From Bacteroidota bacterium (lineage in GTDB: Bacteria; Bacteroidota; JABWAT01): 55,347 nucleotides of DNA. The number at the start of each line of letters is the position of its first letter. The first letter of the stretch is position 1. Of this stretch, positions 1 through 55,347 are shown piece by piece. Both the position numbers and the translations under genes were made by a program. Location of the stretch: NCBI GenBank assembly GCA_017303995.1, contig JAFLBE010000027.1, forward strand, positions 1 through 55,347. Reading direction: 5' to 3'. The notes under the pieces are model-generated. The model did not search any database. It had not been told where the DNA came from and worked only from the letters and a program-made list of their open reading frames with translations.

Positions 1-1325
1 GTCATGATGCAACCAACCGCAATCATGAATCCACGTGCAATATTGATGGCATCGGCACCCAAACCAAGCGCAATACAAATCTGATCGGCGCTGTGAAGTT
101 TACCGGAAGCAATGAGCTTTACACGGTCACGAAGTCCGTATTTTCTCAGCGTATCATCGGCTATGACAAGACCGGAGAAAATGGGAAGTCCCATGGTATC
201 AGCCATTTCTTTGTAGGTTGCTCCGGAACCGCCTTCTCCCCCATCCACAGTAAAGAAATCGGGTCCATCACCTCTTTCCTTCATTCTTTCGCAAAGTTCT
301 TCGAGAGAAATATCACTGCCCACAACAACTTTAATTCCAACCGGTTTCCCGGAAACGTCCTGAAATTTGGCAACGAAATCAAGCAGCGAATCAACTGAAT
401 TAAATTCATCGAAACGGTTGGGTGATGATAACGTTTTCCAGGCTTCAACATTTCTGATTGCAGCAATTTCGGGAGTTACTTTAACGCCTTCAAGATGCCC
501 GCCTTTGATTTTGGCTCCCTGATGAAGTTTGATTTCGAACATTTTTACCTGCGGAAGCTGAGCCTTTTCTGCAACCAGATCCCAGTCCATTTTTCCGTCT
601 TTCGTTCGGTAACCAAACTTTCCGGAACCGAGTTGTGCAATAATATCTGCGCCCTTCAAATGAAACGGAGAAATGCCGCCTTCGCCGGTGTTGTGCCAGC
701 CCGAACCAGTAATTGCAAGTCCCCGGTTGATGGCTTCAAGGGCATTTGCTCCCAGCGAACCATAACTCATAGCAGAGCAACCGAACCAGGTTTTTGAGAC
801 AAACGGCTGCCGGCGGTCTTTACCAAAAATGATGGCATGTTCATCAGTAAGCTGCCAGGGTCTTACATCCACCCAAGAACTGGTTTGCTTCCGGGTAAAA
901 ACCCCTTCACTCACAACTTCATATTTGTGGGTTTTGAAAGTGAAACTGTTGTCAATTTTCAGTTCAGAATTTTGTTTCGGGAAAAGGGCGTTACTGAGGT
1001 AAAATCCGGGTTCGGTAAAGTCCCGTTTTGATCCGAACCCAATAACGGTTTTGCAATATTTTGCAGCAAAAATGATCGAAGTAAAGTGATTTCTGCTGAA
1101 CGGAGTTCCCTCATTATCGGTATCAGTAATGTAAAAACGAAACTCAGGACCCAGTTTTTCGATGAGATACCGCATGGTACCCAACAGCGGATGTTTTCTG
1201 AGGATGGAGTGACCCGATTGAAATTTATTGCGGAAGTAAAGAAATCCAATCAGGATGAGTGGACCCGCAACCATTACTAAAACCAGCACAAAAGTTACGA
1301 TCTGAAGTACGCTGAAATCCATCAT
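1..1325 (-). CDS. FMN-binding glutamate synthase-family protein (3' end beyond window)
   Basis: Reading the minus strand from the ATG at 1325 gives about 441 residues with no stop before the window edge, so the C-terminus is missing. An N-terminal membrane segment (about residues 6-27) is followed by a region matching the synthase domain of glutamate synthase large subunit: GSLGANALEAINRG, then HNTGEGGISPFH, AQLGSGKFGYR, then the FMN-site style VDGGEGGSGA and IASGKLHSADQICIALGLGA. The family uses FMN; stand-alone members with an N-terminal anchor occur widely and their true substrate is mostly unknown, so glutamate synthesis should not be assumed. A second in-frame ATG lies at 1322. The gene is divergent from the operon starting at 1525, with about 200 bases between them. 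Confidence 0.9.
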   Translation of the reverse strand, partial: MMDFSVLQIVTFVLVLVMVAGPLILIGFLYFRNKFQSGHSILRKHPLLGTMRYLIEKLGPEFRFYITDTDNEGTPFSRNHFTSIIFAAKYCKTVIGFGSKRDFTEPGFYLSNALFPKQNSELKIDNSFTFKTHKYEVVSEGVFTRKQTSSWVDVRPWQLTDEHAIIFGKDRRQPFVSKTWFGCSAMSYGSLGANALEAINRGLAITGSGWHNTGEGGISPFHLKGADIIAQLGSGKFGYRTKDGKMDWDLVAEKAQLPQVKMFEIKLHQGAKIKGGHLEGVKVTPEIAAIRNVEAWKTLSSPNRFDEFNSVDSLLDFVAKFQDVSGKPVGIKVVVGSDISLEELCERMKERGDGPDFFTVDGGEGGSGATYKEMADTMGLPIFSGLVIADDTLRKYGLRDRVKLIASGKLHSADQICIALGLGADAINIARGFMIAVGCIM

Positions 1326-1417
1326 TCCCCCCGCATTTTTCATTACGGACTAAAAGATAAGGGATTCATTTTGAATGGGCAAGAGGGAGCAATCATAAGG
1401 AATTCTTTTCTTTGGTT

Positions 1418-1446
1418 TTGACTTAATATTAATCATTGTTCATATT
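1418..1446 (+). promoter_or_regulatory. Possible sigma-70-type promoter for the 1525-6698 operon
   Basis: TTGACT at 1418-1423 and CATATT at 1441-1446 are separated by 17 bases and lie about 80 bases before the first gene of the operon, in the divergent intergenic region. The -35 box matches 5 of 6 consensus bases and the -10 box 4 of 6. FCB bacteria often use a different housekeeping consensus, so this is only a candidate. Confidence 0.3.
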
Positions 1447-1524
1447 TAAGTGTAAAGCCCGGAAGAAAGAAAGCCGGTAAATAGTTCTTATCGAATTTGC
1501 GGTTTCGTTCAGTTATAAAAGTTG

Positions 1525-1968
1525 ATGCCAATGAAAAAACTAAAATCGTCGGTTAAACCTCATCTTTCCTATTTGGAATTAAAGGAAAAACGTAAGAGGA
1601 TTGACAAAGAGGACGGGTTATTCTACAACCCTGGAGCAATTAAAATACTGTTTTTTGGTGCTCTTGCTCTTACAGGAATGTACTTTGCCGGATTCGGCGA
1701 GGAAGAGGAAACTCCGCTTTACAGAAGAATTTATAATACTCAGGCCGATTGCGAAAATGATTGGGGTGCCGGTTCAGCAACCAAAATTGGATCTGATTCA
1801 ACCTCGCATCCCTATTTCTACGGACCCAGGTATTATCTTGGTTCGGATGGAAGTTACATCACTGAGAACGGTCGGGTTGTTCGCCCTCAATTCATGCACG
1901 GAATGAATAGCGGTATCAGAAACGCAGGATTTGGCCGGTTTGGAAGCCGGTTTTCTCTGGGTTCCTGA
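1525..1968 (+). CDS. DUF1190/YgiB-like small membrane protein
   Basis: A 147-residue protein with a charged N-terminus (about 35 residues), one membrane segment at about residues 40-58 and an outside region rich in Gly, Tyr and Ser. It shares with YgiB/YjfM (DUF1190) the YRRIYNTQADCENDWGAGS-type segment (Tyr, then ADC followed by a short acidic/glycine stretch) and the Gly-Phe-Gly/Arg-Phe/Ser tail. Similarity is short and partly based on position: the next gene encodes a YgiC-like ATP-grasp protein, and ygiB-ygiC and yjfM-yjfC are neighbours in enterobacteria. One hypothesis for such proteins is that the C-terminal region is a modification target or a partner of the amidoligase; this is inference. 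ATG codons at 1525 and 1531 are both possible; the stop overlaps the next start by one base (TGATG). Confidence 0.6.
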   Translation: MPMKKLKSSVKPHLSYLELKEKRKRIDKEDGLFYNPGAIKILFFGALALTGMYFAGFGEEEETPLYRRIYNTQADCENDWGAGSATKIGSDSTSHPYFYGPRYYLGSDGSYITENGRVVRPQFMHGMNSGIRNAGFGRFGSRFSLGS

Positions 1969-3092
1969 TGAAGAGAATTGAAATCACGCCCCGGGAAAAC
2001 TGGAAAAAAGAATCAGAATTGTTAGGGTTTACCTGGCATACCGGGTTAAATCCCTACTGGAATGAATCGGCTTATTATGAATTTTCGGGGCAGGAAATCG
2101 CACAAATTGAACAGGCAACCCATTCCCTGAATCAGCTTTGCTATTTGGCTATTGAAAAAACCATCGAAAACAACCTGTTTGCTGACCTTAAAATTTCTGA
2201 TTCCCTCAGGGAACCCATCATTAAATCCTGGGAGCGGGATGATCCGACCATTTTTGGAAGAATGGATCTGGCTTATGACGGAATTAATCCGCCGAAATTT
2301 TTGGAATATAATGCCGATACTCCGACATCACTCCCCGAAGCAAGTTTGTTTCAATGGTATTGGCTGAAAGCTGTTTTTCCTGAAAATGACCAGTTTAATT
2401 CACTTCATGACTGCCTGACTGAACAAATGGAATGGCTGAAATCGGAAAAAAAAATCACCGAATTGTGGCTGACGACCATGGAAGGAAGTGATGAAGACTG
2501 GGGTAATCTTATTTATCTTGCTGATACAGCAGTTCAGTCCGGTATTAAAATTAATGTGATTCCGATTGAAGAAATCGGACATGACGGAAATCAATTTGTT
2601 GACGGTCACGGGAAAAATATTTCACGCCTTTTTAAACTCTATCCATGGGAATGGCTCGTCAATGAAGATGCCGGCCAGGAGGCCATAGATTCTGCAGGCC
2701 TTTTTATTGAACCCCTTTGGAAACTTATTTTGCAATCAAAAGGATTGCTGCCATTGCTTTGGAAGCTGTTCCCCGACCACCCAAACCTGCTCCCTGCTTA
2801 CCTTGAACCCAGACCAGATCTTATTTCTTTTGTAAAAAAACCGTTCTGGTCAAGGGAAGGAGCGAATATTACTATTTCTGATGGTCAAACTCATATTGAA
2901 ACCGGTGGGATGTATGGGTCCGAAGGGTTTATTTATCAGAAAAAAGCACCTTTATTTCAATCATCCGGAAACTATTCTGTCATTGGTTCCTGGATAGTTG
3001 GAGAAACCCCTGCCGGAATCGGTGTCAGGGAAGATCATTCACAGGTTATCACCAATTTAAGTCCGTTTGTACCACATATCATAAAGGAATAA
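1968..3092 (+). CDS. Glutathionylspermidine synthase-like ATP-grasp amidoligase (YgiC/YjfC type)
   Basis: A 374-residue ATP-grasp protein of the GSP_synth family. Visible motifs are the substrate/ATP-site FGRMDLAYDG (about 96-105), the metal/nucleotide motif FLEYNADTPTSLPEA (about 111-125), VKKPFWSREGANI (about 288-300), and the C-terminal IGSWIVGETPAGIGVRED (about 338-355). It is the length of E. coli YgiC and has no N-terminal CHAP amidase domain, unlike bifunctional Gsp. The family forms amide bonds at the cost of ATP between a carboxylate and an amine; for YgiC/YjfC the natural substrate is unsettled, so glutathionylspermidine should not be assumed. It overlaps the DUF1190-like gene by one base and precedes the DUF350 gene by 5 bases, which is the conserved neighbourhood of this subfamily. 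All key motifs seem intact, so it is probably active. Confidence 0.92.
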   Translation: MKRIEITPRENWKKESELLGFTWHTGLNPYWNESAYYEFSGQEIAQIEQATHSLNQLCYLAIEKTIENNLFADLKISDSLREPIIKSWERDDPTIFGRMDLAYDGINPPKFLEYNADTPTSLPEASLFQWYWLKAVFPENDQFNSLHDCLTEQMEWLKSEKKITELWLTTMEGSDEDWGNLIYLADTAVQSGIKINVIPIEEIGHDGNQFVDGHGKNISRLFKLYPWEWLVNEDAGQEAIDSAGLFIEPLWKLILQSKGLLPLLWKLFPDHPNLLPAYLEPRPDLISFVKKPFWSREGANITISDGQTHIETGGMYGSEGFIYQKKAPLFQSSGNYSVIGSWIVGETPAGIGVREDHSQVITNLSPFVPHIIKE

Positions 3093-3097
3093 GGATA

Positions 3098-3511
3098 ATG
3101 ACCCAGGAACTGTCAACACTAACCGAAAATGCGGTCTCCTTTTTAGCACACTTTGGAACTGCAGTCATTCTTTCTGCACTGTTTGTCTGGATTTATACCA
3201 AAATAACACCCTTTAAGGAAGTGGATCTGATCGCTCAGGGTAATAAATCAGCTGCTTACAGTTTCTCGGGTGCAACGCTTGGTTTTGTGATTGCCCTTTC
3301 AGGTGTCATCATCCATTCTGCAAGTTTACCCGGAATGATGATCTGGGGTTTCATTGCACTTTTGGTTCAAACCCTGACTTATCTTGCCCTCGCAAAGATT
3401 TTGCGTTCAATGCCTTCCGGAATAGAAAAAGGAATTGATTCCTATGGCATTTTTCTTGGCGGATGCTCCATTGCTGCCGGCATTTTAAATGCCGCTTGTA
3501 TGACTCCATGA
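3098..3511 (+). CDS. DUF350 (YjfL-like) membrane protein
   Basis: A 137-residue integral membrane protein with about four hydrophobic helices. Residues about 15-30 form the first, followed by the DUF350 hallmark stretch around residues 32-60 (KITPFKEVDLIAQGN then AAYSFSGATLGFVIALSG), in which a conserved polar helix end leads into a Gly-rich helix. DUF350 proteins sit in the inner membrane, often beside YgiC/YjfC ATP-grasp and DUF1190 genes; their function is not established. It begins 5 bases after the amidoligase stop, so the two are almost certainly co-transcribed. ATG at 3098 is preceded by AAGGATA, a fair ribosome-binding site. Family assignment is good; function is open. Confidence 0.85.
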   Translation: MTQELSTLTENAVSFLAHFGTAVILSALFVWIYTKITPFKEVDLIAQGNKSAAYSFSGATLGFVIALSGVIIHSASLPGMMIWGFIALLVQTLTYLALAKILRSMPSGIEKGIDSYGIFLGGCSIAAGILNAACMTP

Positions 3512-3546
3512 TCCAATATTTATCCTTTTAACTGGTAAAAGTAATT

Positions 3547-4416
3547 ATGAAATTCTTTTTTCTTTTTTTAATAACCGTTGGTTTCTTTTCAAATTTATAT
3601 GCCCAGCAGGATTCAATTCAAATTTTATCTAAACCGGATACAAGTAAAAAAATTGAATGGATTGAAGGGCCAGCGATGGTAAAAGTGGGAACCCTTGGTG
3701 AAATCAATCTGATTTTGGGTGAATATTTCGCAAACGGAGATGATACCAGGAAGTTTCTGACCTATAACGAAAACCTGACCAGCGACAAGGAAGTTGGAAT
3801 GGTTATTTCTGACTCATTAGGCTGGTGGACAGTTTTTGAATTTGACGGATCAGGTTATGTAAAAGATGATGAGAAAAATGATCTCGATTCAACTGCAATG
3901 ATGGTGACCATGCAGGAAAATCAGGAAGAAAGTAATAGTTACCGGGCTGAAAACGGAATGCCCAAAATGTCGATTCTTGGTTGGGCTGTTGCTCCTTACT
4001 ACAACTCACAGACTCATAATCTTGAATGGGCAATACGTGGGCACACTGAAGGTCACGAAAGTACTTTCATCAATCACAACGTTAAACTTCTGGGTCGATA
4101 TGGTGTGATGGAAGTTACCCTGGTTACTAGTCCCGAAAACTATCAGAGAGACCTGCCACTTTTCAGAGAAATGCTGACTCGCTACGAATTTCAGTCCGGA
4201 CAGAAATATGCTGAATTCCGTGAAGGAGATAAAATTGCTGAATATGGACTTACTGCACTTGTTCTGGGCGGTGCCGCAGCCGTTGCAGCAAAGTCAGGAT
4301 TTTTCAACGTGATTTTGAAGTCTCTTGCCGCATTCTGGAAGCTAATTGTTGTAGGAGTTGGTGCTGCCGGTTCAGCAATCTGGAAGTATTTCAGCAATAA
4401 AAAAGATAAGGAATAA
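3547..4416 (+). CDS. DUF2167 family membrane protein
   Basis: A 289-residue secreted/membrane protein. A signal peptide (residues 1-19, cleavage after YAQ) is followed by an extracytoplasmic domain with DUF2167 features: GPAMVKVGTLGEINL near residue 41, then GWWTVFEFDGSGYVKDDEK, GWAVAPYYNSQTHNLEWAI, NHNVKLLGRYGVMEVTLV and the typical GQKYAEFREGDKIAEYG (about 218-234). The C-terminus has two hydrophobic stretches (about 233-255 and 262-282) and a basic tail, so most of the protein should face the periplasm with a C-terminal anchor. DUF2167 has no settled function. It follows the DUF350 gene after 35 bases and precedes the next gene by 6, which places it inside the operon. Confidence 0.88.
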   Translation: MKFFFLFLITVGFFSNLYAQQDSIQILSKPDTSKKIEWIEGPAMVKVGTLGEINLILGEYFANGDDTRKFLTYNENLTSDKEVGMVISDSLGWWTVFEFDGSGYVKDDEKNDLDSTAMMVTMQENQEESNSYRAENGMPKMSILGWAVAPYYNSQTHNLEWAIRGHTEGHESTFINHNVKLLGRYGVMEVTLVTSPENYQRDLPLFREMLTRYEFQSGQKYAEFREGDKIAEYGLTALVLGGAAAVAAKSGFFNVILKSLAAFWKLIVVGVGAAGSAIWKYFSNKKDKE

Positions 4417-4422
4417 TTTTTC

Positions 4423-5565
4423 ATGGCTGGAATGGATTGGATCGTTCCGGCATTGATGCTGATTTACCTGGCAGAATGTTCTTTTGCTGTTTCACATTCC
4501 ACCATTATTTTTCGCAGATGGTTTAAATCAGAATTCAATGTCACGTTCACCTCAGCCTTTTTATCAAATGAGAAAAAAGGATTGATATTAACCTATCCGT
4601 TGCCACCATTTGGCAGAGTGTATCCGGTTTCGTCATTTTCATTTTCGTTTTCTTCTCAGGGATTCTGTCCGGTTTCTGGTTCGGTTGTCGGACCGGTTTT
4701 TCCTTCCAATGAAAAAATATGGTTCTGCCCCTGGGAAGATCTTAAGCAGGTTGTGGTTATCGACTCCAGATTACAAATCAATTCTTTTTCTGAAACTGAA
4801 CTCTTCACAGCAGACGATGCGAAACGCTGGGGTCAGTTTTTCAAATTGATGATCACGGTTCCAGAAAAGGAACGGGAAACCAGGATTCATTCTTTTCTTG
4901 ATTCATTTTTTCAAAAAGAACAAGCTTCAGCACAATTAACTGCTTCACAGAATCAAATTAAAATTGTGAACCGGATTGCCCTGATTGAGTGGATTTTTCT
5001 GTTTCTCTTTCTGCCATTTTTCATTTTGATTGCAGGGTTTGCAGAAACAGGCTTGTATTGGCTGATTGCTTTTCTTCTGGTTCACTTTTCACTGGTTTAT
5101 ATATCCGGTTTGTATGGTGTGTCCAGAAAACCTGATGTATCCTGGATTAAAAAAGCAGTTGAACTTTTCCACCTTTTCATTTCACCATTCTATGCCATGA
5201 GAACCGGTGACAGATTAGCAATTGTGGCCTTTTCTGGCATTCATCCGGTCATTGTATCTGAGCTTCTTTTGTCGCCGGATAAAAAAATGGGTTTTCTGTT
5301 GAAAGTAAAGAATGATTTGAGAAATCCGGTTGCAGGTTTGGGTCTGAGTGATTCAATTTCAGAAGCAGTGAGAGAAACAAATCTGAAAGTGTTGGGCTTA
5401 CTTGAAAAATATCAGCTTTCAGTTCCAGATTTAATTCCTTCGCTTGAAGCTGATTTTGAAATGAATTCATATTGTCCCCGTTGCCTGACTCCTTACAAGG
5501 TTGAATCTGGGTTTTGCAGTGACTGTCAGGGCATAGAACTTATCAAACAGGAAAGGATTTCCTAA
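4423..5565 (+). CDS. Unknown membrane protein with C-terminal zinc ribbon
   Basis: A 380-residue protein I do not recognise. It has an N-terminal hydrophobic segment (about 6-22), a soluble region rich in aromatic residues (about 30-180), a long hydrophobic block of probably two helices (about 186-232), a second soluble region, and at residues about 350-370 a compact CxxC-x11-CxxC module (YCPRC then FCSDC) that looks like a zinc ribbon. If the helices span the membrane, the ribbon probably lies in the cytoplasm, because cysteine zinc sites are rare in the periplasm; that is inference. It sits 6 bases after the DUF2167 gene and 3 bases before the next gene, so it is a candidate additional component of the amidoligase cassette. 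Enterobacterial yjf/ygi loci have no obvious equivalent. Confidence 0.7.
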   Translation: MAGMDWIVPALMLIYLAECSFAVSHSTIIFRRWFKSEFNVTFTSAFLSNEKKGLILTYPLPPFGRVYPVSSFSFSFSSQGFCPVSGSVVGPVFPSNEKIWFCPWEDLKQVVVIDSRLQINSFSETELFTADDAKRWGQFFKLMITVPEKERETRIHSFLDSFFQKEQASAQLTASQNQIKIVNRIALIEWIFLFLFLPFFILIAGFAETGLYWLIAFLLVHFSLVYISGLYGVSRKPDVSWIKKAVELFHLFISPFYAMRTGDRLAIVAFSGIHPVIVSELLLSPDKKMGFLLKVKNDLRNPVAGLGLSDSISEAVRETNLKVLGLLEKYQLSVPDLIPSLEADFEMNSYCPRCLTPYKVESGFCSDCQGIELIKQERIS

Positions 5566-5568
5566 ATC

Positions 5569-6087
5569 ATGACGATCTGGCTGATTATGGGTGGTGCCTT
5601 TTTTCTGGGCTTTTTTCTGGTTTCCAAACTGCTGGGCAGCGGGAATTCAGAGAAACCGGTATCTGTTAAAAATTCAACTGAACCCGAAGTTGTGCCTTCA
5701 GGAAAACAGGCGAATAATAGTGGAAATTATGTTTTATTTGGTGAACTTGTGTTGCTGATTTCAGTTGCATTTAACGGTAACCTGCCTCCCTGGTGTAAAG
5801 TCTTGCTTGAAGATTTTGGACAGCGAAAACTGGGTTGCTCAGATGATGAAATGGAAGGTGTCTTTTTACACCCGGTCAAAAATATTTTAAAAAATATGGA
5901 TGGTAGAGAATTGGCGGCTGCAATCAGGAATGGCAATGATTTAAGCGCAGGTTTGAATTTAAAAATTGCAGATCTGATTCAATCCATCATTGAAACTGCA
6001 AAGTCATCTGGTTCTGGTACTGAAGCAAAGGTACTGTCTGAATGGTTGATTGAATTGAACAAACGAGAATCGGCTATTTCGCTTTAA
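5569..6087 (+). CDS. Unknown small membrane-anchored protein
   Basis: A 172-residue protein with one N-terminal membrane helix (about 3-21), a short Ser/Asn/Pro-rich linker (about 24-50) and an all-helical-looking domain (about 51-170). The domain starts with a hydrophobic helix (YVLFGELVLLISVAFNG), followed by an acidic turn (GCSDDEMEG). This is faintly reminiscent of TerB-like helical domains, but the match is far too weak to assign. Spacing to both neighbours is 3-5 bases, so it belongs to the same transcript. There is no signal peptidase site, so the helix is best read as an uncleaved anchor. Function unknown. Confidence 0.65.
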   Translation: MTIWLIMGGAFFLGFFLVSKLLGSGNSEKPVSVKNSTEPEVVPSGKQANNSGNYVLFGELVLLISVAFNGNLPPWCKVLLEDFGQRKLGCSDDEMEGVFLHPVKNILKNMDGRELAAAIRNGNDLSAGLNLKIADLIQSIIETAKSSGSGTEAKVLSEWLIELNKRESAISL

Positions 6088-6092
6088 ACCAC

Positions 6093-6698
6093 ATGAAATT
6101 TTCAAGGTACCAAATGAACTCTAAATCTGTTTTCTCCTTTTTATTACTGTTTTTGTTTACCTCATGCATTCCCTATTCCACATTGCAAACTCCTGAGACC
6201 CTTCCTGAAGGAAAGTTTGAACTAAATGGAGGTGCCGGGTGGGTAGGTGAGACGGCTTTTGCATTGGAAGTTGGCAGCAGATACGGATTATTTGATAAAG
6301 TCGATATGGGACTCAAGTTTGCGCTTCCCGGAATTCTGCTGCTTGATGGAAAGTACAAGTTTTATGACTCGGGAATAAAGGCATCTGCCGATATGGGCGT
6401 TTCATATTATCTGGATGCAACCGCCGGTTCTGCATTTGGATTTTACCCGATGATTTTAATCGGGCAGGAGGTTTGGTATGCGGGTGTGAAAGGGAATTTC
6501 TTCTCAACAGCCGGGGATTTTAGCACTTTCGGAATGAAAAGTGATGTGAAGGATAGCCATTATCTGGCTACGAGCCTTGTTACCGGCTTTTGTTTTGGAA
6601 AAGAAAAAACCCGTCTTCTTTTTGAGCTCAACACCTTCATTCCAGTAGATTCAAAAGTGTTTTTTGTTCCGTCAGTTGGGGTTGCTTATAGGTTTTAA
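6093..6698 (+). CDS. Putative outer-membrane lipoprotein/beta-barrel protein
   Basis: A 201-residue protein with a lipoprotein-type signal: a hydrophobic run ending LFLFTSC, with the acylated cysteine at residue 25 from the ATG at 6093, or residue 18 if translation starts at the ATG at 6114. The rest alternates polar and hydrophobic/aromatic residues in strand-sized segments and ends in an aromatic residue (VGVAYRF), which suggests a small beta-barrel. It closes the seven-gene operon, 5 bases after the previous stop, and its 3' end is only 11 bases from the convergent gene at 6710. Its presence implies the operon's activity reaches the outer membrane. I recognise no named family. Confidence 0.65.
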   Translation: MKFSRYQMNSKSVFSFLLLFLFTSCIPYSTLQTPETLPEGKFELNGGAGWVGETAFALEVGSRYGLFDKVDMGLKFALPGILLLDGKYKFYDSGIKASADMGVSYYLDATAGSAFGFYPMILIGQEVWYAGVKGNFFSTAGDFSTFGMKSDVKDSHYLATSLVTGFCFGKEKTRLLFELNTFIPVDSKVFFVPSVGVAYRF

Positions 6699-6709
6699 TT
6701 TTTTGACAA

Positions 6710-8245
6710 TTACCACCATCCCCAAACCGGAATTTCAATACTTGCAGAATACCGTGGCTTCTCGTTTGTAAAGGTCACGTCTGCTGTCAACCAGTAAGGG
6801 GTTGTGATGTTGAAGGTTAAAAGCGGTGACCTGAAAGATCTGGTTTGCTTTTTTGAAAGAACAAGTTCCCAGTTTGAAACTCCCGTTTTACCAAATTGGA
6901 CTTGGTCGGTGATAATAAACCTTCTGAGTGTTTGAATATAAGTTGTTTTGCTTTTATAGGTCAGTGTTTCATTCCCGTTAATCCACCCGCCTTCAAGATT
7001 AAACCAGCTGTATCCAATCAATAAAAATGAAAATGAAACCCTGTAAGTTTCATAGTTCAACTTGAAATCCCCTTCAGTCACTTTGTAATTGATGGTATCA
7101 ACATAATTGAAAGTGGGATAAACGAATATGGTTGTGTCCAGATTTGAAGGAAATGCCTGTGTGGCTGATTCCTTCCGGAAAGAATATTTAAACTTCACCC
7201 AGGAAAACAAGCGCTGGTCATCCTTCCAGCTCAGTTTAATCCCGCCCGAAAAACTAACGGGTGAAAAAGATTGAGTAAGTTTTTTCAGGGGGAACGTAAT
7301 TGCCGTTAACTTTGCCTTTTCATTTATTTGCAGAACGGTTTCATCCGGATACCATTCAACGCCAGCAGACATCCAGGCACGAAACCGTATTTTTAAAAGA
7401 TCACGATCTGGCTGCTTTCTAAATCCCAATACTGAATTGTTGGTTTCGGGTGCCTGTGAAATATAGGGCTGTAATAAATAATCACTAACCCAAAAAGGGA
7501 GTCCTGCTCCGGGTATTGGGAGGTAATTTTGTTTTGCATCTGTTAATAATTCATACCAGTTAACTGAGTCCAATTCCTGACTGTTTAATAAATAAAATCT
7601 TGAGGATGCCATTTCACGTAAAATTTCATTTACGGTATAGTGTTCCCGGTTTTTCCAGATGTGCTTAAATTTTTCAGAAACAAGTCGTGAGATCGAATCC
7701 TGAATTGCAGAATATTGGTCTTGCCAGTTAACGTCAGGGTTGTATCTAATCCCGGGACTATTCTTGACATATAACCAGGAATAAAATCCCTGAAGGTTCA
7801 GATTTGTTTTTGGAGGTAACCCTAGCACTGAAGATCGGTATTCACTGCTGACCTGATTCAACTCAAGGCCTGACAATGCGAATAACAGCCGGGGTTTAAT
7901 TAGCATGGTAAGGGAGGTATCATCCATGACCTTTTTTCGCTCAGCTTCAAATAACGCGTTGTTTTTATTTTCATACGCCAAGCGAATACTATCAAGCAGC
8001 TGATTCCATATTTTCTGGCTTGCTCTGGGCTGGTTCAGTTTTTCAATGTGATAGTAGATCAGGTTCGGGTTTAGATTTCCCAAACTATCAATAATCTGGT
8101 CAAATTGGTTTTTTTGATTTTCTGTACCTAATAAGTTAATAGGTACAAAATTCTTGTATACGATTGCATGACGCTGAACAGGTTGTGCATGAATTGATTG
8201 AAATAAAATCAATCCTGCAATTACAGAAAGAAGGAGTTTGTACAT
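6710..8245 (-). CDS. Unknown secreted protein with possible C-terminal outer-membrane barrel
   Basis: From the ATG at 8245 the protein is 511 residues and begins with a clean signal peptide (MYKLLLSVIAGLILF, then SIHAQ). The reading frame is open upstream to 8323, but that extension has no signal-like character, so 8245 is preferred. Residues about 20-330 look helical and polar (repeated DSI and LNQ segments). Residues about 330-511 alternate in strands with many Tyr, Phe and Trp, ending in Trp-Trp, as outer-membrane barrels do. No catalytic motif is visible and I do not recognise a family. It is convergent with the operon ending at 6698 and 181 bases downstream of the TPR gene at 8427, possibly in the same transcript. 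Confidence 0.6.
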   Translation of the reverse strand: MYKLLLSVIAGLILFQSIHAQPVQRHAIVYKNFVPINLLGTENQKNQFDQIIDSLGNLNPNLIYYHIEKLNQPRASQKIWNQLLDSIRLAYENKNNALFEAERKKVMDDTSLTMLIKPRLLFALSGLELNQVSSEYRSSVLGLPPKTNLNLQGFYSWLYVKNSPGIRYNPDVNWQDQYSAIQDSISRLVSEKFKHIWKNREHYTVNEILREMASSRFYLLNSQELDSVNWYELLTDAKQNYLPIPGAGLPFWVSDYLLQPYISQAPETNNSVLGFRKQPDRDLLKIRFRAWMSAGVEWYPDETVLQINEKAKLTAITFPLKKLTQSFSPVSFSGGIKLSWKDDQRLFSWVKFKYSFRKESATQAFPSNLDTTIFVYPTFNYVDTINYKVTEGDFKLNYETYRVSFSFLLIGYSWFNLEGGWINGNETLTYKSKTTYIQTLRRFIITDQVQFGKTGVSNWELVLSKKQTRSFRSPLLTFNITTPYWLTADVTFTNEKPRYSASIEIPVWGWW

Positions 8246-8426
8246 TATTTTAACCCGGGATTTGGTTTGAACAAAACAAAAATAAATAAAGATTTGTGAA
8301 GAAACAAACCCGTTTACAATCACAACGCAGGCGAAATCGGCTTGTGGTTAAGTAAAATGAAGCAAATCTAAAGAAAACCTGCAATTCAGAAATAAAAACT
8401 GTTGCACGCAGAAATGACCAGTAAAC

Positions 8427-9758
8427 CTATTTTTCTTTCTTTTTTATACCGTAAAGTGAACCCATACAATCCGGGCAAATTCCATGACTGATCTGAGCTT
8501 CTGAATTTTCCATGATATAGCTTTCTATCTGACTCCAGAAACCGGAATCATCCCGCACTTTTTTACAATTCGCACAAATCGGAATAAATCCTTTCAGAAC
8601 TTTTACATTTTCAAGTGCGTCCTGGAGGTCAAGATTAATCACTTTCAGCGCATCATGACTTTCTTTCAATTCTTTAGATTTTTTCCGGTAAAGAAACAGG
8701 AAAACACCCAATCCGATAGAAAATAATAATAAACTGCCCACGGTAACAATCAAAAAAATCCGGGTTTGGTTCTGAATCCGGATATCCGTTTTCAGGAATT
8801 CAATTTCTCTTCTTTTCAATTCTGTATCCAGGCTATTCTGAAAATCGGCCGTCATCCTGCTGATATCGTCATCTCTGAGCAGTTCTTTAACTCCTATGAA
8901 ATTTTTATAGGAACTTAACGCTTCTTCCGGTTTCCCGACAAGTTCAAAATATTCGGCCTGGATCCGGTAAAAATCTCTGATTTCATTTTTAAAATCATGA
9001 GGTTCCACAATAGAAAACGCCGAATCAAGATAAAGCCGGGCTTCTTGTGTTTTCCTTTCTTTGACATTAAGACTGGCAAGGTCAAGGTAACCTACTGCTA
9101 AAAATTTAAGATGTTCCGGGTGGTTTGATACTGAACGGACCGCCGATTTTAATAGGATCCGGGCAGAATCCGTTTTTCCAAGTGCGAGATATGTTCTTCC
9201 CAGGTAAATCCGGATTACATCCGCATTTTCAGGTGTTTTCCCCGATTCATATAATCTTACCGATTCATTTAAATAAGTGAGTGCTGAATCTGGCTTACCA
9301 AGTTTTTGGTAGCTGATTCCAATATTTCCTGTTTGACGGGCCTCGAATTTATGGATCCCTGCTTTAAGATAGGTTTCACGGGAATTTTTGAAAAAGGAAA
9401 CGGCTTCCTGATACCGACCCTGATTTGAATACACATTTCCAATATAATTCTGAACTGATCCGATTCCTTCCAGACTTCCTGTTTCAAGATATAGACCGTA
9501 AGCTTTTAAAAATTGCTGATGTGCTTCTGAAGCAAGCCCCTTCTGAAGAAGTGAAAAGCCAATATTGGAAAAGGCTTCAGCAAGATCATTGAGTGAATCC
9601 TCTGCTGCTGCCATGATGGCTGCCTGATTAGCATAAAACTCGGCTGAATCCGGGTTGAGATAAAAAAAGGATTTTGCCCGCTGATTCAGTGAATCGGCAG
9701 ACTGGGCGAAGGAAACGTGAAAAACAAATCCAAGAATAAGAGGCAAAAACGATTTCAT
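8427..9758 (-). CDS. TPR sensor-like protein with C-terminal Cys-rich module
   Basis: A 443-residue protein: signal peptide (1-18, FAQ), about seven tetratricopeptide repeats (about 25-290, e.g. NYIGNVYSNQGRYQEAVSFF), a coiled-coil stretch, one membrane helix (about 331-355), a second cytoplasmic coiled coil, and a C-terminal module at about 390-435 with ICANCKKVRDD, a Trp/Tyr stretch and HGICPDC. That last CxxC...HGICPxC module is common at the C-terminus of PAS-containing and response-regulator signalling proteins and probably binds zinc. There is no kinase, cyclase or DNA-binding domain, so the output must go through a partner. The architecture suggests periplasmic sensing transmitted to a cytoplasmic adaptor. 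Confidence 0.75.
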   Translation of the reverse strand: MKSFLPLILGFVFHVSFAQSADSLNQRAKSFFYLNPDSAEFYANQAAIMAAAEDSLNDLAEAFSNIGFSLLQKGLASEAHQQFLKAYGLYLETGSLEGIGSVQNYIGNVYSNQGRYQEAVSFFKNSRETYLKAGIHKFEARQTGNIGISYQKLGKPDSALTYLNESVRLYESGKTPENADVIRIYLGRTYLALGKTDSARILLKSAVRSVSNHPEHLKFLAVGYLDLASLNVKERKTQEARLYLDSAFSIVEPHDFKNEIRDFYRIQAEYFELVGKPEEALSSYKNFIGVKELLRDDDISRMTADFQNSLDTELKRREIEFLKTDIRIQNQTRIFLIVTVGSLLLFSIGLGVFLFLYRKKSKELKESHDALKVINLDLQDALENVKVLKGFIPICANCKKVRDDSGFWSQIESYIMENSEAQISHGICPDCMGSLYGIKKKEK

Positions 9759-9762
9759 TGGT

Positions 9763-9780
9763 TTTTTCCTTCAGGAAAAA
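9763..9780 (-). promoter_or_regulatory. Hairpin overlapping the ribosome-binding site of the TPR gene
   Basis: On the minus strand TTTTTCC and GGAAAAA form a 7-bp stem around a TGAA loop, directly before the ATG at 9758. The purine strand AGGAAAAA is also the likely ribosome-binding site, so folding would hide it. The stem is AT-rich and its regulatory value is uncertain. Confidence 0.25.
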
Positions 9781-10011
9781 GTGTGATCTGATTTTAAAAA
9801 GATAAAAATAGGAAAAGATTTTTTGGTTTTATTTTTTAATTCAGATTGTTGGTCTGTTGAACCCATTTTCAGGTATAGTGTTACTGAATTTGTGTTTTCT
9901 GATAAATAAGAGTCCAAATTGAACTTGCCTGAATTTCTCATTACTGCCGTTTAAGTTTTTTCAGTTCATAAAAATGAGTAATTTCTTTTTAGTCCTTAAA
10001 TCAGGTCTCCA

Positions 10012-11820
10012 ATGAAAAAAAATCTATTCTCCTTGCTGGCAATTCTCTTTTTGAGTATTCCGTTCACTTTTGCCCAATATCACGTTAAAAGTCAGTATCT
10101 CAAGACCCCGGATCTTATTCTCGGATATGTTGATAGCTGTGCGGCTTTCTGGGATTCTGCTTTAGACAAGTCTTCGATTGGTGGGTTTTTTACCAATATT
10201 GACCGTCAGGGAAATGTACTTACTTCCTGGGGAACCAGTAAGGACATGATCAGTCAGTCAAGAAACGCTTATGGTCTTACCCGTGCTTTCATGATGACAG
10301 GAAATGAAACTTACCTGAACCAGGGTCAAAAAGGACTCGATTTCATGTATAAATTTGCCTGGGACAAAACCTATGGCGGATGGTTCAATTCGATTTCATC
10401 AAGCGGATCGGTGAATTCAATCAACGGAAATAAGTATGCCTTTTATCAGCATTATGCTTTGTTGGGGTTAATGGCAAAGGTTGAAGTCACCGGCGATACG
10501 ACGGCAATGGGTTGGTTTAACAAAGGATATCAGTATAACGAAACCGTTTTATGGGATTCAAATCCGGCTAGATTCGGCTACTTCAATTCACTCAGCAGAA
10601 ATGGCTCAACCCGCAGCGGAAAAACATTTAATTCAACTGTTGATGCAATTACGACCCATCTGTTAAATATGTATCTCTTGACCGGCGAAGAAAAATATAA
10701 AACCCGGATGCTTGAAGTTGCTTCAAATATGGTTGACCGGCTTGCAAAAACAATGGATGCCCAGGAAATCGGATTTGCAGAAAATTACAACACAGACTGG
10801 ACCTATAACAATAGCACATCAAATGACAATACCCGTACGATCATGGGGCACGTTCTGAAAACTGCATGGTGTCTCGGTCGTGTTTATCAGTTCGAAAAAA
10901 ACGAAGTCTATCTGCAAACTGCAATTAAGCTTGCAGATCACGTTCTGGCAAAAGGGTATGATCATGTTTATGGCGGTCCTTTCAAAGATTATGACCGGGT
11001 GTCGGGAGAAATGTTGCTATATGGTCAGCCCGATTCGGCAAAAGCCTGGTGGCAAATGGAACAGGCAATTACAGCCGGTTTGTTTTTGTATGATCTCACC
11101 GGCGATGACAAGTATCTTAAAATGGCAGATGAAACCTTGAGTTTTTACATGACTCATTTTGTTGATCATGAGTATGGTGAAGTTTATGAAAATCAGTTGC
11201 GCCGGGGCGGATTTATCTGGAATGATGCAAAAGCCGGCGGCGGAAAAGCTGCCTACCATTCGATTGAAACCGGATATTATGTTTATCTGTACGGTAACCT
11301 GATGCTTCATAAAAAACCGGTGACTCTGTACTACAAATACTCACCACTGAACCAGGATCGGGTTGTGCAATTATATCCGCTCGAAATCAGTTCTGATCAG
11401 TACCGGATTAAGTCAGTCGAAAAAGACGGACAAACCTACTCTGACTTTTTATCGCAGGAAAAAAAATTGACCATTCCCTCTGGCGTGAATGGCGTTTTTA
11501 AAGTGGTTTTTGAAAGTTCGACCGGTGTTTCTGTGGCTGATAATCAAAAAGCAGTAAAAAGATTATCACTTGAACAGAATTACCCGAACCCATTCAATCC
11601 GATAACAAAAATCAACTATCAGGTTTCTTCTCAGGGCGTCGTTTCCCTCAAGGTTTTTGATATGCAGGGCAGAGAAATCCGTTCGCTGGTTAACGAACAA
11701 AAAGCACCGGGAACCTATTCTGTTAGTTTTGACGGGGCAGGACTTTCAAGCGGAATTTATTTATATCAAATCAAATCGGGAAATGTAACTGAAACCAAAG
11801 GAATGCTTCTGTTAAAATAA
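10012..11820 (+). CDS. Secreted AGE-family (cellobiose 2-epimerase-like) protein with T9SS sorting domain
   Basis: A 602-residue exported protein. A signal peptide (1-21, FAQ) precedes an (alpha/alpha)6-barrel of the N-acylglucosamine/cellobiose 2-epimerase superfamily (about 30-430). Visible family features are GGFFTNIDRQG, SRNAYGLTRAF, YGGWFNSI, KYAFYQHYALLGL, the helix with MGHVLKTAWCLGR and KAWWQMEQAITAGLFLYDLTGD. A linker region follows, and at about 525-602 a type-A sorting domain (NYPNPFNP, then SSGIYLYQI and the basic C-terminal strand). Known epimerases are cytoplasmic; export through T9SS suggests action on extracellular glycans, possibly as hydrolase or epimerase. Superfamily is confident; reaction is not. 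The gene is monocistronic and divergent from the TPR gene. Confidence 0.85.
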   Translation: MKKNLFSLLAILFLSIPFTFAQYHVKSQYLKTPDLILGYVDSCAAFWDSALDKSSIGGFFTNIDRQGNVLTSWGTSKDMISQSRNAYGLTRAFMMTGNETYLNQGQKGLDFMYKFAWDKTYGGWFNSISSSGSVNSINGNKYAFYQHYALLGLMAKVEVTGDTTAMGWFNKGYQYNETVLWDSNPARFGYFNSLSRNGSTRSGKTFNSTVDAITTHLLNMYLLTGEEKYKTRMLEVASNMVDRLAKTMDAQEIGFAENYNTDWTYNNSTSNDNTRTIMGHVLKTAWCLGRVYQFEKNEVYLQTAIKLADHVLAKGYDHVYGGPFKDYDRVSGEMLLYGQPDSAKAWWQMEQAITAGLFLYDLTGDDKYLKMADETLSFYMTHFVDHEYGEVYENQLRRGGFIWNDAKAGGGKAAYHSIETGYYVYLYGNLMLHKKPVTLYYKYSPLNQDRVVQLYPLEISSDQYRIKSVEKDGQTYSDFLSQEKKLTIPSGVNGVFKVVFESSTGVSVADNQKAVKRLSLEQNYPNPFNPITKINYQVSSQGVVSLKVFDMQGREIRSLVNEQKAPGTYSVSFDGAGLSSGIYLYQIKSGNVTETKGMLLLK

Positions 11821-11859
11821 AAAGCGTATTTTGAACTTTGAAAGCGGGCCGAAATAGTT

Positions 11860-11910
11860 GTCATCCCGGACTTAGCCTGCCCCGAAAGCTTTCGGGGATC
11901 CGGGATCCAG
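11860..11910. repeat. Intergenic hairpin repeat with inserted palindrome
   Basis: TCATCCCGGA (11861-11870) and TCCGGGATCCAG (11899-11910) form an outer inverted repeat. Between them lies CCTGCCCCGAAAGC followed by TTTCGGGG (11876-11897), whose inner 18 bases are a perfect palindrome. The inner element recurs in reverse orientation at 30571-30593 inside a different repeat. Confidence 0.75.
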
Positions 11911-11937
11911 CATTTCTGTTTAATGAAATTACTGCAT

Positions 11938-12195
11938 TCAAATCCCGCAAACTCCGCTCAATAACTCACCATTTACCGATAAAATCTTGTCCAGCCTGAT
12001 CACAGTTCCATCTGACGACTTTAACCATTCTGCCTGATCCTTGCTAAATATATCAACTGGCTTAACCAGAATCTTTTTTAAAGATTGATCGGAATCCACT
12101 ATTTCCAGGGTCAACTCTTCTTTCCGTTCACAAGCCTGGATCAGCCTGTCGTACCAGCTGCAGTTGATTGATTGGTATGTACTTTGGGTTGTCAT
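11938..12195 (-). CDS. Rof/YaeO-like Rho-binding antiterminator
   Basis: An 85-residue protein matching the Rof (YaeO) family. The N-terminus has YQSINCSWYDRLIQACERK, where Rof proteins carry Y-x-P/S-I-N-C-x-x-Y-D followed by a helix with A-C, then a beta-strand region with LTLEIVD, and near the C-terminus RLDKILSV, matching the family's RLDKI strand. E. coli YaeO binds the primary RNA site of Rho and inhibits termination. Length is the family's usual 80-90 residues. It stands alone between an intergenic repeat and a divergent AsmA-family gene. The minus strand has AGGGAAAATGA before the start, which serves as ribosome-binding site. Family call is good; activity on this organism's Rho is inferred. 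Confidence 0.75.
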   Translation of the reverse strand: MTTQSTYQSINCSWYDRLIQACERKEELTLEIVDSDQSLKKILVKPVDIFSKDQAEWLKSSDGTVIRLDKILSVNGELLSGVCGI

Positions 12196-12247
12196 TCATT
12201 TTCCCTGTTTTGAAAAAGTGAAGTTACCGCTTTAAGTGACTTTCTTC

Positions 12248-12280
12248 CACTTATAACTTATCACTTGCCACTTATAACCC
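12248..12280. repeat. Heptad array in the divergent rof-like/asmA-like promoter region
   Basis: Units CACTTAT AACTTAT CACTTGC CACTTAT AACCC repeat with a strict 7-base period. This is one of two arrays not placed directly at a gene's 3' end. Confidence 0.75.
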
Positions 12281-12354
12281 TCCCGAAATCCGTGCTATTC
12301 ATTTTCCTTTTCCGTATTTTGTAAAGTTAGTTATTTATATCTTCTGGAGTTCCT

Positions 12355-14943
12355 ATGACCAAGCCTGTAAAATGGACACTGATTGTGCTTTCCATTCCGG
12401 TTGCACTTTTCATTATTCTTGCCATAACCGTTAAAATTATGCTGACTGAATCGGTAATTATTTCAAATGCAGTTCCTGCACTTGAAAGTCAGCTTCACCG
12501 AAAAGTGACGATTGACGGAGCAAAAGTCGAGGTTTTTCCTTCCCTTGGGATTGTACTCAGCAAGCTCGAAATTGCTGACGATTCTTCCTTCAGCAAAGCA
12601 CCGTTTGTTTCCTTCAATGAATTCCGTCTTGGGCTGAAGTGGTTGCCGCTTCTGAAGAAATCTATCGAAGTCAGTGAAGTCGGTGTAGACGGACTTAAAG
12701 TCAGCGTAATTAAAAATGAAGAAGGTGTTTTCAATTTTACCTCCATGATTCCGGCTTCAGATTCAACAGCCGTTGCCGACACAACTGCTTCTTCGGATGA
12801 ACTTCCGGTTCAGTCAATTGCTCTTGATGATGTGTTTCTCACCAACCTTTCACTGACCTATGACGACCAACAGGGTCGTTCTTTCGCCAGCGTTGATGAG
12901 TTTAATTATCACCTCAACCTTGATTACGGCTCTGATTCGGTCGAAGTAAACCAGAATCTGGAGATCGGAAAAATTACATTTAAAAACGCACTGGGAAGTC
13001 TTGTTAAAAACCTTCCTCTTTCCCTGAAACAAACCCTTTCCTATGAAATTGAAAAATCCACGCTGAACATCCGTAAAACAGAATTCACCGTTGCAAACTT
13101 AGATTTGAACATGTCAGGAAAAGTTGAAAACCTGAAAGATTCCATCCGTATTGTCGATATTTCTTTATCAAGCGGAGAAACTGATCTGAAGCAGTTTCTG
13201 TCTCTGGTTCCCGTCGATGTGGTTAAAGATATCACCAAAATTGAAACCAAAGGAACCTTCTCATTTGCTGCAACTGCCAAAGGAAAAGTGGGTGGTGGAT
13301 TCCTTCCTGAAGCAACCTATTCCGTGCTGCTTAAAGATGGATTTATGAAATACACTGATCTTCCGGCAGCACTTTCCAATTTAAATGTGGATGTGAACGG
13401 AACTGAAAAATCGGTCAGTATTAAAAATCGTTCCGGTGAAATCAAAAACTCAAAGTTTTCAGTAAAAGCCAATGTGGTAGATTTTAAAAACCCGGTTGTT
13501 GATCTAGACGCCAATGTAGCGCTGGTTCTTGAGGATGTAAAATCTTTTTATCCGCTGGGCGATTCCATGGCTGTTGGCGGTGGAATTAAAGCTGTGATCA
13601 CTGTAAACGGTCCCGCCTTGAATCCAAAATTACTGAAAGGAACCGGAAACGTAACCTTTGCCAATATGAGTTTCTCGAAAAAAGGAACATTGCCAAACGG
13701 AATCCAAAACATAAACGGAACGTTTGTGATCAACAATGACCTGGCGAATCTGCAAAAACTTAAACTCGTTATCGGGTCAACTGATCTGGAATTAAACGGA
13801 AAAGTTGAAAATTACCTGGGTTTCATTCTCAATCCCGATTCAGTTAAGCTCATTCCAAAGTTCTCTGCATCTCTGACTTCCAATAATTTCAATGTTGGCG
13901 ATTTGGTTGATCTTAATGCAAAACCGGTTGCAGAACCTGCCCAAAAAGATACAACCAAACTGAAAGTTCCTCAGCTTCCGAAAGTTGAAGGGCGATTCAA
14001 TGCATCCATCAAAAACTTTACTTTTACTGATATAACAGCCACCAATATTGTTTCTCAGGTTGATATCAATGATCAGACAATAACGCTCAGCAATACCAAA
14101 GCCAATTTTGCCGGCGGGGCGATCATGGTAAACGGAAATGTTGTTTTGGATAAAGCAAAAGGAGTCGTTTTTGATCTTTCAACTGAGGTTTCAAAAATCC
14201 AGGCCTCTGAAATGTTCAGAATGTTTCCGTCAATCGAGAAAATGGTCAATATGGCATCTTTCCTGAAAGGTGATCTTTCTGCAAATGTAAAATTTAATGG
14301 TGGATTATCTGATTCGCTTACACTCTTAACTGAATCACTTTACGGAAAAGGAAGTGTAACACTCAGTTCTGGTTCCCTTTCCGGTCACCCGATTCAAACT
14401 GCTCTTGGAACTTACCTAAAGGCTCCCGAATGGCAGAATTTAAGTGTAAGTGGATGGACGGCCGGACTTGAAATCAAGGAAGGAAAGCTGTTTTTAAGTG
14501 ACCTTAAAGCCTCTGCTGCGGGTTCTGAAATCACCGGTGACGGATGGCAGGCTCTTGATCAAACAATTGGTTACAAGTTGACGCTGGCACTTCCAAAGGG
14601 CATGTCATCGTCTCTTGAGTCAACAAATTACGGTAAAATCGCCTCAGAATATCTCACCGACAAAAAAGGCCGGGTTATTGTTGATCTGAATGTAGGAGGT
14701 ACATTTATGAGTCCTACCATAAAGGCTGATCCAAATCGTTCTGCCGGCCGTGCAACTGATGCTGTCATGAATAAAGTAAAAGAAGAAGTGAACCAGAAGG
14801 TGGATGAAGCCAAAGAAGCTGTTCAGGATAAAGTGAACGAAGAAGCTGAAAAACTAAAAGCCGAAGCTGAAAAGCAGAAAAACGATGCCATTAAAAAAGC
14901 TGCCGAAGAAGCAAAGAAAAAGCTGAAAATCAAATGGCCTTAA
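12355..14943 (+). CDS. AsmA-family inner-membrane protein
   Basis: An 862-residue protein with one N-terminal membrane helix (about 6-30) followed by a long beta-rich region, typical of the AsmA/TamB-like repeating beta-groove superfamily. Recognisable AsmA landmarks are the LHRKVTIDGAKVEVFPSLGI segment after the anchor (about 45-64), repeated strands with DGLK/GVFNF, and the C-terminal AsmA domain (about 640-800) with LKGDLSANVKFNGG, GSLSGHPIQTALGTYLKAP and EITGDGWQALDQTIGYKL. The last 70 residues are a charged Ala/Glu/Lys helix, probably a coiled coil. Relatives span the periplasm and are implicated in lipid transport or outer-membrane homeostasis. It is transcribed alone. Confidence 0.9.
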   Translation: MTKPVKWTLIVLSIPVALFIILAITVKIMLTESVIISNAVPALESQLHRKVTIDGAKVEVFPSLGIVLSKLEIADDSSFSKAPFVSFNEFRLGLKWLPLLKKSIEVSEVGVDGLKVSVIKNEEGVFNFTSMIPASDSTAVADTTASSDELPVQSIALDDVFLTNLSLTYDDQQGRSFASVDEFNYHLNLDYGSDSVEVNQNLEIGKITFKNALGSLVKNLPLSLKQTLSYEIEKSTLNIRKTEFTVANLDLNMSGKVENLKDSIRIVDISLSSGETDLKQFLSLVPVDVVKDITKIETKGTFSFAATAKGKVGGGFLPEATYSVLLKDGFMKYTDLPAALSNLNVDVNGTEKSVSIKNRSGEIKNSKFSVKANVVDFKNPVVDLDANVALVLEDVKSFYPLGDSMAVGGGIKAVITVNGPALNPKLLKGTGNVTFANMSFSKKGTLPNGIQNINGTFVINNDLANLQKLKLVIGSTDLELNGKVENYLGFILNPDSVKLIPKFSASLTSNNFNVGDLVDLNAKPVAEPAQKDTTKLKVPQLPKVEGRFNASIKNFTFTDITATNIVSQVDINDQTITLSNTKANFAGGAIMVNGNVVLDKAKGVVFDLSTEVSKIQASEMFRMFPSIEKMVNMASFLKGDLSANVKFNGGLSDSLTLLTESLYGKGSVTLSSGSLSGHPIQTALGTYLKAPEWQNLSVSGWTAGLEIKEGKLFLSDLKASAAGSEITGDGWQALDQTIGYKLTLALPKGMSSSLESTNYGKIASEYLTDKKGRVIVDLNVGGTFMSPTIKADPNRSAGRATDAVMNKVKEEVNQKVDEAKEAVQDKVNEEAEKLKAEAEKQKNDAIKKAAEEAKKKLKIKWP

Positions 14944-14950
14944 ACAGCCG

Positions 14951-15016
14951 GTGACTAGGGAACAGTGACGGGGGACGGCAGGAATTACAAGTCACGAATT
15001 ACAGGTCACGGGTAAT
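14951..15016. repeat. Heptad array after the asmA-like gene
   Basis: Starts 7 bases after the stop codon: GTGACTA GGGAACA GTGACGG GGGACGG, then AATTACA/AGTCACG/AATTACA/GGTCACG units with period 7. It abuts the CCCCTCC repeat at 15020. Confidence 0.75.
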
Positions 15017-15019
15017 TAA

Positions 15020-15059
15020 CTCCCCTCCTTTTCAAGGGGGGGGCAGGGGAGGTTTTTAG
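15020..15059. repeat. CCCCTCC...GGGGAGGTTT palindromic repeat
   Basis: CTCCCCTCCTTTTC is followed by G-rich strands and GGGGAGGTTTTTAG. Longer versions with extra hairpins inserted are at 29264-29328 and, reversed, 35259-35341. It could also fold as a terminator for the asmA-like gene. Confidence 0.65.
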
Positions 15060-15155
15060 AACCCAATAAACTTTCCAATAACTGTATTTTCCCTATCATA
15101 AAACCCTTTTATTTTTGTATTTCTCTGCGCCCTCAGCGCCTCTGCGGTAAAAATT

Positions 15156-15797
15156 ATGCTAGTTCTTAAAATCAACGAAATCTATTTCTCGGTTCAGGGC
15201 GAAAGTACCCATGCCGGCCGGCCGTGTATTTTTGTCCGTCTCACCGAATGCCACCTTCGCTGTACCTACTGCGACACTGAATATGCTTTTTATGAAGGTG
15301 ATGATCTGGCAATGGATTCCATCCTTGAAAAAATAAAATCCTTTCCCTGTAAATTGGTTGAAATAACAGGTGGTGAGCCTTTACTACAGTCTGGCGTTAA
15401 CGTCCTCATGCAAAAATTGCTGGATGAAGGATATGAAGTTCTTCTAGAAACATCAGGTAGTTTACCAATCAACGACGTACCAAAGCCGGTTCGCAAAATT
15501 GTGGATTTTAAAACGCCTTCATCGGGAATGATGAAAAACAATTTGTATTCGATTGTGAATGATCTGCAAACGTGGGATGAACTGAAATTCGTAATTGGAA
15601 GCCGTGCCGATTTTGACTGGTCGGTTGAAAAAGTGAAAGAATTGAATTTGCTTCGCTGGACGGTTTTATTTTCTCCGATCTGGAAGGAAGTTCCGCCTGC
15701 TGATCTTGCTGCCTGGGTTCTCGAAACGGGACTCCCCATCCGGTTCCAGGTTCAGCTTCATAAATTCCTCTGGCCAGAAGCTGAAAAAGGTGTCTGA
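15156..15797 (+). CDS. queE: 7-carboxy-7-deazaguanine synthase QueE (radical SAM)
   Basis: A 213-residue radical SAM enzyme. QueE converts 6-carboxytetrahydropterin to 7-carboxy-7-deazaguanine in queuosine biosynthesis. Its N-terminal substrate motif YFSVQGEST (about 9-17) precedes the iron-sulfur motif CHLRCTYCDTEYAF (Cys about 33, 37, 40; CxxxCxxC), then VEITGGEPLLQ (about 69-79), the SAM-binding GGE motif. Length and order match the family. No other queuosine genes (queC, queD, queF) are in the window. It overlaps the following barrel gene by one base (TGATG), which probably reflects translational coupling rather than functional relation. Confidence 0.95.
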   Translation: MLVLKINEIYFSVQGESTHAGRPCIFVRLTECHLRCTYCDTEYAFYEGDDLAMDSILEKIKSFPCKLVEITGGEPLLQSGVNVLMQKLLDEGYEVLLETSGSLPINDVPKPVRKIVDFKTPSSGMMKNNLYSIVNDLQTWDELKFVIGSRADFDWSVEKVKELNLLRWTVLFSPIWKEVPPADLAAWVLETGLPIRFQVQLHKFLWPEAEKGV

Positions 15798-16588
15798 TGC
15801 CAATTCTGTTTTTATTTCTTCAGTTTCTCACGCTTTTTCCCGATGGCGGATATCTGGGGAGACCGGGTGGTTTTAAGACTGTTTTTCAGTCTGATTATGC
15901 CTCGTCTTCAACTGCCTGGAACCACAACCAGAATTCCTACTCAATTCCACAACTTACAGATTTAAAATTTTCAACCGGATTTGAATACACGCTTTCTGAA
16001 ACAGCCCGGATGGCAGCTGGAGTAACTCTTTTTACAAGTTCAAAATTGGGAAATGAGAAAAGCAGCGGGTTAGGTGATGGAGCTATTTCTTTCAGTTACG
16101 GCATCAGGCCATTTAAATCACTTAGTCTTGCAGGAACCCTTGCGCTTCGGGTTCCCTTCGGAAGTCCCGGCCGGTTAGATAACCCGATCCCTTCAGGTTG
16201 GGATGAATTTCAATCTTCATTTTTACTTTCCGGATCCTGGTTTCCCTTCCGGGTTTCATCATTTTCTGTGTTGATGGAAACGGGTGCAACTTTGCGTGGA
16301 AATAATAAAAATCACGAAATGAATGCCGGTGCCGGATTAGAATTTGATGCTGATTACTTTAAAGCAAGAGCTTGGAATCGCTGGAAATTTCCTTTAGGTC
16401 CGATAAACGCAACCGATTCTCCGCTTACCGGATCGGCTAATGGTGTTTCGTGGGGGATGCTTTCCGGCTGTCTGGAACTTCCGTTAATGGCTGAATGGGG
16501 TGTAATTTACTCGGCGGACTGGTACTTTATTCTGCAAAATATGGGGACGCCAATTGTTCAGCGGCTTGCAGTTACCAAATGGTTTTGA
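15797..16588 (+). CDS. Putative outer-membrane beta-barrel protein
   Basis: A 263-residue protein beginning with a short hydrophobic stretch (MPILFLFLQFLTLF) that could serve as a signal peptide, though the cleavage site is unclear. The rest consists of strand-length amphipathic segments rich in Gly, Ser, Phe and Trp (e.g. SFSYGIRPFKSLSLAGTLAL, RAWNRWKFPLGP), ending in a terminal aromatic residue (VTKWF), as in outer-membrane barrels. No family signature is recognised. Its ATG overlaps the queE stop by one base. The last 31 bases overlap a small candidate gene on the other strand. Confidence 0.65.
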   Translation: MPILFLFLQFLTLFPDGGYLGRPGGFKTVFQSDYASSSTAWNHNQNSYSIPQLTDLKFSTGFEYTLSETARMAAGVTLFTSSKLGNEKSSGLGDGAISFSYGIRPFKSLSLAGTLALRVPFGSPGRLDNPIPSGWDEFQSSFLLSGSWFPFRVSSFSVLMETGATLRGNNKNHEMNAGAGLEFDADYFKARAWNRWKFPLGPINATDSPLTGSANGVSWGMLSGCLELPLMAEWGVIYSADWYFILQNMGTPIVQRLAVTKWF

Positions 16589-16731
16589 GCCTGGGCATTT
16601 GTTTCAATACTTGCTGAAGAGGTCGGTTTAACCTCCTTTTCTTTTGATTTTTTTTCATTTTCGTTATCATAAAAAACCAGCAAAAGAACAGAAAAGAGAA
16701 AAAGCAAGGCAGACAAAATCAGATTTCTCAT
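16558..16731 (-). CDS. Candidate small single-pass membrane protein (57 aa)
   Basis: A 57-residue reading frame on the minus strand starting at ATG 16731, preceded by GGAGAAATC, a good ribosome-binding site. It begins with a hydrophobic helix (residues 4-20, LILSALLFLFSVLLLVF), followed by a charged Lys/Glu stretch and a Ser/Ala/Gln tail. The 3' part overlaps the convergent barrel gene by 31 bases. The sequence GAGGT-N7-ACCTC followed by T-rich DNA on the plus strand could instead be a terminator for the barrel gene, so coding status is uncertain. Confidence 0.35.
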   Translation of the reverse strand: MRNLILSALLFLFSVLLLVFYDNENEKKSKEKEVKPTSSASIETNAQAQNHLVTASR

Positions 16732-17074
16732 GATTTCTCCATTAGATTGTAAACAACTTTAATCTTAGAAAACAACCAAATCGGGCATTCTGAGGCATCT
16801 AAAACAGTAATGAATTTATCCAACGCCAACCTGAGTCCCTGCCCTTGAATTCAAAACGTGAGGTTAAAAGTCGGCGTATCATAGATAAGAACTTGTGATG
16901 TCTGACACGTTCTAAAAGTTTAAGGCTGATTTTGTGATCTTTTACATCCGGAACAAGATTATTTAATTTTTGTGTTTGGTCTGGAAAAGACGCCTCTATC
17001 TGGAAGAAACTTGAAAAAGTTGAACGGTTCGAATAAACTTACCACTGACTACTTATCACATACCACTATTACTC
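16732..17074. other. Intergenic region without recognised features
   Basis: About 340 bases between the small candidate gene and the SDR epimerase. I see no repeat of the heptad or palindrome classes, no RNA gene and no convincing promoter. Only short frames with no coding character are present. Confidence 0.5.
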
Positions 17075-17992
17075 ATGAAATCAATCATCGTCACCGGTGC
17101 AACCGGGCTTATCGGCTCTGCGGTTGTAAAAGCTCTCAAAGCAAAACACTTTCGGGTTATCGTCTTTAGCCGTGATGCAGATCAGGCAAAAATTCAGGTT
17201 CCAGAAGCTGATCACTGGGTAAAAATGACTTCAAATCTCTCTGATCCGTGGGCCAGTGCGCTAAATGGAAGTTTTGCCGTCATTCATCTGGCTGGCGCTT
17301 CAGTTGCCGGCCGGCGGTGGACTGAAGCCTGGAAAAAGGAAATCAGGGACAGCCGGGTAAACGGAACCCGCCTTCTTGTTGAAGCCATGAAAAAAGCCGA
17401 ACAAAAACCAGAAATTTTTATCTCAGGTTCTGCAATTGGAATCTACGGACCGTCTGATGATCGCCAACTTACAGAATCAGCCCCTGCCGGACATGATTTT
17501 CTTTCAGGTGTTGGGGTTGAGTGGGAAGCTGAATCTTTAAAGGCTGAGAAGCTTGGCATCAGAACCGTGCTGATCAGAACGGGAATTGTTCTGGATCCAA
17601 ATGAAGGCGCCCTGAAGGAAATGATGCTGCCGTTTAAACTTTTTGCCGGCGGACCTGTGCTTCCCGGAACGCAATGGTTTTCCTGGATTCATATTGCTGA
17701 TGAAGTTGGAATCATTCTGCATGCGCTTGAAACGACAACACTTTCAGGCCCCGTAAATGCAACGGCGCCAAATCCGGTATCGATGAAAACCTTTTCTTCA
17801 GTTCTCGGAAAGGTGATGTCCCGCCCATCCTGGTTTCCGGTTCCGGGTTTTATTCTCAGAATTGTAAAGGGTCAGGTTGCCGAAGTTCTCACAACCGGGC
17901 AACGTGTGTTTCCAGAAAAATGTTTGGCGTCAGGTTATCAGTTCAAATTCACAGATTGTGAAAAAGCGCTCCGGAATTTGCTGGGGAAGTGA
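17075..17992 (+). CDS. TIGR01777-family SDR epimerase/NAD-binding protein (YfcH-like)
   Basis: A 305-residue extended short-chain dehydrogenase-like protein. The N-terminal Rossmann motif is VTGATGLIGSAVVKAL (about 5-20, GxTGxIG). The family-typical VIHLAGASVAGRRWTEAWKK (about 70-90) and SRVNGTRLLVEAM follow, then FISGSAIGIYG (about 111-121) and the FSWIHIADEVG segment (about 207-217). This matches the YfcH/TIGR01777 group, related to plant SulA/GC1 proteins; substrate is unknown. It lies 53 bases before a methyltransferase gene, possibly in the same transcript. Confidence 0.9.
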   Translation: MKSIIVTGATGLIGSAVVKALKAKHFRVIVFSRDADQAKIQVPEADHWVKMTSNLSDPWASALNGSFAVIHLAGASVAGRRWTEAWKKEIRDSRVNGTRLLVEAMKKAEQKPEIFISGSAIGIYGPSDDRQLTESAPAGHDFLSGVGVEWEAESLKAEKLGIRTVLIRTGIVLDPNEGALKEMMLPFKLFAGGPVLPGTQWFSWIHIADEVGIILHALETTTLSGPVNATAPNPVSMKTFSSVLGKVMSRPSWFPVPGFILRIVKGQVAEVLTTGQRVFPEKCLASGYQFKFTDCEKALRNLLGK

Positions 17993-18045
17993 CATTTGGC
18001 AGGATTTCAGGTGTCTGAAGTTGGGTTACGGCGGGTTGATTAAAT

Positions 18046-18660
18046 TTGAACTTATTTCCTGAGGTCCATATCAAAATTTACAGAACTTATATTTATCCGC
18101 GTCTCGAATGGTTGGTTTCACTCAAGTTCAATCATCTTCGACAAGAAGTTCTTTCTGGACTAAAAGGAACTGTTCTCGAGCCTGGAATCGGTCACGGACT
18201 CAATCTTGCCCACTATCCGCCAGAAGTGCAGATTGTTATTGGTGTTGATCCGTCTGCCGGAATGAAAATCCTGCTTGATAAAACAATTAAAAGTCTAAAA
18301 GTTTCTCCTGAAGTGGTTCATTACCAAACCGGGGCAGAAAGGTTACATGCTCTTCAGGATCACTCAGTTGATGCTGTCGTTTTATTTTTAACACTTTGTT
18401 CGGTTACCAGTCCGAAAGAAGTGCTGTCAGAAATTTACCGGGTTTTAAAACCGGGAGGCGAACTCCGGTTTTTTGAACATGTTCAGGCGGAAGGGAAAAT
18501 GACACGATGGTTTTTTTCCGGAATTCATCCGGTTTGGAAATTGGCAGCAGCCGGGTGTCATCTGAACCGGGAAACTGAGCAGGATATCCGGAATGCCGGA
18601 TTTGAAATAACATCCCTGAGAAAAAAAGGAATTTTAATTCTCGGATCAGCAAAAAAATAA
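18046..18660 (+). CDS. Class I SAM-dependent methyltransferase (METTL7-like)
   Basis: A 204-residue methyltransferase. Motif I is VLEPGIGHGLNLAHY (about 45-59), with the acidic end of strand 2 at VIGVDPSAGM, motif post-II at VDAVVLFLTLCSV and the motif-IV-like region YRVLKPGGELRFFEHV (about 133-148). The N-terminal IYRTYIYPRLEWL and overall length resemble METTL7/thiol methyltransferase-like proteins; the substrate is unknown. The only in-frame start before the conserved domain is TTG at 18046, because an in-frame TGA occurs at 18037. So this gene appears to use a TTG start. Confidence 0.88.
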   Translation: MNLFPEVHIKIYRTYIYPRLEWLVSLKFNHLRQEVLSGLKGTVLEPGIGHGLNLAHYPPEVQIVIGVDPSAGMKILLDKTIKSLKVSPEVVHYQTGAERLHALQDHSVDAVVLFLTLCSVTSPKEVLSEIYRVLKPGGELRFFEHVQAEGKMTRWFFSGIHPVWKLAAAGCHLNRETEQDIRNAGFEITSLRKKGILILGSAKK

Positions 18661-18742
18661 AAAGTTGAATTCTGATTTCAGAATAAACATATTCAAGCAA
18701 CCTTTACGATTTTGTTTTATGAATATTTTGTATTTGAAATTT

Positions 18743-18826
18743 GTGACCCGTAATAAGTAACCCGTAATATGTAATTCTTAACCTGTGATCTGGTTTCTGT
18801 CCCTTGTCACTCGTCCCCTGTCCCTG
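18743..18826. repeat. Twelve-unit heptad array
   Basis: Exactly 84 bases split into twelve 7-base units without indels: GTGACCC GTAATAA, GTAACCC GTAATAT, GTAATTC TTAACCT, GTGATCT GGTTTCT, GTCCCTT GTCACTC, GTCCCCT GTCCCTG. Unit sequence drifts strongly, but GT at positions 1-2 is kept in most units. It lies between the methyltransferase and the sigma factor. Confidence 0.85.
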
Positions 18827-18942
18827 ATTAACCCTTTCCCCAAAGGGCACAAATCAATGACTTTAAACCTAAACTGAAACAAGGGTATCTAAACCTCCGT
18901 TATACGCGTTGGAACTTTTACTTTCATGAATCGACAAAAAGC

Positions 18943-19614
18943 ATGAATAACGAAATTAAACACGACGGGAAGGATTTACCCATGGATGCACGTGCAGCCG
19001 TTTTGGATGAACCCATCAGTTATGAGAACAGTCCGGATTATGAATTGGCCATTGCCTGTCAGTCGGGCGATAGAAAAGCCTTTCAGCGACTGGTTCGTCA
19101 GTATCAGGAAAAAGTGAGAGGCCTGGTTTACTCCATTCTTTCAGATCCCGATACCATGGATGATCTGGTTCAGGAAATTTTCATTAAAGTTTACACCTCA
19201 ATCAACCGGTTTGAACACCGTTCCAACCTTGGTACCTGGATTTACCGCATTGCAGTTAATCACTGCCGTGATGAAATCAGACGTCGCCGGGTCCGCCGTT
19301 TTTTCAGTATGGAAAAAATGGAACTCGACCCCATGGAAATGAGCCCCACGGCAGACAAAGCGCTTCTGAAAAAAGAGCGGATTGAACTGGTAAGGTGGGG
19401 ACTTTCAAAAGTATCTGAGAAACACCGGACGATTATTGTGTTGCGTGATTTTGAAGATATGAGTTATGAACAAATTGCCGAAGTTCTAAATCTCGAACTC
19501 GGAACTGTAAAATCCAGATTGAACCGTGCCCGTCTTGCCCTGAAAGACGTTATTTCTCCTTTCTGGCACCAGGAATCACTAAACGATGCTGAACACGAAA
19601 ATGAATCCATGTAA
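18943..19614 (+). CDS. ECF-type RNA polymerase sigma factor
   Basis: A 223-residue sigma-70 family protein of the extracytoplasmic-function type. Region 2 runs about 45-120 (FQRLVRQYQEKVRGL, then DLVQEIFIKVYTSINRF and LGTWIYRIAVNHCRDEIRRR), and region 4 about 160-205 (KHRTIIVLRDFEDMSYEQIA, then LGTVKSRLNRAR). An acidic leader of about 40 residues precedes region 2. The next gene encodes a zinc-finger anti-sigma factor and overlaps this one by 29 bases, the standard pairing for envelope-stress regulons. It heads a run of six tightly spaced genes that ends with argS, so the sigma factor may be autoregulated with housekeeping genes downstream. Confidence 0.95.
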   Translation: MNNEIKHDGKDLPMDARAAVLDEPISYENSPDYELAIACQSGDRKAFQRLVRQYQEKVRGLVYSILSDPDTMDDLVQEIFIKVYTSINRFEHRSNLGTWIYRIAVNHCRDEIRRRRVRRFFSMEKMELDPMEMSPTADKALLKKERIELVRWGLSKVSEKHRTIIVLRDFEDMSYEQIAEVLNLELGTVKSRLNRARLALKDVISPFWHQESLNDAEHENESM

Positions 19615-20980
19615 AAACTTTCAGGATGAGCTTGATCCGTATCTTGACGGAGAGCTCAACCCGGAATCAGCCGAAAAGGTAGAATCCCATCTGCCTGGTT
19701 GCGAAGGTTGCCGGGAATATGTTTCCTTTCAAAAATCCCTCCTGACAGGAATCAAAGAAGACTGGAAAAAGGATGTCCCTTCTAATCCTTATTTCTATGC
19801 AGGTCTGATGGAAAAAATTGACCGGCAGCCTGCAGGTCCTCAACTTAGCTGGGGCAAACTTGCATTTGCAGGTTCCGCCCTGATGATCGTTGGTGTTTTT
19901 GTCTTCTTTTCGGTTTCAAACAAACCCCAAACTGAACCCACTCAGGAAATTGTTTCTTCTGCTCAGCCGGCTTCTTCTGCTCAACCACTGATTACCGGAC
20001 TCAAATCTTCAGATATGCTTGCTTTTCTTTATCAAGAGATGGTTCCGGTTGATCCTGCAAGAACAGAATATGTTCGCCTTGTCACGGGTGATGATGGCAG
20101 GCCAGGCCTTCTGGTTTCTGCATCCGACGAAAAAACCGAAACAATTTACCTTCAGCTTTCCGGTATGGCTGACCAGTTTTTTCCTTCTGAAAGAGAAGCT
20201 GAAATCAATTCTCAACTTCAGAAATTTGCCGGAATTCTCTGTGGTGGTATTCTGGTTGACAGAAAAGGGCAACTCCTGGTTGATCCGTCTGTTTATCAAC
20301 TGAAAGAAAAAATTCAGCAAAAACTGGCTGGTTTACTTGGTGGAAAAGTAAATGAAAATCTGAAAAATGCACTTGCCGTCTTAACTGGAAAAGAATCTGG
20401 CCTGGTCAAAACTTCGTTAATGATTTCATTTCCTGAACGTACTGATCTGGTAAAAGTTTCTTCTTCTGACGAAAATGAATATGCCCTGATTTCGGTTGAT
20501 GCTTTTACAGTGAGAAGTTTGCGTCAGGCAGTTCCTCGGTTTTCCCGGCTGGTTCCGGGCGAATTTCAAGCTGGAGCTGAACCGTCTTACGCGGTTGTTG
20601 AAACTCAAAAGCGGTTGTTTACGCCATCCCAACCAGGTGTAGTTTCGGTTGCATCAAATTCCCCCAAAAAGGAAACCGGTTTAACCCTTGTTGAAGCCAA
20701 TCAACTTCTCTTTTCGCTCAGAAACGGGTTAAAGCCAGAAGAAGTGCTTGCTAAAAAAGCCGCGTTGGATGAAGCTTTTAATCAATATCTGAAAGACACA
20801 CAGGAGCTTGCCAAGCAGGTTAAACTGCAACGGGAACAAAGTGCAGGTTTCAAGGTATATGTTCCCAATTCAGGCGGAGTAAAGGTTGTTGGATTCGGTT
20901 CTTCGAATCGGGAGCCCGATTCGCTGAAAAAGAAAGCTTCCAAAAAGGAGAACGGTACTACGACCCTTGATAATGAGTAA
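19586..20980 (+). CDS. Zinc-finger (zf-HC2) anti-sigma factor, long form
   Basis: A 464-residue protein starting with a zf-HC2 anti-sigma zinc-finger domain (about 8-45: Cys, DPYLDGELNPESAEKVESHL, then CEGC, giving the HxxxCxxC pattern). One membrane helix (about 87-108) follows. A periplasmic region of about 350 residues, much longer than in typical RsiW/RseA proteins, has no recognised domain; near its C-terminus is a charged helical stretch (about 385-425). ATG at 19586 and at 19601 are both possible; both overlap the sigma gene. The likely role is to hold the sigma factor at the membrane and release it on an envelope signal sensed by the large periplasmic part. Confidence 0.88.
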   Translation: MLNTKMNPCKNFQDELDPYLDGELNPESAEKVESHLPGCEGCREYVSFQKSLLTGIKEDWKKDVPSNPYFYAGLMEKIDRQPAGPQLSWGKLAFAGSALMIVGVFVFFSVSNKPQTEPTQEIVSSAQPASSAQPLITGLKSSDMLAFLYQEMVPVDPARTEYVRLVTGDDGRPGLLVSASDEKTETIYLQLSGMADQFFPSEREAEINSQLQKFAGILCGGILVDRKGQLLVDPSVYQLKEKIQQKLAGLLGGKVNENLKNALAVLTGKESGLVKTSLMISFPERTDLVKVSSSDENEYALISVDAFTVRSLRQAVPRFSRLVPGEFQAGAEPSYAVVETQKRLFTPSQPGVVSVASNSPKKETGLTLVEANQLLFSLRNGLKPEEVLAKKAALDEAFNQYLKDTQELAKQVKLQREQSAGFKVYVPNSGGVKVVGFGSSNREPDSLKKKASKKENGTTTLDNE

Positions 20981-21029
20981 ATCTGCGTAACTCTTGAAAA
21001 TTGGTAACAAATCTGCTAACTTGTACATC

Positions 21030-21533
21030 ATGAAATTCCAGACAACTCTACTTTTCATATTGCTGATGTCTTTTACTGTTGAAGCACAACGGGTTAATAA
21101 CCCGCCCGCCATGACAGGACCGACTGTATTTCGTCCATCTGCAGGCGGTTTAAACCTTTTGGATATGAACAGATTGCAAATGCATCACAGTTATTCATTT
21201 GGCGTTTCATCGTTCGGTGGCGGAAATACTTTTTCTGAAGGATTGTACACGAATACACTGATTTATAATTTTCAGGCGCCGGTTGTCATGCGCATGGATG
21301 TTGGTGTTGCTCATGATCCGTTTGGAACCCAGACTTTTGGTCCTCAGCAAAAAAGTGCACAGATTTATCTTCAAAATTTGAGCCTTCAGTACCGCCCCGC
21401 AGAAAATATGTTGGTCACTTTTGCATTCAGTCAGTATCCCGGTAGCAATTCCATGTTCACAAACAGATATAGCCCATATAGTTTGATGGACTCAATGGAT
21501 CCCTGGAACCGGTATTATGGTTATTGGCGTTAA
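21030..21533 (+). CDS. Unknown small secreted protein
   Basis: A 167-residue exported protein. The ATG at 21030 directly precedes a clear signal peptide (MKFQTTLLFILLMSF, then VEAQ); the frame is open to a TTG at 20994, but that start would bury the signal. The mature part contains strand-like segments with Phe/Tyr/Gly (HHSYSFGVSSFGGGNTFSEG, VVMRMDVGVAHDPFG, NLSLQYRPAENMLVTFAFS) and a Tyr/Met/Ser-rich tail, compatible with a small barrel or surface protein. It lies between the anti-sigma gene and the LytR_C gene, overlapping the latter by one base (TAATG). No family recognised. Confidence 0.7.
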   Translation: MKFQTTLLFILLMSFTVEAQRVNNPPAMTGPTVFRPSAGGLNLLDMNRLQMHHSYSFGVSSFGGGNTFSEGLYTNTLIYNFQAPVVMRMDVGVAHDPFGTQTFGPQQKSAQIYLQNLSLQYRPAENMLVTFAFSQYPGSNSMFTNRYSPYSLMDSMDPWNRYYGYWR

Positions 21534-22039
21534 TGTCTGAAGACCAGGATCTGACCCCTCAACCCGAACTTCCGAAGCCGGATTTCTTCCCGGAACCCAA
21601 ACGACCCTGGATTGTAAACGCCACCTTGGGTGTTGCAGTTTTGCTTTGCCTGTTTTTTGTGGTTTCACTGGCGATCCGGTTTATGAATCCGCCTTCCGAT
21701 CCGTCAAGATTGGATCCTGAAAAAATTGACCCCAAACTGGTCATTCAGATTCAGGTACTTAACGGAAACGGAATCCCCAAACTTACTGATCAGGCCATTG
21801 CTTTTCTCCGGCAACAAGGTTTTGACGTAGTTGAAAAGGGAAATTACTCTTCATTTAACACTGAAAATACGGTTGTGCTTGACCGGATTGGTGATAAAGC
21901 TGCCGCCAAAAAACTGGCCGATGTTCTGGGACTTCCATCCGGAAGAATTCTCACCCAGATCAGTTACGAATATTATGCCGATCTGACTCTGGTCATCGGA
22001 AAAGATTATAAAATTTTAGCCCCATTTAATAAAAAATGA
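21533..22039 (+). CDS. LytR_C-domain membrane protein
   Basis: A 168-residue protein with a Pro-rich acidic N-terminus (about 1-22), one membrane helix (about 27-49) and a C-terminal LytR_C domain (about 68-160) with IQVLNGNGIPKLTDQAIAFL, GFDVVEKGNYSSF, the DRIGDKAAAKKLADVLG helix and a terminal DLTLVIGKDY strand. LytR_C occurs alone or at the end of LCP cell-wall ligases; stand-alone forms are often found beside rsfS and related genes in FCB bacteria. ATG at 21533 overlaps the preceding stop and is preferred to the upstream TTG at 21524. It overlaps rsfS by 4 bases. Confidence 0.85.
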   Translation: MSEDQDLTPQPELPKPDFFPEPKRPWIVNATLGVAVLLCLFFVVSLAIRFMNPPSDPSRLDPEKIDPKLVIQIQVLNGNGIPKLTDQAIAFLRQQGFDVVEKGNYSSFNTENTVVLDRIGDKAAAKKLADVLGLPSGRILTQISYEYYADLTLVIGKDYKILAPFNKK

Positions 22040-22467
22040 ACGAACCTAAGCCTTTAAAAAAACAAAAACGCACCACAACTGCTGACGAAGCAAAAAAGTA
22101 TGCAATTCTTGCCGCCACAGCTTCCCTCAATAAAAAAGCACTCGATGTAAAAATCATGGCACTGAAAGGTGTTACTGATTTTGCCGACTATTTCGTTGTC
22201 TGTACTGCCGAATCTGATACCCAGGTAAAGGCCATTGCAGATTCCGTTGAAGTGGGTCTTGAGCAAAATGGCTGGCGTGCCTGGCATGTTGAAGGAACCC
22301 AGAATATGAAGTGGGTTTTACTTGATTATGTTGACGTGGTTGTTCACGTTTTCCACAAAGATGCCCGTGAATTCTATGGTCTCGATCGCCTTTGGGGTGA
22401 TGCACCTTTTGAAACAGTGACTGATACACCTGCCGGACTCGTTTTTACTCCTTCCTCTGCAGAATAA
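22036..22467 (+). CDS. rsfS: Ribosome silencing factor RsfS
   Basis: A 143-residue RsfS (RsfA/YbeB/Iojap) protein. Typical features are YAILAATASLNKKALDVKIM (about 22-41), GVTDFADYFVVCTAESDTQVKAIADSV in the central nucleotidyltransferase-like fold, the GWRAWHVEG strand, and WVLLDYVDVVVHVFHKDAREFYGLDRLWGDA near the C-terminus. RsfS binds ribosomal protein uL14 on the 50S subunit and blocks subunit joining during starvation. It overlaps the LytR_C gene by 4 bases (ATGA) and argS starts 3 bases after its stop, so translation is likely coupled. Confidence 0.96.
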   Translation: MNEPKPLKKQKRTTTADEAKKYAILAATASLNKKALDVKIMALKGVTDFADYFVVCTAESDTQVKAIADSVEVGLEQNGWRAWHVEGTQNMKWVLLDYVDVVVHVFHKDAREFYGLDRLWGDAPFETVTDTPAGLVFTPSSAE

Positions 22468-22470
22468 AAC

Positions 22471-24108
22471 ATGAAAACTTTTTTGAAGTCCCATCTGGAG
22501 CAAGCTCTGGCCAAAGCCGGTATGAGCTTCCTTCCTGAAGACATTTATTTCGAAATTCCCAAAAATCAGGATCATGGTGATCTTTCAACCAATGTAGCTT
22601 TTACATTGGCCAAACGAGCCAAAGCAAATCCGCGGGCGGTTGCCCAGCAGATTCTCGATTTACTTTCCATTCCTGAAGAACTTGTCGAAAAGCCTGAGAT
22701 TGCAGGCCCGGGATTCATCAATTTTAAGTTCAAGCCAGCGTATTTTATTTCTGAAGTTGGTGCCCTTCTGAAAACCGGTTCAACGTATGGCCGCCATGAA
22801 GTTGGCAAGGGTCAGCGGGTGATGGTTGAGTTTGTTTCTGCAAATCCAACTGGTCCGCTTACGATTGGTCACGGCAGGCAGGCAGTTTTGGGCGATACCA
22901 TTGCCAATTTGATGGAATGGCTGGGTTACGAAGTTGTGCGTGAATATTATTTCAACAATGCCGGTCGTCAGATGCGGGTTTTGGGAGATTCTGTCCGGCT
23001 GAGATATCTCGAAGAGTTTGGCGAAAAGATTGAGTTTCCCCAAGATTATTATCAGGGTGAATACATTCGTGATATTGCCCGTGAAATGATTAAAGAACAC
23101 GGCGATTCTTTGAGGGGTTCTGATGATGTGATTCCGTTCAAGGATAAAGCTGAAGCTGTTATTTTTGAAGATATTAAAAATTCATGCCGTCGTCTTGGCA
23201 TCAACCATGATGTTTATTACAATGAAAATTCGCTGTATGAAAATGGACATGTTGATGAATCACTGGCGTTACTCAGAGAAAAAGGCGTCACTTACGATAA
23301 AGATGGTGCCGTTTGGTTCAAAACGACTGATTTTGGAAATGAGCAGGATAAAGTTCTGGTAAAAAGCACGGGTGAGCCTACTTACCGGTTACCTGATATT
23401 GCTTACCACATCCAAAAGTTCAAGCGTGGATTTGACAAAGTCGTAGATATTTTCGGATCAGATCACATTGCTACCTATCCTGACGTTTTGCTTGCCCTGA
23501 AAATTCTGGGTTACGATCCGGCAATGATTACAGTTCTTATTCACCAGTTTGTGACCGTAACGCAAGCCGGCGAAATAGTAAAAATGTCGACCCGGAAAGC
23601 GAATTTTATTACCCTGGACTGGCTGACTGATGAAGCAGGCGCGGATGTGGTGAGATTTTTCTTCCTGATGAGATCAATGGGTGCACACCTTAATTTTGAT
23701 CTGGATCTTGCGAAAAAAGAAACGGATGAAAATCCGGTTTTCTATCTTCAATATGCTCATGCCCGTATTGCCTCAATTGTCAGAAAAGCGGAAGATGCTG
23801 CCGAGTTGAAATATTCTGATTCGGTGGATTTAAGTCCGCTTGGGAATGCTGATGAACTGGATCTGATCAGGTTATTGCTTCAGTTCCCTGAAACTGTTCT
23901 GCTTACCGCAACCCACTATGAACCACACCGCCTGATTGTGTATCTGAATGAAGTGGCTACCCAATTCCACAAGTTTTATCATTCGAATTACGTTATTGGT
24001 GTTGGAAAAGAACTCGGGAATGCCCGGTTGGCACTATGTGTTGCCACAAAAACTGTTCTGAAAAACGGATTTGATATTCTGGGAATTTCGGCACCCGAAA
24101 GAATGTAA
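22471..24108 (+). CDS. argS: Arginyl-tRNA synthetase
   Basis: A 545-residue class I aminoacyl-tRNA synthetase that attaches arginine to its tRNA. An N-terminal Arg-S additional domain (about 1-90, including NQDHGDLSTNVAFTLAKRA) precedes the HIGH-type motif NPTGPLTIGHGRQA (about 127-140), then HIATYPDVLLALKILGYDP, the KMSKS-equivalent VKMSTRKANFITL (about 370-382), and a DALR anticodon-binding domain at the C-terminus (QYAHARIASIVRKA onward). Length matches the family. It is the last gene of the sigma/anti-sigma/rsfS run and is followed by a hairpin at 24118. Confidence 0.97.
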   Translation: MKTFLKSHLEQALAKAGMSFLPEDIYFEIPKNQDHGDLSTNVAFTLAKRAKANPRAVAQQILDLLSIPEELVEKPEIAGPGFINFKFKPAYFISEVGALLKTGSTYGRHEVGKGQRVMVEFVSANPTGPLTIGHGRQAVLGDTIANLMEWLGYEVVREYYFNNAGRQMRVLGDSVRLRYLEEFGEKIEFPQDYYQGEYIRDIAREMIKEHGDSLRGSDDVIPFKDKAEAVIFEDIKNSCRRLGINHDVYYNENSLYENGHVDESLALLREKGVTYDKDGAVWFKTTDFGNEQDKVLVKSTGEPTYRLPDIAYHIQKFKRGFDKVVDIFGSDHIATYPDVLLALKILGYDPAMITVLIHQFVTVTQAGEIVKMSTRKANFITLDWLTDEAGADVVRFFFLMRSMGAHLNFDLDLAKKETDENPVFYLQYAHARIASIVRKAEDAAELKYSDSVDLSPLGNADELDLIRLLLQFPETVLLTATHYEPHRLIVYLNEVATQFHKFYHSNYVIGVGKELGNARLALCVATKTVLKNGFDILGISAPERM

Positions 24109-24117
24109 CCCCTTTGA

Positions 24118-24152
24118 CAAGAATGACCGGGTTTCAGACCCGGTTCTTCTTG
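24118..24152 (+). terminator. Hairpin terminator after argS
   Basis: ACCGGGT-TTCAG-ACCCGGT forms the core stem, extended outside by CAAGAA and TTCTTG, ten bases after the argS stop. The T-rich tail is weak (TGTGGTTTTG), so termination may need Rho. Confidence 0.65.
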
Positions 24153-24368
24153 TGGTTTTGAACCTGCCCGCCATCTCTCTAATCACAATCTCTCTTTCTG
24201 TATTACAATTCAGGTAATCCTTTCATCGAATCGAAGAATTTACTCCCCAAATACCCCCATCTTACATTAGAATTTAACTTGCCTTACAAGATTTTACCAA
24301 CTCTTACACCAGAGCAACATGGCTGACTTTTTAAAGGGATAATTTTGTTACCAGAAAAGCAGGGGAAG

Positions 24369-25403
24369 ATGCAACATTTTCTGGTTTTATTTGGTTTTTT
24401 GCTGATTTCATCAGAATTCTGTTCTGCACAGGAGTGGAAACTCATTGCTGACCTGAAAGGAAAATGGAAATTTCAGCTGGGTGATGACTCTTCATGGGTT
24501 TCTCCAGGTTACAATGATACCCGATGGACCGAAATTTCTGTTCCCGGTGAATGGGAAGATCAGGGTTATCCAGGTTATGACGGTTTCGCGTGGTACCGCA
24601 AGAAATTTATCCTTCCGAAAAATCTTTCCACCCAAAGATTGTATCTCCATCTTGGCTATATCGATGACGTAAGTGAAGTCTTCCTGAACGGCAGGAAAAT
24701 TGGTGCGGAAGGATCATTCCCCCCAGATTTTAACACCGCCTTTAACACCTACCAAAAAATTGTTATTCATCCCGAATATTTAAATCCAAACGGAGAAAAT
24801 GTTCTTGCAATCCGTGTTTTTGATGATCAGATTTCTGGCGGATTTATCTCAGGAAAAGTTGGTTTCTATGAGCGGGAAGGTGAAATCATTCCTGATTTTA
24901 ATCTTCAGGGCAAGTGGAAGTTTAAAGCAGGAGACGGACTCAACCGGAAAGATCAGGTTCTCACTGAAAATGGCTGGAAAGAAGTTTTTGTTCCCGCACT
25001 TTGGGAAACTCAGGGATTTACCAATTATAATGGGATTGGTTGGTACCGACTAGAATTTAAAGCACCAGAGAAACTGATAAGTGAGCCCCTTGTATTATTA
25101 CTTGGCAGGATTGATGATGTTGACGAAACCTTTTTAAACGGCTGTTTTCTTGGCAGAACCGGTAAAATCGGGAATGATTCCCAGATCAATGATGAATTTC
25201 GGGTCTTACGTGCATATCTGATTCCACCCGGCTCATTAACTGCAGACAAGGCTAACGTCATTGCAGTCCGGGTTTATGACAATTACCTCAATGGCGGAAT
25301 TTATGATGGCCCCGTCGGTCTCATTACACTTGAAAATTTTCGCAGTTGGGCTCAAAAAGGCAAAGCTTCAGATAAAAGCAAATGGGGTTTTCTTTTTCAG
25401 TAA
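24369..25403 (+). CDS. Secreted protein with two tandem GH2-type sugar-binding jelly rolls
   Basis: A 344-residue exported protein: signal peptide (1-20, CSA) and two homologous domains (about 24-185 and 188-335). Each starts LKGKWKFQLGDD / LQGKWKFKAGDG and has PGEWEDQGYPGYDGFAWYR / PALWETQGFTNYNGIGWYR, then YLHLGYIDDVSEVFLNG / VLLLGRIDDVDETFLNG and an AIRVFDDQISGGF / AVRVYDNYLNGGI strand. This is the galactose-binding-like fold of glycoside hydrolase family 2 N-termini and sialate esterases, but no catalytic domain follows. The ATG at 24369 with AGGGGAAG before it is preferred over the TTG at 24345. Its stop is one base from the convergent gene. Confidence 0.85.
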   Translation: MQHFLVLFGFLLISSEFCSAQEWKLIADLKGKWKFQLGDDSSWVSPGYNDTRWTEISVPGEWEDQGYPGYDGFAWYRKKFILPKNLSTQRLYLHLGYIDDVSEVFLNGRKIGAEGSFPPDFNTAFNTYQKIVIHPEYLNPNGENVLAIRVFDDQISGGFISGKVGFYEREGEIIPDFNLQGKWKFKAGDGLNRKDQVLTENGWKEVFVPALWETQGFTNYNGIGWYRLEFKAPEKLISEPLVLLLGRIDDVDETFLNGCFLGRTGKIGNDSQINDEFRVLRAYLIPPGSLTADKANVIAVRVYDNYLNGGIYDGPVGLITLENFRSWAQKGKASDKSKWGFLFQ

Positions 25404-25404
25404 G

Positions 25405-27471
25405 TTACTTTCGTTTTCTTTTCTTTACTTCTTTTGGTATTACTGTTAATGGCAGACTATTCAATACCTTAACAGTTTCCATTTTATCCCCGATTTCCAG
25501 TTGTTGAACGACTGTCATACCTGATACTACTTTCGCCCAGATTGTATACCGGCCATCGAGATGTGGTGTTGCTGAGTGAACAATGAAAAATTGACTTCCT
25601 TCAGTATCTTTTCCAGCAGAAGCCATTCCCACCATCCCTTCCTGAGCATATTTAACAGTTGAAAATTCTGACCGCATAGAAAGCCCTGGTCCGCCCCAAC
25701 CGTCACCTCTTGGGTCACCACCCTGAATCACAAAATTGGGAACCAGCCGGTGGAAAAATAATCCATCAAAATACCCTTCCTTCGCAAATTCAACCATTCT
25801 GAGGCAGGTTAAAGGGGCTTCTTTTGGTAATAATTCCAAAATCACGATTCCCTTGTTGGTTTTGATTTCAAGCCATTTTCCATTCCATACAGATTCCAGC
25901 TCAGACAAATCAGGTAAATCGGGTTTTTCTGTATCAACAAGCGGTCTGACGGTAAAAGAAACACCAGAACGTTGACCGATCCATTGAATGGCAAGTGAAG
26001 AAATTGCCTTTTCTGTTGAGCCAGACAAAGCGCCAAAGACAGAATCAATTTCAGTTCCGGCAATAGGCCCGAGTGTATTGATAACAGATTGAATAGCCTC
26101 AACATCATTTATTGGATCGAGTCCTTTAAGTATGTTCACCAAATCTTTCTCAAATCCTGGATATTGGAATCGTTTTTCGGCCAAAGCTTCACCGGCAATA
26201 GAAATCAAGGCCATATCCTTTGATTCAAGAAAAAGGGTGATGTCTGGTTTAACGTTTACTGCCGGCAAAGAAAGCGTTCTGCTGAGCGTCATGAGTCCTG
26301 TTGCTGCAAGCGTTTTTACCGGAACGGATTCATCAGAAAGAAGAGTCCTCAAATTTGTAAAGGCAGCAGGATTCCCGGTTTCTGCAAGAATGGATGATTG
26401 ATATGCCCGCAGGACCGGATTTGGGTGACTTCCGAGCTGTTGAAGCAAGCTTTCATAAAAGGGCAGCCCGGCTTTTGCTGATAAAATCATCCAGTCAATA
26501 TCAGTTTTAGATAACGGATTTGAAACTGCAAAAAGACGGGCGCCCAATACTGTTGTTAAATACTCAAATTCAGGTGTGTTTTTTTCTGGAATAAGTGGCA
26601 ACAGTGAAAGTTGAGCGGCCATTTGAACCATCGGGATTGGATCTGACATGGCTGAAGAAAGAACAGAAATTTGCCTGAAGGTATTTGTTGATTTAATCCG
26701 ACCGGCAGAACGGACTAAGTTTGAACGAACTTCAGGTGATGGTTCTTTGGAAAGCCACGAACCAATCGAACTGATTATTGCAGTATCCTGAGCACTTCCC
26801 AATAGGGATGCCCACCCCATTCTGACCTGTGCTGATGGAGAAGTCGATAATCTTGAATGTTGTGAGGCAACTGATGAAAACCAATTTTCCGGTTTCTTAA
26901 ATCGGTTTAGTGCATAGGTAGCCAGAGAAAGAACTTTAACATCTTCAGAGTTGAGCAATTTTTCACCACTCGCAAGAATTTTTTCTGAAACCAGTGGTCG
27001 GATGGATAAACGGGTAATAAATTCTGCTGCTGCAAGTTGATCGTTACGGGAAAGGAGGGCATCCAGCAGAATTTCAGCCTCACCCAGGGACGCCAGTTTC
27101 CCGGCAGCCCGGGCAAACTCCTGTTTTGCTGCCTGATCAGTTTCAGTTAATACCCGATTCTTAACAATTGGAAAAACGGTTGTATTACCAGACTGACTCA
27201 GAGCAAATCCTGCAGCACGTCTCACGGCTGGATTTGGGTGGTCGAGGATTTCAAGAATATACGATGTTGCTTCAGGATCCTGAACTGATCCAAGCGCCAA
27301 AAGAGCCCTCTCGGCAACTTCAGAGTTATTTGATTTAAGATAGGGTGCAAACGAGGCCGGTTTTGCACGCAAATCCTGCAACCGGATAATAGTTTTAACT
27401 GCCTTGGATTGTGCAAAAACAAGAATGGGAGCAAAGGACAGGAAAAAAACCAGAACGAATTTCAACTTCAT
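25405..27471 (-). CDS. Secreted HEAT-repeat cyclophilin-type peptidylprolyl isomerase
   Basis: A 688-residue exported protein: signal peptide (1-20, FAQ), about 500 residues of HEAT-like helical repeats (e.g. EVAERALLALGSVQDPEATS, NPAVRRAAGFALSQSG, PVKTLAATGLMTL) and a C-terminal cyclophilin domain (about 530-675) with FDGLFFHRLVPNFVIQGGDP, GMASAGKDTEGSQFFIVHS and LDGRYTIWAKVVSGMTVV. The active-site Arg of the FHRLVPNF motif and the QFF segment are present, so isomerase activity is plausible. HEAT-cyclophilin fusions occur in Bacteroidota and relatives, where they probably act as periplasmic chaperones; the client is unknown. Transcribed alone, convergent with the jelly-roll gene. Confidence 0.92.
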   Translation of the reverse strand: MKLKFVLVFFLSFAPILVFAQSKAVKTIIRLQDLRAKPASFAPYLKSNNSEVAERALLALGSVQDPEATSYILEILDHPNPAVRRAAGFALSQSGNTTVFPIVKNRVLTETDQAAKQEFARAAGKLASLGEAEILLDALLSRNDQLAAAEFITRLSIRPLVSEKILASGEKLLNSEDVKVLSLATYALNRFKKPENWFSSVASQHSRLSTSPSAQVRMGWASLLGSAQDTAIISSIGSWLSKEPSPEVRSNLVRSAGRIKSTNTFRQISVLSSAMSDPIPMVQMAAQLSLLPLIPEKNTPEFEYLTTVLGARLFAVSNPLSKTDIDWMILSAKAGLPFYESLLQQLGSHPNPVLRAYQSSILAETGNPAAFTNLRTLLSDESVPVKTLAATGLMTLSRTLSLPAVNVKPDITLFLESKDMALISIAGEALAEKRFQYPGFEKDLVNILKGLDPINDVEAIQSVINTLGPIAGTEIDSVFGALSGSTEKAISSLAIQWIGQRSGVSFTVRPLVDTEKPDLPDLSELESVWNGKWLEIKTNKGIVILELLPKEAPLTCLRMVEFAKEGYFDGLFFHRLVPNFVIQGGDPRGDGWGGPGLSMRSEFSTVKYAQEGMVGMASAGKDTEGSQFFIVHSATPHLDGRYTIWAKVVSGMTVVQQLEIGDKMETVKVLNSLPLTVIPKEVKKRKRK

Positions 27472-27583
27472 AATCAGAAACCTTTTATTTACTTACAAAT
27501 TAAGGTGGAAGCAGTTAACAGTCAATTTGATCTGATTTTTACGCCGAAATTCAAAAAATAATCATTTCAATAAAAAAAGTGAT

Positions 27584-27591
27584 TAAATTTG
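27584..27591 (+). promoter_or_regulatory. Possible Bacteroidota-type -7 promoter element
   Basis: TAAATTTG fits the TAnnTTTG consensus used by the primary sigma factor of Bacteroidota. It lies 25 bases before the ATG of the symporter gene. No clear -33 TTTG box is present, so this is weak support. Confidence 0.3.
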
Positions 27592-27616
27592 TACTTTCCA
27601 AAATCCGGAGCTTCCT

Positions 27617-29212
27617 ATGTCATCCAGTATTGATTTCCTGATCATTGGCGTATATATCGCCCTTGTTTTATTCATCGGGGTTTGGGTTTCCCGTAAAGAA
27701 AGAAACTCAACCGATTATTTTCTTGCCGGCCGCGATGTAGCCTGGTGGGCAATCGGAGCCTCACTATTTGCTGCCAACATTTCTTCTGAACACTTTATCG
27801 GACTTGCTGGTGCAGGTGCTTCCGGTGGACTTGCCGTCGGGCACTTTGAATGGCTTGCCAGCTTGATTCTTCTGCTTCTTGCCTGGGTTTTTGTTCCTTT
27901 TTATCTCAGTTCCAAAGTCTTCACCGTTCCCGAATTTCTCGAAAAACGCTTTGATCCCCGATCCAGAAAATATCTGGCAACCGTTTCAGTTATTGCTTAC
28001 GTAATGACAAAAATTTCAGTAACGTTGTATGCAGGTGGCGTGGTTCTGAATTCTGTTTTTGGCTGGGATATGATGACATCGGCTTTGATTCTGGTTATCA
28101 TTACCGGGATTTACACCGTTATCGGCGGATTGAAAGCCGTTATTTATACTGATGTGATTCAATCTGCTGTTCTGATACTTGGTGCGCTGTTACTGACGAT
28201 TCTGGGATTTGACCGAGTTGGGGGTTGGGATAATATGGTTGCAAAGTTGGATCCATCCTATCTCGATATGTGGAAGTCATCAGATGACCCGGCTTATCCT
28301 TGGACTGGAATTCTTTTTGGTGCACCGATTCTTGGAATCTGGTACTGGTGTACTGATCAGTTTATTGTGCAACGGGTGTTAAGTGCTAAAAATATTCCGA
28401 ACGCACAACGGGGAGCAATCTTTGCCGGATTTTTAAAACTCCTTCCGGTTTTTATTCTGGTTCTTCCCGGATTGATTGCCAAAGCATTGAACCCCGCAAT
28501 AAAAGGGGATGAAGCTTATCCATGGCTGGTGCAGGAAATTCTGCCTACCGGTGTTCGTGGAATTGTAATGGCTTCGTTGCTTGCTGCTTTAATGTCATCA
28601 CTTGCCAGTTGTTTCAATTCGGCTTCAACCTTGTTCACCATTGATTATTACAAGAAAATCCGCCCGGATGCGTCTGAATCCAAACTTATTATGGTTGGAA
28701 GGCTTTCAACAGTAGCACTGGTGATCATCGGTATTCTCTGGGTTCCGCTGATTCCTTACATTTCAAGTCAGGTCTGGATTTATCTGCAAAGTGTTCAGGC
28801 GTATATTTCACCTCCAATTGCAGCCGTCTTTTTGATGGGAATTTTTTGGCCAAGAATGAATGCAAACGGTGCAATTGCCGGTTTGTTTACAGGGCTGGTT
28901 ATCGGATTTACCCGTTTATTCGGTGAGTTGTATGTCAAATCTCAGGGTGCAGACTGGGGACCGATGCATTGGTTCATTGATATGAACTTCCTGCATTTTG
29001 CAACCTTCCTGTTTGTGATCTCGCTGATCATTCAGGCTGTGGTGTCACTTGCAACTGCAGCACCTGATCCACAGGTCGTTGCCCTGCTTACCTGGAAAGG
29101 TCGGTCAAGGGTTATTCATGATCTGACGACGGGATTGTACGAAAGAACCAATATTATCCTTTCTGTTCTTCTCGTAGCATTGGTTCTGGCCGGATGGATT
29201 TATTTTAGCTAG
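27617..29212 (+). CDS. SLC5-family sodium/solute symporter
   Basis: A 531-residue integral membrane protein of the sodium:solute symporter (SSS/SLC5) family with about 13-14 helices. Characteristic stretches are STDYFLAGRDVAWWAIGASL (about 31-50), SSEHFIGLAGAGASGG (about 56-71), VFTVPEFLEKRFDPRSRKYL, YTVIGGLKAVIYTDVIQS and LMSSLASCFNSASTLFTIDYY (about 323-343), all near-identical in arrangement to vSGLT-type sugar/Na+ symporters. The sequence suggests a sugar or myo-inositol-type substrate, but this cannot be fixed from sequence alone. Transcribed alone; its stop is 4 bases before a composite repeat. Confidence 0.93.
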   Translation: MSSSIDFLIIGVYIALVLFIGVWVSRKERNSTDYFLAGRDVAWWAIGASLFAANISSEHFIGLAGAGASGGLAVGHFEWLASLILLLLAWVFVPFYLSSKVFTVPEFLEKRFDPRSRKYLATVSVIAYVMTKISVTLYAGGVVLNSVFGWDMMTSALILVIITGIYTVIGGLKAVIYTDVIQSAVLILGALLLTILGFDRVGGWDNMVAKLDPSYLDMWKSSDDPAYPWTGILFGAPILGIWYWCTDQFIVQRVLSAKNIPNAQRGAIFAGFLKLLPVFILVLPGLIAKALNPAIKGDEAYPWLVQEILPTGVRGIVMASLLAALMSSLASCFNSASTLFTIDYYKKIRPDASESKLIMVGRLSTVALVIIGILWVPLIPYISSQVWIYLQSVQAYISPPIAAVFLMGIFWPRMNANGAIAGLFTGLVIGFTRLFGELYVKSQGADWGPMHWFIDMNFLHFATFLFVISLIIQAVVSLATAAPDPQVVALLTWKGRSRVIHDLTTGLYERTNIILSVLLVALVLAGWIYFS

Positions 29213-29216
29213 AAAA

Positions 29217-29517
29217 TTAAGCTGTTGGCTATTAGCTGTTAGGTAAAAGGTATTTTGATTTAAACTCCCCTCCTTTTCTAAAGGAGGGGAAATCCCGTCC
29301 CGTTTGCGGGATCGGGATGGGGTGGTTTGGTAATTCCCAGAAGATTTAAGAAATAAAACCAACCCCGCTTGTGTTTTGTGCAACCGGGCAAGTTCTCAGA
29401 AGTAACGGGGCACGGCGTTCCTCGATAATATTTTTCACTTTGCGAAAAATCACTCGGGATGACACCCAAAGAATCCGGTTTTCCCTAACAGCTAAAAGCT
29501 ATTAGCTAACAGCTTAA
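29217..29517. repeat. Composite element bounded by inverted heptad arrays
   Basis: Left arm 29217-29243 (TTAAGCTG TTGGCTA TTAGCTG TTAGG) and right arm 29484-29517 (CCTAACAGC ... GCTTAA) are inverted copies; the right arm has one extra 7-base unit. Inside are the CCCCTCC...GGGGTGGTTT repeat with an inserted hairpin (29264-29328) and the CTCGATAA-hairpin-ACTCGGGATGACA repeat (29421-29464). The element fills the whole gap between convergent genes. Confidence 0.8.
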
Positions 29518-29522
29518 AACGC

Positions 29523-30512
29523 CTATTCGGTCAATGATTTTACATTTGCCTCAATCTGGGCAATGATTTCCTGTGCAATTTCCAACGCTTTCAATCCGTC
29601 TTCACCGGACACAGGTGGAATTGTCTGGTTTTTCACCGATTTAAGGAAAAGTGAAATCTCATATTCGAGGGCATTAACTTCCCTGACTTCCGGTTGCTCA
29701 TAAACAATATTTTTGCTCACCGGACCTACATCAATCTGACCCAGCATTAAGGCTGGAGTCGTTTCTTCCTCATCAGGATCCGCAATACGGAAAACGTCAC
29801 AGCTTCCTGCTGAAAAATCCACCGAGAGATAGGCGTTTTTCTGGAAAATCCTCATTTTTCTCATGGGATGTTGGGAAATCCGGGATGCCGTCACATTCGC
29901 AACACAGCCATTTTCAAACTGAATCCGCGCATTGGCGATATCAATTGTTCCCGATATAATCCCAACACCATTGGCATCAACCCGAACGACAGGTGATTTC
30001 ACCAGATGAAGAATGATATCGATGTCGTGAATCATCAGGTCGAGTACTACCGCCACATCTGCACCCCGTAACTTGAACTGGGCAAGACGGTGAGATTCAA
30101 TAAACATGGGTTGGATGTTATACTTTTCGATGGATAGGATAGCCGGATTAAACCGTTCGATGTGGCCGACTTGAATGTTGACCTTTTTCGATTTGGCAAG
30201 GGCAATCAGTTCTTTTGCCTGATCGGCGGTGGTGGTAATTGGTTTTTCAATGAATACATGTACACCAGCCAGAATAGCCTGTTTCGCTACTTCAAAATGG
30301 TAAGGCGTAGAAGTTACAATACTGACAGCTTCAACTGATTTGAAAGCTTCATCCAGTGAAGAAAAGGCCTTGATTCCATATTCTTCTGCTACCGCTATGG
30401 CTGCATCCGAATTCACATCAAAAACACCGGTAAATTCAGAATCCGGAATTCTCGAATACATTTTGGCGTGAAGTTTACCCAGATGACCAACACCGATTAC
30501 AGCAGTTTTCAT
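29523..30512 (-). CDS. Gfo/Idh/MocA-family NAD(P)-dependent oxidoreductase
   Basis: A 329-residue oxidoreductase. The N-terminal Rossmann motif is AVIGVGHLGKLHAKMY (about 4-19), the hallmark EKPITTTADQAKEL follows at about 95-108, and VGHIERFNPA at about 123-132. The C-terminal domain has VVLDLMIHDIDIILHLV (about 157-173), the site of the catalytic-type Asp/His pair (HDID). GnnA-type UDP-GlcNAc 3-dehydrogenases of lipid A synthesis have a similar GHxERFNP motif, and the gene lies on the same strand behind waaA, so a role in lipopolysaccharide sugar synthesis is possible. No aminotransferase partner (GnnB) is present here, and that assignment stays tentative. Confidence 0.9.
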   Translation of the reverse strand: MKTAVIGVGHLGKLHAKMYSRIPDSEFTGVFDVNSDAAIAVAEEYGIKAFSSLDEAFKSVEAVSIVTSTPYHFEVAKQAILAGVHVFIEKPITTTADQAKELIALAKSKKVNIQVGHIERFNPAILSIEKYNIQPMFIESHRLAQFKLRGADVAVVLDLMIHDIDIILHLVKSPVVRVDANGVGIISGTIDIANARIQFENGCVANVTASRISQHPMRKMRIFQKNAYLSVDFSAGSCDVFRIADPDEEETTPALMLGQIDVGPVSKNIVYEQPEVREVNALEYEISLFLKSVKNQTIPPVSGEDGLKALEIAQEIIAQIEANVKSLTE

Positions 30513-30563
30513 GGATTTTTCCTGATTTTATTTTGAAGAAATGTCTTGTGTCCCAGTATTTTC

Positions 30564-30630
30564 CCGTAACCCCCCGAAAGCGTTCGGGGCAGGCTGTAAC
30601 CCGTAACCCGTAATCCGTGACCTGTAACCC
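30564..30630. repeat. Heptad array interrupted by a 23-bp palindromic insert
   Basis: CCGTAAC (30564-30570) is followed by a 23-base insert (30571-30593, CCCCCGAAAGCGTTCGGGGC then AGG) and then CTGTAAC CCGTAAC CCGTAAT CCGTGAC CTGTAAC CC (30594-30630). The insert lies exactly between two heptads and is the reverse complement of 11876-11898 with one internal difference. Confidence 0.85.
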
Positions 30631-30633
30631 TCC

Positions 30634-31899
30634 TCATCCAACAATCAAAGTCACAATTCCCGATGTTACCCCTTCATACCTGAACACAAAGTCACGGGTT
30701 AATTTTCCTGTTTTCAAACGGTTTTTTTCGTTGAGAACCACAGAACTCAGCCAGACTTCAGCATCAGCTTCTGACTGGATTACCGTTGTGATATTTTCAG
30801 ACTGCATATCCATAGCCTCCGGACTTCTGAAGTATTTCGGTCCGTGCGCCACAGGAATTCCATATACTGCAGGTTCAAGGATGTTATGAATGCTGGCACC
30901 AAATCCGCCGCCAACGTAGGCTGCAGAGCAGGCCTGGTAAATTTTGATGAGTTTGCCCATGGCATTTACCCATAAAACATCAAAAGGCTCTCCGGTCCAG
31001 TCACTGAATTTCGAAACTTTCAAACCTGCGAAAACCGATTGAATCCGGGTAAAGGCTTCATCATGGATTTCATGAGGAACAATAATCAGTCTGAGTTCAG
31101 GGTGAGACGATCTCAACTTAAGAAAAGCCGGGAAAATCCGTTTTTCATCTTCTTCCCACGATGAGCCAATCACGACCGTTGTTCTGGTTGGATCGGTAAG
31201 TTTGGTGACCAGTTCATCACTGTCTTTTGATCTTTTGATCACCTGATCAAACCGGGTATCACCCATGGTTTTAATGTACGGATGAAAAGGAACAATGGCC
31301 TTGTATCTGGTGGTATGAATTTCACTGACGGTAAGAATTTTCTGATAGGATGAAAAGATCGGATGAAAGAACCACCGTGCCCATCCTTTTCCGTACGGGG
31401 CGTTGGGTTTCAGGCTTCCGTTGATCATAAACAAGGGAACATTAAATGACTTGGCCAGCAGAATCAGATTTGGCCAGAATTCGTACCGGATTATTATCCC
31501 CACATCCGGCTTAAGTGCGGAATAAAAAGCAACAACACTCCATGGTGTATCCAGCGGAATATATTGGACTAAATCGACGTCAGGATATTTTTTCCGTGCT
31601 TCATAACCAGACGGACTCATAAAAGTTGCCAGAATTTTCACAGATGGATTTCTGGACTTCAGTTCGGTAATCAGAGGTCGTGCCTGTTCAAATTCACCCA
31701 TCGAAGCTGAATGAATCCAGATCAGTTTTTCACCGGATTTCACTTTTGCCCGGAGTGCAATCAGGTCACTCAGTAAGCGAAGTCTGACTGGAATTGATTG
31801 ACGGAACTTGGCATCAAAAAGAAAAAGGAGCAAAATCGCAGGAATGACCAGCACAATCAGGAAAAGATTATAAATAATTAGGACCAGCCACCTGCTCAT
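30634..31899 (-). CDS. waaA: 3-deoxy-D-manno-octulosonic acid (Kdo) transferase
   Basis: A 421-residue GT-B glycosyltransferase that transfers Kdo from CMP-Kdo to lipid A precursor on the inner face of the membrane. An N-terminal membrane anchor (about 5-27) is followed by WIHSASMGEFEQARPLI (about 60-76), whose SMGE carries the catalytic glutamate, then LATFMSPSGYEARKK, IIIRYEFWPNLI (about 138-149), GDTRFDQV, and the C-terminal VIGSSWEEDE and GGFGASIHNILEPAVYGIPV motifs. Length and motif order match WaaA/KdtA. Its start overlaps the GT9 gene by 4 bases. Confidence 0.96.
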   Translation of the reverse strand: MSRWLVLIIYNLFLIVLVIPAILLLFLFDAKFRQSIPVRLRLLSDLIALRAKVKSGEKLIWIHSASMGEFEQARPLITELKSRNPSVKILATFMSPSGYEARKKYPDVDLVQYIPLDTPWSVVAFYSALKPDVGIIIRYEFWPNLILLAKSFNVPLFMINGSLKPNAPYGKGWARWFFHPIFSSYQKILTVSEIHTTRYKAIVPFHPYIKTMGDTRFDQVIKRSKDSDELVTKLTDPTRTTVVIGSSWEEDEKRIFPAFLKLRSSHPELRLIIVPHEIHDEAFTRIQSVFAGLKVSKFSDWTGEPFDVLWVNAMGKLIKIYQACSAAYVGGGFGASIHNILEPAVYGIPVAHGPKYFRSPEAMDMQSENITTVIQSEADAEVWLSSVVLNEKNRLKTGKLTRDFVFRYEGVTSGIVTLIVG

Positions 31900-32939
31900 T
31901 TTAACTCCGACGAGGAAAGTAAAAACTGGTAAATCACCGGAAACCAGAGTTCTGGCTGCAGATTGTTCATGCAGTTAAAATGCTGAAGCGGACAGGAATC
32001 CCTGCCGATATGGGAACACGGCCGGCAAGTGAGCGTTTTATCTTCAACAATAAGCGCCGGTGAACGGAATGGTGCAAAACCGAGAGCAGGAGTAGTCGAA
32101 CCAAAGAAGGCAACTACCGGAATTTGCATAGCAGTTGCAACGTGCATCAAAAAGGAATCGTTTGAAAATCCGGCCGTGCAAAGCCTGATAATTTCCGCAG
32201 ATTCCAGCAAAGAAAATCCACCGGCTGCATTCCAGACCCGTTGATTATCGGGGAAAGATTTTTTGATTTGATTGGCTGTATCCAGTTCGTCAGGTCCGCC
32301 AAGAAGGATAAACCGTGCTGAAGGCTGCATTTCTGCCAGCATATTCATGATGTCAATAAAAAAAGAAACCGGATATCTTTTGGTTGCATGTTTTGCTCCG
32401 GCGGCAATGAAATAAATGGGTGATTTTTCAGATCCACGCCATTGAAGGAATCGTTTTTCAGTATCGATCTCAATGGTTTTGGGAATGATAAGCGACAAAC
32501 CAGCGCCAGAATCGGGAACCTGAAAGTCTTTCAGCGTCTGAAGATATCGCTCAGGTACAGGTCCTGGATTAAAAGGACGTTTAAACTTGATATAAAGCCA
32601 TCGTTTAAACCGGTGTTTTGGAAAGGAAACAGACTTCTTTCCAAGTTTCCGAAACGGCAGACTTCTGAAATTTCCCTGCCAGTCGGCAACCAAATCAAAA
32701 TTTTCTTTTTTAAGGTCTGATTTTAACCGGTCAAGTTCATCTTTGCCCGTTGGATATTGCCAGATCTTGCTTACTGCCGGATGGAACTGAATGAGTGGAA
32801 TGGTCGGTTTTTTGGTGAGAAAGTGAATTTCGCAGTCCGGCCAGAACTGATGAATGGAACTCAGTGCAGACGAGGTGAGTAAAACATCGCCAAGAGAAGA
32901 AAGTCTGATGATCAGTATTTTCCGGGGAGTTTCGTTCAT
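31896..32939 (-). CDS. GT9-family glycosyltransferase (heptosyltransferase-like)
   Basis: A 347-residue glycosyltransferase family 9 protein, like WaaF/WaaC. The N-terminal IIRLSSLGDVLLTSSALSSI (about 10-29) is the classic GT9 opening. FIAAGAKHATKRYP (about 174-187) and ILLGGPDELDTANQI (about 214-228) frame the nucleotide-sugar site, and FSNDSFLMHVATAMQIPVVA followed by FFGSTTPALGF and the CRPCSHIG cysteine segment complete the family pattern. It probably adds a heptose or other core sugar to Kdo-lipid A; the exact sugar cannot be read from sequence. Overlaps waaA by 4 bases (ATGA). Confidence 0.92.
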   Translation of the reverse strand: MNETPRKILIIRLSSLGDVLLTSSALSSIHQFWPDCEIHFLTKKPTIPLIQFHPAVSKIWQYPTGKDELDRLKSDLKKENFDLVADWQGNFRSLPFRKLGKKSVSFPKHRFKRWLYIKFKRPFNPGPVPERYLQTLKDFQVPDSGAGLSLIIPKTIEIDTEKRFLQWRGSEKSPIYFIAAGAKHATKRYPVSFFIDIMNMLAEMQPSARFILLGGPDELDTANQIKKSFPDNQRVWNAAGGFSLLESAEIIRLCTAGFSNDSFLMHVATAMQIPVVAFFGSTTPALGFAPFRSPALIVEDKTLTCRPCSHIGRDSCPLQHFNCMNNLQPELWFPVIYQFLLSSSELK

Positions 32940-33096
32940 GCGATTTGCTTGCAGATTGCCCTTTTGAGTGCGGACTTAGGTTTGAATTGTGAGTGTAAAC
33001 CCGTAATTTTACAAAATATCTGATTTTTCGCGGATTAAACCAAAATCCGGTCCTAAAGTTAACTTTAATCTCTTCATTTTTCAGGAAAGGTGAGCC

Positions 33097-33594
33097 ATGG
33101 CAGCATCCAACTCTTTCGATATCGTTTCAATTCTGGACTTTATGGAAATGGATAACGCCGTCAACCAGACGGAAAAGGAAATTCAAACCCGGTATGATTT
33201 TAAAGGATCAAAAACAGAAATTATTCTGAATAAAAAAGATAAGAAGCTGACCATTCACTCTGATGATGAATACAAATTGACTGCTGTTGTTGATATCCTT
33301 CAGAATAAAATGATCAAAAGAGGAATCTCGATTAAATGCCTGGTTGCCGGGAAAATTGAGCAGGCCACACTCGGAACAGCACGTCAAACTTTTACTCTGA
33401 TCTCTGGACTTGACAAAGAACAAGCCAAAGAAGTTACCAAAGTAATCAAAGATTCCGGAGTTAAAGTTCAGGCACAGATCAATGAAGACCTGGTAAGAGT
33501 TACGGGTAAAAACCGGGATGATCTTCAGGATATAATTAAACTGCTCAAGGAGAAAGAACTTTCTTTCCCATTGCAGTTTGTCAATTACCGGTAA
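33097..33594 (+). CDS. yajQ: YajQ-family nucleotide-binding protein
   Basis: A 165-residue YajQ (UPF0234) protein. The family start [20 protein letters not shown] (about 7-26) is followed by [14 protein letters not shown] (about 32-45), LAGKIE-type segment [17 protein letters not shown] and the closing [20 protein letters not shown] with PLQFVNYR. Some members bind cyclic di-GMP and others act with transcription or folding partners; the ligand here is inferred. ATG 33097 has AGGAAAGGTG in front. The next gene starts 10 bases after its stop. Confidence 0.95.
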
Positions 33595-33604
33595 GGACAG
33601 GCGA

Positions 33605-35182
33605 ATGACGGGTGGTTTTTTGAGAAGAGCAATTTCGGTCCTTGGAATGTTTTTTTTGTCATTTATGGTTTCGGCCGCCTCAGAAGCAGGTCCCGTAACC
33701 TTAACTCAGATTTGGGGTGAAAAAGTTCAGAGCAAAATTCTGCAAAGTTCTGATTTACCCTGGGACCCAAGCGTTCGTCTACTTGAGGTTGCCGGTTTAC
33801 TCGGAGCCAGAACCAGTTACAATCCTGCCAGCAGACTATTGCAACTCTATTTTCAGTCTTACCAGGTTAAAGTTCAGGACGGAAACCCCTTCCTGATTGC
33901 TGAATCACTGACTGATCAAACACAAAAAACGGTTTTTCAATTATCTGCTGTTGCCGTTCCAGGATCAGGTGATGTTTGGATTGATGTTGTTACCCTTAAA
34001 AACCTTCTCCGGCTAGTGGTTGAGGGTACAGTTGATCCAAATTCAGGCCCAGCCACAATTTCGATTTCTTACCGGATGGTCGATCTTGACCGGATCGTCA
34101 TCGAAGAAAAATCAAACGGAACCCTCCTCAGATTTCCCTTCTACAAGCCACTCAAAGATTTTGAAAACCGTAAGGATGAATCAGGGAAAAACTATCTCAC
34201 CCTGGTAAATGTTCGCGCAGATATTGCAGCTTTGAATGCAACCAAACCTGTCGGACTTGTTGAGTTTATTGATGCAAAACCGTTAAAATCAGGGGCTCTT
34301 CAGCTGATTGTAAAAGTGAATCCGGCATTGGTTTCAACAGTTGATTTTGAATATTCAGAAGCTAACCGTGAACTGGTCATGAACATCCGGAAAGCAGCGT
34401 CAGGTTCAACCGGTGGGCTAACGCCAATTGCGACGCCGGTTCCGGTAAAAAGTGATCCGCACATGAAGGATAAGTGGGCACTTGACGTGATAGTTCTTGA
34501 TGCCGGTCATGGTGGAAAAGATCCCGGTACTATCGGGAAAAAAGGCACACGTGAAAAAGATGTGACATTGGGAGTAGTTCTGAAACTCGGCAAAAAAATC
34601 GAGAAGGAATTTTCTGATATCAAGGTTGTTTATACCCGTGACGAAGACGTTTTTATTCCGCTTGATAAACGCGGGAAAATTGCAAATCAGGCAAAGGGAA
34701 AGTTATTCATCTCAGTTCACTGCAACGCAAACAAGAAAAAAGACATAAACGGTGTTGAGTCCTACTTTCTGGGTTTGAATAAATCTGACGAAGCGCTTGA
34801 AGTTTCAAAACGTGAAAATGCGGTAATTCTGGATGAGGATAATTACGAAGAAAAGTATAAGGATTTCAACGAAGAAAATCTGATTTTGCTAACCATGGCT
34901 CAGTCAGCCTTTCTGGAACAATCAGAGAAAATTGCCATCAACGTAAGCAAATATGTTTCAGATCATGCAGACCGGGATAACCGTGGAGTGAAACAGGCTG
35001 GATTTATGGTTCTTTGGACGCCAAGTATGCCTTCCATCCTGATTGAAACAGGTTTTCTGTCAAATCTTGATGAAGAGAAATTTCTTTCTTCAGAAAAAGG
35101 TCAGCAAAAAGTTGCTGATGCTATTTTCAAGGCAATTGTCCAGTATAAAAATGACTATGAAAAAAGTCTGGGGAAATTGTAG
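33605..35182 (+). CDS. N-acetylmuramoyl-L-alanine amidase (Amidase_3) with N-terminal Cu-amine-oxidase-like domain
   Basis: From the ATG at 33605 (AAGGACAGG before it; the TTG at 33578 is less likely) the protein is 525 residues. A signal peptide is followed by a copper-amine-oxidase-N-like region (about 40-150: DPSVRLLEVAGLLGARTSYN), a beta-rich region, and a C-terminal Amidase_3 domain (about 295-520). Zinc ligands are visible in LDAGHGGKDPG, a Glu in TREKDV and FISVHCNANKK; the catalytic Glu is in SILIETGFLSN. The enzyme cleaves the amide between muramic acid and the stem peptide in the periplasm. A charged insertion around DEDNYEEKYKDFNEEN resembles the regulatory helix that blocks AmiB/C-type active sites. 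Confidence 0.93.
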   Translation: MTGGFLRRAISVLGMFFLSFMVSAASEAGPVTLTQIWGEKVQSKILQSSDLPWDPSVRLLEVAGLLGARTSYNPASRLLQLYFQSYQVKVQDGNPFLIAESLTDQTQKTVFQLSAVAVPGSGDVWIDVVTLKNLLRLVVEGTVDPNSGPATISISYRMVDLDRIVIEEKSNGTLLRFPFYKPLKDFENRKDESGKNYLTLVNVRADIAALNATKPVGLVEFIDAKPLKSGALQLIVKVNPALVSTVDFEYSEANRELVMNIRKAASGSTGGLTPIATPVPVKSDPHMKDKWALDVIVLDAGHGGKDPGTIGKKGTREKDVTLGVVLKLGKKIEKEFSDIKVVYTRDEDVFIPLDKRGKIANQAKGKLFISVHCNANKKKDINGVESYFLGLNKSDEALEVSKRENAVILDEDNYEEKYKDFNEENLILLTMAQSAFLEQSEKIAINVSKYVSDHADRDNRGVKQAGFMVLWTPSMPSILIETGFLSNLDEEKFLSSEKGQQKVADAIFKAIVQYKNDYEKSLGKL

Positions 35183-35187
35183 GGAAA

Positions 35188-35222
35188 GTGACAAGTGATA
35201 AGTTATAAGTGGTAAGTGATTG
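35188..35222. repeat. Heptad array after the amidase gene
   Basis: Five 7-base units GTGACAA GTGATAA GTTATAA GTGGTAA GTGATTG begin six bases after the stop codon. Confidence 0.8.
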
Positions 35223-35258
35223 GGCACATCTGCAAATTTTTTAAATATCCAATTCAAG

Positions 35259-35341
35259 AAAACCACCCCATCATCCAAGCGACTGATTTCCTCTCCCCCG
35301 ATAAAATCGGGATTAACATCTTTTCAAACGAGGGGAGCTTT
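35259..35341. repeat. Reversed CCCCTCC/GGGGTGG repeat with inserted hairpin
   Basis: Reading the minus strand gives CTCCCCTCGTTTGAAAAG, then an inserted segment with CCCGATTTTATCGGG (a hairpin), then GGAGAGGAAATC and GATGGGGTGGTTTT. The outer parts match the repeat at 29264-29328; the inserted hairpin differs. Confidence 0.6.
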
Positions 35342-35375
35342 AACCCTTTTTCTTGTAACTGAATTGTCTTTACAC

Positions 35376-35476
35376 TGACCACTTATAACTTGTAACCCCG
35401 AAAGCGTTCGGGATCTTCGTTTCACTCGACTTATCACTGATTTTTCTTACCACTGACCACTTGTAACTTATCACTG
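35376..35476. repeat. Heptad array interrupted by CCCGAAAGCGTTCGGG element
   Basis: TGACCAC TTATAAC TTGTAAC (35376-35396), then CCCGAAAGCGTTCGGG (35397-35412) and ATCTTCGTTTCACTCGAC (35413-35430), then TTATCAC, a 9-base unit, TTACCAC TGACCAC TTGTAAC TTATCAC. It ends 6 bases before the stop codon of the permease gene on the other strand. Confidence 0.8.
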
Positions 35477-35481
35477 GTTCC

Positions 35482-36735
35482 CTATTCGTATCTCAAACTC
35501 TCAATTGGATCAACGGTTGCAGCCTTCCTTGCCGGGAAAAATCCCGCCATCAATCCTATAACGCCAAGAATAACCACGACCCCAATCATAACCGCCGAAG
35601 AAATTTCTGGTCTTGCCAGCATTTCAATGGGGTCAAACAGGTTTTTGGGATCACTTGGAACAAGCCATGCAACTTTTACAGCTGCCCAGGTTAATCCTAG
35701 CCCGATAAAACCACCGGTGAATGCAAGTAGTACAGCTTCCATCATAAACTGAAGTGAAATCTGGCTTCTCTTTGCACCGATTGCCATTCTGATTCCTATT
35801 TCACGGGTTCTTTCCTTGACAGCCACATACATGATATTTGCTATACCCACACCAGCAACAATTAAAGTCAGAAGTCCGATCAGCCCGAGAAACATATTAA
35901 AACCCTGAGCAACAAGACCCGTCATTTTCATCATGTCAACCATGTCCCAGATTCCCAGTGCACGCTCATCTTTCGGGTCGAATTTATACTTTCTTCCCAA
36001 CGTTTGAAAAACCTTCGTTTTCACAACTTCATTCATGCCGGGAACTTTCAGATGCATAACAATAGAACGCAGGTGGCGGTAACCGTAAACATTATGAAAA
36101 GTGGTATAAGGAACAATTGCCCGTCTGGTATCAGGTCCCATACTCATGCCCATCTGGGTTTTTCTCTGAATAATTCCAACAACGGTGTAAGGCTGATCAT
36201 CCATGAAAACAAGTCCGCCAATGGGATTTTCCTGACCAAATAATTCTTCGGCAACTTCATTTCCGAGTACGAGCGTCCGGCGGCCGTCTTCCATATCTTT
36301 TTCATTGAGAAACCGTCCACCCTGAACAGGATACATGGTTCTCATATCTTCAAATTGCGGATTCACACCTTCGCAAAATGTGTTAAGAATGGCCTTACCA
36401 CGTTTCAATTGAACAAAGGTGCCGTAGGTTGGGCTGATCATGTCAATTTCAGGGATGGAGGATTGAAGAAGAGGAACATCCTCAGGTTCAAGATTGATAA
36501 ACCGGCCTTTCATCATGCCTTCATATTCAAGGTTGGTTTGTCCACCAAAAATCATCAGAATCTGGTTACCCGAGCCGAGTGTACCTTTAATGAAGGCGTT
36601 GCCAAGGCCAGAACCGAAAGCAAGCAAGGCGGTGATAGTGAACGTTCCCCATGCCATTGCAGAAATGGTGAGAAAAGACCGGATTTTTTGGGTCCGCAGA
36701 TCGTGAAAAAATTCTCTGATTAAAATGAGCCACAT
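35482..36735 (-). CDS. MacB/FtsX-type ABC transporter permease (second of pair)
   Basis: A 417-residue permease. An N-terminal membrane helix (about 20-40) is followed by a large periplasmic MacB_PCD domain (about 45-260, with GNAFIKGTLGSGNQ and VLGNEVAEELFGQENPIG) and a C-terminal FtsX domain with three helices (about 280-305, 335-360, 375-400), including IMYVAVKERTREIGIRMAIG (about 300-319). Such proteins couple ATP hydrolysis by a partner to extrusion of peptides, lipoproteins or small molecules through an outer-membrane duct. It lies 13 bases after the first permease. An ATP-binding subunit is required and is not encoded nearby. Confidence 0.93.
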   Translation of the reverse strand: MWLILIREFFHDLRTQKIRSFLTISAMAWGTFTITALLAFGSGLGNAFIKGTLGSGNQILMIFGGQTNLEYEGMMKGRFINLEPEDVPLLQSSIPEIDMISPTYGTFVQLKRGKAILNTFCEGVNPQFEDMRTMYPVQGGRFLNEKDMEDGRRTLVLGNEVAEELFGQENPIGGLVFMDDQPYTVVGIIQRKTQMGMSMGPDTRRAIVPYTTFHNVYGYRHLRSIVMHLKVPGMNEVVKTKVFQTLGRKYKFDPKDERALGIWDMVDMMKMTGLVAQGFNMFLGLIGLLTLIVAGVGIANIMYVAVKERTREIGIRMAIGAKRSQISLQFMMEAVLLAFTGGFIGLGLTWAAVKVAWLVPSDPKNLFDPIEMLARPEISSAVMIGVVVILGVIGLMAGFFPARKAATVDPIESLRYE

Positions 36736-36748
36736 TGTATTTGTCCTC

Positions 36749-37975
36749 TCAGGCTCTTAAACATTCAACAACATCGAGATTGGCAGCGGTTCGGGCTGGC
36801 ATCAAACCAGCAGCTAATCCGATTGCCATCAAGATTGAAATGGTAATGGCTGCAACTTCAAATGAAAGTGTTGGGGTGCCGATTCCCTCCTGAAATGGAA
36901 GCAGATTGATTCCTTTTAAAATCAGCATTCCCATAATAAATCCAATAAAGGCTCCCAGACCCACGATGAACAACGTTTCAACCAAAAATTGAATCATGAT
37001 GGACGATTTGGTTGCACCCATTGCCCGGCGGATTCCGATTTCCTTGACCCGTTCCTGAACGACAATGAACATGATGTTGGCAACCCCGATTCCGCCGACA
37101 GCAAGTGTAAAAGCACCGAGAACACCGAGGAAAATATTTAACCCGAGGAAGAAATAGTAGAAAAATTTATCAGCTTCAACGGTATCCCAGATAAAAATGG
37201 CGCCTTCATCAGTTGGGTCAAAGATGTGGTGATGGGCCAGTACCCCACGAACATCTTTTCTGAGTTCTTCCGATTGAGTCGGATCCTTCACCCGGTAAAG
37301 AATCACATTGACCCGCTGTCCCGGATTCATACTTTTATAAGTTGTGTAGGGAATAAAAATCCGGTCGGCGTCCCAGGTTCCATAGTTTGAATTCTGGGTT
37401 TTTTCCTGCATCACACCAATAATCACAAATGGCGAATTGCCGACAAAAATGGTTTTCCCGACAGCTTCTTCCATCCCAAAAAGCGTTTCTTTTGCTTTGT
37501 TGCCAATAACAGCCACCCGTCTTTGCTGGTCAATATCGAGCTGATTCAGCCACCGGCCACCAGCCAGAACGTACACATTCCGCAAATCAGAATAAATTTC
37601 TTCAACTCCGGTGAGTCCGGGTTTCATGACATTGTTTTTATAACTGGCTGAAATTCCGTCGGTAGAATATTCCATAGTCGCATGTTCTACACCAGGAATC
37701 CGCTGTTTCAGAAGACTGGCATCGAGTTCTTCAAGGGGGATGTAACGACCAAGACCGAAGCCGCCATAAGCTTTGGTGGTTGCTCCGCCAAAAATGACAG
37801 CAACCTGTGATCCCATGCCGTGCATGTTTTTGACGGTTTGATGTTTAAAACCTTCACCAACTGCAAGTAAAACCACGATGGCAATGGTTCCCCAGATAAT
37901 TCCGAACAACGTCAGAGTCGTCCGGAGTTTCTGTGCTTTCATGTCCAGTAAAAATTCGTTGATCCAGGTTAGCAT
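36749..37975 (-). CDS. MacB/FtsX-type ABC transporter permease (first of pair)
   Basis: A 408-residue permease with the same layout as its downstream neighbour: N-terminal helix (about 20-42), MacB_PCD periplasmic domain with VAVIGNKAKETLFGMEEAVG, and FtsX helices with IMFIVVQERVKEIGIRRAMG (about 291-310) followed by GAFIGFIMGMLILKGINLLP. The two permeases resemble each other in arrangement but are clearly diverged, so they probably form a heterodimer. The gene is 206 bases downstream of the adaptor gene; that gap holds repeats, not a gene. Confidence 0.93.
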   Translation of the reverse strand: MLTWINEFLLDMKAQKLRTTLTLFGIIWGTIAIVVLLAVGEGFKHQTVKNMHGMGSQVAVIFGGATTKAYGGFGLGRYIPLEELDASLLKQRIPGVEHATMEYSTDGISASYKNNVMKPGLTGVEEIYSDLRNVYVLAGGRWLNQLDIDQQRRVAVIGNKAKETLFGMEEAVGKTIFVGNSPFVIIGVMQEKTQNSNYGTWDADRIFIPYTTYKSMNPGQRVNVILYRVKDPTQSEELRKDVRGVLAHHHIFDPTDEGAIFIWDTVEADKFFYYFFLGLNIFLGVLGAFTLAVGGIGVANIMFIVVQERVKEIGIRRAMGATKSSIMIQFLVETLFIVGLGAFIGFIMGMLILKGINLLPFQEGIGTPTLSFEVAAITISILMAIGLAAGLMPARTAANLDVVECLRA

Positions 37976-38048
37976 GATAGTTGATGTTTAATGTTGTTTG
38001 TTTGGTTTGGATGGATGTGTACAGTCCTCAAAAAACGGGCACTTCGTC

Positions 38049-38095
38049 CTTCGATAAACCAGCTTTGCTGTACAAAGCTGGTACTCAGGATGACA
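38049..38095. repeat. CTTCGATAA-hairpin-ACTCAGGATGACA repeat
   Basis: CTTCGATAA (38049-38057) and ACTCAGGATGACA (38083-38095) flank a hairpin, CCAGCTTTG-CTGTA-CAAAGCTGG (38059-38081). The same flanks surround a different hairpin at 29421-29464. Confidence 0.75.
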
Positions 38096-38115
38096 AATTT
38101 GATGACTGTTTTCCC

Positions 38116-38180
38116 GTGACCCGTAACCAGCATTTCAGTCACCTGTCCCCTGTCCCTTGTCACTGGTATTTCCGTCACTG
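38116..38180. repeat. Heptad array beside the adaptor gene's stop
   Basis: GTGACCC GTAACCA, an 8-base unit, GTCACCT GTCCCCT GTCCCTT GTCACTG, an 8-base unit and GTCACTG. It ends 2 bases from the stop codon of the adaptor gene (minus strand). Confidence 0.78.
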
Positions 38181-38181
38181 G

Positions 38182-39276
38182 CTATTTAATCGATTTCACT
38201 TCAGGTTCGAGAACTTTTTCATTCTCTTTCAGACCTTCAGTGACTTCAATATTGATGGCATCGCTAAGACCGGTTTTGATTAGCTTTTTGGATTTTACTT
38301 TAGTTGCAGTATCCAAAACGGTTACAAAAGTGGAATCTTTTACAAAAGTTACAACCCGTTCTGGCAGGGTAAGTACATTTTCTTTTTTATCGATGATGAT
38401 ATCAGCATTTGCAGAATAACCGGCCCGAAGCGTAATTTTCTGATCGGGCAGAATTTCGATTTCAACCGGGAAGTTGGTAGCGTTGTCTTTCTTTTCTGCT
38501 TTCAATGCAATTTTACTTAACCGGCCTTTGATTACATCCTTTGGCAACGCACCAATTTTCAGTTCAACGGGCATTCCGATCTGGAGTTTCCCGACGTTGA
38601 TTTCATCAACTGTTCCTTTAAAAATGAGTGATTTCATATCAGCCAAAGTCATAACCGGCTGACCGGGCTGGAAGGAAGAAGACGGAACAACAGGGTCGCC
38701 AATGTTAACCATTTTTTCTAAAACATAACCATCAAGTTCTGACCGGATAATTGAAGAATATTCGGTGTTTTTGATGTTAACTTTTCCTTGTTTCAGAAGC
38801 GTAATTTTATCCTGGGCACTTTCAAGACGAAGGCGGGCAGCGGTGTATTCCTGTTCTATGGCTTCATATTCTTTGCTGGAAATAAGTCCTTTTTTCATCA
38901 TGGATTCCTGACGGACCTTTTCCTTTTCGATGGTTTCGAAATTGTTCTTTTCCATATCAACCTGACGGGTTGCATCTGCAAGTTCTGTCGGGGTTGGATC
39001 GGGTTTGATTTCAATCAGCGGATCACCTTTTCTAACGTAGGATCCGGCATCATTAAAAATCCGGGCAACAATTCCCGATACTTTCGATTTAACCTGAATT
39101 TCCTGTGTAGGCTGAATATTTCCGACAGCAAGAACTTTATCGACAATGGTTAATTTCTGAACAGAAACCTCAGGCAACTGATTTTCATCATGTGATTTGG
39201 AGTTGGTAAAAAACAGAAATGCGCCACCGGCAATGATGATGACGCAAATGGAGGAAATAATAACTTTCTTTTTCAT
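38182..39276 (-). CDS. HlyD/MacA-type efflux periplasmic adaptor
   Basis: A 364-residue membrane-fusion protein. An N-terminal anchor (about 4-24) is followed by a barrel-sandwich/lipoyl half with VKSKVSGIVARIFNDAGSYV (about 62-81) and GDPLIEIKPDPTP, a coiled-coil hairpin (about 95-165), the second half with IIRSELDGYVLEKMVNIGDPV, a beta-barrel domain with DEINVGKLQIGMPVELKIG and a membrane-proximal domain. It links the inner-membrane permeases to a TolC-like outer-membrane duct; no duct gene is in the window. It is the first gene of a minus-strand run that continues, across a 206-base repeat-filled gap, into the two permeases. Confidence 0.93.
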   Translation of the reverse strand: MKKKVIISSICVIIIAGGAFLFFTNSKSHDENQLPEVSVQKLTIVDKVLAVGNIQPTQEIQVKSKVSGIVARIFNDAGSYVRKGDPLIEIKPDPTPTELADATRQVDMEKNNFETIEKEKVRQESMMKKGLISSKEYEAIEQEYTAARLRLESAQDKITLLKQGKVNIKNTEYSSIIRSELDGYVLEKMVNIGDPVVPSSSFQPGQPVMTLADMKSLIFKGTVDEINVGKLQIGMPVELKIGALPKDVIKGRLSKIALKAEKKDNATNFPVEIEILPDQKITLRAGYSANADIIIDKKENVLTLPERVVTFVKDSTFVTVLDTATKVKSKKLIKTGLSDAINIEVTEGLKENEKVLEPEVKSIK

Positions 39277-39458
39277 GGCCTTTTCTTTCGGTTTGCGGGT
39301 TTTAAGCTCTATCGGCGGTTTACGCTGACCTTTTTTAGAAGTTTCTTCATCCTATCATAATTAAAATTTTGAAACGGGAGGAAACGCTGAAACCTTTTTT
39401 TTCTGTAACGTATACTAAAACCCTTTTTAAATTCTACATAGACAGGACGGACTTTGTC

Positions 39459-41354
39459 ATGAAAAATAAATTTACCGGCACATTTCTTCTGATTGCAGCT
39501 AGTCTTCTTTCTGTTTATTCATGTAAACGGGAACAACCCAAGCCAGAATTCAAGACTTACTCAATCTCTGAATTTCTTTCTACAGTAAATTTCAGGGGTG
39601 CTTCTTTCTCTTCTGATCAGTCAAAGATTCTGGTAAGCAATGACAAGTCTGGAATATACAATGCTTATTATATTCCAGTTGCCGGTGGAGATCCGGTTCC
39701 GTTGACTGCATCGAAAACGGATGCAGTTTTTGCCCTATCCTATTTCCCCGATGATGACCGTGTTTTGCTTTATTCTGATAAAGGTGGAAATGAACTTTCA
39801 CACCTTTATGTTCGTGAGCTCGATTCTACACTCAGAGACATCACTCCAGGTGAAAATTTAAAAGCAGAATTTCTTGGGTTTGCTCAGGATAACCGTTCAT
39901 TTTTTGTTGCCCACAATCAACGGGATGCCCGGTATTTTGATGTCTATGAACTGGATGTTAAAACCTATCAGCCAAAAATGATTTTTAAAAATACTGAGGG
40001 TCTTGATGTTGCCGCCGTTTCACCTGATAAACGGTTTCTTGCTTTGATGAAAAGTGAAAGTACCTCAGACCATAACATTTTTCTTTTTGATACTAAAACC
40101 CAGTCACTTAAGAATCTGACTCCGCACGAAGGTGATGTTGCCAATTTCCCCCAAACCTTTTCTCCTGATGGAAAAGACCTTTACTACCTGACCAATGAAA
40201 ATGACGAGTTCCTTTATCTGGTTAAGCAAAATCTTGAAACCGGAGCCAAAAAAGTAGTTGAAAAAACAAAGTGGGATGTTGAATACGCCTATTTCTCGAA
40301 AAAAGGAAAGTATTTGGTGATCGGAATCAATAATGATGCGAGAACCGAATTGAAAATCTTTGAAACCGCAACGATGCTTCAGACCATGCTTCCGAAAATT
40401 GAAAATGCTGAAATTAAATCGGTTGTTTTTTCAGCGGATGAAAGTAAGATCGCCTTTTATGCAAGTGGCGGTAAAAACCCCAACGATCTATTTATTTTCA
40501 ACCTGGCAGGTGGAAACCCAAAACAATTAACCCGTTCCTTATCGCCTGCAATTAATTCTGCAGATCTGGTTGATGCTCAGGTTGTACGTTTTTCTTCATT
40601 TGACAGTACCCAGATTCCTGGGATTTTGTACAAACCGGTAAATGCATCAGATACAGCAAAAGTCCCTGCCTTGGTTTGGGTTCATGGAGGTCCGGGTGGT
40701 CAGTCACGAACCGGATATTCTGCCCTGATTCAATATCTTGTTAATCATGGTTACGCAGTTTATGCCATTAACAACCGGGGCAGCAGCGGATATGGAAAAA
40801 CCTTTTTCAAAGCTGATGACCGGGATCATGGAAATGGCGATCTGAAAGACTGTGTGGAATCAAAGAAAATGCTGGCGGCAACAGGTTGGATTGATCCGGA
40901 TAAAATTGGAATTATTGGCGGAAGTTATGGTGGTTTTATGGTTCTTGCAGCTTTAACTTTTCAACCTCAGGAATTTGCTGTCGGTGTTAATTTGTTCGGC
41001 GTTTCAAACTGGGTCAGAACCCTGGCCAATTCGCCGGCTTACTGGGAATCTTTTAAAAAAGCACTTGAAATTGAAATGGGAAGTCTGAAAGACGAAACCT
41101 ATTTAAAAAGTATTTCTCCGCTTTTTCACGCAGATAAAATTGAAAAACCGCTCATGGTGCTTCAAGGTGCCAACGATCCGAGAGTTCTGAAAGTTGAGTC
41201 AGACGAAATCGTTGCAGAAGCACGGAAAAACGGAGTTCCGGTTGAATATCTTGTTTTTCCGGATGAAGGACACGGATTCATTAAAAAGGAAAACCAGGAA
41301 AAAGGGTATGAAGCCATCCTGAAGTTTCTTGATTTGCATCTGAAGGGAAAGTAG
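39459..41354 (+). CDS. S9-family (prolyl oligopeptidase-type) peptidase lipoprotein
   Basis: From the ATG at 39459 the protein has 631 residues and begins with a lipoprotein signal ending LLSVYSC (acylated Cys about 22); the upstream frame to 39369 would bury this signal. An N-terminal beta-propeller region (about 45-370) with repeated DGKDLYYLTNENDE-type blades precedes an alpha/beta-hydrolase domain (about 400-630). The nucleophile is in GGSYGGFM (Ser about 489), the Asp in GANDPRV and the His in DEGHGF, so the triad is intact. It probably cleaves peptides in the periplasm or at the outer membrane. Two M16 peptidase genes follow, suggesting a proteolysis cluster. Confidence 0.93.
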   Translation: MKNKFTGTFLLIAASLLSVYSCKREQPKPEFKTYSISEFLSTVNFRGASFSSDQSKILVSNDKSGIYNAYYIPVAGGDPVPLTASKTDAVFALSYFPDDDRVLLYSDKGGNELSHLYVRELDSTLRDITPGENLKAEFLGFAQDNRSFFVAHNQRDARYFDVYELDVKTYQPKMIFKNTEGLDVAAVSPDKRFLALMKSESTSDHNIFLFDTKTQSLKNLTPHEGDVANFPQTFSPDGKDLYYLTNENDEFLYLVKQNLETGAKKVVEKTKWDVEYAYFSKKGKYLVIGINNDARTELKIFETATMLQTMLPKIENAEIKSVVFSADESKIAFYASGGKNPNDLFIFNLAGGNPKQLTRSLSPAINSADLVDAQVVRFSSFDSTQIPGILYKPVNASDTAKVPALVWVHGGPGGQSRTGYSALIQYLVNHGYAVYAINNRGSSGYGKTFFKADDRDHGNGDLKDCVESKKMLAATGWIDPDKIGIIGGSYGGFMVLAALTFQPQEFAVGVNLFGVSNWVRTLANSPAYWESFKKALEIEMGSLKDETYLKSISPLFHADKIEKPLMVLQGANDPRVLKVESDEIVAEARKNGVPVEYLVFPDEGHGFIKKENQEKGYEAILKFLDLHLKGK

Positions 41355-41356
41355 CT

Positions 41357-41389
41357 GGTCACGGGTTACGGGTCACAAGTTACTGGTTA
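41357..41389. repeat. Heptad array after the S9 peptidase gene
   Basis: GGTCACG GGTTACG GGTCACA AGTTACT GGTTA begins 3 bases after the stop codon. Period 7 is exact. Confidence 0.8.
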
Positions 41390-41428
41390 AATTCAATACA
41401 ATGACTTTTTTTAATTCAAAGGAAAAAC

Positions 41429-42790
41429 ATGATACGACTTATTCTTATCCTGCTTCTGGCAGGATCGTTTGCAGCTCAGGCACAGGATTCCCGGCTAAGC
41501 CTGCCGTATTCCAGATTTACGCTGGATAACGGACTAACTCTCATCGTTCACGAAGATTTCTCAACCCCGATGGTGGCTGTGAATGTCTGGTATCACGTGG
41601 GTTCGTCCTACGAAAAACCGGGCCGAACCGGATTTGCTCACCTTTTCGAGCACATCATGTTTGAAGGTTCCGGAAATGTAAAAGAAGGTGATTTTGATAA
41701 TCTGCTTGAAGGGGCTGGCGGAAATAATAATGGTTCAACCACCAATGACCGCACCAATTATTACGAAACAGTTCCTGCAAATGCCGTAAGTCTTGCACTA
41801 TTTCTGGAGTCTGACCGGATGGGATTTCTGCCGGACGCCATGTCACCAGGAAAAGTTGACGGACAGCGCGATGTTGTGAAGAATGAACGTCGTCAATCCT
41901 ACGAAAACCGTCCTTACGGACTTGCCTGGCAATATCTCTCCAGTGAATTTTATCCGAAAAACCATCCGTATCACTGGCCGGTGATTGGTTATATGGAAGA
42001 TTTAACTGCCGCCTCTTATGAGGATGTGCTTGAGTTCTACAAAAAATATTACCGTCCGAATAATGCTGCTTTGGTTATTGCCGGTGCAATAAAAACCGCC
42101 GACGCCAAAAAACTGGCAGAATCGTGGTTTCATGATGTCCCAAAAGGGGAAACCATAATACGCCCCGAAGCACCCGAATTTGAACTTTCCGGACTTAAAA
42201 CTCTGACGATTGAAGATAATGTTCAGCTTCCGAGATTGTACATGGCATTTAAATCGCCACGGTCGCTTTCTCCCGGTGATGCAGAAATGGACATCACAGC
42301 ACAGATTCTTGCCGGCGGAAAAAACAGCAGATTGTATAAACGCCTTGTTTACGATCTTCAGATTGCGCAGGATGTGAACGCTTTTCAAAACTCAGGGGCA
42401 CTGGCTTCCCAGCTTATCATTATTGCTACGGCACGCCCGGGAATTGATCTCGATCAGTTGAAAACGGTGATTGACGAAGAAATTGAAAAACTTAAAGCTG
42501 AATCACCCTCACAGCGGGAACTTCAAAGAGTTGTTAATCAATATGAAGTCAGTTACCTGAGTCAGTTTCAGTCTATCGAGGCAAAAGCTGACATGATGAA
42601 CAGTTACTTCCGCTTCACTGGAAATCCGGATTGGGCCAATGAGGATTTGTCACGGTATAAGTCGATTGATACCGGCGATATTTCATCGGTCACTCAAACT
42701 TATCTTGATCTGAATAAACGGCTGATTCTCAGCTTTGTACCCAAAGGAGCCACGGAGTTGGCAGTTAAAACAACAGAGGTGAAACCATGA
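41429..42790 (+). CDS. M16-family zinc peptidase, catalytic subunit
   Basis: A 453-residue exported peptidase: signal peptide (1-20, AQAQ) and two M16 domains. The inverted zinc motif HxxEH is in FAHLFEHIMF (His 71, Glu 74, His 75), with the third ligand expected in VVKNERRQSYENRPYG. The second half (about 240-430) has VQLPRLYMAFKSPRSLSPGD. It overlaps the next gene by 4 bases (ATGA). Bacterial M16B enzymes work as heterodimers with one zinc-bearing subunit and one that supplies an Arg/Tyr pair; this is the zinc-bearing one. Preceded by AAAGGAAA, a good ribosome-binding site. Confidence 0.95.
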   Translation: MIRLILILLLAGSFAAQAQDSRLSLPYSRFTLDNGLTLIVHEDFSTPMVAVNVWYHVGSSYEKPGRTGFAHLFEHIMFEGSGNVKEGDFDNLLEGAGGNNNGSTTNDRTNYYETVPANAVSLALFLESDRMGFLPDAMSPGKVDGQRDVVKNERRQSYENRPYGLAWQYLSSEFYPKNHPYHWPVIGYMEDLTAASYEDVLEFYKKYYRPNNAALVIAGAIKTADAKKLAESWFHDVPKGETIIRPEAPEFELSGLKTLTIEDNVQLPRLYMAFKSPRSLSPGDAEMDITAQILAGGKNSRLYKRLVYDLQIAQDVNAFQNSGALASQLIIIATARPGIDLDQLKTVIDEEIEKLKAESPSQRELQRVVNQYEVSYLSQFQSIEAKADMMNSYFRFTGNPDWANEDLSRYKSIDTGDISSVTQTYLDLNKRLILSFVPKGATELAVKTTEVKP

Positions 42791-44223
42791 AAAAACTAAT
42801 TTTAGCTGCTGTTGTTTCAGCACTTCCCGTACTTGTTTTTGCTCAAAACCCAGACCGGTCAAAAGCACCTGATTTGGGTCCGATTCAACCTTTGGTTGTT
42901 CCTGCAATGGAAACTTTTAAGTTGTCAAACGGGATTCCGGTTTACTTTGTCAGAAAAGATCAGGTTCCATTGCTTCAGATTAATCTGGTTGTAAGTGGCG
43001 GATCTGCATTTGAAAAACCGTCAGAACTTGGACTAGCAGGTTTGACCACAGATCTTATGACAGAAGGTGCCGGAAAGCGGAATGCTTTGGCTCTTGCAGA
43101 TGAAATTGACTTCCTGGGTATTCGTTTGGATGCCTATGCAGGATCTGAATTTATGGGCGTGAACCTGTTTGCTCCAACCAGCCGGGTTGATCAGGCTTTG
43201 GATCTGATGAAAGATGTTGTTCTCAATCCAACTTTTGCAGAAACAGAACTTAACCGCATCAGAAAATCAAAACTGGTTAGTCTGGGTCAGAACCATGATG
43301 AAGCCAGAGTGATTGCTTCAACTGCGTTTAGCCAGATTATTTTTGGGAAGGAACATGCCTTTGGTCGTGGTGCTGCCGGGACTGAAACGACACTGAAATC
43401 CTTCACACCCAAAGAAGTAAAGTCGTTTCACACTACCTATTTCAATTCGAAGAATGCATGGATTGTGGTTGCCGGTGCAATCGATCAGAAAACACTAAAG
43501 AATAAACTTGAAACAGCATTCGGGAAGATGAAAGCCGGCAAATCATTCGAAACACCTAAATTGCCTGTTCCCTCTGTTGCTGGCCGTGTGATTTATCTGA
43601 TTGATAAACCGGGTGCCGCACAATCTGAACTCAGGATCGGACATGCAGGCGTCAACCGGATGACACCCGATTACTTTAATCTGACAGTTGTGAACACGAT
43701 TCTGGGTGGATCGTTTACTTCCCGGTTGAACCAGAATATCCGCGAAGAACATGGGTATGCCTACGGAGCTTCCTCCCGGTTCGGTTTCCAGAAAAATACG
43801 GGTGCCTTTCTGGCGGCTTCAGCCGTTCAGACTGAAGTGACCGATTCGGCCATTTACGAATTCATGAAAGAACTGAACGGAATTGCAGAAATCAGTGAGC
43901 AGGATCTCTCCCGGGCAAGAAATTATGTCGCATTGAGTTTCCCTTCAGATTTTGCTGATGTGCAAAGTATTGCCGATAACGTTGTCAGCCAGATCTTTTA
44001 TGGGCTGCCAAAGGATTATTTCAATACCTACACCGGAAATATTCTGAATGTAAAATTGGATGCTGCAGTTAAAACTGCTAAAAATTACATCAGAACTGAT
44101 AATCTTGTTATTGTAGTTGTTGGTGACAAAGCGAAAATCGAAGAAAAAATCAAAGGATTGAATCTCGGTGAAGTCAAGTACATGAGCATTGAAGATGTGC
44201 TTGGTCCGGTTCCGCAGATTTGA
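42787..44223 (+). CDS. M16-family peptidase, non-catalytic subunit
   Basis: A 478-residue exported protein: signal peptide (1-20, FAQ) and two M16 domains. At the position of HxxEH there is SELGLAGLTTDLMTEG, so the zinc ligands are missing. In the second domain REEHGYAYGASSRFGF carries the Arg and Tyr that in M16B heterodimers complete the partner's active site. It is thus the non-catalytic half of the pair with the upstream gene, which it overlaps by 4 bases. A terminator-like hairpin begins directly at its stop codon. Confidence 0.94.
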   Translation: MKKLILAAVVSALPVLVFAQNPDRSKAPDLGPIQPLVVPAMETFKLSNGIPVYFVRKDQVPLLQINLVVSGGSAFEKPSELGLAGLTTDLMTEGAGKRNALALADEIDFLGIRLDAYAGSEFMGVNLFAPTSRVDQALDLMKDVVLNPTFAETELNRIRKSKLVSLGQNHDEARVIASTAFSQIIFGKEHAFGRGAAGTETTLKSFTPKEVKSFHTTYFNSKNAWIVVAGAIDQKTLKNKLETAFGKMKAGKSFETPKLPVPSVAGRVIYLIDKPGAAQSELRIGHAGVNRMTPDYFNLTVVNTILGGSFTSRLNQNIREEHGYAYGASSRFGFQKNTGAFLAASAVQTEVTDSAIYEFMKELNGIAEISEQDLSRARNYVALSFPSDFADVQSIADNVVSQIFYGLPKDYFNTYTGNILNVKLDAAVKTAKNYIRTDNLVIVVVGDKAKIEEKIKGLNLGEVKYMSIEDVLGPVPQI

Positions 44224-44263
44224 AAAAAGAGGTCACTGAGCGGAGTCGAAGTGCCCTCTTTTT
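44224..44263 (+). terminator. Terminator hairpin with conserved loop after the M16 pair
   Basis: AAAAAGAGG (44224-44232) pairs with CCTCTTTTT (44255-44263), giving a T-tailed stem right at the stop codon. The loop is CACTGAGCGGAGTCGAAGTG (44234-44253), identical as reverse complement to the loop of the hairpin at 44314-44362. Confidence 0.7.
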
Positions 44264-44313
44264 GTCATTCTTCAAAAACGTAAATCTTGTCAATTTTACC
44301 TTTTCTGCTTATT

Positions 44314-44362
44314 GTAAAAAGTGTTGGACACTTCGACTCCGCTCAGTGACCAACACTTTTAC
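44314..44362. repeat. Hairpin with same loop as 44224-44263 but a different stem
   Basis: GTAAAAAGTGTTGG (44314-44327) pairs with CCAACACTTTTAC (44350-44362); the loop is CACTTCGACTCCGCTCAGTG (44329-44348), the reverse complement of the first hairpin's loop. Together with flanking bases the two loops form a 23-bp perfect inverted repeat (44231-44253 and 44329-44351). Confidence 0.8.
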
Positions 44363-44480
44363 CCTCCCCCAGATTGTGACCACCAATACTATTCCTAAAA
44401 ATTGGTCCCGGAATTCGTTCATCTTTCCAAATCCTTTCCTACCTTTATAGCCCCAAAAAAATACCAGAACGGACCAAACC

Positions 44481-46730
44481 ATGAAAATGTTCAGACTCTC
44501 GTTTTTATTCCTTTTCCTGAGTACGTCACTTTTTGCCCAGGGAACCGAGACTTTTACCAACATCAAAACCGGAAGCAGCAGTTATTCAGCTCAAACCTGG
44601 ACCGGTGATAACGGACTTCAATGGTCAGCATCGAAAGCCCGTACCGATTTAACTATGACAGGTCCGGCAATCACTATCGATGGTCGTACAACCGTTGAAA
44701 AACTCGAATGTATTGGTATTCCCGGAGGAATCGGCAGTCTCACATTCTCACATATTCAGGCTTTTTCCGGTTCGGGTGGTCTGCTGACCGTTAAAATTAA
44801 CGGAAACCAAATCGGTACGGATATTCCTATTTCTGCGACGTTAGAGTCGGCAACCCTTCCTGATATTAATATTGCCGGTGATTTCACCCTAACCATTGAA
44901 GTAAAAACTGTTAGGGTTTCCATTGACGACTTAACCTGGACGGCACCAACAGGTGAACCCAAACCTGAACCGGATTCACATCCAACAGCTTTTTCAGGTG
45001 CTTCTCTTTTTTCATCAAGCCTGACATTAAACTGGATCGATGCTACCGGAACCACCGTTCCTGATGGCTATCTGGTAAAAGGAAGTCTCTCTGGTTTTGA
45101 TGGAATTTCAGATCCTGTTGATGGCGATTCTGAGCCTGTAACCGGTTTAATAAAAGTCGTTGGTCATGGTACACAAACGCTTTCCTATTCGGGTTTGACT
45201 CCTGTAACTACTTATTATTTCAAGATTTATCCGTTTACTAACTCTGGGAGCAACATTGATTATAAAGTTGATGGTTCGGTTCAGCAGGTTTCGGTTACAA
45301 CTTTGGAAGGCAGTCAGCTTAAGCCAGAACCCAGTACTTATCCAACTCTATTTTCAGCACCTGATCCAGGACAAACCAATTTTTCCTTAAACTGGACGGA
45401 TGCATCGGGGACTACGATTCCCGATGGTTATCTGATCAAGGGAAGCAATTCCGGTTTCAATGCAATTACTGCTCCTGTTGATGGTGTTACCGAGGCTTCA
45501 ACCGGGTTTACGCGTGACATTCCGGCTTCTGTTGAAAACGCAATTTTCTCTGGATTATCCTCATCAACCACTTATTACTTTAAAATTTTTCCTTATACCA
45601 ATTCCGGTACTGATATCAATTACAAGACAGACGGAATTGTTCCACAGGCAAATGTGACAACCTTGTCTTCAGGTGGCGGAACTGGAATTCCAGTTGGTTA
45701 CTACACCTTGGCAACCGGTACCGGAGCAACACTCAAAACGAATCTGTACGGAATCATCAAAGGACATACTTCCGTTTCTTACGGATCCTTGTACTCTCAT
45801 TTTGTTTCTACTGACAGCCGTCCTGACGGAAAAATTTGGGATATGTATTCCAATATTTCCTGGACTCACGGTTCAAAACAGTGCGGAAGTTATTCAAAAG
45901 AAGGTGATTGTTATAACAGGGAACACTCGTTTCCGGCATCCTGGTTTAACGATGCTTCACCCATGTATTCTGATCTGTATCATTTGTATCCGACTGATGG
46001 TTATGTAAATAACCGCCGGAGTAATTACCCGTTCGGGGAAGTGAACAGTCCATCCTATACCAGCCAGAATGGGAGCAAGCAGGGTACAAATTCCTTCCCG
46101 GGATATTCAGGAACAGTATTTGAACCTATTGATGAATACAAGGGGGATTTTGCAAGAACATCTTTTTACATGGTGACCCGGTACGAAAATATTGTTTCAA
46201 ACTGGCAAAAAAATAATGCGTCATCAGATGCCGTTCTTGCCGGAAATACCTTCCCGGCTTTTGAGCAGTGGTATCTGAATATGATGTGGAAGTGGCATCA
46301 TCAGGATCCAGTCAGCCAGAAGGAAATTGACCGGAACAATGCGGTTTACGCCATCCAGAAAAACCGAAATCCGTACATTGATCATCCTGAATATGCAGAT
46401 CTGGTTTGGGGCGGAGTTGCTGTTTCAGTTGAAGCCGCGCATGTTCAGGTTGCAAGCCAGATTGAGATTATCTCTACCTATCCAAATCCGTTTAACCCGG
46501 AAATGAAAGTCATTCTGAACAGCGGAAAAGCAGAACCTGCCACCATCCGGATTTCAAATGTGCTGGGTCAGGTGGTTTATGAAGAAAAAGTAAATCTGTC
46601 TGCTGGCCAGAACGAGTGGCGGTGGTCGGTTAACTCGAAAGTTGGGGTGATGCCTGCATCCGGAGTTTATTATTTAACGGTTTCGGGATCTTCAGGGGTT
46701 TCAACCCGACCGGTTGTATTACTGAAATAA
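44481..46730 (+). CDS. Secreted endonuclease I with two Fn3-like domains and T9SS sorting domain
   Basis: A 749-residue exported protein: signal peptide (1-19, FAQ), an N-terminal beta domain (about 25-155), two homologous fibronectin-III-like domains (about 160-275 and 285-390, each with DGYLVKGS/DGYLIKGS and a TTYYFKI strand), an endonuclease I domain (about 405-640) and a type-A sorting domain (about 665-749, STYPNPFNPEMKV). The nuclease core has CYNREHSFPASWF with the Glu-His pair, and DLYHLYPTDGYVNNRRSNYP with the metal-binding Asn, as in Vvn/EndA. It should cut DNA outside the cell, for nutrition or biofilm DNA turnover. A strong terminator follows. Confidence 0.92.
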   Translation: MKMFRLSFLFLFLSTSLFAQGTETFTNIKTGSSSYSAQTWTGDNGLQWSASKARTDLTMTGPAITIDGRTTVEKLECIGIPGGIGSLTFSHIQAFSGSGGLLTVKINGNQIGTDIPISATLESATLPDINIAGDFTLTIEVKTVRVSIDDLTWTAPTGEPKPEPDSHPTAFSGASLFSSSLTLNWIDATGTTVPDGYLVKGSLSGFDGISDPVDGDSEPVTGLIKVVGHGTQTLSYSGLTPVTTYYFKIYPFTNSGSNIDYKVDGSVQQVSVTTLEGSQLKPEPSTYPTLFSAPDPGQTNFSLNWTDASGTTIPDGYLIKGSNSGFNAITAPVDGVTEASTGFTRDIPASVENAIFSGLSSSTTYYFKIFPYTNSGTDINYKTDGIVPQANVTTLSSGGGTGIPVGYYTLATGTGATLKTNLYGIIKGHTSVSYGSLYSHFVSTDSRPDGKIWDMYSNISWTHGSKQCGSYSKEGDCYNREHSFPASWFNDASPMYSDLYHLYPTDGYVNNRRSNYPFGEVNSPSYTSQNGSKQGTNSFPGYSGTVFEPIDEYKGDFARTSFYMVTRYENIVSNWQKNNASSDAVLAGNTFPAFEQWYLNMMWKWHHQDPVSQKEIDRNNAVYAIQKNRNPYIDHPEYADLVWGGVAVSVEAAHVQVASQIEIISTYPNPFNPEMKVILNSGKAEPATIRISNVLGQVVYEEKVNLSAGQNEWRWSVNSKVGVMPASGVYYLTVSGSSGVSTRPVVLLK

Positions 46731-46747
46731 AAGATTGGGTTTATAAT

Positions 46748-46778
46748 AAAAAAGGCGGATTTTTGATCCGCCTTTTTT
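46748..46778 (+). terminator. Rho-independent terminator after the endonuclease gene
   Basis: AAAAAAGGCGGAT (46748-46760) pairs perfectly with ATCCGCCTTTTTT (46766-46778) around a TTTTG loop, ending in a T-run 18 bases after the stop codon. It is the clearest terminator in the window and should work in both directions. Confidence 0.9.
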
Positions 46779-46859
46779 GTCTTCAATTGCAAATGCGGAG
46801 ACAGATCTGAGACCCGTCTCTACGAAAATTCGGAAAATACGGAGACGCGATAAATCACG

Positions 46860-46961
46860 TCTCTACGAAATTTCAATAAAAAATTTCCCCCCACTCTGCG
46901 TTCTTTCCTTAGACCCGGCAACGAAGTTGCTTGGGAGCGCCCCAGCGGTCGATTTATCCCC
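46860..46961. repeat. 102-bp direct repeat, copy A
   Basis: Starts TCTCTACGAAATTTCAATAA and ends CGATTTATCCCC, one base before the stop codon of the 1067-residue protein (minus strand). It has six differences in 102 positions from copy B at 52231-52332, in the same orientation. Upstream bases (46799-46858) hold further GAGACG/CGTCTC-type inverted repeats. Confidence 0.85.
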
Positions 46962-46962
46962 A

Positions 46963-49900
46963 TCATTTCACCAGTTGGATTTTACCGGTTTTGGTTTTTT
47001 CACCAATCTGTAACCGGTAGAAATACGTTCCTGATGACCAGGAACCGGCATTCAACCGGTAATCATGAACACCTGCATTCAGATCGGCATTCACCACCTC
47101 AGCGATCTGCTGACCGATCAGATTAAAGACATGCAGTTTTACCGTTGAAGGTTCGGCAACTGAAACCGAGAAAACCGTTGTTGGGTTAAATGGATTCGGG
47201 AAAACGGAGATCTTGTTTTCAAGAACAAATTCTGCTTCATCAGATTCACTGCTTTCCTTGTGAACTCTCATTTTATTCCCTGCCGGATCTACAACCCAGA
47301 ACGTGTAACGGGCAGTTGCCGGTGCAAACAGAACCGTGCTGCTTGTATCTACCCATATGGCAGAACCAAACCGGTTAAGTCCGGAAATGAGAATATTCTT
47401 TGCAGAAACCTGATTCACCACAATAGACCAGATGCCGGTAGAATCTACGACGATCGAATCAACAGCTTCAGGACTGACGGTCGTGTACCAGTTCAGGGTA
47501 TCACCAATTTGTGCGGCTACAATACTGAATCCGTTTTCATCACCTTCTTTGTTCATTCCCGGGTTTCCGGCAGGCCAGGAAACCGGTGCTGTTTTCAGAG
47601 CATATAAAGCCGGCGTCGTAGACGTTACAAATTCATACGGCCGAACGTCTACTTCATTATGAAGCAAACGGGCAGGAGTTGAGGAAAAAGCGGTGGTTTC
47701 CTTCGTCCATCTGGTTCCGTCATGTTTCCAGAGGAAGTAGTTAAAAACTTCTCCATCAGGGGATGATTTACCGATACTTGCGAGTATTTTTCCATTTTCT
47801 GCGGCTAATGAATAGGCATTATACAAGGAAAAACCCATGGTTTCCAGCACAGTAACGGGAGCTAGACTTCCGGAGTAATACCGCTTGCCAAAACACATGG
47901 ACCGGCTGTTTAATGAATTCTGACGGGTCATCATCAGAATCAGATCATCAGTTGAGTTTACAGTGGCAGCAAAATTAATGAAATTGCCACCGGAATTGGA
48001 ATACAGGGTATAGGTTGGAACCCAGTTTGTTTGGTGATATTTGCGACCAACCAGATTGCCGTTATGTATCCAGGTGATATAGGGTGTCTTCCCGTTGGTA
48101 GAAAAAACTGGCGTTGAGTTTACGGTAAATGAAGACCAGGGCTCCCAGTTGGAAACCAGTCCATTACTCATCGTTGCGGCACGTGTATAAACGGTAAGGC
48201 CATCAACAACCACAACGAGAAATTTATTATAAGAAGCAGGAAAGCCTGTTAAATTGGTATAAGGTGTAATATAGAGTTTTGCATTCAGGGAAAGCCCATC
48301 GACAATTGCGTCTATGTAACCCTCCATGACCTGATTAAATCCGGTTAAATACCCGTTTACAACTTCCCCGATTGCAAGTATTTTGTCGTTCCCGGGTTCA
48401 TAGCCAAAAAATCCGATATACGATTTCTGTTTATTGTAATCAGCCACAGCAACAGAGAGCAGATTGGAGGCATTCGAAAGGTCAATAGTGCCTAACCCTT
48501 CCGCACCAATGTTCACCTCTTTGACAACTGATCCGTTTTCCTGGTGAAACCATAACCCTGGATTTCCATTTGAGATGGAAGAAAAGTACGCCACCGCACT
48601 TGTTCCGTTTGCTGTGTAGGGGGATTGGGATTGTACCCACCCTCCTGTTTTTGAAGCCATCATAGCTTTGTAATTGGCGGTAATAAGATCATTTGGACTT
48701 CTGAAAACAACTGGAGTTTCGGGACTTGTGGAATTGGTAACATTATTGTTGGAACTTGACCAGTTCTGGAAGGACCCATCAAGCCCGGAAAAGTTTGCGG
48801 TTTGGGGTACCCTGATTTTGTAGTAGGGGTATTGAGGATTGGAAACGGATTGACTTTGTAAAAACACTCCGCCATTTGGCATTGTGGCAGAATTGAAACC
48901 GGATGCATAAGGCACCCATGTCTCGGGTTGATTGCCGGAACCATCTACGTACCACGGATCTTTTACTTCTACCGGCCCAGGAATCTGGACGCTTTCCAGA
49001 GTGGAGGCAACAGTCACCGGTTTAAGTTCTTTGAATTTGGCCAAATCAATTATTTTGTTAGCATTAACAGTTATTGAATGTCCCATTTTGTATTCAGAAA
49101 CCAAATCATTCCAATTGTTGTGTTTAAGTCTTTTATTATCCCAGGTTTCATGTTTGGTTTGAATTGTGGGTGCTGAGTTATTGACCAGATATCTGAATTC
49201 ACCCGACTTAACATTATCTTCGGTGCCTACCTTAAGATATGAATTGTCAAGATTTGCTGTTCCCTCCTGATTGGCAAAAGTTATTTTGACTTTCTGATCA
49301 AAATTAGCTGTCCAGATTTCGTCTTTTGAAACGGTGAGTGAAAATGGATTTGCTGTTTGGGTTCCGCCTTTGTTACTTGTCCAGTTGGTAAAAAAATACC
49401 AGTAATTATTCAAATTTAAATCAACACTTGATTTAATTTGAATGGTTTTTCCAACCGCATATTTAAACTCTTTGCCCGAGTTGTGCTGAACAAAGCCGGT
49501 TCCCGAAGCATCATCCACATAAATCGAACCACTGTTAAATGAATTTTTTATTGTTACAAGAAAATGTGGTTCATACTCGACCTCAAGGTTAAGGGTAAAT
49601 GAGCCCCACAAATTTTCTTTCTCATCATTGTTCATGGTTACACCAAAGGCAATATACCTATCGTTTACATTGCTTTTCTGATAATTTGTATTAATCAGAT
49701 TAAACAAGGTGGAATTTTGGCTGGCATTACTAATAAGTTCATTGACAACATCATTATTAGCAACTGACTCTAAAATGGTATTATCTCCCGTTGCAATTTT
49801 TTTATACCAATCCGGATGTGTAGAGTTGTTTGGAATTGAATATGTATTTAAGGTTACAATTTTTGAAGTCGTGGAACCCGAATTCGCATTGTAGGAAAGT

Positions 49901-50166
49901 TTTACCGACTTTAAAACAGAATTCGCTGGGATATAAGTATTGGAAAGATCATAATAAACGACCGCACGGTAAACTGCTTTCTCAGTAGACATTTTCCCGA
50001 TATAGGATCCATTTGCTCCAACGATAATATTACCCGTTGAATCTTTTTTTGCAGAATGTCCTTCTATTCCTGCTGGATATGCCTTCTGGTTCTGCCCAAA
50101 CCCCAATTCAGGCTGGAAGAATATCGCAAATAGACTAATACACAAAACCCAATGAATTTTCCTCAT
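46963..50166 (-). CDS. Large secreted protein with T9SS sorting domain
   Basis: A 1067-residue exported protein: signal peptide (1-24, GFGQ), an N-terminal beta domain with RAVVYYDLSNTYIPANSVLK (about 68-87) resembling DNRLRE/carbohydrate-binding folds, an immunoglobulin-like stretch with repeated KITFANQEG/WTANFD segments (about 210-380), a long propeller-like region (about 430-880) with Trp and Asn/Gly-rich blades (VQSQSPYTANGTSAVAYFSS, NGNPGLWFHQENGS), and a type-A sorting domain (about 985-1067, VFPNPFNPTTVF). No catalytic site is visible; it could be an adhesin or glycan-binding surface protein. The neighbouring lipoprotein gene on the same strand is 136 bases upstream. Confidence 0.78.
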   Translation of the reverse strand: MRKIHWVLCISLFAIFFQPELGFGQNQKAYPAGIEGHSAKKDSTGNIIVGANGSYIGKMSTEKAVYRAVVYYDLSNTYIPANSVLKSVKLSYNANSGSTTSKIVTLNTYSIPNNSTHPDWYKKIATGDNTILESVANNDVVNELISNASQNSTLFNLINTNYQKSNVNDRYIAFGVTMNNDEKENLWGSFTLNLEVEYEPHFLVTIKNSFNSGSIYVDDASGTGFVQHNSGKEFKYAVGKTIQIKSSVDLNLNNYWYFFTNWTSNKGGTQTANPFSLTVSKDEIWTANFDQKVKITFANQEGTANLDNSYLKVGTEDNVKSGEFRYLVNNSAPTIQTKHETWDNKRLKHNNWNDLVSEYKMGHSITVNANKIIDLAKFKELKPVTVASTLESVQIPGPVEVKDPWYVDGSGNQPETWVPYASGFNSATMPNGGVFLQSQSVSNPQYPYYKIRVPQTANFSGLDGSFQNWSSSNNNVTNSTSPETPVVFRSPNDLITANYKAMMASKTGGWVQSQSPYTANGTSAVAYFSSISNGNPGLWFHQENGSVVKEVNIGAEGLGTIDLSNASNLLSVAVADYNKQKSYIGFFGYEPGNDKILAIGEVVNGYLTGFNQVMEGYIDAIVDGLSLNAKLYITPYTNLTGFPASYNKFLVVVVDGLTVYTRAATMSNGLVSNWEPWSSFTVNSTPVFSTNGKTPYITWIHNGNLVGRKYHQTNWVPTYTLYSNSGGNFINFAATVNSTDDLILMMTRQNSLNSRSMCFGKRYYSGSLAPVTVLETMGFSLYNAYSLAAENGKILASIGKSSPDGEVFNYFLWKHDGTRWTKETTAFSSTPARLLHNEVDVRPYEFVTSTTPALYALKTAPVSWPAGNPGMNKEGDENGFSIVAAQIGDTLNWYTTVSPEAVDSIVVDSTGIWSIVVNQVSAKNILISGLNRFGSAIWVDTSSTVLFAPATARYTFWVVDPAGNKMRVHKESSESDEAEFVLENKISVFPNPFNPTTVFSVSVAEPSTVKLHVFNLIGQQIAEVVNADLNAGVHDYRLNAGSWSSGTYFYRLQIGEKTKTGKIQLVK

Positions 50167-50302
50167 TGCTTTTTTCCCTTTTATCTGTAAATTTACCCGG
50201 GAAAGTTTTCCGTGCCGGCAAGAATTCCTGATTGTGCCAACAACTGTTGGAATTTCTTGTCATCTCTCGGACCTGTCATGCCGGGTGCATGACAGGGTTT
50301 TT

Positions 50303-51691
50303 CTAATTTCTTTTACCGATAACCACAATTGCCCGGGTTTGATCCTCAAAGCTTCCGGTTCCCCCTATAGAACCTCCCAAACAAACAATCCTTCCATTAT
50401 ATGAAATTTTATCAAGACGATAGGATGGATTTTTAGATTGAAAAAAGTTATTGAATTTCTCAATTGTTGCTCCATTAAAATGAAAAACCTGACCATAAAT
50501 ACCACAAAACATGATATCGGTATTTGATTTTCCACGGTTAAAAATTGAATGGTTATTGTTCTCACCATATGCATTTGAAAACAATCGTTTAAATTTTTTG
50601 TTTTGAAACGAAGAAACTCCATTATTCCCGACAAACCAGGTTTTCCGGGAGTCTGACCACCAAACTGAAGTAAATATGTCTGTTTGAACATTTTCATCAA
50701 GATCTTCCCGATTCAAACCCTCCACCTCATTTGTTACTGAGGTGGAGGTCAATTTTACGACGACTGATGCCCATCCCCACTCTAATTGATTTCCCACTGC
50801 CCTGACCACGCCGTCCTTATCACCCCATATATCCACAAAATTGATATTTTCTGGATAGGGAATCCTGGTAAATGAGGAACCATCGTAAAATAATATTGCC
50901 CCTCTTATCCCGACGAAATAAACGTTATTCGCATCCTTTGCCCAGATTTTTGAAATGCCTTCATATTCATTGAGCAACCCTGTGTTAAAAAACTGCATTC
51001 TCCCATTTTTTGATCGAATCAGTGTTCTGCCTGCACTCATCCAAATCTCATCAGGAGAAACAACAAATATTGCTTCGGGATCAACAGATGAATTTAAATC
51101 AGGTTTCCCATTTTCAATGTAGTATTCCCTTTTCAATTTCCATTCTACCCCATTCCAAATTGCAATGCCATACTCATCCATAACAGTTGAATCGGGGTTC
51201 GCATGTTTTTTATAAAAAGTCCCAACGGCCCAGATGTTGTTATCATCAATAATGGCAACATCCCTTACAATGCTCAGAAAATAACCAAGGGTATCCACCC
51301 GCCAAGTAAAGTCATGACTGGTGGTATCCAGAGTTCTGGCGGTCAAAACATTGCTGCTCTTTTCAATTTGGTCACCTTTTTTAAGCAGAACCTGCCAGGT
51401 GTAATCTGTTGAGGCTTTCAGGGTTGAATCGTAAATCGTGGTATCTGGTTTGTGAAGGGAAAAAGAAGATTGAATTTCACCGTTCCGGGTCAGGGTTAAT
51501 GTTGCCGGAAGTATCATATCTTTTGTCTCAAGAGAAAGGGAAGCGGTGAAGACATCTACGTCTGTCAAGGAGAGTGACAAGCTTCGGTTATCCGGTTTTT
51601 GAGGTTCTGTTGGCTCCTGGCACGAAAACGAGGTTATTAATACGCCGGAAAGCAAAAAGGCAAAGCAAAAAGTACTATTTATATGTTTCAT
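50303..51691 (-). CDS. Lipoprotein with Fn3-like domain and BNR/propeller-like repeats
   Basis: A 462-residue lipoprotein: hydrophobic signal ending ITSFSC (acylated Cys about 24), a fibronectin-III-like domain (about 38-125, ending NVLTARTLDT), then the stretch FTWRVDTLGYFLSIVRDVAI (about 128-147), which opens a propeller of repeats such as NNIWAVGTFY, DEIWMSAGRTLIRS and NNVYFVGIRGAILFYDGSSF. Proteins with this layout are common in Ignavibacteria-like genomes and are often mislabelled glucosyltransferases; I see no transferase motif. It is probably a surface-exposed binding protein. Lies upstream of the T9SS cargo gene and may be transcribed with it. Confidence 0.7.
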   Translation of the reverse strand: MKHINSTFCFAFLLSGVLITSFSCQEPTEPQKPDNRSLSLSLTDVDVFTASLSLETKDMILPATLTLTRNGEIQSSFSLHKPDTTIYDSTLKASTDYTWQVLLKKGDQIEKSSNVLTARTLDTTSHDFTWRVDTLGYFLSIVRDVAIIDDNNIWAVGTFYKKHANPDSTVMDEYGIAIWNGVEWKLKREYYIENGKPDLNSSVDPEAIFVVSPDEIWMSAGRTLIRSKNGRMQFFNTGLLNEYEGISKIWAKDANNVYFVGIRGAILFYDGSSFTRIPYPENINFVDIWGDKDGVVRAVGNQLEWGWASVVVKLTSTSVTNEVEGLNREDLDENVQTDIFTSVWWSDSRKTWFVGNNGVSSFQNKKFKRLFSNAYGENNNHSIFNRGKSNTDIMFCGIYGQVFHFNGATIEKFNNFFQSKNPSYRLDKISYNGRIVCLGGSIGGTGSFEDQTRAIVVIGKRN

Positions 51692-51960
51692 ATTTTTAAA
51701 CTTATTAAGAAAATGTTTGTAATAGTCCCAGGATCATCAATTCTAAACAAACGCCACTCCGGGTTTTTGTCCTTTTAAAATTCCCTAAAAAAGCAAAATA
51801 AGATTAATTGAAATTGGTTATTTGGTTTCCGGGTTCAGATGAAAGGAATGAGATAAACCTAACTTCATAAAACACCAAAAGCAAATAAAACACTCATTCA
51901 TCGTTTTTTTTTTTGACAATTTGTGGCAAATATGTGATTTATTTCACCGGGGGAGGAACA

Positions 51961-52050
51961 GTTATAAGTTATAAAAGTTACAAGTTACAAGTCGAGCAAA
52001 GCGAAGATTCCGAACGTTAAAAACCCGGCCTTTGACGGGCTTTCGGGGGG
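51961..52050. repeat. Heptad array with doubly nested palindrome
   Basis: GTTATAA GTTATAA(AA) GTTACAA GTTACAA (51961-51990) lead into GTCGAGCAAAGCGAAGATTC, then CGAAC (52012-52016), then an insert with CCCGGCCTTTGACGGG (52024-52039), then GCTTTCGGGG. Read on the minus strand this is the 35397-35430 element (CCCGAAAGC|GTTCGGG...TCTTCG...CTCGAC) with an extra 23-base hairpin inserted at the bar. Confidence 0.75.
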
Positions 52051-52154
52051 TACTTCGTACGGAAATTCTAATTACCGTGATTGATGCAGAAATTACTCGA
52101 TTATTAAAGGGTAAATGAAATTCAAAATCCCGGAGGGATTTAAGTTGAATAGCC

Positions 52155-52170
52155 CCGGGTTATAACCCGG
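52155..52170. repeat. Perfect 16-bp palindrome
   Basis: CCGGGTTATAACCCGG is its own reverse complement, within a longer imperfect AGCC...GGCT inverted repeat (52151-52174). Likely a dispersed intergenic element; no gene is nearby on either side for over 150 bases. Confidence 0.7.
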
Positions 52171-52230
52171 TGGCTTGATATAATAAGTAATTCTACCAAC
52201 CCGTCAGATCACGGGTTGAATGTTATTCTG

Positions 52231-52332
52231 TCTCTACGAAATTTCAATAAAAAATTTCCCACCGCTCTGCGCTCTTTCCTTAGACCCGGCAACGAAGTTG
52301 CTTGGGAGCGTCCCTGCGGTCGAATTATCCCC
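52231..52332. repeat. 102-bp direct repeat, copy B
   Basis: Same orientation as copy A (46860-46961), 96 of 102 positions identical. It ends 11 bases before the stop codon of rmuC (minus strand), so both copies sit immediately at the 3' end of a minus-strand gene. An internal GCAAC-GAA-GTTGC hairpin is conserved in both. Confidence 0.85.
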
Positions 52333-52343
52333 TCCCGCCTGTC

Positions 52344-53777
52344 CTAATCCTCAGTTTCCGGTTCAATAAGAGCAATGGGTTCACCGGCTGCCGGTAAAAC
52401 CTGAACATCACGGAGTTTTCTCTCAATCGCTTTTGACCGGGTTCCGATCAGTTTGTCGAGGTCTTCATCAACACCCTTAATCTTTTTCTGAGCTGCCGAA
52501 AGTACCGTTCCAAAAGTGGCAAATTCCGATTTTACTTCGCCTAAAATCCGCCAGACTTCTCCAGACCGTTTCTGGATCGCCAGCGTTCTGAATCCCATCT
52601 GAAGCGAATTTAAAATGGCAGCCAATGTGGTTGGACCGGTAACCGTTACTTTATAATCCCTCAGCAATTCTTCAATCAGGGCACTTTTTCTCACCACTTC
52701 CGCATAAAGTCCTTCAAACGGGAGAAACATGATGGCAAAATCGGTTGTGTGCGGCGGATCGAGATATTTATCCCGGATGTCCTTGGCCATAACCTTTAAT
52801 GTTTTCTCAAGATCTTTCTGTGCCTGATCGATGATGGCCAGATCACCAACTTCATAGGCGGCCAGCAGAATGTTGTACTTATCATAGGGGAATTTGGCAT
52901 CTATCGGCAGCAGAACTGAGTTGTTTTCTTCATCTTTTCCGGGAAGTTTAATGGCAAACTCAACAGCATCGGCAGAACCTTTTTTCGTTTTTACATTGGT
53001 GAGATATTGTTCCGGCGTCAGAACCTGCTCGAGCAGACTGCCAAGCTGAATTTCACCCAGAACGCCACGGGTTTTCACATTGTTCAGCACCTTTTTCAAA
53101 TCACCCACGCCAACCGCCAGCGTTTGCATCTCCCCGAGTCCTTTCTGAACCGCCTGAAGTTGCTCAGAAACCAGTTTGAAGGACTGTCCGAGTCGCTCTT
53201 CGAGGGTTTTGTGCAATTTTTCGTCCACCGTTTCGCGCATTTTTTCGAGTTTCAGTTCGGTGGATTTGATCAGTTCATCCTGACGACGGCCCATTTCGTC
53301 AAATTTTTGCTTCTGCAGATCGTTAAACTCTTTTACACTGTTCTGGAAGGATTCCTGAAACTGTTTCAGCGCCGTTTGAAGTTCGGTCCGGTTGTCTTTG
53401 AGCGTTGTTTCTAGCCGGGTTGCCAGTTCGACAATGCGGGTATCAATGCGCTGGGTGAGTTGCTGAAGGGCTTCCTGATTGGTTTTGGTGAGAACTTCAA
53501 GTTGTTTTGACTGAACTTCTGCCTGCTGAATCAGAATCTGCTGAAATTTGTTCAGGCTGTCAGTTTGTTCCTGCCGGTTTTCACGTCCGGTTTTGCTCGT
53601 TTCCTCGCGAAACATCCTGATCTCTTCACGCACCGACGTTTCTACACGGTTGATGGTTTGGTTAAGCGGATTTAAAAGCGTGTCGGCCTGATCTTCTTTT
53701 TTCCGGAAAGACAGTACGAGCAGAATAACCAGTAAAAGTAGATTGAGAGCAACCAGAATAAGAACAAGCGTCGTCAT
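52344..53777 (-). CDS. rmuC: DNA recombination protein RmuC
   Basis: A 477-residue RmuC protein. An N-terminal membrane anchor (about 3-24) is followed by a long coiled coil (about 30-210, with ETSVREEIRMFREE and repeated heptads) and the RmuC nuclease-like domain (about 225-440): NVKTRGVLGEIQLGSLLEQV, LPIDAKFPYDKYN, VMAKDIRDKYLDPPHTTDFA, IMFLPFEGLYAEV and TGPTTLAAILNSLQMGFRTL. RmuC limits DNA inversions at short inverted repeats in E. coli, which is notable in a genome so full of them, though any link is speculation. Transcribed alone, divergent from the next gene. Confidence 0.96.
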   Translation of the reverse strand: MTTLVLILVALNLLLLVILLVLSFRKKEDQADTLLNPLNQTINRVETSVREEIRMFREETSKTGRENRQEQTDSLNKFQQILIQQAEVQSKQLEVLTKTNQEALQQLTQRIDTRIVELATRLETTLKDNRTELQTALKQFQESFQNSVKEFNDLQKQKFDEMGRRQDELIKSTELKLEKMRETVDEKLHKTLEERLGQSFKLVSEQLQAVQKGLGEMQTLAVGVGDLKKVLNNVKTRGVLGEIQLGSLLEQVLTPEQYLTNVKTKKGSADAVEFAIKLPGKDEENNSVLLPIDAKFPYDKYNILLAAYEVGDLAIIDQAQKDLEKTLKVMAKDIRDKYLDPPHTTDFAIMFLPFEGLYAEVVRKSALIEELLRDYKVTVTGPTTLAAILNSLQMGFRTLAIQKRSGEVWRILGEVKSEFATFGTVLSAAQKKIKGVDEDLDKLIGTRSKAIERKLRDVQVLPAAGEPIALIEPETED

Positions 53778-53823
53778 AGGGTATTATCTTTGTTAAGTGA
53801 CAAAAAGCAAAGAAACCTAACCC

Positions 53824-54564
53824 ATGCCGGAAAATCAATCTGAAATCCCCCCATTCCTGAAGCCATCGGCCCATACCGATTTTATCCGGAAATATTCACT
53901 TGGGCGGATTCCTGATTCGGTTTGGCAAAAGTATCAGGGCGAAGACCGGGAATGGCTGATTTCTTTTTGTATCGGATATTTAGAATTGGCAGCTGCCCCC
54001 GTTTTTCAGCATTTCAGAATCGTTCTTGAAGATGATTTGTTCGTCTCGTCAGAATTTTTCATTCTGCTAAACGATAAAACCAGACCTAAACGGGTTTCGC
54101 TTGTTTCAAAAGCTGTCGATGCCCTTTTCTCCAAAATCAGCTGGAAACAGCTTCATCCAGATTCAATTCTGCCCGATTTAAAACGGCTCGATTCGGTTCT
54201 TGCGTCTCAATTTTCTGATGAAACTCAGATTGACTTTCCCAGACCGGTTTTATTAAAACCTTATCCAATGACAGCAACAGCTTTGGATCTCTGGGAAGAA
54301 AATCTGATCCGGCTTGCACAAACTTACTATTCGTTGGTGTTAAGTTGGACGCGCCAGCCGTCTTTTCGTTGGGAAATGACCATCATACCCGTTGAAATCG
54401 ATTCCGGACTTTACCGCCGTCAGCTTGCAGTTAAATCAACGGACCTGAAAGTGTTTGACCGGGAATGGGAAGAGTGGGTTGAAAAAGTCGTGCTGGTTCA
54501 CGACTGGTTTTCACTTCATGTTGATTGTGATGGATTGAATCCTGGTAAGGGCATAAGCTATTAG
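53824..54564 (+). CDS. Unknown cytoplasmic protein; C-terminus ends inside a repeat
   Basis: A 246-residue soluble protein with no signal peptide or membrane segment and no motif I recognise. It has two clusters of aromatic/acidic residues (LDLWEENLIRLAQTYYSLVL around 165-184, and the C-terminal VFDREWEEWVEKVVLVHDWF around 210-229). The last codons (ATA AGC TAT TAG) lie within the left arm of the repeat element at 54555, so the original C-terminus was probably a little different and the stop is supplied by the repeat. Start at ATG 53824, 46 bases from the divergent rmuC. Confidence 0.65.
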   Translation: MPENQSEIPPFLKPSAHTDFIRKYSLGRIPDSVWQKYQGEDREWLISFCIGYLELAAAPVFQHFRIVLEDDLFVSSEFFILLNDKTRPKRVSLVSKAVDALFSKISWKQLHPDSILPDLKRLDSVLASQFSDETQIDFPRPVLLKPYPMTATALDLWEENLIRLAQTYYSLVLSWTRQPSFRWEMTIIPVEIDSGLYRRQLAVKSTDLKVFDREWEEWVEKVVLVHDWFSLHVDCDGLNPGKGISY

Positions 54565-54738
54565 CTGTTGGCTGTTAGCTGTTAGGTAAGGAAAATACGC
54601 AGTTAGTTATAAATTTTTGGCTGTTAGGTAATAAATATATTTTGGAACCACTTACTTTTTGATTTTATTTTTTAACCGGATTTAATTTTACACTGATTTG
54701 TATTTACCCAACAGCTAAAACCTAACAGCCAACAGCTT
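54555..54738. repeat. Composite element bounded by inverted heptad arrays, second copy
   Basis: Left arm 54555-54589 (AAGCTA TTAGCTG TTGGCTG TTAGCTG TTAGG TAA) and right arm 54704-54738 are inverted copies, both 35 bases, with 29 of 35 matching. The interior (about 115 bases, AT-rich) holds another partial copy (TTTGGCTGTTAGGTAA near 54617). Same class as 29217-29517. The right arm ends 4 bases before the hisB stop. Confidence 0.8.
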
Positions 54739-54742
54739 TCCC

Positions 54743-55321
54743 CTAAAGCATTCCCTTTGTCGTTGGAAGTTCATTTCCTGAAACGGTTACCGCTTGTTTA
54801 AATGCCCGGGCAAAACTTTTGAATATCGCTTCAGATTTGTGGTGGTCGTTCACGCCATACAACACTTCAATATGAATATTGGCTTTGAGTGAATTGGTTA
54901 GCGCAATAAAAAATTCTCTGATCATTTCAGAACTGAGTGTCCCGATTTTTGCTCTCTGGAAAGAAGAGTTGAAAATACAATAAGGCCGGCCGGAAAGATC
55001 AAGAACAGTTCTGGCAAGTGTTTCATCCATTGGACAGTAGAAATAACCGTACCGGCTGATTCCCTTTTTGTCACCCAAGGCATCAGCGATGGCTTGTCCG
55101 AGTGCAATGCCTACATCTTCAACTACGTGATGATCATCAATATGAATATCTCCGTTTGCCTGAATGGAGAGATCCATTCCAGAGTGCCGGCTGAGTTGTT
55201 CAAGCATGTGATCAAAAAACCCAATTCCGGTTCCGATTGAAAAAACGCCGGTTCCATCGAGATTCAGTTCAATGTGGATTTGGGTTTCTTTGGTATTTCG
55301 CGTAATGGTTGCTGTGCGCAT
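54743..55321 (-). CDS. hisB: Imidazoleglycerol-phosphate dehydratase
   Basis: A 192-residue HisB that dehydrates imidazoleglycerol phosphate in histidine synthesis, binding two manganese ions. The family's pseudo-repeat is clear: GTGIGFFDHMLEQLSRHSGMDL (about 30-51), DIHIDDHHVVEDVGIALGQA (about 58-77) with the HHxxED metal motif, FFIALTNSLKANIHIEVLYG (about 137-156), and HHKSEAIFKSFARAFKQA (about 160-177). It is the monofunctional form without the phosphatase domain. AAAGGAAAG precedes the ATG at 55321. Other his genes are not in the window but could lie upstream beyond its edge. Confidence 0.97.
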   Translation of the reverse strand: MRTATITRNTKETQIHIELNLDGTGVFSIGTGIGFFDHMLEQLSRHSGMDLSIQANGDIHIDDHHVVEDVGIALGQAIADALGDKKGISRYGYFYCPMDETLARTVLDLSGRPYCIFNSSFQRAKIGTLSSEMIREFFIALTNSLKANIHIEVLYGVNDHHKSEAIFKSFARAFKQAVTVSGNELPTTKGML

Positions 55322-55347
55322 GTGACTTTCCTTTAAAGGAGCAAAAA

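Follow-up and report, generated by a model that had tools for sequence, protein, structure and literature searches.

Architecture of the locus

The window analysed here, a stretch of 55,347 nucleotides from a Bacteroidota bacterium (contig JAFLBE010000027.1), carries between positions 1525 and 6698 seven plus-strand open reading frames, A to G (Table 1). Their order and tight spacing, described in an earlier sequence-only reading as overlaps or gaps of 3–35 bases, were confirmed: A and B overlap by one base, and the gaps thereafter measure 5 (B/C), 35 (C/D), 6 (D/E), 3 (E/F) and 5 (F/G) bases. Alternative starts for A exist at 1522 (TTG) and 1531 (ATG). A Pfam profile search of the seven ORFs placed B, C and D above the curated cut-offs for the YgiC-like ATP-grasp, DUF350 and DUF2167 families, in keeping with the labels assigned earlier, and found no accepted family for A, E, F or G, the last three of which had already been described as unrecognised. 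Terminator-like sites showed no excess (5 seen, 5.7 expected from shuffled sequence), and the genes are probably carried on one transcript. A role in anti-phage defence was also considered and set aside, as none of the seven genes had a PADLOC match.

Table 1. Features of the locus (window coordinates)
Feature	Position	Strand	Basis
Segment holding A-B-C and the start of D; ~181 unrelated bases instead in nearest relative G011	1389..3591	.	
Sequence block ahead of A, possibly a shared promoter (TTTGACTTA..ATTAA......GTTCAT.TTT)	1417..1447	+	
Gene A, small protein with a membrane anchor and, at its C-terminus, a disordered tail ...IRNAGFGRFGSRFSLGS; put forward as the substrate of B	1525..1968	+	Synteny, tail motif, AF2
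C-terminal tail of A, whose (R)GGFG-type motif reads NAGFG; 10 residues follow, with a GS end	1918..1965	+	
Gene B, amide ligase (ATP-grasp) from the group of peptide-spermidine ligases that includes YgiC and YjfC	1968..3092	+	Pfam, PDB matches, catalytic residues
Gene C, integral membrane protein of the DUF350 family (YjfL-type)	3098..3511	+	PF03994
Gene D, DUF2167 protein that opens the second module; has a signal peptide and, C-terminally, a hydrophobic segment	3547..4416	+	PF09935
Gene E, membrane protein whose C-terminal motif CPRC...CSDC resembles a zinc ribbon	4423..5565	+	
Gene F, membrane-anchored protein belonging to no known family	5569..6087	+	
Gene G, lipoprotein/outer-membrane-barrel-like (by eye), no family	6093..6698	+	
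Site between F and G at which G011 has an additional gene, H (lipoprotein, 245 aa)	6103..6154	.	

Two modules at one site

The seven genes are two modules, A-B-C (1525–3511) and D-E-F-G (3547–6698), and not one cassette. The boundary between them coincides with the 35-base gap, the widest of the operon, and is exposed by comparison with the nearest relatives, in which the D-E-F-G operon occupies the same site and A-B-C is absent. In a blastn alignment with G011 the window is 93% identical over positions 1–1388 and 89% identical over 3592–6102, with no match between. Both congeners, G011 and G006, have D-E-F without A-B-C, gene D being syntenic in each; the nearest relatives keep D-E-F-(lipoprotein)-(G), and the ligase was not found anywhere in their genomes. 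Across 91 ligase loci, no homologue of D, E, F or G was found beside the ligase.

These observations bear directly on the proposal that all seven genes work as one amidoligase/DUF2167 system. Tight spacing, a common strand and a probable single transcript speak for such a system, but the two congeners have D-E-F and lack A-B-C, and everywhere else examined A-B-C occurs with no D–G, so that the proposal is already largely refuted and we regard it as very improbable. Because relatives carry D-E-F-(G) without a ligase and the 91 loci are devoid of D–G homologues, the homologues of the last three genes lie mostly away from ATP-grasp/DUF350 loci, the very outcome that the sequence-only reading had named as grounds for giving it up. 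Its related expectation that DUF2167 recurs near the ligase and DUF350 fared no better: among 50 ligase-bearing genomes eight have DUF2167, in none of them near the ligase, and in the complete chromosome of Betaproteobacteria GR16-43 the two are ~261 kb apart. Genes D to G should hence not be studied as amidoligase partners.

The second module is a genus-specific operon, probably of the envelope. Gene D is a clear DUF2167 protein (PF09935, E 7.1e-65, 219 bits, cut-off 25), for which no match was found in the PDB. Homologues of E occur in three genomes of its own genus only, among 394 in the phylum, besides one weak 40-aa match, and those of F in three own-genus genomes only, among 247. The four Cys residues of E are invariant in its three sequences; a single-sequence AF2 model of this protein was uninformative (pLDDT 40). 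Gene G occupies the same place in G011 and was not found at the G006 locus, and the G011 segment 9828–10690 has no counterpart in the window.

The putative promoter block upstream of A recurs in both relatives that lack A-B-C. In G011 it precedes D without gaps, and in G006 it is found at the same place with a weaker match. A local score as high as that between the window and G011 at this block was reached by 11 of 500 shuffles, and the block may tentatively be read as a promoter shared between the two module arrangements. Of the two modules, D-E-F-G (which in relatives also includes H) would be the older operon, and A-B-C would have been placed ahead of D, 3' of the old promoter; the first module was probably gained here rather than lost in the relatives. 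A foreign origin was not evident from composition, the G+C content of A-B-C (42–44%) showing no clear difference from that of the window (42.4%), nor is transfer claimed from phylogeny: gene B stands apart from the main Bacteroidota group, itself supported at 83/90, and the tree gives B only a broad placement, in one large group that also holds YgiC and YjfC.

The ligase and its membrane partners

A-B-C is a widespread unit in which a YgiC/YjfC-type ATP-grasp ligase is accompanied by two membrane proteins, one of the DUF350 family and the other small and membrane-anchored. Gene B matches GSP_synth (PF03738) over the full profile (1–371 of 371, E 7.6e-133, 443.7 bits), and its closest solved structure is YgiC (7uk8, E 5.5e-90), followed by YjfC (7uk6, E 9.2e-77), with Gss far weaker. 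Residues R98, D100, E113, N115, K258, K291 and R354 of B align with R316, D318, E330, N332, K498, K533 and R598 of Gss, which we take to have ATP/metal roles, so that seven positions of the ATP-grasp site are kept. At 374 aa and with no amidase domain, B groups with YgiC/YjfC rather than with Gss, and in all three of these proteins the presumed glutathione contacts of Gss (S335, S337, T441, T446) are altered (S335T, S337T, T441L, T446W/F). RefSeq names for YgiC and YjfC agree with a peptide-spermidine ligase activity. This is the activity credited to both enzymes in the part of PMC12568646 that cites Pederick 2023.

Gene C is a DUF350 protein (PF03994, E 1e-31, 110.2 bits, cut-off 26) ending in NAACMTP, against NAACMTW in YjfL, and the pairing of an amidoligase with a DUF350 partner, proposed earlier, is borne out by Pfam. 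Of the 91 loci, ~52 have a DUF350 gene next to that of the ligase, on its downstream side in 31 cases and on its upstream side in 21, and ~70 have an A-type homologue immediately upstream of B. The association of the A-type protein or DUF350 with the ligase spans at least ten phyla.

The earlier assignment of A to DUF1190 did not hold, since the protein has no match to the model (PF06693) at E up to 1, though by position and tail motif it is a counterpart of DUF1190 proteins; 17 of 69 aligned counterparts of A match that model. The AF2 model of A comprises a helix (residues 34–51), a small domain (~61–118, pLDDT 72–88) and a tail predicted to be disordered (pLDDT ~48). With its ligase-adjacent position and a GFG-type motif near the C-terminus of that tail, A belongs to a group defined here as tail-bearing ligase partners.

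A conserved C-terminal tail

The ligase-adjacent protein varies almost completely between phyla, and its one kept element is a disordered C-terminal tail with an (R)GGFG motif, usually 7–13 residues ahead of a GG, GS or SS end. Across 69 A-type proteins only one alignment column never varies, that of the second G in GFG, while the first G and the F are kept in at least 90%; 7–13 residues follow the motif in 61 of 68 motif tails, and 57 of the 69 proteins end in GG, SS or GS. Counts based on position, and independent of any profile of A, agree: at 71 of 90 loci the ORF upstream of the ligase has GFG within its last 45 aa, compared with 92 among 6,856 other ORFs, and exact RGGFG lies near the C-terminus of a ligase-neighbouring ORF at 50 of 90, compared with 1 among 5,924 other ORFs. 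Among 12 plasmid loci kept out of model building the motif is present in an adjacent gene in nine, including a Nostoc locus; a Virgibacillus locus of this set has SGIG. The E. coli proteins YgiB and YjfM carry RGGFG and RGGYG, respectively. This conserved tail strengthens considerably the suggestion that the small Gly/Tyr-rich protein encoded from 1525 is modified, the modification itself remaining a supposition.

A proposed polyamine-capping model

We favour, with moderate confidence, the view that A-B-C, lying ahead of the older genus-specific module, serves to cap a protein with a polyamine, as a cassette of the E. coli YgiBC/YjfLMC type. Ligase B would dock on A through the GFG-type motif of its disordered tail, use ATP to phosphorylate the C-terminal carboxylate of that tail, and then join a primary amine to it, a polyamine being the likeliest, after which DUF350 protein C would act with capped A at the membrane. 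The firm ground of this model is homology, the catalytic residues, the synteny break and the conserved tail; that A is the substrate of B, that the bond forms at its C-terminus and that the amine is a polyamine are what we infer from these.

Several findings count against it. The tail of A itself carries a degenerate version of the motif (NAGFG), and the C-terminal residue of A-type proteins is variable (S in 31, G in 29 and E in 6 of 69). No tail-bearing upstream neighbour was seen for the more divergent PF03738 proteins L012–L018. Topology is a further difficulty: B is a cytoplasmic, ATP-dependent enzyme, while A is a predicted membrane-anchored or exported protein whose C-terminus probably lies outside, so that capping would need to come before translocation. 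Spermidine synthase (PF01564) and AdoMet decarboxylase (PF02675) were not found in this genome, which has only a weak match to nspC, and no report of a modified A-type protein was found in the literature searched.

The related Gss acts on glutathione, and B might likewise make a small glutathionylspermidine-like peptide-polyamine conjugate. A would then be an envelope protein in its own right, structural or metal-binding, that acts downstream, and its tail would serve, for example, DUF350 or membrane binding. An envelope role would fit the lipobox found, by a loose pattern, in 48 of the 69 A-type proteins, as well as the term 'metal-chelating lipoprotein' applied to DUF1190 in PMC11237479. Nevertheless, we consider this reading unlikely, given that B, YgiC and YjfC all differ from Gss at its presumed glutathione contacts and that the sole conserved element of A is a predicted unstructured C-terminal tail rather than a metal-binding fold. 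Less probable still is that the tail is a docking tether only, by which A holds B at the membrane while it modifies another substrate there. The distance of the motif from the end, mostly 7–13 residues, the varying terminal residues and the unequal tail lengths of YjfM and YgiB would suit a tether, but the near-C-terminal position is kept almost always and the end residues are mostly small (GG, GS, SS), as suits the acceptor of an amide ligase. Gss, of the same family, targets the C-terminal Gly carboxylate of glutathione.

We put forward, more tentatively, the possibility that YgiC/YjfC-type ligases form a bacteria-wide system of protein C-terminal polyaminylation, whose substrates are adjacently encoded, barely related membrane proteins with a C-terminal (R)GGFG tail, gene A included. 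No physiological peptide of YgiC or YjfC is named in the literature searched, and a tail conserved from Proteobacteria to Nostoc provides a concrete candidate for this long-missing substrate, testable in E. coli K-12. If true, the idea would give DUF1190 and the unnamed tail-bearing partners a common rationale, and offer a general route to the substrate beside any such ligase.

Comparison with known systems

Like the DUF2167 proteins of Proteobacteria and Bacteroidota, gene D scores above the Pfam cut-off, and two annotated DUF2167 genes elsewhere lie beside conjugation genes (Bradyrhizobium) and nitrate transport genes (Caballeronia), not ligases. Gene B shares its ATP-grasp family and catalytic residues with Gss and trypanothione synthetase, but lacks their amidase domain and differs at the presumed glutathione contacts of Gss. 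The A-B pair resembles E. coli ygiB-ygiC, in which a small tail-bearing membrane protein is encoded directly upstream of the ligase and the YgiB tail (TRGGFG...SMGG) has the motif common to the group of A. The two differ in that ygiC has no adjoining DUF350 gene, that YgiB is a DUF1190 protein whereas A has no match to that model, and that a 5-base gap replaces the one-base overlap seen here. In the PspA-linked operons, E. coli yjfIJKLMC and P. aeruginosa bac, the E. coli representative combines DUF350 (YjfL), a tail-bearing DUF1190 protein (YjfM, SRGGYG...HWGG) and the ligase (YjfC), a combination shared by the present locus, where A is the tail-bearing protein; no match to PspA, DUF2170 or DUF2491 was found by Pfam among the seven genes, which sets them apart from operons of this type. 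Unlike the yjf operon, the order here is A-B-C with DUF350 last, as in beta- and deltaproteobacteria, Nitrospirota and others.

Two modules in one gene run

The seven plus-strand open reading frames of 1525–6698 are tightly spaced, as the sequence-only reading had it: A and B overlap by one base, and gaps of 5, 35, 6, 3 and 5 bases follow. A terminator search inside the run found none that stands out. Family membership is clear for B, C and D, while A, E, F and G match no accepted family in Pfam or NCBIfam; A, earlier taken for a DUF1190 protein, fails that model.

Genes and side features by position
Feature	Position (strand)	Description
A	1525–1968 (+)	Small membrane protein with C-terminal tail
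B	1968–3092 (+)	YgiC/YjfC-type ATP-grasp ligase, PF03738
C	3098–3511 (+)	DUF350; ends NAACMTP
D	3547–4416 (+)	DUF2167
E	4423–5565 (+)	
F	5569–6087 (+)	
G	6093–6698 (+)	
Unrelated bases	6103–6154	52 bases where the congeners have H
Envelope-type protein	6710–8323 (-)	Large, without Pfam family; not at this place in G011
TPR protein	8427–9758 (-)	Transmembrane helix; zinc-ribbon-like C-terminal end CANC...CPDC
Secreted protein	10012–11820 (+)	C-terminus resembles type IX secretion C-terminal sorting domain
H (245-aa lipoprotein)	L038:5394–6131 (-)	After F in a congener
H (245-aa lipoprotein)	L039:5910–6647 (-)	After F in a congener
Weak paralogues of 6710–8323 protein	L039:11061–14807	Several, in G006, next to the glutamate-synthase-like gene
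nspC-like gene	G000:C39:3287–4360	L129, sole such gene of own genome

Neighbourhoods of B homologues were tabulated for 91 loci, the best 80 relatives in named genomes found with an alignment of B and 11 from the window's phylum. An A-type gene lies directly upstream of the ligase in about 70 and DUF350 adjacent in about 52, and D, E, F and G accompany it in none, so that the proposed single seven-gene cassette is not a recurring system and DUF2167, supposed to recur near such ligases, is near none of those examined. Since the 80 loci were chosen by greatest similarity to B, distant PF03738 families are under-represented; in the phylum's most divergent loci (L012–L018) no tail-bearing upstream neighbour was found within 1.5 kb.

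The boundary is also visible in the congeners G011 (the nearest relative) and G006, the window's class counting only four genomes in the collection. Both carry DUF2167 and E, in the order D-E-F-H-(G) with the same glutamate-synthase-like gene alongside, and a search throughout both genomes gave no PF03738 match. The window aligns with G011 over 1–1388 (93% identity) and 3592–6102 (89%); because 1389–3591 is unaligned between these matching flanks, A-B-C and the first 45 bases of D occupy the place of some 181 bases. The same alignment lacks H in the window. A block, TTTGACTTA..ATTAA......GTTCAT.TTT, of moderate significance only (11/500 shuffles), precedes A here and D in the congeners, which suggests that A-B-C sits between an old promoter and D. 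Gain of A-B-C is favoured over loss, on parsimony only.

For the second module, a search of 394 phylum genomes found E in three, each from the window's genus (one further match is weak, 40 residues), and F was found in 3 of 247, again all congeneric. DUF2167 is scattered (5/247 genomes, and 8 of 50 ligase-carrying ones), and two annotated plasmid copies are surrounded by conjugation or nitrate genes. From signal peptides and membrane segments we infer that D-E-F-G is an envelope operon.

A C-terminal tail shared by ligase partners

Nearly the sole element common to 69 aligned A-type proteins is a C-terminal (R)GGFG. The alignment has a single invariant column, the second G of GFG, while the first G and the F are kept in at least 90%. 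The motif is followed by 7–13 residues in 61 of the 68 proteins that have it, and the last two residues are GG, SS or GS in 57/69. Since an A profile may be biased towards the motif, counts were also made by gene position alone: GFG falls within the final 45 residues of 71/90 ORFs just upstream of the ligase versus 92/6,856 other ORFs (11% of shuffled tails), exact RGGFG adjoins it at 50/90 loci versus 1/5,924 other ORFs (expectation 0.1 loci), and with GLG, GYG and GIG included the count is 85/90 against 11.6 expected. ORFs were called mechanically, with starts often too far upstream in high-G+C genomes; this does not touch the C-termini, which carry the argument.

Among 12 plasmid loci used in no model, a ligase-adjacent gene bears the motif in nine (three downstream of the ligase), including a Nostoc locus whose ligase shares only 24% identity with B. 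A Virgibacillus ligase neighbour has SGIG, and the Photobacterium and Azospirillum brasilense loci show no convincing tail. The tails of E. coli YgiB and YjfM (SRGGYGRSSSARGHWGG) fit the pattern, and that of A, GIRNAGFGRFGSRFSLGS, has a close Pseudomonas counterpart, VTRSGFGRSGARFSGGG. Since the DUF1190 model matches just 17/69 A-type proteins and the majority of the rest have no Pfam match, the partner is, judging by these sequences, defined by its tail and not by a known fold. In the AlphaFold2 model of A, a single membrane-type helix and a small domain precede a disordered tail; the model is of only moderate confidence overall (mean pLDDT 66). Against the open-access papers searched, the tail is judged new.

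Proposed mechanism

B matches the structurally solved YgiC (7uk8, E 5.5e-90) and YjfC (7uk6, E 9.2e-77), and in alignment retains all seven positions that we take, from structural work on the glutathionylspermidine synthetase/amidase Gss, to serve ATP and metal binding. The presumed glutathione contacts of Gss are changed, much as in YgiC and YjfC. These two are described as peptide-spermidine ligases (Pederick et al. 2023, as cited in PMC12568646), and the open-access literature searched names no physiological peptide for them.

The likeliest reading of the motif is that B recognises its substrate by it, given the motif's conservation, the disordered tail and an adjacent enzyme whose relatives amidate C-terminal carboxylates. 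B would bind the GFG of the tail, ATP would activate the C-terminal carboxylate of A, and a polyamine would attack it; capped A, with a positive charge at its end, would then act at the membrane with DUF350. Homology, residues and motif are observed, and the other steps are a proposal. One difficulty is that the C-terminus of A should lie outside the cytoplasm, so capping must come before export. Another concerns the amine: a search of the window's own genome recognised neither a spermidine synthase nor an AdoMet decarboxylase, and the nspC-like L129, a weak hit scoring 52 bits where the cut-off is 409, looks like a relative of diaminopimelate decarboxylase (LysA-like), so another polyamine, or an imported one, may be used. 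The family-wide tail is the part to follow; it points to a candidate for the missing YgiC/YjfC substrate, open to testing in E. coli K-12.

Relation to known systems

The best 80 relatives of B come from Pseudomonadota, Nitrospirota, Acidobacteriota, Planctomycetota, Verrucomicrobiota, Actinomycetota, Chloroflexota, Myxococcota, Gemmatimonadota, Bacteroidota and others, and in a tree the sampled phylum mates group among named Bacteroidota, which suggests that this is the window's phylum. The order A-B-C is found again in beta- and deltaproteobacteria, Nitrospirota and others. The end of C resembles that of E. coli YjfL (NAACMTW) and may be a further conserved C-terminus in the cassette. A-B-C belongs to an already known kind of system: E. 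coli ygiBC and yjfLMC are its nearest described counterparts, along with operons in PMC11237479 that combine ATP-grasp, DUF350 and DUF1190 genes.
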